Source of the DNA: a bacterium | GTDB lineage: Bacteria; Omnitrophota; Gorgyraeia; Duberdicusellales; 4484-171 | Length of the DNA stretch: 33,980 bases | NCBI GenBank assembly: GCA_021796115.1 | Contig: JAJYOP010000020.1 | Coordinates: forward strand, 1 to 33,980 | Reading direction: 5' to 3' | Shown: in pieces, positions 1 to 33,980 of the stretch | How the letters are laid out: each line of letters begins with the position of its first letter | How positions within the stretch are numbered: position 1 is the first letter of the stretch | Notes under the pieces: generated by a model | What the model was told of the DNA's origin: nothing | The model's database searches: none | Seen by the model: the letters and a program-made list of their open reading frames with translations, nothing else | Program-made: the position numbers and the translations under genes

Positions 1-64
1 CCGTCACCGTAATATTTTATTTGGGCGGGTCAGCCTTTGGCTGAAAACCCTAAACTCTAAATGG

Positions 65-117
65 TTCGACTCGCCTAAAGGCTCGCTCACCATCCTGAGC
101 GAACGAAGTGAGTCGAA
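65..117. repeat. Imperfect inverted repeat (ttcgact...agtcgaa outer, tcgctca...tgagcga inner) of the CCTTCGAC/CCTGAGC intergenic type
   Basis: Arms read directly: 65-71 with 111-117 and 83-89 with 96-102; similar words recur at 28662-28710. Confidence 0.7.
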
Positions 118-180
118 GGACAAACTCGAAACTTGAAGGTTCCAAACTCTAAACGTTTAGAGTAGCAGACCGCCCACCCC

Positions 181-197
181 CGGGCTTTAGCCCGCGG
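181..197. repeat. 17-nt GC-rich repeat cgggctttagcccgcgg, copy 1 (internally palindromic gggctttagccc)
   Basis: Exact match to 298-314. Confidence 0.85.
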
Positions 198-255
198 GCT
201 GGACAGGGCTACGAGCGAAGCCAGAATTTTCCTGGCTGAGCGAGGGCACTTGTGG

Positions 256-281
256 CATAATCTGGCTATGGCCAGATTATG
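256..281. repeat. Perfect 11-bp stem hairpin cataatctggc-tatg-gccagattatg
   Basis: Arms 256-266 and 271-281 are exact reverse complements. Confidence 0.85.
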
Positions 282-297
282 CAGTAATATGAAACCA

Positions 298-314
298 CGG
301 GCTTTAGCCCGCGG
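298..314. repeat. 17-nt repeat cgggctttagcccgcgg, copy 2
   Basis: Exact match to 181-197. Confidence 0.85.
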
Positions 315-362
315 AGATTCAGTTAGTGTTTAGAGTTTATCTCCAGCTTTCGGCTTACAAAT

Positions 363-3300
363 ATGGCGCACGCAGATTTTATCCACCTTCATGTTCATAC
401 GCAGTACAGCCTTCTTGACGGAGCCTGCCTGCTTGAAAAACTCATCGATAAAGCTTCTAAATTCAAATTGCCCGGTCTGGCTATTACCGATCACGGCAAT
501 CTTTTCGGCGCAATCAAATTTTATAAAGAGTGCATGAAAGCAGGGATTAAACCGATTATCGGCTGTGAGGTTTATATCGCTCCGGGCTCGCGTTTTGATA
601 AAGATTATAAAAGCGGCGAGGACAGTAATTTTCACCTGATATTGCTTGCTAAAGACGAAGAAGGCTATAAAAACCTTATCAAGCTTGTTAGCCTTGCCTC
701 TCTTGAGGGCTTTTACTATAAACCAAGAATAGACAAACAAATATTAACCGAAAACAGCAAAGGCTTAATCGGCTTGAGCGCCTGCCTGAAAGGAGAAATT
801 GCCTCACATATAATTTCTGACGATGTAAAAGGCGCCTATAAACTTGCGGATGATTACCTGCAAATTTTCGGCAAAGGAAATTTCTACCTGGAAATTATGG
901 ATAATGATTTGCCGGAGCAAAAAAAGGCAAACGATAGTCTTTTAAGGATTTCCAAAGAACTCAATATAGCCCTCGTTGCTACCAATGATATTCATTATAT
1001 AGAAAAGAACGAAGCCTTTGCGCATGAAGTACTTCTTGGAATACAGACACAAACGACCCTGTCTGATCCAAACCGTTTTAAGTTCGGCAGTCAGACATTT
1101 TATTTCCGCAGCCCGGAAGAGATGAAGGAAATATTTAAAGACATACCCATTGCCATAGAAAATACTATTGAGATAATGCAAAAATGTAATTTGACTTTTG
1201 ATTTCTCTAAAATACATCTTCCTAAATTTCCCATACCGAATAATGAAACCGAAATGGATTATCTGCGGTCGATAGTTTATGAAAATCTTCCCAAACGCTA
1301 TCATGAGGTTAACGAAGAAGTGGAAAACCGCCTTAAGTATGAACTTGATGTAATTAAAAATACCGGTTTTGCCAGCTATTTTTTGATTGTCTGGGATCTT
1401 ATAAAATACGCCAAAGAAAGTAATATTCCGGTAGGACCGGGGCGCGGAAGCGCTGCCGGAAGTATTGTTGGTTTTCTTCTTGGCATAACCGACATCGACC
1501 CTTTATGTTATGATCTTCTTTTTGAAAGGTTTCTTAATCCGGCGCGTATCTCTATGCCCGATATTGACATGGATTTCTGTTACGAAAAACGCTCCGAGGT
1601 TTTAAAGTACGTCAGCCAGAAATACGGAGAAGCCAACGTTGCCCAGATTATTACCTTTGGAACCATGCTTGCCAGGGCCGTTATCAGAGATGTTGGACGA
1701 GTTATGGGCTACAGCTATTCCGAGGTGGATAAAATCGCAAAAATGATACCGGTTGTTGTTGGTCATCAAACCACTTTAAAAGAAGCGCTCACGCAAAGCC
1801 CGGAACTTGCACAGGTGTATGATTCAGACAGCGGTATAAAGCGCTTAATTGATGTTGCTATGCAGCTTGAGGGCCTTTCCCGTCATGCCTCAACTCACGC
1901 TGCAGGAGTAGTTATTTCCGATAAGCCGTTAATGGAGCGTATACCTTTAACCCGTGGCGCCGAAAATGAAATTGTTACCGGTTTTGATATGGAATCGCTT
2001 GAAAAAACCGGCATGCTCAAGATGGATTTTCTTGGGCTCAAAACCCTTACCGTTATTGACTCGACCGTAAAAATAATAAAAAGAACCAGAGGCGTCGATC
2101 TTGATATTACAAATTTGCCGCTTGACGATAAGAAAACTTTTAAATTGCTTGCTGACGCTGAAACAATCGGCGTATTCCAGCTTGAATCTAGGGGCATGCG
2201 CGAAATCCTAACCAAACTTGTACCTACGCGTTTCGAAGATTTAATCGCAGTGCTTGCGCTTTATCGTCCGGGGCCGCTTGGAAGCGGGATGGTCGATGAT
2301 TTTATCGACAGGAAAGCCGGGAAAAAACCAGTTACATATTTGCATTCCAAGCTTGAATCAATTCTTAAAGAAACCTACGGCATCATTCTTTATCAGGAGC
2401 AAACTATGCAGATTGCTTCAAAGCTTGCGGGTTTTAGCCTTGCCCAGGCTGATCTTTTGCGAAAAGCCATCGGTAAAAAAATTCCCGAAATCATGGAAGA
2501 ACAGAGAAATTTGTTTATCGAAGGAAGCCGGAAAAACGATATCGGCCAGCGCATTGCCACGCAGATTTTTGATTTGATCGATTATTTTTCGGGGTATGGA
2601 TTTAACAAATCACATAGCACCGCTTACGCAATGATTTCGTACCGTACAGCATACCTGAAAGCAAATTATCCTGTAGAATTTATGGCGGCACTTCTTACGA
2701 GTGAACGTACGAACACCGACAAAATTGTTGAATACGTAAACGAAGTAAACCGTATGGATATGAAAGTGCTTCCTCCGGATATAAATACGAGTTTTGCAAA
2801 TTTTACGGTTACGGACGAGAAAAATATCAGATTCGGGTTACTGGCGATTAAGAATGTCGGCACCACTGCGCTTGACAGTATTATCGAAGTTCGCAAGCAG
2901 AAAAAATTCGATGACTTTTTCGATTTTTGCGACCGCGTAGATTCACGGGTAGTAAATAAAAAGGTTATTGAAAGTCTTATAAAATCAGGAGCGATGGATA
3001 GTTTCGGCCTGAAACGCGCGCAAATGGTAGCCATACTTGATAAAGTTTTAGCGCGCACGATAAAGAAGGAAGACCCTTTGCAAATGCTTTTATTTTCCGC
3101 TCCCAAGAAACGCGAAGAAATCCCCCAAGTTGAAGAATGGCCGCTCCTTGAGATTCTTGGTTTTGAAAAATCTCTGCTTGGGATTTATGTCTCAAGCCAC
3201 CCGTTATATTCATACGCAAACACAGTCAAGCATTTAAAGAGGCAGGAAATTGGTTCGTTGTATGACCTTGAATACAAGGAAGAGGTGATTATCTGCGGTA

Positions 3301-3770
3301 TAATTGACAAAGCGCGGGTGATTACAACCAGAAAAGCCAACGAAAGAATGGCGATTTTAAAAATCGAAGACGAGACATCAGCGGTTGAGGTTTTTGTTTT
3401 CCCGCGGCTCTTTGCCGAGGTTTCCGGAAACTTGCGGGAAAAAAGCATCGTGATTATAAAAGGCAAACTTGAGTCAAAAGATAAGACCCCCAAGGTTTTA
3501 GCCAGCCAAATAATACCAATGGAAAGCATCTTTGATAGCATCAAAGGATTAAATATTGCCGTTAAAGGCGATAAATTCCCCTTGGCCCGCCTTAAAGAAA
3601 TTTTTCTTAATAACCGCGGCCAAACGCCGGTAGTTTTCATGTTCAACGGCTCAAAGTTAAACGGCATAAAAATAAAAACAGGCAACGGTTTTTCTCTTCG
3701 TTTAAGCGAAAATGTTTTGAAGGAAATAGAATCCCTGATTGGAGAAGAAAACATTTCGTTGATACTGTAA
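363..3770 (+). CDS. dnaE: DNA polymerase III subunit alpha
   Basis: 1135 aa; N-terminal PHP motif HLHVHTQYSLLDGA...ITDHGNLFGA, PGRGSAAGSIVGFLLGITDIDP, PDIDMDFCYEKR, C-terminal OB-like region. Confidence 0.97.
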   Translation: MAHADFIHLHVHTQYSLLDGACLLEKLIDKASKFKLPGLAITDHGNLFGAIKFYKECMKAGIKPIIGCEVYIAPGSRFDKDYKSGEDSNFHLILLAKDEEGYKNLIKLVSLASLEGFYYKPRIDKQILTENSKGLIGLSACLKGEIASHIISDDVKGAYKLADDYLQIFGKGNFYLEIMDNDLPEQKKANDSLLRISKELNIALVATNDIHYIEKNEAFAHEVLLGIQTQTTLSDPNRFKFGSQTFYFRSPEEMKEIFKDIPIAIENTIEIMQKCNLTFDFSKIHLPKFPIPNNETEMDYLRSIVYENLPKRYHEVNEEVENRLKYELDVIKNTGFASYFLIVWDLIKYAKESNIPVGPGRGSAAGSIVGFLLGITDIDPLCYDLLFERFLNPARISMPDIDMDFCYEKRSEVLKYVSQKYGEANVAQIITFGTMLARAVIRDVGRVMGYSYSEVDKIAKMIPVVVGHQTTLKEALTQSPELAQVYDSDSGIKRLIDVAMQLEGLSRHASTHAAGVVISDKPLMERIPLTRGAENEIVTGFDMESLEKTGMLKMDFLGLKTLTVIDSTVKIIKRTRGVDLDITNLPLDDKKTFKLLADAETIGVFQLESRGMREILTKLVPTRFEDLIAVLALYRPGPLGSGMVDDFIDRKAGKKPVTYLHSKLESILKETYGIILYQEQTMQIASKLAGFSLAQADLLRKAIGKKIPEIMEEQRNLFIEGSRKNDIGQRIATQIFDLIDYFSGYGFNKSHSTAYAMISYRTAYLKANYPVEFMAALLTSERTNTDKIVEYVNEVNRMDMKVLPPDINTSFANFTVTDEKNIRFGLLAIKNVGTTALDSIIEVRKQKKFDDFFDFCDRVDSRVVNKKVIESLIKSGAMDSFGLKRAQMVAILDKVLARTIKKEDPLQMLLFSAPKKREEIPQVEEWPLLEILGFEKSLLGIYVSSHPLYSYANTVKHLKRQEIGSLYDLEYKEEVIICGIIDKARVITTRKANERMAILKIEDETSAVEVFVFPRLFAEVSGNLREKSIVIIKGKLESKDKTPKVLASQIIPMESIFDSIKGLNIAVKGDKFPLARLKEIFLNNRGQTPVVFMFNGSKLNGIKIKTGNGFSLRLSENVLKEIESLIGEENISLIL

Positions 3771-3812
3771 TTAAGCAGGTAACAAGTTCCACGTACCACA
3801 TAAGACGTACCA

Positions 3813-3842
3813 CGTAACAAGTATCACGTGATACGTGTTGCG
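3813..3842. repeat. Member of dispersed palindromic repeat (core gtatcacgtgatac, perfect 14-nt palindrome 3821-3834)
   Basis: cgtaacaagtatcac|gtgatacgtgttgcg, two mismatches between 15-nt arms; similar to 23294-23323. Confidence 0.75.
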
Positions 3843-3889
3843 TTTTATTACTCCCTTGACACCCCCAAAAACAATGATAGACTAAAGCC

Positions 3890-4162
3890 ATGCGTAAACG
3901 CGATATTGTCTTAAAGATAGCTCAAGAAACAAATATAAAACAGGTAGTGGTAAAAGAGGTTGTACACCGCACTTTTGACACTATTTTCGAGGCTTTAAAG
4001 AACGGCGACCGCATAGAATTAAGGAATTTCGGGGTTTTTCAGGTAAAAATCAGGAAACGAAGAATTGGAAGAAATCCCAAAACCGGGCAAGTCGTTCCAG
4101 TTCCTGAAAGGCATACGGTAACCTTTAAGCCCGGCCTCGAAATGAAACAAGCCATTAAGTAA
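3890..4162 (+). CDS. HU/IHF family DNA-binding protein
   Basis: 90 aa; ELRNFGVFQVKIRKRRIGRNPKTGQVVPVPERHTVTFKPG is the HU/IHF signature. Confidence 0.95.
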   Translation: MRKRDIVLKIAQETNIKQVVVKEVVHRTFDTIFEALKNGDRIELRNFGVFQVKIRKRRIGRNPKTGQVVPVPERHTVTFKPGLEMKQAIK

Positions 4163-4178
4163 TTTCACTCCTAAAAAT

Positions 4179-5471
4179 ATGACAAAAACCTACAAAAGCG
4201 TCAGGGGGACTTATGATTTTTCTCCTGCCGAAGCAAATCTATTTAACGAACTCGCTGAAGGAGCCCGTAAAATTTTTCATTTGTTCGGATATGAAGAAAT
4301 CATCCTTCCGCTTATCGAAGAAGAAGGTGTTTTTGTCCGGAGTGTCGGAGAAACCACGGATATTGTTGAAAAACAAATTTTCCGGATTATAAAACGTTCC
4401 GAAGAAGACACCAGCATAGTTTTGCGACCGGAAGGGACCGCACAGGTTGTCCGCTACTATCTTGAAAATTCAATTTATAAACAAAGGAGTTTGAGCAAAT
4501 TTTTCTATATCGGCCCAATGTTTCGGGGTGAGCGGCCGCAAAGAGGGCGGCTGCGTCAATTCAATCATTTCGGCGCCGAAGCTATTGGGTCAAAAAGTAT
4601 ATATCTAGATGCCGAAATAATTTTGCTGGCGATGAAGATTCTTGAGGCCATCGGCATATCCCAGGTTAAATTAAATATCAACACACTGGGGTGCCAGAGC
4701 GATAAAGAAAAATTCCAACAGCTTCTAAGAGAAGAATTAGCCAGAGAAAAATCAAGGCTTTGCGACGATTGCAAAAGACGCCTGGAGAAAAATTCCCTAA
4801 GGATTCTTGACTGCAAAGAAGAGCAATGTAAAAAGATTGCCAATAATTTTTGCGTCCGCGATATTAATGACCGGTTTTATCTTTGCGCGGATTGCAAAAA
4901 AGATTTCAATGATTTAATGTCTATCTTAAAAAATTCCGGACTAAAACCGGACTATAATCCATGTTTGGTTAGGGGCCTTGATTATTACACAAATACGGTT
5001 TTTGAAATTACCTCTGGATACCTCGGCTCACAGGATGCACTCGGCGCCGGCGGAAGATATAATAATCTCATCAAGAATTTAGGCGGGCCGGAAATTCCAG
5101 CCATCGGCTTTGCCCTTGGCGTAGAAAGGATTATTTTAGCTTTAAACAAAAAAGGCAAAATTACACCTCAAACAGCGTTTGTCGCTCTAACCGGCGAAAA
5201 ACTTATTAACGAGGCATATCTTATTTTGCAACTTTTAAGGAACGCGAATATTTCTGCGGATATGGATTTTTGTGCAAAGTCCCTCAAGGGGCAATTCCGT
5301 TACGCGGAAAGAAAAGAGGCAAGCTATGTGGTAATTATCGCAGATGACGAATACAAAGAAGGATATGTTCTCTTAAAAAACATGGAAACTGGAGAGCAGG
5401 AGAAAATAAAGAAGGAAGAATTGATATCGACATTACGCGGCTACATTGCCGACGGAGAAGGCGCAGCGTGA
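4179..5471 (+). CDS. hisS: Histidine--tRNA ligase
   Basis: 430 aa; class II motifs VLRPEGTAQVVRYYLEN, GPMFRGERPQRGRLRQFNHFGAEAIG, GLDYYTNTVFEI. Confidence 0.97.
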   Translation: MTKTYKSVRGTYDFSPAEANLFNELAEGARKIFHLFGYEEIILPLIEEEGVFVRSVGETTDIVEKQIFRIIKRSEEDTSIVLRPEGTAQVVRYYLENSIYKQRSLSKFFYIGPMFRGERPQRGRLRQFNHFGAEAIGSKSIYLDAEIILLAMKILEAIGISQVKLNINTLGCQSDKEKFQQLLREELAREKSRLCDDCKRRLEKNSLRILDCKEEQCKKIANNFCVRDINDRFYLCADCKKDFNDLMSILKNSGLKPDYNPCLVRGLDYYTNTVFEITSGYLGSQDALGAGGRYNNLIKNLGGPEIPAIGFALGVERIILALNKKGKITPQTAFVALTGEKLINEAYLILQLLRNANISADMDFCAKSLKGQFRYAERKEASYVVIIADDEYKEGYVLLKNMETGEQEKIKKEELISTLRGYIADGEGAA

Positions 5472-5513
5472 GAGAGAAGAGTTGCGTTAGTCGGTTGCAC
5501 TTAGCGCGGCTCG

Positions 5514-5579
5514 TTACGGTTGCGTCATACGTATGATGTATAACGATAGACGAAACGTGTTGCGTAACTGCAACCGTAA
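5514..5579. repeat. Intergenic inverted repeat, member of dispersed repeat family (ttacggttgc...gcaaccgtaa; inner tcatacgtatga palindrome; aacgatagacga word)
   Basis: Arms 5514-5523 and 5570-5579 exact; 12-nt aacgatagacga (5542-5553) recurs at 33727-33738. Confidence 0.7.
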
Positions 5580-5607
5580 GGCGTAACCGGATAAGGAAGG
5601 ACAAATC

Positions 5608-6996
5608 ATGTTAAGAACGCATACTTGCGGTGAGCTTACTCAAAATGATTTAGACAAAAAAGTTGTATTATGCGGTTGGGTTTCTTCGCGCCGAGACCAC
5701 GGCAAATTAATTTTTATCGATATACGCGACAGATACGGCATTACCCAGGTAGTTTTTACGCCCAAGCCCCATAAAGAAACTTATGAGGAAGCAAAGGCTT
5801 TAAGAAGCGAAGACGTTATCAAAATAAAAGGTATTGTCAATAACAGACCAAAAGGAACGGAAAACCTCAAGCTTAAAACCGGGCTAGTCGAACTTTTCGG
5901 CGTCGAGCTTGAGATAATTAACCAGTCTTTGGACCTTCCATTTGTGATTGATGATAACGTGGAGCCTTCGGAAGAAGTAAGGCTTATTTATCGTTACCTT
6001 GATTTACGCAGAAAAAAATCCCTGGATAAAATGGTTTTACGCCATAATTTTAACCAGGCTCTTCGGGATTTCCTCAATAAAAAAGATTTTCTCGAAATCG
6101 AAACGCCGTTTTTAACTAAATCAACACCGGAAGGCGCGCGCGATTTTCTTGTGCCTTCGCGTTTGAGTCCGAATAAGTTTTACGCTCTTCCGCAATCGCC
6201 GCAGCTTTTTAAGCAGATTCTTATGGTTTCCGGCATGGACAGGTATTACCAGTTTGCAAGGTGTTTCCGCGACGAAGATTTACGTAAAGACCGTCAGCCG
6301 GAATTTACCCAGCTTGATATTGAAATGTCTTTTATCACCGAAGACGACATAATGTCGCTTATGGAAGATATGGTGGTCGAGGTTTTTAAAAATGCGCTTG
6401 GTATAGAAATCAAAAAACCGTTTTTAAGAATTCCTTATGCCGAGGCTATGGAAAAACATAAAAGCGACAAACCCGATATCGGAGAAGGCGAATATCGTTT
6501 TCTCTGGGTAGTTGATTTTCCGCTTTTTGAATACAATGATGAAGAAAAAAGATGGCAGGCCTGCCACCACCCTTTTACCTCGCCAAAAATAGAGGATGTT
6601 GGCTTACTTTCCGGCGATCTTTCCAAAGTAAAAGCCAGAGCCTATGACCTTATTCTAAACGGCGAAGAGATTGCCGGAGGCTCGATAAGGATACATTCAT
6701 CGAGCATGCAGCAAAAGATTTTCTCGATTCTTGGTATATCCGATGAAGATGCAAAAAAGAAATTTGGTTTTCTTCTCGATGCTTTCAAATACGGTGCCCC
6801 AGTGCACGGAGGTATTGCTTTCGGGCTAGACCGCTTATGTTCGATTATCACTAAATCTGAAAGTATCAGAGATGTTATTGCTTTTCCGAAAACACAAAAA
6901 GGCACATGCCTTCTTTCTGATGCGCCTTCGTATGTTGAAGATAAACAGTTAAAGGAAGTATATATAAAATTGATCGAGCAGGAGAAGAGTAGTTAG
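5608..6996 (+). CDS. aspS: Aspartate--tRNA ligase, bacterial-type core but lacking the GAD insertion domain
   Basis: 462 aa; OB fold VVLCGWVSSRRDHGKLIFIDIRDRYG, YYQFARCFRDEDLRKDRQPEFTQLDIEMSF, HGGIAFGLDRL; KSDKPDI is followed almost directly by FLWVVDFPLFE. Confidence 0.95.
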   Translation: MLRTHTCGELTQNDLDKKVVLCGWVSSRRDHGKLIFIDIRDRYGITQVVFTPKPHKETYEEAKALRSEDVIKIKGIVNNRPKGTENLKLKTGLVELFGVELEIINQSLDLPFVIDDNVEPSEEVRLIYRYLDLRRKKSLDKMVLRHNFNQALRDFLNKKDFLEIETPFLTKSTPEGARDFLVPSRLSPNKFYALPQSPQLFKQILMVSGMDRYYQFARCFRDEDLRKDRQPEFTQLDIEMSFITEDDIMSLMEDMVVEVFKNALGIEIKKPFLRIPYAEAMEKHKSDKPDIGEGEYRFLWVVDFPLFEYNDEEKRWQACHHPFTSPKIEDVGLLSGDLSKVKARAYDLILNGEEIAGGSIRIHSSSMQQKIFSILGISDEDAKKKFGFLLDAFKYGAPVHGGIAFGLDRLCSIITKSESIRDVIAFPKTQKGTCLLSDAPSYVEDKQLKEVYIKLIEQEKSS

Positions 6997-7067
6997 TAGT
7001 TTGTAGTTAGTTGAATGAAACTCGCAGTTTTATTTAAACAAACTACCAACTACAAACTACCAACTAC
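6989..7067. repeat. Intergenic hairpin of reiterated words (gtagttagtagtttgtagttag / caaactaccaactacaaactaccaactac)
   Basis: Left arm 6989-7013 complements right arm 7039-7067 over about 22 nt with two mismatches. Confidence 0.75.
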
Positions 7068-7104
7068 AAAATTAGTTTTTGTTGTATCCTAAAGAGGAGG
7101 GTTT

Positions 7105-7605
7105 ATGAGGTATCTAACAGTATTCTTAGGGATTATTCTTTTAGGCGGATGCATTACTAGAACCTATACCACAGAAACACCAAGGGTAGATACTGAAATA
7201 AAGGGAAACCAGGGTTTTCTTTTCGGAACTCCTAAAGCAGAACCTAAAACAAAAAAATTAGGCCCTAACCGTATAAATTCAGTCTTAGAGATCGAACTTC
7301 CTTCGCTTCCGAAGCTTCCGCGGCATAAAGGCGTAAAAGAGGAAGAAACTAAACCAGCCGAAGCACCAGTTGCCCAGGAACAAGTTGCTCAGGTTGAGGC
7401 ACCGGCAGTTGAAAATCAGGTGCCAGAGAAAAAATATGAAAACTATGTCATTCAAAAAGATGACACCTTGCAGAAGATTTCCGAAAAATTTTACGGCACA
7501 ACCAGAAAATGGCAGATGCTTTACGAAGAAAACAAAGATGTCCTGAAAAACCCAAACAGTTTACGTCCCGGAAAGACAATTAAGATACCAGTATTAAGTA
7601 AATAA
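7105..7605 (+). CDS. LysM-domain lipoprotein
   Basis: 166 aa; lipobox-like LLGGC; C-terminal YVIQKDDTLQKISEKFYGTTRKWQMLYEENKDVLKNPNSLRPGKTIKIP is LysM; SD aaagaggaggg upstream. Confidence 0.9.
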   Translation: MRYLTVFLGIILLGGCITRTYTTETPRVDTEIKGNQGFLFGTPKAEPKTKKLGPNRINSVLEIELPSLPKLPRHKGVKEEETKPAEAPVAQEQVAQVEAPAVENQVPEKKYENYVIQKDDTLQKISEKFYGTTRKWQMLYEENKDVLKNPNSLRPGKTIKIPVLSK

Positions 7606-7611
7606 ATTTCA

Positions 7612-7697
7612 GGTTACGAAAGTTACGAAGGTTACCCTCCAATCACTTGATTTATTGTAACATTCTAACTTTCGTAACATCCGTAACCTTCGTAACT
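7612..7697. repeat. Intergenic hairpin of reiterated words (gttacgaaagttacgaaggttac / taactttcgtaac..gtaaccttcgtaact)
   Basis: 7621-7635 is the exact reverse complement of 7683-7697; 7613-7625 of 7666-7678. Confidence 0.85.
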
Positions 7698-7702
7698 GAT
7701 TT

Positions 7703-8677
7703 ATGGAAAAGTTAGTAAACATAGAAGATCTTTCCAAAATACGGGAGATATTCGGTGCAGAAGACCGTAACCTCCGTTTACTGGAAAAAGAATTCAAGGT
7801 AAACATTTCTTTGAAATCCCATGGCGTTTTGATTAAGGGAAAAGCTTCCAATACCGAAGAGGCCGCAAATTTCTTAAAGAAAATGCTCGATTTAAGTAAA
7901 GAGGGGCTTGTCTTTGATCGGGAAGAGCTCGCACAATATTTAGGAACAAATGCCCAAGGTCCGGAAGTCTTTAGAATACCACAATCGAAACCTATAGAGC
8001 AAGAAGGAATAAGAGTTTTTGCGGCACACAAGAAATTTGTCTATCCTAAAACGCATGGGCAAACTGAATATGTCCGGGCAATGCGGGATTATGATATTGT
8101 TTTTTCTATTGGCCCCGCAGGAACCGGCAAAACCTATCTTGCCATGGCCATGGCGGTGAATTTCCTGATAAATAAAAAGGCCGGCAGGATTATCCTTACT
8201 CGCCCAGCGATTGAGGCAGGGGAGTCGCTGGGATTTTTACCAGGCGATTTATACGAAAAATTAGGGCCCTATCTAAGGCCCCTGTATGATGCGCTCTATG
8301 ATATGATGCAGCCGGAAACAATTGAGGAATATATCGAAACCGGCGTAATCGAAGTCGCGCCTTTAGCCTATATGCGCGGCAGAACCTTAAATAATGCGTT
8401 TATTATCCTTGATGAAGCGCAGAACTGCACTGCCGAGCAATTAAAGATGTTTATAACCCGGTTTGGCTTTGATTCAAAAGCGGTAATAACCGGAGACATT
8501 ACCCAGACAGATTTACCAGGAGGCAAGCCTCTGGGCCTCATGGAAGGAATAAACATTTTAAAGCGTATTGAAGATATAAAATTTATTTCTTTAAGCAGAA
8601 AAGATGTGGTGAGGCATCCGTTAGTCCAGAAAATAATTCAAGCTTATGAAGATTCATATCGAGAAAAAACAGCTTAA
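7703..8677 (+). CDS. phoH: PhoH-family ATPase
   Basis: 324 aa; SIGPAGTGKTYLAMAMAVNFL Walker A, ILTRPAIEAGESLGFLPGDLYEKLGPYLRPLYD, IILDEAQNCTAEQLKMFITRFG. Confidence 0.96.
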   Translation: MEKLVNIEDLSKIREIFGAEDRNLRLLEKEFKVNISLKSHGVLIKGKASNTEEAANFLKKMLDLSKEGLVFDREELAQYLGTNAQGPEVFRIPQSKPIEQEGIRVFAAHKKFVYPKTHGQTEYVRAMRDYDIVFSIGPAGTGKTYLAMAMAVNFLINKKAGRIILTRPAIEAGESLGFLPGDLYEKLGPYLRPLYDALYDMMQPETIEEYIETGVIEVAPLAYMRGRTLNNAFIILDEAQNCTAEQLKMFITRFGFDSKAVITGDITQTDLPGGKPLGLMEGINILKRIEDIKFISLSRKDVVRHPLVQKIIQAYEDSYREKTA

Positions 8678-10004
8678 TATGCTGTTGCAAATTTTTTGGG
8701 CGGCAGTATTTTTTATTGTCGCAGGAATTGTGTTTTTTACCTATTCCATAGACATATCTCCGCTACTATTCGGTTTCTTCCTGCTTCTTTACGCTAAATA
8801 TTTTAGAAAGATAGAAATATCTATTTCTGCTTTAGATTTGTTTATCCTGGTAGCACTTGCAATTTTAGTTTCCATACTTACAACCGTAACCTTTCGTATA
8901 CCGGGTTACGGTATACCGGCAATCGGTTTTGTAATGCTGGTTACGCTTTTGTTTGATAACCTTGAATTCTCTTTTCTCTTTTCGCTATTTTTCTTTTCTC
9001 TTGGCGCAAGCATTGAGGGAGGAAACCTTACTGTGGGAACCAGCTTGTTCGTCGGCTCGCTAAGCGCGGCATTATTTTCTTACCGAGCCAGAAGAAGGTT
9101 CGAAGTTATAAAAGCAGGCATTCTTGCCGGAGTGATACAGTTTATTGTAGCTTTCTTGATAGAGAAAGTGAAAAACGCCGGTTTTATAACGGGATTCAGG
9201 CCGGACACAGCTCTTCTTGCGCTTTGCTTTATTAACGGTGTAATCGCTATAGCCTTAACCATACTTTTGCCTATTTTTGAATATATGTTCAAGGTTGTGA
9301 CCAGCATATCATTGCTTGAGCTCTCCGATCTTAACCATCCGTTATTAAGAAGATTAATTTTAGAAGCGCCGGGAACTTATCAGCATTCATTGGTAGTTGC
9401 AAATTTAAGTGAAGCCGCCGCTGAAAGTATAGGCGCTAACTCTCTTTTAGCGAGAGTCGGCGCATATTATCATGATGTAGGAAAAATGATTAAGCCAAAT
9501 TATTTTGTCGAGAATATCGTGGGTTATAAAGACATCCATAAGGATTTAAAGCCCTCGATGAGTAAATTGATCATAACCAATCACGTCAAAGATGGTATCG
9601 AGCTTGCCCATAAATACCACGTCAATCCGAAAATAATAAACTTTATTACCGAACATCACGGAAGAACACTGGTTTATTATTTCTACCAAAGGGCCAAAGA
9701 GCTTGAGCCAGGTACGGAACACGAAGAGGACTACCGTTATCCCGGCCCCCGGCCACACAGCAAAGAAACGGCAATCGTGGCTCTGGCTGATACAATTGAA
9801 GCGCTTTCGCGCACGCTTGACGAACCCACACCCTCAAGAATAGAAGAAATGGTAAAAGAAGTTGTGCGAAAAAGATTTACGGAGGGGGAGCTTGATGAAA
9901 GTAGTTTAACTCTTAAAGACCTTGAAAAGATAACCCAGAAATTTACCCACGTCCTTAATGCGCTGTTTCATACCCGCATAAATTATCCAAAAGATGAACA
10001 GTAA
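8646..10004 (+). CDS. 7TM-HD family membrane HD phosphohydrolase (PgpH/YqfF-like)
   Basis: Multiple TM segments then HPLLRRLILEAPGTYQHSLVVANLSEAAAESIGANSLLARVGAYYHDVGKM; the start may be ATG 8679, just after the phoH stop. Confidence 0.92.
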   Translation: MKIHIEKKQLNMLLQIFWAAVFFIVAGIVFFTYSIDISPLLFGFFLLLYAKYFRKIEISISALDLFILVALAILVSILTTVTFRIPGYGIPAIGFVMLVTLLFDNLEFSFLFSLFFFSLGASIEGGNLTVGTSLFVGSLSAALFSYRARRRFEVIKAGILAGVIQFIVAFLIEKVKNAGFITGFRPDTALLALCFINGVIAIALTILLPIFEYMFKVVTSISLLELSDLNHPLLRRLILEAPGTYQHSLVVANLSEAAAESIGANSLLARVGAYYHDVGKMIKPNYFVENIVGYKDIHKDLKPSMSKLIITNHVKDGIELAHKYHVNPKIINFITEHHGRTLVYYFYQRAKELEPGTEHEEDYRYPGPRPHSKETAIVALADTIEALSRTLDEPTPSRIEEMVKEVVRKRFTEGELDESSLTLKDLEKITQKFTHVLNALFHTRINYPKDEQ

Positions 10005-10488
10005 AAGACAAAGCCTAAAGCCAGAAAATAATCAAAATTCAGAAATAACCTCCCGGCAGAAGATTAAAAATATAAATATAAAAAAAATCAATCTAATTCT
10101 TAAAGAAGTCTTTTTTCTGCTTAATGAGCCGCGTGCGAAGGTTTCAATTCTTTTCTGTGATAATAAATTTATCAGTAAATTGAATAAGAAATTTTTTAAA
10201 AATATGCGGCCAACTGACGTAATCGCTTTTCCTCTGCAGGATAAGCTTCAAAAAGATTATCTTGGTGAAATAGTTATATCTGTAGAGCAGGCAGAAAAAG
10301 CTTGCCCTTATTATGGCAAGAAATGGCAGGAGGAGTTAATGCTTTATCTTATCCACGGCATCCTGCATCTCTTGGGTTATGATGATACAAAAGCAAAAGA
10401 AAAACTGATAATGGATAGAAAACAGGAAAGAATTCTACAAAGGTTGGTTGAGGCTGATTCAAATTTAATCTATTCAATAGACAGATAG
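9994..10488 (+). CDS. ybeY: Endoribonuclease YbeY (rRNA maturation factor)
   Basis: RPTDVIAFPLQ; metal motif HGILHLLGYDD. Confidence 0.95.
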   Translation: MNSKRQSLKPENNQNSEITSRQKIKNINIKKINLILKEVFFLLNEPRAKVSILFCDNKFISKLNKKFFKNMRPTDVIAFPLQDKLQKDYLGEIVISVEQAEKACPYYGKKWQEELMLYLIHGILHLLGYDDTKAKEKLIMDRKQERILQRLVEADSNLIYSIDR

Positions 10489-10498
10489 GCATAAATTT

Positions 10499-11221
10499 AT
10501 GATTGCAAAAGACATCGGTTTTTTAATGAAACGCCACAACTTCCGGGAAACCAGTGTTATCGCTTCTTTCTATACGAAGAAATTCGGGAAAATTACCGGA
10601 ATTTTAAAAGGTTTTTATACTCCCAAAAAAGAATTTTCTTCTAACCTAGATATATTTACTCTCAATGAACTTGTTTTTTATCCCAAAAAAAGCGATATCT
10701 GGCTGGTTTCGTTTGTTGATTTAGTGCGCGATTATGCTTTTTTGCGAAAAAATATTAAAGCTGCCACTGCGGCATCAGTTTTTATTAATCTTACCGACAA
10801 AGCCTTAGGTGCTTGGGATAAAAATGCAGAGGTATTTAATCTGATCAAAGAAGCACTTTCTTTTTTGGAGAAAGAAGATACGCATAGAGTGTTATATGTA
10901 TTTTTGGTAAAATTCCTGACACTTTCCGGTTTTAAGCCGGAATTCGGAAAGTGTCTTAATTGCCATAAGCCAATTGATGAAGAAACGTTTTTTAGCGTAC
11001 TTAGAGGAGGGCTTATTTGTAAAAAATGCAGCAACAAAGAGCATGACTTAAGGAGAATAGGCCGGGAGACTATTGCTTCAATATTCTATATGCAAAATAA
11101 TGATTTTATTATCGCTCTTCGCTTAAATCCTACAGAGGAATGCGAAAAGGAGATTTTATTTATTTTAAGGGAGTTTTTGTGCTACCATTTGGAGTTCGAT
11201 ATTTTGCCTATGAGTTCATAA
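10499..11221 (+). CDS. recO: DNA repair protein RecO
   Basis: DIGFLMKRHNFRETSVIASFYTKKFGKITGILKG; Zn motif CLNC...CKKC. Confidence 0.93.
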   Translation: MIAKDIGFLMKRHNFRETSVIASFYTKKFGKITGILKGFYTPKKEFSSNLDIFTLNELVFYPKKSDIWLVSFVDLVRDYAFLRKNIKAATAASVFINLTDKALGAWDKNAEVFNLIKEALSFLEKEDTHRVLYVFLVKFLTLSGFKPEFGKCLNCHKPIDEETFFSVLRGGLICKKCSNKEHDLRRIGRETIASIFYMQNNDFIIALRLNPTEECEKEILFILREFLCYHLEFDILPMSS

Positions 11222-11227
11222 AAACTT

Positions 11228-11236
11228 TGGTATAAT
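11228..11236 (+). promoter_or_regulatory. Extended -10 (TGgTATAAT) immediately upstream of queF
   Basis: tggtataat, then 6 nt, then ATG at 11243; no SD. Confidence 0.65.
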
Positions 11237-11242
11237 GCCCAT

Positions 11243-11674
11243 ATGATTTATCCGGATAGATACGTAGATCCACTGGAGAAAAAGGCGAAAAAAACAAGCG
11301 GAGAGACTTTTCTGCCCAAACACATAGATGCTTCGATTCTGCAAGCGATTCGCTATGAGTATCCCAAGCAAAGAACCAATGTAGAATTGAGCACTGAAGA
11401 GTTTACTTCTATTTGCCCGTTTTCCGGCCTGCCGGATTTTGCAATAATTACGATAAATTATGTTCCGCGCCAAAAACTTATTGAATTGAAATCTCTGAAA
11501 TATTATTTATATTCCTACCGTAATGTAAAAATTTATAATGAGCACGTCGTTAATCAAATTCTTAAAGATTTAAAGAAAATACTCAATCCTTACGAAATCT
11601 GCATAACCGGATCGTTTACTTCAAGGGGCGGTATAAAGAACAAAGTTTATGCCTCTTATAAATCCGGCAGATAA
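11243..11674 (+). CDS. queF: NADPH-dependent 7-cyano-7-deazaguanine (preQ0) reductase QueF
   Basis: 143 aa; CPFSGLPDFAIITINYVPRQKLIELKSLKYYLYSYRN...NEHVVNQIL. Confidence 0.95.
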   Translation: MIYPDRYVDPLEKKAKKTSGETFLPKHIDASILQAIRYEYPKQRTNVELSTEEFTSICPFSGLPDFAIITINYVPRQKLIELKSLKYYLYSYRNVKIYNEHVVNQILKDLKKILNPYEICITGSFTSRGGIKNKVYASYKSGR

Positions 11675-11691
11675 TTTTTTAAAATTCAGCA

Positions 11692-13401
11692 ATGAAAAAT
11701 CAGGAAGTAGCTAGGATATTTCGAGAGATAGCGAAAATATTAGAGCTTAAAGGCGAAAATGTTTTTCGTATCAGGGCTTATGAGCATGCGGCTCAAAGCC
11801 TGGATAATCTTGAAGACGCCATTGAGGTAGTCGCAGGAAAAGGCGCACTTAAAGAAATTCCCGGTATCGGCGCCGACCTGGCGGAGAAGATTAAAGAAAT
11901 AATAAAGACCGGCAAACTCAAATATTTGGATGAGCTCAAAAAAAAGATGCCAGACGGCCTCGTGAAAATGATGGAGATACCTTCGCTTGGCCCCAAGACG
12001 GTTAAAAAGCTCTACGAAGAATTAAAGATAGATTCGGTAGAAAAACTGGAAAAGGCAGTCCGGGAAGGTAAATTAAAAAACCTTGAAGGCATAAGAGAAA
12101 AAACCGAGGAAAACATCTTAAGGGGAATCGGCCTCATAAAAAAAGGCGCATCGAGACAACCGATTAATTTTGCGCTTAATGTAGCAAAAACTTTTCTCGA
12201 TAGCTTAAAGGTAATGGAAGAGATAGATAAAATCGAAGTTGCCGGCTCTTTACGCCGGCAGAAAGACACAGTAAAAGATATCGATATACTAATTACCTCA
12301 AAAAATCCTAAACCGATAATGGATAAATTCGTCACGCTCCCTTTAGTAAAAGAAATTTTAGCCCATGGCGAGACCAAATCTTCGATAGTCGCAAAAGAAA
12401 ATAACATGCAGGTAGATTTACGGGTTGTCGAAGATAATAGCTTTGGCGCAGCTCTCTTGTATTTTACCGGTTCAAAAGAATTTAATATTAAATTGCGCCA
12501 GTTAGCAATTAAAAAGGGCTTAAAAGTAAATGAATACGGGGTTTTTAGAGGTAATAAAAAGCTTGCCGGAAAAACCGAAAAGGATATCTTTTCTTTGTTT
12601 AAAATGGATTACATTCCCCCGGAATTAAGAGAGGATCGAGGGGAGATAGATGCGGCTATTTGCGGAAAATTACCAAAACTGGTTGGGCTAAAAGATATTA
12701 AAGGTGATTTTCATGTTCATTCAAAGTATAGCGACGGACTATCTTCTATTGAAGAAATCGCAAAAAAAATCGAAACCTACAATTATGAATATGTGGCAAT
12801 ATGCGACCATTCCCAAAGCCTTAAAGTTGCCGGCGGCCTTTCTAAGGAAGAAGTCTATAAAAAACTAAAGGAGATTGAAAAAATTAACAAAGAAAGTAAA
12901 GTCCGCATTCTAAGCGGAACAGAGGTTGACATAACTTCAGATGGGGGAATTGATTATTCGGAAAGTATTTTAAAAGAATTTGATGTGGTTATTGCAGCAA
13001 TTCATACTGGATTTAAGCAAACAAGAGTTCAACTTACAAAAAGAATTACCAGTGCCTGCAAAAATAAATACGTAAATATTATCGCGCATCCCACAGGAAG
13101 ATTATGGGGGGTTCGCGAGCCATACGATATCGATATTGACGAGATTTGCAAAGCCGCTAAAGATAACCAGGTTGCTCTGGAAATTAATTGTTATCCGCAG
13201 AGGCTCGACCTTAGCGATGCGAATGTGATGCACGCAAAGAAAAAAGGCGTTAAATTTGCTTTAGGCACAGATAGCCATCAATTAGACCAGCTACGGTCAA
13301 TGGGATTAGGTTTAAGCGTTGCCAGAAGAGGATGGCTTACGAAAACGGATATTATAAATTGCCTTAATTTTGATAAACTGATGGAGTGGCTGAAGAAATA
13401 A
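11692..13401 (+). CDS. polX: Family X DNA polymerase with C-terminal PHP domain
   Basis: 569 aa; IPGIGADLAEKIKEI, VAGSLRRQKDTVKDIDILITS, GDFHVHSKYSDG, LGTDSH. Confidence 0.95.
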   Translation: MKNQEVARIFREIAKILELKGENVFRIRAYEHAAQSLDNLEDAIEVVAGKGALKEIPGIGADLAEKIKEIIKTGKLKYLDELKKKMPDGLVKMMEIPSLGPKTVKKLYEELKIDSVEKLEKAVREGKLKNLEGIREKTEENILRGIGLIKKGASRQPINFALNVAKTFLDSLKVMEEIDKIEVAGSLRRQKDTVKDIDILITSKNPKPIMDKFVTLPLVKEILAHGETKSSIVAKENNMQVDLRVVEDNSFGAALLYFTGSKEFNIKLRQLAIKKGLKVNEYGVFRGNKKLAGKTEKDIFSLFKMDYIPPELREDRGEIDAAICGKLPKLVGLKDIKGDFHVHSKYSDGLSSIEEIAKKIETYNYEYVAICDHSQSLKVAGGLSKEEVYKKLKEIEKINKESKVRILSGTEVDITSDGGIDYSESILKEFDVVIAAIHTGFKQTRVQLTKRITSACKNKYVNIIAHPTGRLWGVREPYDIDIDEICKAAKDNQVALEINCYPQRLDLSDANVMHAKKKGVKFALGTDSHQLDQLRSMGLGLSVARRGWLTKTDIINCLNFDKLMEWLKK

Positions 13402-13408
13402 GCATACC

Positions 13409-13417
13409 TGCTATAAT
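13409..13417 (+). promoter_or_regulatory. Extended -10 (TGcTATAAT) immediately upstream of panB
   Basis: tgctataat, then 5 nt, then ATG at 13423; no SD. Confidence 0.65.
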
Positions 13418-13422
13418 ATATT

Positions 13423-14301
13423 ATGAATAAACTAACCCCGCAAGACATTTTAGCTGACAAGGGCAAAAGAAAAATTACGATGTTGACCTGCTACGATTAT
13501 TCTTTTGCGCAAATTTTAGATGAAGCGAATATTGATATAATTTTAGTCGGTGATTCTTTGGCAAACGTAATCCTGGGGCTTGATGAGACAAGTAAGGTAA
13601 GCTTTACGGAAATGCTTAATCATACTAAAGCCGTAGCCAAGGCAGTTAAACATAGTTTAATCATAGCGGACATGCCTTATTTAAGTTATCAGATAAATCC
13701 CAAAAAAAGCATCAATTATGCAAAAAAGTTTATTGCCGGCGGAGCTGAAGCCGTCAAAATTGAGTGGTTTTCGGGAAATGCTTCAACAACTAAAGGTAAA
13801 GAATGTATTTATGTAATAAAAAATCTCATTAAAAATAAAATTCCGGTTATGGGCCATATCGGTTTAACTCCACAGACTGCATCTTCACTTGGCGGCTATA
13901 AGGTTCAAGGCAAAGATAAGGATTCGGCTCTAATGCTTATAAAAGAAGCAAAAATATTACAAGATTTAGGAGTTTTCAGCATTGTTCTAGAGTGTATTCC
14001 TTATCAAATTTCGCGCCTCATTACCAAAGAGTTGAAGATCCCGACTATCGGCATTGGCGCAGGCAAATTTTGCGATGGACAAGTATTGGTTCTCTACGAT
14101 TTTCTCGGATTATATAAAAAAATAAAACCAAGATTTGTACGAAGCTATAAAGACCTTTCTTCGGAAATAAAAGTAGCAATAGGTAAATTTATCAAAGAAG
14201 TAACAAACGGTGATTTTCCCAATAGAGAAGAGAGTTTTTCAATGAAAGAGGACGAATGGAGAGCTTTAGCGAAAAATCTTCGCTTGGATGATACGCTCTA
14301 A
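13423..14301 (+). CDS. panB: 3-methyl-2-oxobutanoate hydroxymethyltransferase
   Basis: MLTCYDYSFAQILDEANIDIILVGDSLANVILG; PVMGHIGLTPQTASSLGGYKVQGK; PTIGIGAGKFCDGQVLVLYD. Confidence 0.96.
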   Translation: MNKLTPQDILADKGKRKITMLTCYDYSFAQILDEANIDIILVGDSLANVILGLDETSKVSFTEMLNHTKAVAKAVKHSLIIADMPYLSYQINPKKSINYAKKFIAGGAEAVKIEWFSGNASTTKGKECIYVIKNLIKNKIPVMGHIGLTPQTASSLGGYKVQGKDKDSALMLIKEAKILQDLGVFSIVLECIPYQISRLITKELKIPTIGIGAGKFCDGQVLVLYDFLGLYKKIKPRFVRSYKDLSSEIKVAIGKFIKEVTNGDFPNREESFSMKEDEWRALAKNLRLDDTL

Positions 14302-14314
14302 GTTTTTGTTTAGA

Positions 14315-14343
14315 TTGACATTTTATTCAACAATTTCTATAAT
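14315..14343 (+). promoter_or_regulatory. Consensus sigma70-type promoter TTGACA-17 bp-TATAAT
   Basis: TTGACA 14315-14320, TATAAT 14338-14343, 17-nt spacer; SD gggagg before ATG 14381. Confidence 0.85.
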
Positions 14344-14380
14344 AGTTGCAGCATCTTTCACCTTTTCTTAAGGGAGGATA

Positions 14381-15127
14381 ATGAAAAAAATATTAATACT
14401 GATAAGCATTTTTCCATTACTTTTTGCTGCCAATATTTGTTTTGCAGAAATTGATTCTACCTCCACTAACCATTCCGGTTGGGACTCTTCCCTTGAGGAT
14501 GAACTTAATAGCATCGGAATAAACACAAGCATGCTTACTGGGGATATGAGTAATTTTCGCGATGGAGACTTTAGGCTTACGGATAAAATTATTCGCGCGA
14601 TTATGTCCGATAAATTGCTTAAAAATAACCTCGAAGCCAGAACAAATTTACAGCAAGAAATCAATAAAAATGCGACATTGGTTTTTCCCTGGAGTAATAG
14701 CGGGCTTGTGAAGTTAGTCAATGAAAATGGCAAATTATGGGCAGAGTTGCGTCAAGATAACGGAGAAAATACCAGCCTTAGCCAGGGTATTATTTTTAAA
14801 AATAGCAATGCCTCGCTTAAATTCGATTTAGAGATAATAAAGGTTAATTCTAATGATGTGCTGGAAATATTAATCGATAATCTTTTAACTACGGCGGACG
14901 AGCCGGAGCTAGTTGTTGCTTCCTATAAATTATCGAATCTTTCCGGAACAAATCAATTTGTCGTAGATCTTTCTCGCAACAGGCAATTTACGGCAGCTTT
15001 AGCAGAATTAAAAAATAAACCAAAACAAGACCAGCCTATGGTGGATGTAGTTTTTCGCCTGACAGGGAGTAAAAATAAAGCAGAACCGACAATAATACGT
15101 TTAGGTAACCTACAAATTGCCTATTGA
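14381..15127 (+). CDS. Secreted protein of unknown function
   Basis: 248 aa; Sec signal MKKILILISIFPLLFAANICFA; good SD. Confidence 0.8.
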   Translation: MKKILILISIFPLLFAANICFAEIDSTSTNHSGWDSSLEDELNSIGINTSMLTGDMSNFRDGDFRLTDKIIRAIMSDKLLKNNLEARTNLQQEINKNATLVFPWSNSGLVKLVNENGKLWAELRQDNGENTSLSQGIIFKNSNASLKFDLEIIKVNSNDVLEILIDNLLTTADEPELVVASYKLSNLSGTNQFVVDLSRNRQFTAALAELKNKPKQDQPMVDVVFRLTGSKNKAEPTIIRLGNLQIAY

Positions 15128-15198
15128 TATTTGTATTAATAATAATCTTGCCAAGTAATATTTTTATCGAGGTAATATTTCCAAATATGAATAAAATA

Positions 15199-15226
15199 TT
15201 GACTTTGGTTATGTTAGATATAAAAT
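15199..15226 (+). promoter_or_regulatory. Candidate promoter TTGACT-16 bp-TAAAAT upstream of the hxs-like operon
   Basis: TTGACT 15199-15204, TAAAAT 15221-15226; SD aaaggaggt before ATG 15272. Confidence 0.6.
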
Positions 15227-15271
15227 AAAATTAAATATGACTAAATTTTATCTTCAAGAAAGGAGGTAATA

Positions 15272-15697
15272 ATGACGAAAAAAATTTTTATTATTTTTAT
15301 TAATGTGGGAATCTTTTTTACTATGTTTTTGTCATCCCTGGCTTTTAGTCAGGAAACGCTGACTATTACTACTTATTATCCTGCACCATTTGGCGTATAT
15401 CGCGAATTGCAATTATTAAAGCAAGATCATAACCAGGAAATACGTTTAAATAGCGATAATACTGGCAGCGCAAATATTGAATTACGCTCTCTTACTCCAG
15501 TTGCAAGCGGTACGCCGTACATTGATTTCTCAAATGATAGCGTCAGTGATTTTGATTATCGTCTCATTCTCATGGGCGATGGTGATTTTAGATTTCAGGG
15601 TGGAACCGCAACATTTACCGATAACGCAGGAACCAGCTATGCAAACGTTAGGGCCGCGGAATTCTGGATATGCTCCGGCGCTGTAACCGCACCTTAA
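15272..15697 (+). CDS. Secreted protein with N-terminal QETLTITTYYPAPFGVYRELQ motif; function unknown
   Basis: 141 aa; signal peptide followed by the TTYYPxPxGVYxEL motif that I associate with Omnitrophota secreted proteins. Confidence 0.75.
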   Translation: MTKKIFIIFINVGIFFTMFLSSLAFSQETLTITTYYPAPFGVYRELQLLKQDHNQEIRLNSDNTGSANIELRSLTPVASGTPYIDFSNDSVSDFDYRLILMGDGDFRFQGGTATFTDNAGTSYANVRAAEFWICSGAVTAP

Positions 15698-15713
15698 AAG
15701 AGACTAATCCGCT

Positions 15714-16103
15714 ATGCAAAAAATTTTAGAAAAAGCTGATGGCGGAATAAAATTGACCATCGAGCCGTCAGTTTATCCGCTTTCCACGGTTTATGCCGCA
15801 GGTTATATATTTCTGGATAAAGCTTATCTTTACGTGGATAAAAACCCTCAAGGCAAGATAATAATCTGGCTTTTTCCAAAAAAGAAAAACGAAAATTTAG
15901 ATACCTTGGGAATGGATTTTTACAACGAACTTCTTAATTACGCGCATTATTTTAGCAGTCTTAAAGTTAATGCCGGTATCGTGAAAGCGCTGATGCAGAG
16001 AGCCTTATTTTCTACTGCCCCATCCTTGGTGAATGAAGCGGGGAAAAAAGAAATCGAGAATTTAATCGGTGAATTACGGGAAAAAGAAGAATCTGACGAC
16101 TAA
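15714..16103 (+). CDS. hxsD: HxsD-like protein (His-Xaa-Ser system)
   Basis: 129 aa; IKLTIEPSVYPLSTVYAAGYIFLDKAYLYVDKNPQGKIIIWLFPKK resembles HxsD; directly upstream of an HxsB-like radical SAM gene. Confidence 0.7.
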   Translation: MQKILEKADGGIKLTIEPSVYPLSTVYAAGYIFLDKAYLYVDKNPQGKIIIWLFPKKKNENLDTLGMDFYNELLNYAHYFSSLKVNAGIVKALMQRALFSTAPSLVNEAGKKEIENLIGELREKEESDD

Positions 16104-16109
16104 AGATAA

Positions 16110-16331
16110 ATGTACCATTTTTTGCAAAAAGTAGACAATAAATTAAAAATTAAATTAAATATTGAAGTATATAATAAAAGCCTGTTCGATCAAATCAGAA
16201 AAGAAGACCCCCGACGTATAAAATCCGTCAAAACAAAAAACGGCTATTTTTTTGTAGAATTAAATGTTAAGAAATCCAAAGATTATCTGGATTTTTTAAA
16301 TTACCTAATTTATCTTGAAAGAAGCAGATAA
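16110..16331 (+). CDS. Small hypothetical protein between hxsD-like and hxsB-like genes
   Basis: 73 aa; spacers of 6 bp and 3 bp to neighbours; no recognised family. Confidence 0.6.
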   Translation: MYHFLQKVDNKLKIKLNIEVYNKSLFDQIRKEDPRRIKSVKTKNGYFFVELNVKKSKDYLDFLNYLIYLERSR

Positions 16332-16334
16332 ATC

Positions 16335-17720
16335 ATGCCTTCAATAGAAAAAGATACTTTTGCCGTACTACCCTTTAGCAGGCGTCCCATAAAAGATAAA
16401 TACCTTGTTTCTAATTTTTTAGGCGGATGGGATTTTCTGACTAAAGATGAGCTAGGTAAATTGAATTCTTTTAAAATAGAAACTGATACACCGCTTGCCA
16501 TGCGGCTCAAGGAAAGAAGTTTATTGGCTGATGAAAATAATCTGGAAGGACTTATAGAAAAGTATAGGAATTTAAACAGTAATCTATTTATTGACACATC
16601 GCTGCATATCGCTGTAGTTACTACCAGATGTAATTTATCCTGCAAATATTGTCAGACAAAGACAAAAAAAGCTGATATGGGCATTAAAGTAGCTGAACGG
16701 GTTTTAAAATATCTTTTCGATGTAAAAAACACATTAGTAAGCCTTGAGCTTCAAGGCGGAGAGGCATTGCTAAATTGGGAAACTACCAAGTTTCTTATAA
16801 AAAATAGTCGCAAGGTAAATAACGGGCAAAAGAACTTGAAAATCACAATCGTTACCAACCTTACGTTATTAGATGACGAAAAAGCAAAATTTCTTACCGA
16901 CTATGATGTAGAGATTTGCGTTTCTTTTGACGGGCCAAAATATTTACACGATAAAAATCGAATTTTTTCAAAGAACAAAGGTACCTATGATAGCGTAAGC
17001 AAGAACATCGAAAAACTTAATCAGAATTTCAAAAGAAATGTATGTTTATTGCCGACAATTACTAAGCATTCTTTAAAATATTCTAAGGAAATAATTGATG
17101 AATACATAAGGAGAGGTCAGGAAAGCATCGCTCTTCGCCCGGTTAATAAAATAGGCAATGCTTGTGTAAATTGGGACGTTCTCGGCTATTCCGCTGACGA
17201 ATTTATTGCTTTTTATAAAAAAGCAATGGATTATATTTTAGAGTTGAACAAAAAAGGCATTTTTGTAAGGGAAAGAATGGCTAATGTAATTTTGCAAAAG
17301 ATTCTTTCTGCTAAAGATCCGCGCTATGCAGATATGATGAATCCTTGCGGCGCTGGCAGGGCACAGATTGTCTATATGCCGAATGGTGACTGTTTTCCGT
17401 GTGATGAAGCAAGAATGCTTGGCGGGGAAGAATTTCTGTTGGGCAATGTTCTTAGGGATGATTATGAAAAATTGGTAAGTAATGAGAGCCTTTTGCATCT
17501 TCTGGAGATGTCGGTCGTAAATCTCTGGGATGGAAATTCCGCATTTTTTCCCTGGACAGGAACCTGCCCTGTGCTAAACTATTCTCAAGAGAATAATTTC
17601 GTGCCCAAGATACATTGTTCTTTTATGCATAAAATATACAACTTCCAGTTTGACTATTTATTTGAAAAAATTCTGGAAAGTAAAGAGAATCTTGAAATAT
17701 TTAAGCACTGGATAAATTAA
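16335..17720 (+). CDS. hxsB: Radical SAM/SPASM peptide maturase, HxsB-like
   Basis: 461 aa; CNLSCKYC (CX3CX2C), LELQGGEALLNW, ISFDGP-type ICVSFDGPKYLHDKNR, C-terminal CGAGRAQIVYMPNGDCFPCDEARM; HxsD-like partner. Confidence 0.75.
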   Translation: MPSIEKDTFAVLPFSRRPIKDKYLVSNFLGGWDFLTKDELGKLNSFKIETDTPLAMRLKERSLLADENNLEGLIEKYRNLNSNLFIDTSLHIAVVTTRCNLSCKYCQTKTKKADMGIKVAERVLKYLFDVKNTLVSLELQGGEALLNWETTKFLIKNSRKVNNGQKNLKITIVTNLTLLDDEKAKFLTDYDVEICVSFDGPKYLHDKNRIFSKNKGTYDSVSKNIEKLNQNFKRNVCLLPTITKHSLKYSKEIIDEYIRRGQESIALRPVNKIGNACVNWDVLGYSADEFIAFYKKAMDYILELNKKGIFVRERMANVILQKILSAKDPRYADMMNPCGAGRAQIVYMPNGDCFPCDEARMLGGEEFLLGNVLRDDYEKLVSNESLLHLLEMSVVNLWDGNSAFFPWTGTCPVLNYSQENNFVPKIHCSFMHKIYNFQFDYLFEKILESKENLEIFKHWIN

Positions 17721-17732
17721 TAGGAGGAATGA

Positions 17733-18134
17733 ATGAATAAAAAAATATTACGCAAGAAATTTAAAAAAACCATAAAAAGTTTTATTAAGGATGAAGACGG
17801 TTTTGTCAATAAAGACCAAATTTTAAAAATTGGTTTAGGAACAATTGGGTGCTTAAGTATGCTAAGTTCATTGTCTAACGTTTATGCCGGGACAATAACC
17901 GCTAATCCTTGTAGTGCAACAGTTCATGCTAATTTTGATAATACCGCGCATCAGAATGGATTAGATTGTACTGCGGTTGGAACCTGTTACAGGTGTGTTA
18001 TGCATAATAACGCTAGCGCCACTACCCACGTTGATCATTCTGCCGTAACAAATATAAAAGTTTCCGGTGTAGGAACGCTTTCCGGCAAAGGCAGCGCTGA
18101 CCTGAATATTCATTGCCCTCCAAGCTATAGATAG
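17733..18134 (+). CDS. Putative precursor peptide of the HxsB/HxsD-like system; Cys/His-rich core, prepilin-like leader
   Basis: 133 aa; basic N-terminus, FIKDEDGFVNKDQ, hydrophobic segment ILKIGLGTIGCLSMLSSLSNVYAG, then a core with 5 Cys and multiple His; SD aggagg; 12 bp after hxsB-like gene. Confidence 0.6.
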   Translation: MNKKILRKKFKKTIKSFIKDEDGFVNKDQILKIGLGTIGCLSMLSSLSNVYAGTITANPCSATVHANFDNTAHQNGLDCTAVGTCYRCVMHNNASATTHVDHSAVTNIKVSGVGTLSGKGSADLNIHCPPSYR

Positions 18135-18143
18135 TTGCTATAA

Positions 18144-19049
18144 TTATTTGATTGCTAACGGAAGCTTTATTACCCACCAGAGAAAATCTGTATTTGTCAG
18201 GAGCGCACCCAAGAAAACAAAAGGCGAGAAGGAGATACGCATTGGCTTTTGCTCTTTTAGATAAACAATGTTTGTCAGGATATAAAAGATAATCGAGTAA
18301 ACAAGCATATACCTTAAATAGCTGAAAAAATTATCAACAGAGAATGAGTATGGCATCACGATATATCTTAAAGCTAAGCCGGCTATCATTATAAAAACAA
18401 TCAAGAATTTGCTTATTCTGCCAAGGCACTTGGAAATCAGTAAATACCCGCCAAAAAGAAGTATAAAATTTAAAAAGATATTGTTTTGAAGAGGCAAAAA
18501 AGCCATTATCGGTTGTATTACCCAGGATACGCAGAAAGTAATAAAGAAAATTTGGCCGAAAAACAAAATAACTTTTTTAATCGCGGCTTTCTTGAAAACC
18601 ATAGTTTTGTTATGTATAATACCGTATATTGATAAGGGCAAAAGAAACAGGAAGCTAAGCAAAAATGTATTGATAAATAAGGTAAAACAGGAAAGTGGCA
18701 AAATAGCCGAATAACCATTTGCCGGCAAAAGCAAAGAATAGGTAGCAAACAACTTAGCGTCTCCCGGTTTCCATAATCCAGAAAGATAAAAAAGAAAACC
18801 GATGACTAAACCTGCGATTGGATTCAAGATGAGGTGGATGGACATTTTTAAATTGCCCGATAAAAATAAAATAAAGTATAATAATAGAGCTAACGAACCG
18901 ATAAATAAAAGATGGGCGTTTTTTATCTTGCGTTGGCAAATATCCGTATAGATAGTTAGAATTCCCGTAAGAACGATTAAACCGTAAAAATAGATACTCA
19001 TATATTTTGCAATATTATAACATACCTTCATAATATTAAAAACTGACAA
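18144..19049 (-). CDS. A24-family prepilin peptidase-like membrane protein
   Basis: 301 aa, polytopic; catalytic Asp motifs YTDICQRKIKN and KPGDAK; the start may be ATG at 19001 (MSIYFYGLIVLTG). Confidence 0.8.
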   Translation of the reverse strand: MSVFNIMKVCYNIAKYMSIYFYGLIVLTGILTIYTDICQRKIKNAHLLFIGSLALLLYFILFLSGNLKMSIHLILNPIAGLVIGFLFYLSGLWKPGDAKLFATYSLLLPANGYSAILPLSCFTLFINTFLLSFLFLLPLSIYGIIHNKTMVFKKAAIKKVILFFGQIFFITFCVSWVIQPIMAFLPLQNNIFLNFILLFGGYLLISKCLGRISKFLIVFIMIAGLALRYIVMPYSFSVDNFFSYLRYMLVYSIIFYILTNIVYLKEQKPMRISFSPFVFLGALLTNTDFLWWVIKLPLAIK

Positions 19050-19054
19050 ACTAA

Positions 19055-20062
19055 ATGAGTAGTTTATCTGATTTCAAAGTTAACGCGTGCCAGGAGGCTG
19101 ATTTAATCCGGGTAATTGATTTTTTCAAAAAGATGCAAAACAGCACTCTTTATTTCCTGCCGGAAGAAAAAAACGATATCGTAAAGAAGTATAGAAAATA
19201 TAAAGATGGTTCGGAAGGCTTAAGCCTATTTTTGCTTAAGGATAAAAATAAAAATATCATCGGTTGCAGCGGTTATGTGCCGTTTAAGGGGATTTTGTGC
19301 GGACAGGCAATTGATGGTTTTATCGGTTCGGATGCGATAATAGATGCAAACGAAAGAAAGCAGTTTCCATTACTTGCGATGCTCCTTGCTCATTGCTATG
19401 AAAATTTAGTCCGTAAAGAAAAACTTTTTCCTTTAGTCTGCCCGGCGAACAAAGAAGTGTCAAAATCTTTTGAGAGCGTTCAGTGGCAAGATTTTTGCCG
19501 TATTTGGCGGCTCACCAGCGATTTTGCGGTTAAAATGATACCAAAACTGGTTTTTTCAGGTATCGAATTCAAGCAGATTAAACATTTTGATAAAGATTTT
19601 AAATCTTTTTTTGAAAAGATTAAAGAGGAACACCATTTTTTATTAAATACGGATATAAGTTTTCTAAACTGGAAATATTTTTCTGACTCATCTGCCAAAA
19701 ATGTGGTTTTGGCCGCATTCAAGAAGAAAAAAATTTCAGGTTATATAATAGCTGAAAAGAGATACGGCGATATACATATTATCGATATAACTGTAGATTT
19801 AAAATACCCAAGTACGATATTATATTTATTATTTAAATCTTTAGATTATTTTGAAATAAAAGAATTAACTCCGATAGTCTGCTGCCTTAGCCATAAATCC
19901 TATATTGATATTCTGATGCGTGCGGGATTCATACAGAATTGGCGTATAGATTGTTTATTCTTTAAAGTGGGCCTTTTGTTTAGTAAAATAAAGTCCGGTA
20001 ATTTTTATTCATCAAATAAAGATTTATATCATTTCAATGGTTTCGCCCAGCATTTATATTAA
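19055..20062 (+). CDS. GNAT-fold acyltransferase-like protein
   Basis: 335 aa; N-terminal DLIRVIDFFKKMQ...LFLLKDKNKNIIGCSGYVPFK...GSDAIIDANERKQFPLLAMLLAHCYE resembles a GNAT fold. Confidence 0.55.
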   Translation: MSSLSDFKVNACQEADLIRVIDFFKKMQNSTLYFLPEEKNDIVKKYRKYKDGSEGLSLFLLKDKNKNIIGCSGYVPFKGILCGQAIDGFIGSDAIIDANERKQFPLLAMLLAHCYENLVRKEKLFPLVCPANKEVSKSFESVQWQDFCRIWRLTSDFAVKMIPKLVFSGIEFKQIKHFDKDFKSFFEKIKEEHHFLLNTDISFLNWKYFSDSSAKNVVLAAFKKKKISGYIIAEKRYGDIHIIDITVDLKYPSTILYLLFKSLDYFEIKELTPIVCCLSHKSYIDILMRAGFIQNWRIDCLFFKVGLLFSKIKSGNFYSSNKDLYHFNGFAQHLY

Positions 20063-20076
20063 CCTAAAATAATCTT

Positions 20077-20973
20077 ATGAACTTTTCTATAACCGGCATA
20101 GACATTGTAAACAGAAAAAATAATTTTAGTATAGACGATATTCCCGGCTCTATAAAAACGGCCTTCCGTGACAGCGATACAAAAATAGACAATAAAAATT
20201 GCCGCACAGTAGGGATTTTTATCGGCACTACCTTCCATAATTCCGATACCAGAAGAGATAATACCGATAATTACCGTAAAGGCGGAGTAAGAATAGTAAA
20301 CCCTGCGGATTTTCCAAGATGCCTTATCTCTTATCTGGGAGGTCATTTATCCGGCACTTTTAACTTAAAAGGTGCAAACAGCACTATGTCTTCGGGTATT
20401 TCTTCTGGATTTGATGCGCTTATTCAAGCGGCATATTTTGTGGAACAAACAAAGAGAAATAAAGCTTTAGTCGTAGAATTGGAAGAAAAAGTATCGGAGG
20501 ATTTAAAATGTGTTTTAGGCGGCAGTGCCTGCCTTGTAATAGAGAATAAGGCTGGAACCGCAAAAAAGGATAATAATATTTATGGAGATATTTTGGCGAT
20601 AGAGTCATTTTTTGAACGAGAGGGAAAAAACAGCAGCCTCGCAAAAGCAATAGGGAAGGTCCTGGAAAAAAGCAGATTAAACTTGAGAGACATAGATTAC
20701 ATTTTTATTCCGGAAAAACCAAAGACAGCACCTTATAGTCCGGAAGAGAATACATTAAAAGAATTTTCTAATCTTTCAAATATCGAGCCTCCCTACCGTC
20801 TTTTTAAAATAGCCGGGCACAACAAAGGGTTGTTTATGATTGCCAATATTTTGAAAAATATGGATTTTGCTGCTTATCCAGAGAAAAAACCGATTATTTC
20901 ACTTTTTCTTTCCTTAGGCAAAGATAGTAACAGCAGTTCCGCAGTCATCAAAATATACAGAGGGGGTAGATAG
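20077..20973 (+). CDS. Beta-ketoacyl synthase-like protein lacking the nucleophilic Cys (CLF-like)
   Basis: 298 aa; VGIFIGTTFHN, NPADFPRCLISYLGGHLSGTFNLKGANSTMSSGISSGFDALIQAAYFVE; Ile at the expected Cys position. Confidence 0.7.
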   Translation: MNFSITGIDIVNRKNNFSIDDIPGSIKTAFRDSDTKIDNKNCRTVGIFIGTTFHNSDTRRDNTDNYRKGGVRIVNPADFPRCLISYLGGHLSGTFNLKGANSTMSSGISSGFDALIQAAYFVEQTKRNKALVVELEEKVSEDLKCVLGGSACLVIENKAGTAKKDNNIYGDILAIESFFEREGKNSSLAKAIGKVLEKSRLNLRDIDYIFIPEKPKTAPYSPEENTLKEFSNLSNIEPPYRLFKIAGHNKGLFMIANILKNMDFAAYPEKKPIISLFLSLGKDSNSSSAVIKIYRGGR

Positions 20974-20977
20974 GCTT

Positions 20978-21292
20978 ATGAATAAAGAATCCGGCGACAA
21001 AAAAAGCAAAACAAAACTTCCGTCAAAAAGTAAACTTAAAAGCAAAAGCGAAGAGAAGATAAAAAAAGAAATTGTAGAAATAATAAGTAATTTAGGAAAA
21101 ATTCCCAAAGAGAGGATAGATTTGAAAGAGCACTTTACCTCGGCAGGGCTCGATTCTTTTACGATAATCGAGATAATTTTTGCCATCGAAAATAAGTTTG
21201 AAATTGATATTCCTCAGGATAGCCTGGCAAATATTCAGAATGTCGGCCAGCTTATCGAACTCACAAAACAATTAATAGAAAAACGTGGCTGA
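20978..21292 (+). CDS. Acyl carrier protein
   Basis: 104 aa; Lys/Ser-rich N-terminal extension then ACP with GLDSFTIIEIIFAIENKFEIDIPQD. Confidence 0.88.
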   Translation: MNKESGDKKSKTKLPSKSKLKSKSEEKIKKEIVEIISNLGKIPKERIDLKEHFTSAGLDSFTIIEIIFAIENKFEIDIPQDSLANIQNVGQLIELTKQLIEKRG

Positions 21293-22442
21293 AAGAGTTG
21301 TTATCACAGGTTTGGGTTTGGTGACATCGCTCGGCAGTAGCCTTGAGGAATTTTGGCCTAATTTAACGAATGGTAAATCAGGTATAAGCAAAATTTCAGC
21401 GTTCGATACCTCACACTTAGAACGCCATTACGGCGGCGAAATAAAAAATTTTAGCTTTAAACTTCCTGATAATAAAATTTCCGGATATTTGCCCAGATCG
21501 CATCAATTCGCCATCACTGCTTCCAGAAGCGCTTTTAAAGACGCTGCAATAATCAATTCTAAAGAAGCGGGATTAGCTCATGGCACCATAGTATCGGGGC
21601 TGGAGTTTTTAGAGAATAAAAGAAAAAAATTCCCAGAATACCCTGTGTACATGGCTACGGCAAATATTTGTAAAGCGCTTGGGCTAGAGGGAAGTGCTTT
21701 TACTCTATCGGGTGCATGTGCAGCAGGTAATTATGCAATAAGCCTTGCGTATGAAAGAATCAAAAATAGCCAGGAGACTATTATGTTGGCTGGAGCAACG
21801 GATTATTTTTCTTTAGGTACCTTCATCGGCCTTTATCGCGTTTTTTCGCTCGCGCCTTTAAAATGCCAGCCTTTTGATAAAAATCGAAAAGGCCTTATAC
21901 CTGCTGAAGGTTCCGGTATGCTTGTGTTAGAAAGTCTTTCTTCCGCCAAAAAAAGAAACGCACATATTTATGCAGAAATTTTAGGTTATGGCTTAAGTGC
22001 TGACGCATATCACCCGCTCATACCTTTGCAGGAGGGAGTTTTTAATTGTATGGAGAGAGCTCTCAGGGTTACAGGATTATCGCCAGGCGACATAGATTAT
22101 ATTAACGCCCACGGAACAGGTACGGTGCCTAACGATAAAACCGAATGCGCAGCGATAAAAAAAATATTCGGTAAAAAGCGCGCTAAAACTATACCTGTAA
22201 GTTCAATTAAATCAATGCTGGGCCACAGTATGGGTGCAGCTTCTTCCATTGAGGCCATTTCCTGCTGCCTTACTTTAAAGACCGGGGTTATTCCGCCCAC
22301 AATTAATTACGAAACTCCCGATCCGGAATGTAATATCGATTGTGTTCCAAACAAAGCCAGGCGTCAAAAAGTTAAAATTATATTGAATAATTCTTTTGGT
22401 TTTGGCGGTATGAACTGTTCTTTAGTTTTATCGGCATACTAA
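21285..22442 (+). CDS. Beta-ketoacyl-ACP synthase II-like (FabF-like), catalytically intact
   Basis: 385 aa; VITGLGLVTSLG, SGACAAGNYA (Cys), NAHGTGTVPNDKTE (His), IKSMLGHSMGAASS (His); GTG start overlapping the ACP gene by 8 bp. Confidence 0.93.
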   Translation: MAERVVITGLGLVTSLGSSLEEFWPNLTNGKSGISKISAFDTSHLERHYGGEIKNFSFKLPDNKISGYLPRSHQFAITASRSAFKDAAIINSKEAGLAHGTIVSGLEFLENKRKKFPEYPVYMATANICKALGLEGSAFTLSGACAAGNYAISLAYERIKNSQETIMLAGATDYFSLGTFIGLYRVFSLAPLKCQPFDKNRKGLIPAEGSGMLVLESLSSAKKRNAHIYAEILGYGLSADAYHPLIPLQEGVFNCMERALRVTGLSPGDIDYINAHGTGTVPNDKTECAAIKKIFGKKRAKTIPVSSIKSMLGHSMGAASSIEAISCCLTLKTGVIPPTINYETPDPECNIDCVPNKARRQKVKIILNNSFGFGGMNCSLVLSAY

Positions 22443-22494
22443 ATTTGAGATGTTTTAAACCGAAAGCCCGAATCGTTTTTATGTATAACATTTG

Positions 22495-22523
22495 TTGACG
22501 TATTACTTTTTTGCTGATAAAAT
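22495..22523 (+). promoter_or_regulatory. Promoter TTGACG-17 bp-TAAAAT
   Basis: TTGACG 22495-22500, TAAAAT 22518-22523; SD gggaggtgg before ATG 22565. Confidence 0.75.
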
Positions 22524-22564
22524 AAACCATTATTTAATTAGGACTTATTAAAGGGAGGTGGCTA

Positions 22565-23224
22565 ATGAGGAAATTGTCGGTTCTCTTAATCCTTTCCTGC
22601 TTAGTTTTTTCCTTTTCAGCTTACGCAGAAGACAGTTATGTAATAAAGTCGGTGGATAAGGCAAAACAAGGCTTTACAAATATCCTTACTGGATGGCTTG
22701 AAGTGCCTTATCAAGTTGTTAAGGGCTATAAAGGTGGTTGGGGAGAAAAAGAAAAGAACAAAGCGCTCGGAGGATTCTTTGGTATCTTTAGAGGAATTTT
22801 CCATAGCGTAGGCCGCACAGCATCTGGCGTCTATGAAGTTGCCACCTTTCCCTTGCCAAACCCTAAAAATAACGAAGGCATAGGGATACCTTTGGATAGC
22901 AAAAATGTGTGGGAAGAGGGTACCCAATATTCCATTCTCAATAATGGCAGCCAACCAATTGGCCGAAAGCTGCAAAATGGCGTAATCAATGCAGTTTTCG
23001 GTATCTTTGATTTTCCCGGGCAAATCGGAAAAGGATTCAGTCAGGATAAACCTGTAAAAGGTATCGCAAAGGCAATAGTATTTCCTCTTGGCAGGATTGC
23101 CTTCGGCGTTTATGAAACCGTAACCTTCTTCCTTCCTGGAGATGTTGATAATTACGGTTATCCTTTGTCGGAAAAGTATCCTTGGGATAGTTTTGACAAG
23201 AAAAACTGGGATAACGGGTTATAA
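22565..23224 (+). CDS. Secreted protein resembling the exosortase-system-associated TIGR04073 family
   Basis: 219 aa; signal peptide; GFTNILTGWLEVPYQVVKGYK... GRTASGVYEVATFPLPNP; internal repeat with GRIAFGVYETVTFFLPGD. Confidence 0.7.
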   Translation: MRKLSVLLILSCLVFSFSAYAEDSYVIKSVDKAKQGFTNILTGWLEVPYQVVKGYKGGWGEKEKNKALGGFFGIFRGIFHSVGRTASGVYEVATFPLPNPKNNEGIGIPLDSKNVWEEGTQYSILNNGSQPIGRKLQNGVINAVFGIFDFPGQIGKGFSQDKPVKGIAKAIVFPLGRIAFGVYETVTFFLPGDVDNYGYPLSEKYPWDSFDKKNWDNGL

Positions 23225-23293
23225 TATAAAAATTCCCTGAATCATTTTACGGTTGCGGTTGCGCTACCCATATCGGTTATGTATCGCGTCGCA

Positions 23294-23323
23294 CGTAACA
23301 GGTATCGCGTGATACCTGTTACG
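23294..23323. repeat. Member of dispersed palindromic repeat: cgtaacaggtatcgcgtgatacctgttacg
   Basis: 15-nt arms with one mismatch; shares its core with 3813-3842 and 27802-27814. Confidence 0.85.
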
Positions 23324-23460
23324 TAAATCCTAACAAGTTGCGCTAAGTGCAACCAAATAACACCCAGCCTTACCACCCTCATTTTAATTGACTTATCAAT
23401 CATATTCTGCTATCATGAGAATTCGTCAAAATTAACAAACCCTCGTAAAACCTTAAAAAT

Positions 23461-24750
23461 ATGATTGAAAGATATACTCCAAAAGAGATTGGCAGTATTT
23501 GGAGCGACGACGAGAAATTCAAGAGGTTTTTAGCCATTGAAGCGCTGCTTTGTGAAGCCCGGGAAGCCCGCAAAGAAATTCCCAGAGGAAATGCTGCAAA
23601 GATAAGAAAAGCAAAGATTTCTCTTGTCGAGATACAGAAAATAGAGGAAAAGACCCACCATGATATTATTGCTTTTATCAAGAGTGTCTCTCCGCAAATT
23701 GGAACACGCGCCAAGTTCTTGCATTTCGGAATGACGTCGTCGGATTTGCTTGATACCACTTTGGCCTGGCAGATAAAAGATGCTACCACAGTAATCTTGA
23801 AAGATTTTGATTCGCTGATAAAAGCAGTCAAAGAAAAAGCTTTAAAGTATAAAGATACTTTATGCGTGGCAAGAACGCACGGAGTGCATGCCGAACTTTA
23901 CAGCTTTGGCTTAAAATTTGTCTATCTTTATAATGATTTAAAATACGAGCGCAATCTTCTTGAGAAGAGCCTTGAGTATGCGGCCTGCGGAAAAATTTCC
24001 GGGGCCGTCGGCACCTTCGCCCATTTTTCTCCGGAAATAGAAAAATACATTTGCAAAAAAATCGGCATTAATTACGCAAAAATTTCAACCCAGATTGTCT
24101 CAAGAGAAAGGTTCGCTTATTATCTTTCGATACTTTCCTTGATTGGTTCAAGCCTTGAGAGATTTGCTACGGAGATTCGGCACCTTCAGCGCACGGAAGT
24201 TGATGAAGCCAAGGAGCCGTTTTACGAAGGCCAGAAAGGCTCAAGCGCCATGCCGCATAAACAAAATCCGATTATTTGCGAAAGAATTGCCGGTTTAAGC
24301 CGGTTATTAAGAGGTAATATGCTTGCTTCTTTTGAAAATATCAATCTCTGGCACGAAAGAGATATTTCACATTCTTCAGTTGAGCGGGTAATTATACCGG
24401 ATTCAACGATTATTGTTGATTACATGATTAAAAAGACAGAAGAGGTAGTCAAAGGGTTAAAGGTAAAACCTGAGAATATGTTAAGAAACATGGAGCTAAA
24501 CCGCGGCATTATTTATTCGCAGAAAATACTGCTTAAATTAATGGGAAAAGGCATCGCCAGAATGGCAGCCTATGATATGGTCCAGGCGGTTGCGCTTAAA
24601 GTTATTAACAGCAACTCAAGCTTTAAAAAAGAAATTTTAGCTGATAAGGAAATAAATAAGTATCTGACTCAGACCGAAATAGAAAAGATTTTTGATCCTT
24701 ATACGTACCTTGCTAACGTTGATAAAATTTATAAGCGCGCAGGTTTCTGA
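23461..24750 (+). CDS. purB: Adenylosuccinate lyase
   Basis: 429 aa; MIERYTPKEIGSIWSDDEKF; RTHGVHAE; GSSAMPHKQNPIICERIAGLSR. Confidence 0.97.
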   Translation: MIERYTPKEIGSIWSDDEKFKRFLAIEALLCEAREARKEIPRGNAAKIRKAKISLVEIQKIEEKTHHDIIAFIKSVSPQIGTRAKFLHFGMTSSDLLDTTLAWQIKDATTVILKDFDSLIKAVKEKALKYKDTLCVARTHGVHAELYSFGLKFVYLYNDLKYERNLLEKSLEYAACGKISGAVGTFAHFSPEIEKYICKKIGINYAKISTQIVSRERFAYYLSILSLIGSSLERFATEIRHLQRTEVDEAKEPFYEGQKGSSAMPHKQNPIICERIAGLSRLLRGNMLASFENINLWHERDISHSSVERVIIPDSTIIVDYMIKKTEEVVKGLKVKPENMLRNMELNRGIIYSQKILLKLMGKGIARMAAYDMVQAVALKVINSNSSFKKEILADKEINKYLTQTEIEKIFDPYTYLANVDKIYKRAGF

Positions 24751-24805
24751 CAGGGGTAGAAGATAGATGTTTTTATAAATAATAATAGCCATTTTTAATC
24801 TTTCC

Positions 24806-24825
24806 TGCCTGCCGGCAAGCAGGCA
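24806..24825. terminator. Hairpin tgcctgc-cggcaa-gcaggca followed by tttt; possible terminator or interspersed palindrome
   Basis: Perfect 7-bp stem followed by a T-rich stretch. Confidence 0.5.
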
Positions 24826-24851
24826 TTTTCCATTTTCAAAAGTCTTTAGTG

Positions 24852-24857
24852 TATAAT
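24852..24857 (+). promoter_or_regulatory. -10 element TATAAT 8 nt before the purL ATG
   Basis: gtgtataattcttcaacATG, no SD. Confidence 0.55.
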
Positions 24858-24865
24858 TCTTCAAC

Positions 24866-27754
24866 ATGATCTGGCGAATAGATGTTTTTTCCAAAGCGGA
24901 AGTTCCTTCCCGGGGACTAATTTCTCAAATAAGAGATTTAGGTCTTAAGGGAGACTTCAAAGTATTTTGCCGCAAGGTCTATTTTGTCGAGGGAGAAAAC
25001 AGCCAAGCCGAGATAAAAACTATCGCCGAGTCGCTTCTTATCGATTCCGTAACCGAAAAGTATACCTGTCAGAAAGGTTTATTTCCAGAAAAACCGGATT
25101 CAAGCGAAATTATTATCACCTATAATCCCGGAGTTTCTGATCCGGTGGCTCTATCTTTTGAGAAAGCCATCCGGGACTTAAACTTGCAAGTTAAAAATAC
25201 AAAAATTGCCCGGTTGTATAAATTCGATGGTCTTGCCCCTGACCAGATAAAAAACATAAGCATCCAACTTCTTTATAACCCGCTTATCGAGCACATTCTC
25301 GAGTATGGAAAAGCTGCTCATATCGAAAGCCTGGACGAATTTCTCGGGCAAAAATATCAATTTGAACTGGTTTCAATCGATATCCTTAATGCTGGCGATG
25401 AGAGATTAAAAGATATCTCAAACGATGGCTGTCTTTCGCTTAGCCTTGAGGAAATGCGGATAATCAAAGAATATTTTGCCAAGCATAAACGTAACCCCAC
25501 GGATTGCGAATTGGAAACCATTGCCACGCTTTGGTCTGAACATTGCGGCCATAAAACCTTCCGGGGATTAATTGACTATGAAGAGAAGAATAAAGCCGGA
25601 GAAACGATAAAAAAAACCAGTATCAATAATCTTCTTAAGTCAACAGTAATGAAGGCAACCAGCGAGATTAATTCTTCCAATTGTGTTTCTGTTTTTCACG
25701 ATAATTCCGGCGTGGTTGAGTTCGATAAAGATTTTAATATCTGCTTTAAGGTTGAAACCCATAATCATCCGTCAAGTTTAGAGCCTTACGGCGGAGCATC
25801 AACCGGAATTGGCGGTGTTATCAGGGATATTTTAGGCACTGGCCAGGCAGCAAAGCCTTTTGCTTCCGTTGATGTCTTTTGTTTTTCTCCCTGGCACATT
25901 GCTTACGATGATTTACCGATTGGCCTGCTTCATCCAAAGCGCGTAATAAAAGGCGTTATCGGAGGAGTAAGAGACTACGGAAACAGAATGGGGATCCCGA
26001 CAGTTGCCGGCGCAGTGCTTTTTGATGAGAGATTTCTTGGAAACCCTTTAGTCTACTGCGGCACATTAGGGCTTATTCCTAAAAAGAAATCATTTAAAAA
26101 AGTAGATAAAGGCGACTTGGTATTTGTTTGTGGCGCAAAAACCGGAAGAGACGGTATCCACGGAGCAACCTTTTCTTCAAAAGAGCTTGACGAAAAAACA
26201 GTTTTCTTAACCAGCGCGGTTCAAATTGGCAATGCTATCGAAGAGAAAAAATTGACCGAAGCAATTTTACGCGCGAGAGACTTGAATTTATTTAATGCCA
26301 TCACTGATTGCGGCGCCGGAGGACTTTCCAGCGCGGTTACCGAACTTGCCGGTGAGCACGGAGTTCGCGTGTCACTTGAAAAGGTGCCTCTTAAATACAG
26401 CGGCCTTAGCTATACCGAAATCTGGATTTCCGAATCACAGGAAAGAATGGTTTTCTTTGCCAAAAAGGGGAATCTGAAAAAGTTGCAGCAGATTTTTGAA
26501 GAGGAAGATGTTGAGCTGACCGTAATCGGAGAGGTGACCTCGACAAATAAGCTTGAACTTTTTTACCAAGATAACAAAGTGTGCGAATTAGATATGAGTT
26601 TCGTTCTTGATTTACCGAAATTAAAGAAAAAAGCCAGCTGGCTGATAGAAAAAGAAGAAGAAGTTTATGTTGCTGATAAAACTAATTATTCCGAAGATTT
26701 AAAGGCGTTGCTTTCATCGCCTAATATTGCCTGTAAGGACTGGGTATTAAGGCAATATGACCACGAGGTCCAGGCAGGTTCAGCGCTTAAGTCAATTTAC
26801 GGCATTGAGAATTTAAGCGTTTCTGATGCTGCAGTGGTCCGACCGGATTTAAAAAGCGATAAATGCGTGGCTATTTCTTGTGGAATCAATCCTTTTTATT
26901 CCGATATCGACCCTTACTGGATGTCGGCCCTGGCTATGGACGAAGCTTTGCGTAATATCGTTTGTGTCGGAGGCTCATTAAAAAATACTTACATCCTTGA
27001 TAATTTTTGCTGGGGTTCGCCGCAGGATGAACGCGCACTCGGCGGGCTGGTAAGGGCTGCATATGCTGCTTATGATTTTTCAACCTACTTCGGTGTGCCG
27101 TTTATTTCCGGAAAAGACAGCTTATATAATGAATATTCGGTTGAAGATAAAAAAATATCCATACCGGGAACACTTTTAATTTCCGGATTTTCCGTACTTG
27201 ATGATTGGGAAAAGATAATCAGCGCTAATTTGAAAAATGAAGGAAATTTTTTGTATATCGTTGGTTTTACTAAGCCACAAATGGCTGCTTCTGCGTATTT
27301 CAGGCAGCTAAAAATAAAAGATGGGTTTATTCCGCGGGTAGACAAGTTGATTGCGAAGAAAATATTTGAAAAATTAAGCGATGCGATAAATAAAGAATTG
27401 GTTCTTTCGTGTCATGATTTGTCAGAAGGGGGGCTGGCGGTTGCTATTGCGGAAATGTGCATAGGCTCAAATCTTGGCGCAAATATCTTCCTCGAGGCTG
27501 TTCCCCAAGACAAAGATATGCATAATTATGAGATTCTTTTTTCGGAATCGCCGACCAGATTTATTGTTGAAATCGCCAAAGACAAAAAAGAAAAATTCGA
27601 AAAAGAATTGAAAGGACTGCCTTTTAGTCTAATCGGTTGCGTTTCAAAGGAGAAGAAACTTGTAATGTATGCCAGCGAAAAAGAAGAAATTATAAATGTG
27701 AATTTAAGTGATTTAAGAGATGCCTGGACGAAGACTTTCGAAGAATTTAGATGA
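24866..27754 (+). CDS. purL: Phosphoribosylformylglycinamidine synthase with PurS-like N-terminus fused to PurL
   Basis: 962 aa; N-terminal small PurS-like region; FKVETHNHPSSLEPYGGASTGIGGVIRDILGTG; DCGAGGLSSAVTELAGEHG; no glutaminase domain. Confidence 0.95.
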   Translation: MIWRIDVFSKAEVPSRGLISQIRDLGLKGDFKVFCRKVYFVEGENSQAEIKTIAESLLIDSVTEKYTCQKGLFPEKPDSSEIIITYNPGVSDPVALSFEKAIRDLNLQVKNTKIARLYKFDGLAPDQIKNISIQLLYNPLIEHILEYGKAAHIESLDEFLGQKYQFELVSIDILNAGDERLKDISNDGCLSLSLEEMRIIKEYFAKHKRNPTDCELETIATLWSEHCGHKTFRGLIDYEEKNKAGETIKKTSINNLLKSTVMKATSEINSSNCVSVFHDNSGVVEFDKDFNICFKVETHNHPSSLEPYGGASTGIGGVIRDILGTGQAAKPFASVDVFCFSPWHIAYDDLPIGLLHPKRVIKGVIGGVRDYGNRMGIPTVAGAVLFDERFLGNPLVYCGTLGLIPKKKSFKKVDKGDLVFVCGAKTGRDGIHGATFSSKELDEKTVFLTSAVQIGNAIEEKKLTEAILRARDLNLFNAITDCGAGGLSSAVTELAGEHGVRVSLEKVPLKYSGLSYTEIWISESQERMVFFAKKGNLKKLQQIFEEEDVELTVIGEVTSTNKLELFYQDNKVCELDMSFVLDLPKLKKKASWLIEKEEEVYVADKTNYSEDLKALLSSPNIACKDWVLRQYDHEVQAGSALKSIYGIENLSVSDAAVVRPDLKSDKCVAISCGINPFYSDIDPYWMSALAMDEALRNIVCVGGSLKNTYILDNFCWGSPQDERALGGLVRAAYAAYDFSTYFGVPFISGKDSLYNEYSVEDKKISIPGTLLISGFSVLDDWEKIISANLKNEGNFLYIVGFTKPQMAASAYFRQLKIKDGFIPRVDKLIAKKIFEKLSDAINKELVLSCHDLSEGGLAVAIAEMCIGSNLGANIFLEAVPQDKDMHNYEILFSESPTRFIVEIAKDKKEKFEKELKGLPFSLIGCVSKEKKLVMYASEKEEIINVNLSDLRDAWTKTFEEFR

Positions 27755-27757
27755 TAA

Positions 27758-27814
27758 GTAACAGGTGTCAGTATTAGCTAACGCGTAAGACGTTCTGAGC
27801 GTGATACCTGTTAC
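27758..27814. repeat. Member of dispersed palindromic repeat with expanded loop (gtaacaggtgtca...tgatacctgttac)
   Basis: Arms 27758-27770 and 27802-27814, one mismatch. Confidence 0.75.
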
Positions 27815-27843
27815 GTGTGACGTGTCACATTCCTAAAATAAGC

Positions 27844-28614
27844 ATGAAGCCAAAAGTATTAATCATTAGGACCGCGGGGACTAATTGCGACAAAGAAACA
27901 GAATACGCATTCCGCCTTGCTGGGGCGGAGACGCAATTGCTGCATATAAATCACATTAAGAATGAAGGAAACCTTAGCGAGTATAAAATTATTGCCGTTC
28001 CCGGAGGCTTTAGCTATGGCGACGATCTTGGCGCCGGAAAAATTCTGGCTTTAGAATTAATGCTTTGGTTTAAAGACGAGCTTAAAAATTTTATCGACAA
28101 AGGTAGCCTGATTATCGGGATATGCAATGGTTTTCAAGTTCTCGTAAAAACCGGGATCCTGCCGGACCTTGATTTTAAACAAAAGGCTACTCTTACCTTT
28201 AATGATTCAGCGAGGTTTGAGGACAGGTGGGTTTATTTAAGGAAACCAGAAATCGGAGAACAGAAACCAGAGAATATTTGGCTAAAGGAGTTGCCGGAAA
28301 TTATCAATTTGCCGGTTGCGCATGGAGAGGGAAAGTTCTATGCAGAAAAAGATATTTTGGATAAAATAGAAAATAATGGTCAGGTAGTTTTGCGCTATAC
28401 GGATAGTTGCGGTAAATCGGCAAGTTATCCTTTAAATCCAAACGGCTCATTAAATGATATCGCCGGTATAACCGATATAACCGGAAAGATTTTCGGGCTT
28501 ATGCCGCATCCGGAAAGATTTATGTTCGAACATCAGTGGCCTTCCTGGAAGGAAAGAGTGCTAGAGCCGTTCGGGTTGCAGATATTTAAGAACGGAGTTG
28601 AATACTTTAAATAA
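27844..28614 (+). CDS. purQ: Phosphoribosylformylglycinamidine synthase glutaminase subunit
   Basis: KVLIIRTAGTNCDKETEYAF; IIGICNGFQVLVKTGILP; FGLMPHPERFMFEHQWP; start at ATG 27844 preferred over the ORF-track start. Confidence 0.95.
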   Translation: MKPKVLIIRTAGTNCDKETEYAFRLAGAETQLLHINHIKNEGNLSEYKIIAVPGGFSYGDDLGAGKILALELMLWFKDELKNFIDKGSLIIGICNGFQVLVKTGILPDLDFKQKATLTFNDSARFEDRWVYLRKPEIGEQKPENIWLKELPEIINLPVAHGEGKFYAEKDILDKIENNGQVVLRYTDSCGKSASYPLNPNGSLNDIAGITDITGKIFGLMPHPERFMFEHQWPSWKERVLEPFGLQIFKNGVEYFK

Positions 28615-28661
28615 TACAAATAATTACAGATGTGATGAAATTCCAAGCTCCAAACACCAAC

Positions 28662-28710
28662 CCTTCGACTTGTTTTCACTCGCTCAGGGTTGTCCTGAGC
28701 CTGTCGAAGG
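28662..28710. repeat. Inverted repeat ccttcgac...gctcagg...cctgagc..gtcgaagg
   Basis: Outer arms 28662-28669/28703-28710 and inner 28682-28688/28694-28700 are exact complements. Confidence 0.8.
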
Positions 28711-28769
28711 ACAAATTCCAAATAAATTCCAATGACCAAATGTTCAATGTTCCAAACGCTTTAGGTTTG

Positions 28770-28789
28770 CCTGCCTGCTGGCAGGCAGG
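28770..28789. repeat. Palindrome cctgcctgc-tg-gcaggcagg
   Basis: Perfect 9-nt arms with a 2-nt centre. Confidence 0.8.
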
Positions 28790-28924
28790 GAATTTTGGTC
28801 ATTGAATATTCTCCGCCACTGATATATTTTTATATGTGGGTGGCCTCGCCTCTGGCAGAGAATTTGTTTGTGATTTGGAAATTGGAATTGGGAATTTTTT
28901 ATCTGTGCTAACTTGTATAAAAAT

Positions 28925-30322
28925 ATGGGGCATTTAAAAGAATTTTGCGGATTGTTTGGAGTTTACAATAATGAAGAAGCGAGCTTGCTTACTTTTCTAG
29001 GCCTTTATTCGCTGCAACACCGGGGAGAGGAGTCTTGCGGGATTATTTCTTTTGATTCCACAACTTTTAACAGCCATCTTGATATGGGCTTAGTTAGCGA
29101 AGTTTTTACGCAAGATGTAATTGCCAAATTAAAAGGTTCGCAGGCAATCGGCCATGTGCGATATTCGACAACCGGCTCAAGCGCGTTGCGCAACGCCCAG
29201 CCGCTTTTTGTCGATTCGAATAAACTTCCCATAGCCCTCGCCCATAATGGCAACTTGGTTAATTCAAAAGAATTGCGCGAAATCCTTGAAAATAAAGGTG
29301 CGATATTTCAGACTACTTCCGATTCTGAACTTATATTACACCTTATCATGCGCTCGAAAGAGCAGAGCGTTGAAGGGAAGATTGTCGGCGCTTTAAGGAA
29401 GATTAAAGGCGCATTCTCGCTTGTTTTAATGACGAAAGACGCAGTTATCGGCATAAGAGATCCCATGGGGTTCAGGCCCCTGGCATTAGGGCAAAAAGAT
29501 AATGCAATTTTTGTTTCTTCCGAGTCTTGTGCGCTTGATCTTGTCGGAGCCAAAATTTTGCGCGAAGTTGAGCCGGGAGAAATGGTAATTATCAGTAAAG
29601 ACGGCATCAAATCCGTGAAATATGCCGAGGCAAAAAAACGATACGGATTCTGCGCCTTTGAGCATGTTTATTTTTCAAGGCCTGACTCGATAATTTTTGG
29701 TGAAACCGTGCATTTGGTCAGGGAAAAGCTTGGCCGCCAGCTTGCCAAAGAACATCCGGTAAAAGCGGATATTGTTATTGGTGTGCCTGATTCAGGAACA
29801 TCAGCGGCACTTGGTTTTGCGAAAGAAAGCGGTGTGCCAATTGAAATTGGCATAATTCGAAACCATTATATCGGCCGCACATTTATACAACCGCATCAGG
29901 AAAAAAGGGAATTCGGCGTAAAACTTAAATTCAATATTTTAAAGGAAGTGGTGAAAGGAAAACGAATTGTCATTGTTGATGATTCGATTGTGAGAGGAAC
30001 CACTTCCCGGATACGTGTAAAAAATTTCCGTGAAATGGGCGCAAAAGAGGTTCATTTACGGATATCCTGTCCTCCGCACAGATTTGGTTGTGTCTATGGC
30101 ATAGATTTTCCTGACCCGAAAAAATTAATCGCTAACGAAAAGACAATAAAAGAAATTGAAACTTATTTAGGAGTCGATAGTTTGGGTTATTTAAGTTTAG
30201 AGGGTATGCTCAAGTGTTTTAAAAACCCGGTTTCTTGTTATTGCAATGCCTGCTGGTCCGGAGATTACCCGGTGAAATTTCATTTAGCCGATAAATATGC
30301 TTTAGAAAAAACGAAAGAATGA
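28925..30322 (+). CDS. purF: Amidophosphoribosyltransferase
   Basis: Short propeptide then CGLFGVYNNEEASLLTFLGLYSLQHRGEESCGI; IVIVDDSIVRGTTSR; ATG 28925 preferred over TTG 28913. Confidence 0.97.
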   Translation: MGHLKEFCGLFGVYNNEEASLLTFLGLYSLQHRGEESCGIISFDSTTFNSHLDMGLVSEVFTQDVIAKLKGSQAIGHVRYSTTGSSALRNAQPLFVDSNKLPIALAHNGNLVNSKELREILENKGAIFQTTSDSELILHLIMRSKEQSVEGKIVGALRKIKGAFSLVLMTKDAVIGIRDPMGFRPLALGQKDNAIFVSSESCALDLVGAKILREVEPGEMVIISKDGIKSVKYAEAKKRYGFCAFEHVYFSRPDSIIFGETVHLVREKLGRQLAKEHPVKADIVIGVPDSGTSAALGFAKESGVPIEIGIIRNHYIGRTFIQPHQEKREFGVKLKFNILKEVVKGKRIVIVDDSIVRGTTSRIRVKNFREMGAKEVHLRISCPPHRFGCVYGIDFPDPKKLIANEKTIKEIETYLGVDSLGYLSLEGMLKCFKNPVSCYCNACWSGDYPVKFHLADKYALEKTKE

Positions 30323-31305
30323 AAAAACTGTCATATAAAAATTCCGGTGTAGATATAACTAAGGCTGATAACTTTGTCGATGGTATAAAAAATTTCCTCT
30401 CGCTTAGTAAATTAAGCCAGGTAGCTGCGTTTGGTTGCCCTTTTGACCTTGGGCAATCGCTTAAGAAATATAAACATCCTGTCCTGGTTTCTTCCACCGA
30501 TGGCGTAGGCACAAAGTTAAAAATCGCGCAAAGTTTAAACATCCATAATACTGTTGGCATAGATTTAGTGGCAATGAGCGTCAATGATGTGATTTGTCTT
30601 GGTGCCGAACCTTTATTTTTTCTTGATTATATTGCCTGCGGCAAGGTCAAGCCGGCAGCATTAAAAGAAGTGCTTAAAGGAATCCATAAAGCTTTAGTTG
30701 ATTCAAATTGCCAGCTTCTTGGCGGTGAAACAGCGGAGATGCCCGGAATGTACAAACAAGATGAATATGATTTAGCCGGTTTTTGTGTCGGTATTGTTGA
30801 TAAGGATAGAATGGTTAACGGTTCAAAGATTACCGAAGGGGATTTAATCCTTGGTTTAGAATCAAACGGCCTTCATTCCAATGGGTTTTCTTTGGTCAGA
30901 AAAGCTTTAGGCGAAAAAGGCATCAAAAAATACGCTCACGAGTTGCTTAAGCCCACCCGTATTTACGTCAAGCCCATCCTGTCTTTGCTATCGACTATTA
31001 AAGGAATTGCCCATATTACCGGCGGAGCTTTTTATAAAAAGGCGGTTAAAATCTTGCCGTATGGCTATGGGATGATTATTGATAAAAAAAGCTGGAAGGT
31101 TCCAGAGATATTCAAGGTGATTCAGGAAAAAGGAAACATTGCCGAAGAAGAGATGTATACGGTTTTTAATATGGGGATAGGGATGGTTTTAGTCGTAAAA
31201 CCAAATACAACAAAAAAAATATTGTCGCAACTTAGCAGGTTTGATTTTAAATCCAAACTTATCGGGCACATCGTAAAGAGCAAAGATAAAATTAAAATTA
31301 TTTAA
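30319..31305 (+). CDS. purM: Phosphoribosylformylglycinamidine cyclo-ligase
   Basis: YKNSGVDITKADNFV; SSTDGVGTKLKIAQSL; LLGGETAEMPGMY; ATGA overlap with purF. Confidence 0.97.
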   Translation: MKKLSYKNSGVDITKADNFVDGIKNFLSLSKLSQVAAFGCPFDLGQSLKKYKHPVLVSSTDGVGTKLKIAQSLNIHNTVGIDLVAMSVNDVICLGAEPLFFLDYIACGKVKPAALKEVLKGIHKALVDSNCQLLGGETAEMPGMYKQDEYDLAGFCVGIVDKDRMVNGSKITEGDLILGLESNGLHSNGFSLVRKALGEKGIKKYAHELLKPTRIYVKPILSLLSTIKGIAHITGGAFYKKAVKILPYGYGMIIDKKSWKVPEIFKVIQEKGNIAEEEMYTVFNMGIGMVLVVKPNTTKKILSQLSRFDFKSKLIGHIVKSKDKIKII

Positions 31306-31322
31306 AAAAAAGGAGATGGGGG

Positions 31323-32189
31323 ATGATTACTTTAAAATTCATCATTGGCGTCATCATTGTTTTGCTCATCTTGGGGATTAAAATTGTCAGGCCGACTCAC
31401 CGTGGTTTAATTGAAAGATTGGGCAAATATAACCGTTTTGCCACGCCGGGATTAAATTGGGTTTTTCCTGTAATTGAGCACATTTATTTAATTAACACCA
31501 CCGAACAAATGGTTGATGCGGAGCCTCAGGAAATAATTACCAACGATAATTTGAATGCCCGCGTCGATGCTCAGGTGTATTTTAAAGTAAAGGCTGATGA
31601 GGAAAGCGTTAAAAGCTCGCAATATAATGTCAATAATTACCAGTGGCAGATAGTTAATTTGGCGCGCACCACTTTAAGAAACATAATCGGAACCCTCACC
31701 TTAAAATCAGCGAACAGCGAAAGGGGGAAAATTAATGCTGAATTACATAAAACACTTTGTGAAGAAACAAAAAGCTGGGGTCTGGAAATTGTCAGAACAG
31801 AATTAAAGGAAATAGATCCGCCAAAAGATGTCCAGGAAACGATGAACAAAGTTGTTAAGGCGGAAAATGAAAAAATTGCTGCCGTAGATTTTGCAACCGC
31901 CACAGAAACTGCCGCTGACGGACAAAAACGAGCGGAAATTAAAAAAGCTGAAGGCATCAAGCAAGCAAGAATCCTTGCAGCGCAAGGTGAAGCCGAAGCT
32001 ATTCGCCTAGTTAATGAAGCGGCAAATCAATATTTTATCGGCAATGCCCAGATTTTACGAAAATTGGAAGCAGTAGAAACATCTTTGCAAAATAATGCCA
32101 AAATAGTTGTGCCAACCGACAGCGAATTGGTGAATGTAATCGGAGAATTGGCAGGAGTTTTGCCTCTTAAGGGCGAAACTAGTAAATAA
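31323..32189 (+). CDS. SPFH/stomatin-like (slipin) membrane protein
   Basis: 288 aa; N-terminal TM, VRPTHRGLIERLGKYNRFATPGLNWVFPVIEHIYLINTTEQMVDAEPQEIITNDN; SD aaaggag. Confidence 0.93.
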   Translation: MITLKFIIGVIIVLLILGIKIVRPTHRGLIERLGKYNRFATPGLNWVFPVIEHIYLINTTEQMVDAEPQEIITNDNLNARVDAQVYFKVKADEESVKSSQYNVNNYQWQIVNLARTTLRNIIGTLTLKSANSERGKINAELHKTLCEETKSWGLEIVRTELKEIDPPKDVQETMNKVVKAENEKIAAVDFATATETAADGQKRAEIKKAEGIKQARILAAQGEAEAIRLVNEAANQYFIGNAQILRKLEAVETSLQNNAKIVVPTDSELVNVIGELAGVLPLKGETSK

Positions 32190-32191
32190 AA

Positions 32192-32327
32192 GAAGGACGA
32201 AGGACGAAAGAGTGCACAGCGAAGTAAAGCCGCGTGAAGCCTTCCCGTAAGGGAATCACCGAAGGGGACGAAGGACGATAAAAAATTACAATTAAATTTT
32301 TCTTCATCCTTCGTCCATCGTCTTTCG
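32192..32327. repeat. Intergenic hairpin of reiterated words (gaaggacgaaggacgaaag ... cttcatccttcgtccatcgtctttcg)
   Basis: Left words ggacgaagga repeat at 32266-32275, exact complement of 32307-32316. Confidence 0.75.
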
Positions 32328-32341
32328 TAATTTTAAACATT

Positions 32342-33637
32342 ATGAAAGTTCTAGTAATTGGCTCCGGCGGTAGGGAGCATGCTTTAGTTTGGAAGATAGC
32401 TCAATCGAAATTAGTTGATAAGATTTTCTGCGCGCCGGGAAACGGCGGCATTTCCGAAATTGCCGAATGTATTGAAATAAAAGGAAATGATACCGAGCGT
32501 TTATTAAGTTTTGCCCGGAAAGAAAAAATTGATTTAACTGTTGTTGGTCCGGAAGCGCCTTTAGTTTTAGGCATTGTCGATGAGTTCTCCAATTATGGCT
32601 TAAAAATTTTTGGGCCAAAAGAAAATGCTGCCAAACTTGAAGAAAGCAAGGTTTTTGCCAAAAAGTTAATGGCAAAATACAATGTTCCTACTGCTGACTT
32701 TAATATTTTTGATAATCCTGATGAAGCTAAAAAACACGTAAGGCGAATCGGCGTGCCATGTGTAGTTAAGGCTGATGGCCTCGCCGCAGGTAAAGGCGTA
32801 GTCGTAGCCAAATCAATCGAAGAAGCCGAAAAGGCAATTGTTTCCATAATGCAAGAAAAGATTTTCGGCGATGCCGGAAATAAAATTATCATCGAAGAAT
32901 GTCTGGAAGGCCAGGAAGTATCCATCCTTATCCTTACTGATTCAAAAGCAGTTATCCCGCTAGTTTCAAGCCAGGATCACAAACGATTGCTTGATGGCGA
33001 TAATGGGCCAAATACCGGCGGTATGGGCGCGTATTCACCGGCACCAGTTTTGACCGAACCGGTATTTAAGGAAATTATGAAAAATGTTATCAACCGAACC
33101 ATTGCCGGTTTAACTCAAGAAAGCATAACTTATAGCGGAGTTATTTATGCCGGAATTATGCTTACCAAAAATGGGCCAAAAGTTTTAGAATTTAATGTTC
33201 GCTTTGGCGATCCGGAAACCCAATCCATACTGCCGCGCTTGCAATCAGATTTACTTGAAGCAATAATTGCGACTGCTGAAGGGAATTTAAGCAAATTTGC
33301 CAAATCCGGCGGGTTTAAGTGGGGCAAGCGTGCCTGCGTGTCGGTCGTTTGCGCCTCGAAAGGTTATCCCGCAAACCATGAAGCCGGCAAAGAAATATTC
33401 GGCCTTGAAGAAGTTAAAAAAATGGAAAATATCGTAGTTTTTCATGCCGGCACAAAACGCCTGCCGCAAAGCAGAGCCGGCAAAACCCAATTTGTAACCA
33501 ATGGAGGAAGGGTACTAGGCGTAACCGGCCTGGGAAATAGCATTAAAGAAGCAATAGCTAATACTTACAAAGCAGTAAGCCGCATAAATTTCGAAGGCAT
33601 GCAGTATCGTAGGGATATCGGAAGCAAAGCATTATAG
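32342..33637 (+). CDS. purD: Phosphoribosylamine--glycine ligase
   Basis: VLVIGSGGREHALVWKIAQS; VVKADGLAAGKGVVVAKS; NTGGMGAYSPAPV; LEFNVRFGDPETQSILPRL. Confidence 0.97.
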   Translation: MKVLVIGSGGREHALVWKIAQSKLVDKIFCAPGNGGISEIAECIEIKGNDTERLLSFARKEKIDLTVVGPEAPLVLGIVDEFSNYGLKIFGPKENAAKLEESKVFAKKLMAKYNVPTADFNIFDNPDEAKKHVRRIGVPCVVKADGLAAGKGVVVAKSIEEAEKAIVSIMQEKIFGDAGNKIIIEECLEGQEVSILILTDSKAVIPLVSSQDHKRLLDGDNGPNTGGMGAYSPAPVLTEPVFKEIMKNVINRTIAGLTQESITYSGVIYAGIMLTKNGPKVLEFNVRFGDPETQSILPRLQSDLLEAIIATAEGNLSKFAKSGGFKWGKRACVSVVCASKGYPANHEAGKEIFGLEEVKKMENIVVFHAGTKRLPQSRAGKTQFVTNGGRVLGVTGLGNSIKEAIANTYKAVSRINFEGMQYRRDIGSKAL

Positions 33638-33706
33638 GATATTCGTCGGACAATCGCACTTAACGCACTCATTTTAGGTCTTAGCTGACATGTATTGCTT
33701 AACAAC

Positions 33707-33738
33707 TATCACGTGATACCTGCGTAAACGATAGACGA
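33707..33738. repeat. Member of dispersed intergenic repeat (tatcacgtgata palindrome plus aacgatagacga word)
   Basis: tatcacgtgata 33707-33718 perfect palindrome; aacgatagacga 33727-33738 identical to 5542-5553. Confidence 0.7.
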
Positions 33739-33750
33739 CATTGAAGAAGC

Positions 33751-33980
33751 ATGATAAAATATATTAAATATTTACTAACAAGTTTTAGCGTTTCCTTTTT
33801 ATTTTTACAAACACTGGGCTTCTGCGATACCATAATCCTTAACGATGGAAGAAAAATAGAAGGACTTGTTGTAGAAAAATCCGACAGTTTCATAAAAGTT
33901 GAATTCGAAGGTGTCGAACTTAAATTCTACAACAAAGATATCAAAGAAATAATCCATGATGAAAATGTGCCTTCGAAATT
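33751..33980 (+). CDS. Secreted protein, 3' truncated by the window end
   Basis: MIKYIKYLLTSFSVSFLFLQTLGFCDTIILNDGRKIEGLVVEKSDSFIKVEFEGVELKFYNKDIKEI; signal peptide; open to the window end. Confidence 0.65.
   Translation, partial: MIKYIKYLLTSFSVSFLFLQTLGFCDTIILNDGRKIEGLVVEKSDSFIKVEFEGVELKFYNKDIKEIIHDENVPSK

Follow-up and report, generated by a model that had tools for sequence, protein, structure and literature searches.

The window analysed here is a stretch of 33,980 nucleotides (contig JAJYOP010000020.1, positions 1 to 33,980) that carries an Hxs gene cluster; the loci named below from its class belong to the Omnitrophota (for example the G080 contig, which recurs as RA.bin146). Membership in the Hxs system (HxsA/HxsA3/HxsA4, HxsB and HxsD; TIGR03978, TIGR03976, NF038309, NF038313) is indicated by hxsB (16335..17720, + strand), whose 461-aa radical SAM/SPASM maturase product scores 385.8 bits against TIGR03978, above the cut-off of 370. 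The 129-aa HxsD (15714..16103, +) is recognisable by TIGR03976 at 3.2e-8, but its 33.8 bits do not reach the cut-off of 50. Between these two genes a small protein of 73 aa is encoded (16110..16331, +), for which profile searches returned no family over cut-off; a small protein holds this position in most loci of the Hxs subtype described below. Upstream of hxsD lies a recurrent gene for a secreted 141-aa protein with a TYYPAPFG motif (15272..15697, +), to which profile searches assigned no known family. Secreted proteins with TYYPAPYG or TYYPSPFG soon after the signal peptide occur upstream of hxsD in most Omnitrophota clusters and some from Elusimicrobia, and further proteins of this type are encoded at L034 6810-7355 and L095 8685-9449.

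The precursor gene, hxsA (17733..18134, +), starts 12 nt past the hxsB stop with a GGAGG ahead of its ATG, and is the single copy found in its genome. It encodes an HxsA3/HxsA4-type precursor of 133 aa that is matched by the HxsA3 profile NF038309 over residues 9-54, the leader region only, at 5.7e-6 and 26 bits; this is below the cut-off of 65, and orthologues score 33-46 bits. Relatives carry a His-Xaa-Ser-type C-terminal part. The cluster thus resembles known Hxs systems in its HxsB, HxsD and precursor leader, and differs from them in that HxsA and HxsD fall below their cut-offs and in the extra small protein. Classic Hxs has neither of two further features of the window's subtype, an A24 protease and a leader extension.

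The gene for the protease (18144..19001, -) is convergent with hxsA, its stop lying at 18144; the ATG at 19001 is most likely its start, and 19031 is a possible alternative. Alignments identify the 285-aa product as an hxs-type A24 di-aspartyl membrane protease with Asp20 and Asp81 in the motifs YTD20 and KPGD81AK, the latter (PGDAK) taking the place of the family's GxGDxK-type motif. The first-pass annotation had described an adjacent A24-type gene with both Asp motifs, and comparison bears this out, since D20, N28, G80, D81, K83 and P93, both catalytic Asp included, are invariant among 21 aligned orthologues. PF01478 found the window protein in a search of the genome at 7.4e-4 and 20.4 bits, under the 26.5 cut-off, and hmmscan of the lone protein against Pfam gave no match at E<=1, for which it is too diverged; the same family matches 15 of the 21 orthologues (best 2.3e-8), several of them above cut-off. 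The top PDB match of the AlphaFold model (pLDDT 83) was FlaK (3s0x), with probability 0.98, a TMt of 0.55 and a weak Foldseek E-value of 0.68, and FlaK appears to be the only convincing PDB neighbour of the model. Like PilD, TadV/CpaA, FlaK and PibD, the protein has two Asp motifs (D20; GD81xK) and membrane helices; it differs from them in lacking a tetra-Cys methylase domain, in its longer C-terminal helical part, in belonging to a clade of its own, and in its linkage to radical SAM peptide genes rather than to pilus genes. Some longer hxs A24 proteins (L079 1762-2904, L093, L095, L101) have an extra KPGMxL...DGLT segment inserted ahead of the last helices, and weak matches in the A24 alignment were seen to PF06847 (two members) and to PF06819, the archaeal A24 C-terminus (one member).

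Past the A24 gene, the window encodes a 335-aa protein without a Pfam match, a partial ketosynthase, an acyl carrier protein and a full ketosynthase (19055-22442). It is conceivable that the Hxs product receives an acyl group. The 335-aa protein and the partial ketosynthase recur beside the A24 gene of G209 (L190 4612-6506), and similar-looking proteins of 323-334 aa are encoded beside hxsA in L045 and beside A24 in L193.

It had been pointed out from the sequence that the precursor carries Gly23, Asp28 and a hydrophobic stretch, and the open reading frame is as described: the N-terminus reads KDEDG23|FVNKD28, and the hydrophobic stretch that follows ends in VYA|G at residue 53. Residues 1-23 (17733..17801, +), ending in KDED-Gly23, form the leader extension that we propose is cleaved by A24. 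Residues 24-53 (17802..17891, +) are signal-peptide-like, in that FVNKDQILK, the hydrophobic stretch and VYA would correspond to the n-, h- and c-regions of a Sec signal peptide, and the mature part is proposed to start at about residue 54.

A table of 44 precursor leaders was compiled by a motif search in which -2 had to be acidic and the proposed P1 had to be Gly or Ala; false matches were discarded, and manual curation added or re-anchored a few sequences. P1 is Gly in 43 and Ala in one, and position -2 is Glu in 43 and Asp once, occupancies that are partly by construction, so that only the choice among the allowed letters is independent. The consensus of the extension, about 23 residues long, is K/R-x-L-x-x-F-L-x-S/D-E-x-G, and conservation spans -11 to +11, including F/L/Y at -6, K/R at -11 and G at +11, which were not selected for. 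Neither were the basic residues at +4 (36/44) and +9 (39/44). Positions +1 to +10 hold on average 2.75 K/R and 1.07 D/E, positions +11 to +21 are free of charge in 43 of the 44, and the helix begins at about +10. An acid at +5, Asp28 in the window, is present in 23/44 overall, namely in all 18 leaders with F, Y or N at +1 (F-type) and in 5 of the 26 others (K-type); 17 of these 26 have an acid at +6. The conservation predicted for the leader was thus borne out for the glycine, and for the +5 acid in one of two subtypes only. An AxA precedes the first His in many precursors, though it occurs 22 times compared with 16.2 +/- 2.8 in shuffled sequences, about two standard deviations above, a margin that neither favours signal peptidase I as the only cleaving enzyme nor speaks against it.

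A motif-free search for HxsA, based on its repeats, recovered the same ExG leaders. The only precursors it returned without the motif were a His-rich peptide at L016 (in G205, where A24 is missing), another His-rich ORF in L049, some fragments, few in number, and the classic HxsA of L104, L106 and L107. Classic HxsA lacks the extension and starts directly with its signal peptide; judged by this comparison, the A24-type precursor appears to be a classic-like signal peptide with a front piece of about 23 residues ending in Gly.

The distribution of the protease was followed in 246 genomes of the window's class, which were searched for HxsB (counted from 235 bits) and, using a profile built on seven hxs-linked A24 proteins, for the A24 subfamily. 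HxsB was found in 19, the window-type A24 in 20, and both in 18, seven of which match by construction, as sources of the profile, and eleven of which do not. The protease is therefore present in 18/19 genomes with HxsB vs 2/227 without it (Fisher p 4e-24, genomes treated as independent). The sole HxsB genome without A24 is G205, where hxsB lies on a 2.5-kb contig and adjoins a His-rich peptide (L016 2-478) with a different, long N-terminal region and no ExG leader, possibly another type of Hxs precursor. As for the two genomes with A24 but without HxsB, the match in G210 is weak (22 bits), and in G209 the gene lies at the end of a contig, next to genes that other hxs clusters also contain. A decayed HxsB beside the G209 gene was considered and rejected, since the match sits on an intact, different radical SAM gene; the contig ends inside the A24 gene.

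When GTDB genomes were scanned with an alignment of HxsB, the loci obtained came from Omnitrophota, Elusimicrobia, Moranbacteria, Spirochaetes, Woesearchaeota and others. With an A24 profile of 21 sequences, eleven of whose rows come from these same 36 genomes, an hxs-type A24 was detected in 31/36 genomes found by HxsB; three of the other five have classic Hxs (Proteobacteria L104, Pelosinus L106 and Desulfovibrio L107). One genome of this set, G271, appears identical to G203 of the class sample. Among 20 classic hxs genomes from the class of G275, used as a control, there were two A24 matches of 23 bits and otherwise none, so that no comparable A24 was seen, and each of the 18 visible HxsA has a plain signal peptide and lacks the glycine motif. 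Taken over Omnitrophota, Elusimicrobia, Moranbacteria and Woesearchaeota, with hxsA unseen in the available stretch for some, an hxs-type A24 is present in 48/51 genomes with the window-type subtype vs 0/22 classic genomes at comparable scores (p 9e-16). The first-pass annotation had asked whether an A24 next to hxs-like peptides is recurrent; the association proved genuine, widespread and specific.

Two archaeal loci, L079 and L093, have the operon order A24-hxsD-small protein-hxsB-hxsA, with gaps of about 10 nt or overlaps. Elsewhere A24 lies in the same cluster or, if more distant, usually has radical SAM genes of the extended cluster around it; G101 is an exception, no such gene being seen beside its A24. 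Extended clusters from Moranbacteria and Omnitrophota (L203, L204, L195, L197) have several more radical SAM genes around A24, of the RVDIKxxFxCNNxCxFCVQG type. The A24-bearing subtype is also found in three archaeal loci (L079, L082 and L093, Woesearchaeota among them), which suggests transfer of this Hxs subtype between domains. One genome counts against a role of A24 in leader processing: G252 (L080) has the leader and no hxs-type A24 was found in it; its contig ends within the cluster and carries a canonical PilD.

On a phylogenetic tree, 46 hxs A24 proteins fall on one side of a branch with SH-aLRT 97, apart from canonical PilD and from other archaeal A24 proteins of the same genomes. What looked like an exception, L239, turned out to be the L079 protein picked up twice. 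Leader subtype maps onto this tree as a single change (97), although both subtypes occur within each of the host families f12, f27 and f39, which argues that A24 and leader moved together across hosts. HxsB identity to the window splits in the same way (40-53% vs 33-38%), so that this mapping cannot tell which of the two, A24 or HxsB, is the leader's partner, and it may be HxsB, not A24, to which the subtype is linked.

The precursor had at first been likened to an Flp prepilin. Its P1 Gly and +5 acid agree with this, but the stretch past Gly23 is charged rather than hydrophobic, and the Flp profile (PF04964) does not match it. No Flp pilin was found in the source genome either; kinship with Flp/Tad pilins was therefore rejected and the likeness is superficial. 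Prepilin leaders invariably end in Gly or Ala and are cut on the cytoplasmic side, and prepilins are mainly hydrophobic directly past the cut (PMC10191384). Like these type III signal peptides, the hxs leaders have a basic N-terminus and a Gly/Ala end (43 Gly and 1 Ala), and in the F-type an acidic +5, a position at which prepilins frequently, though not obligatorily, have Glu. They differ in the charged +1 to +10 segment with its conserved K at +4 and +9, in the AxA-like end, and in having no 20-25 mainly hydrophobic residues directly past the cut. For cleavage, FlaK seems to require the substrate's membrane helix that lies past the scissile bond (PMC4985597). The charges at +4 and +9 and the helix from about +10 count against a cut by A24.

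These features make it very improbable that HxsA is a true prepilin-like protein whose helix, after cleavage at Gly23, is built into a type 4/Tad-like filament by machinery encoded elsewhere. Such machinery could be drawn from the source genome, with its 10 T2SSE ATPase matches over cut-off and 21 N_methyl prepilins, all on contigs other than the window's, and the F-type leaders do have the P1 Gly and +5 acid throughout (18/18). The K-type leaders, however, mostly lack that acid, and the prepilins already have a canonical PilD, with a tetra-Cys domain, on another contig. That PilD, together with the missing Flp, also weighs against the possibility, raised earlier, that T4P/Tad pilins elsewhere are the real substrates of the window's A24. 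As had been noted, no pilus assembly gene is present in the cluster, and no prepilin-like N-terminus was found within the window. A slightly better but still very poor chance is left for the A24 being a genuine T4P/Tad pilus peptidase that hitch-hikes beside hxs in a mobile cluster. Its family membership fits, as do prepilin genes near some hxs loci, but a canonical PilD of its own is present in most of the hxs genomes examined, the hxs A24 proteins form a separate clade, and they follow hxs across phyla while being nearly absent from hxs-free genomes of the class. A scan of the hxs clusters for another recurrent prepilin-like substrate turned up only scattered T4P- or TadE-like genes at about seven loci, and that candidate was likewise rejected.

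A less remote, though on balance unlikely, alternative is that the ExG extension docks the maturase formed by HxsB, HxsD and the small protein, that signal peptidase I removes the whole N-terminus at the AxA, and that A24 cuts another cluster protein or has another role. Conservation from -11 to +11 is broader than a protease site would call for; the motif may therefore serve, perhaps in addition, as a maturase docking site, and its amphipathic spacing (L-9, F-6, L-5, E-2) would suit one; the AxA lies ahead of the first His in many precursors. The small protein and the further radical SAM genes share the distribution of A24, so that co-occurrence alone cannot name the substrate. Against docking, classic HxsB relatives work without any such extension, the Gly/Ala rule at P1 is left unexplained, the scan of hxs clusters turned up no other recurrent prepilin-like N-terminus, and the AxA excess over shuffled sequences is weak.

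Cleavage of the HxsA leader by A24 is thus likely on present sequence comparisons, and to the more specific reading, that A24 removes the extension of about 23 residues after Gly23 and leaves a Sec signal peptide, we give a probability of roughly 0.55. Under this reading HxsB, with HxsD and the small protein, would modify the C-terminal part of HxsA in the cytoplasm, and A24, at the membrane with its active-site aspartates facing the cytoplasm, would cut after the glycine and remove the extension. The remaining segment, charged, then hydrophobic and ending in AxA, would act as a signal peptide or anchor the product in the membrane. If the segment past the cut is a Sec signal peptide, this would account for the lysines conserved at +4 and +9, which are not expected of a prepilin. 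Signal peptidase I may make a second cut after Ala53 (VYA|G), which is uncertain given the small excess of AxA. The sequences, the co-occurrence, the operons, the single A24 clade, the conservation and the difference from classic Hxs are observations; what we infer is that HxsA is the substrate, that it is cut after Gly, that the steps follow this order and that a second cut occurs.

The literature searched yielded no account of the removal of Hxs leaders, nor any paper, with few subscription journals covered, linking an A24 or prepilin peptidase to HxsB, Hxs or a RiPP leader. Known RiPP leader proteases (PMC10885120) resemble the proposed system in removing a leader beside a radical SAM maturase, and a term search of that 2023 review returned no aspartic, A24 or prepilin protease. 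More tentatively, with the odds slightly against it, a whole A24 branch would have given up pilus biogenesis to serve as leader protease for radical-SAM-modified peptides in bacteria and archaea, the first aspartic membrane protease so used and part of a two-step process with signal peptidase I. If the A24 model is true, the A24 gene and the ExG leader together provide a genome-mining handle that separates two Hxs subtypes, and the Gly motif offers an exact and simple test of cleavage. Cutting the leader of a modified peptide would then be a job not previously described for the A24 family, and a protease family known for pili and archaella would also mature modified peptides, across domains of life.
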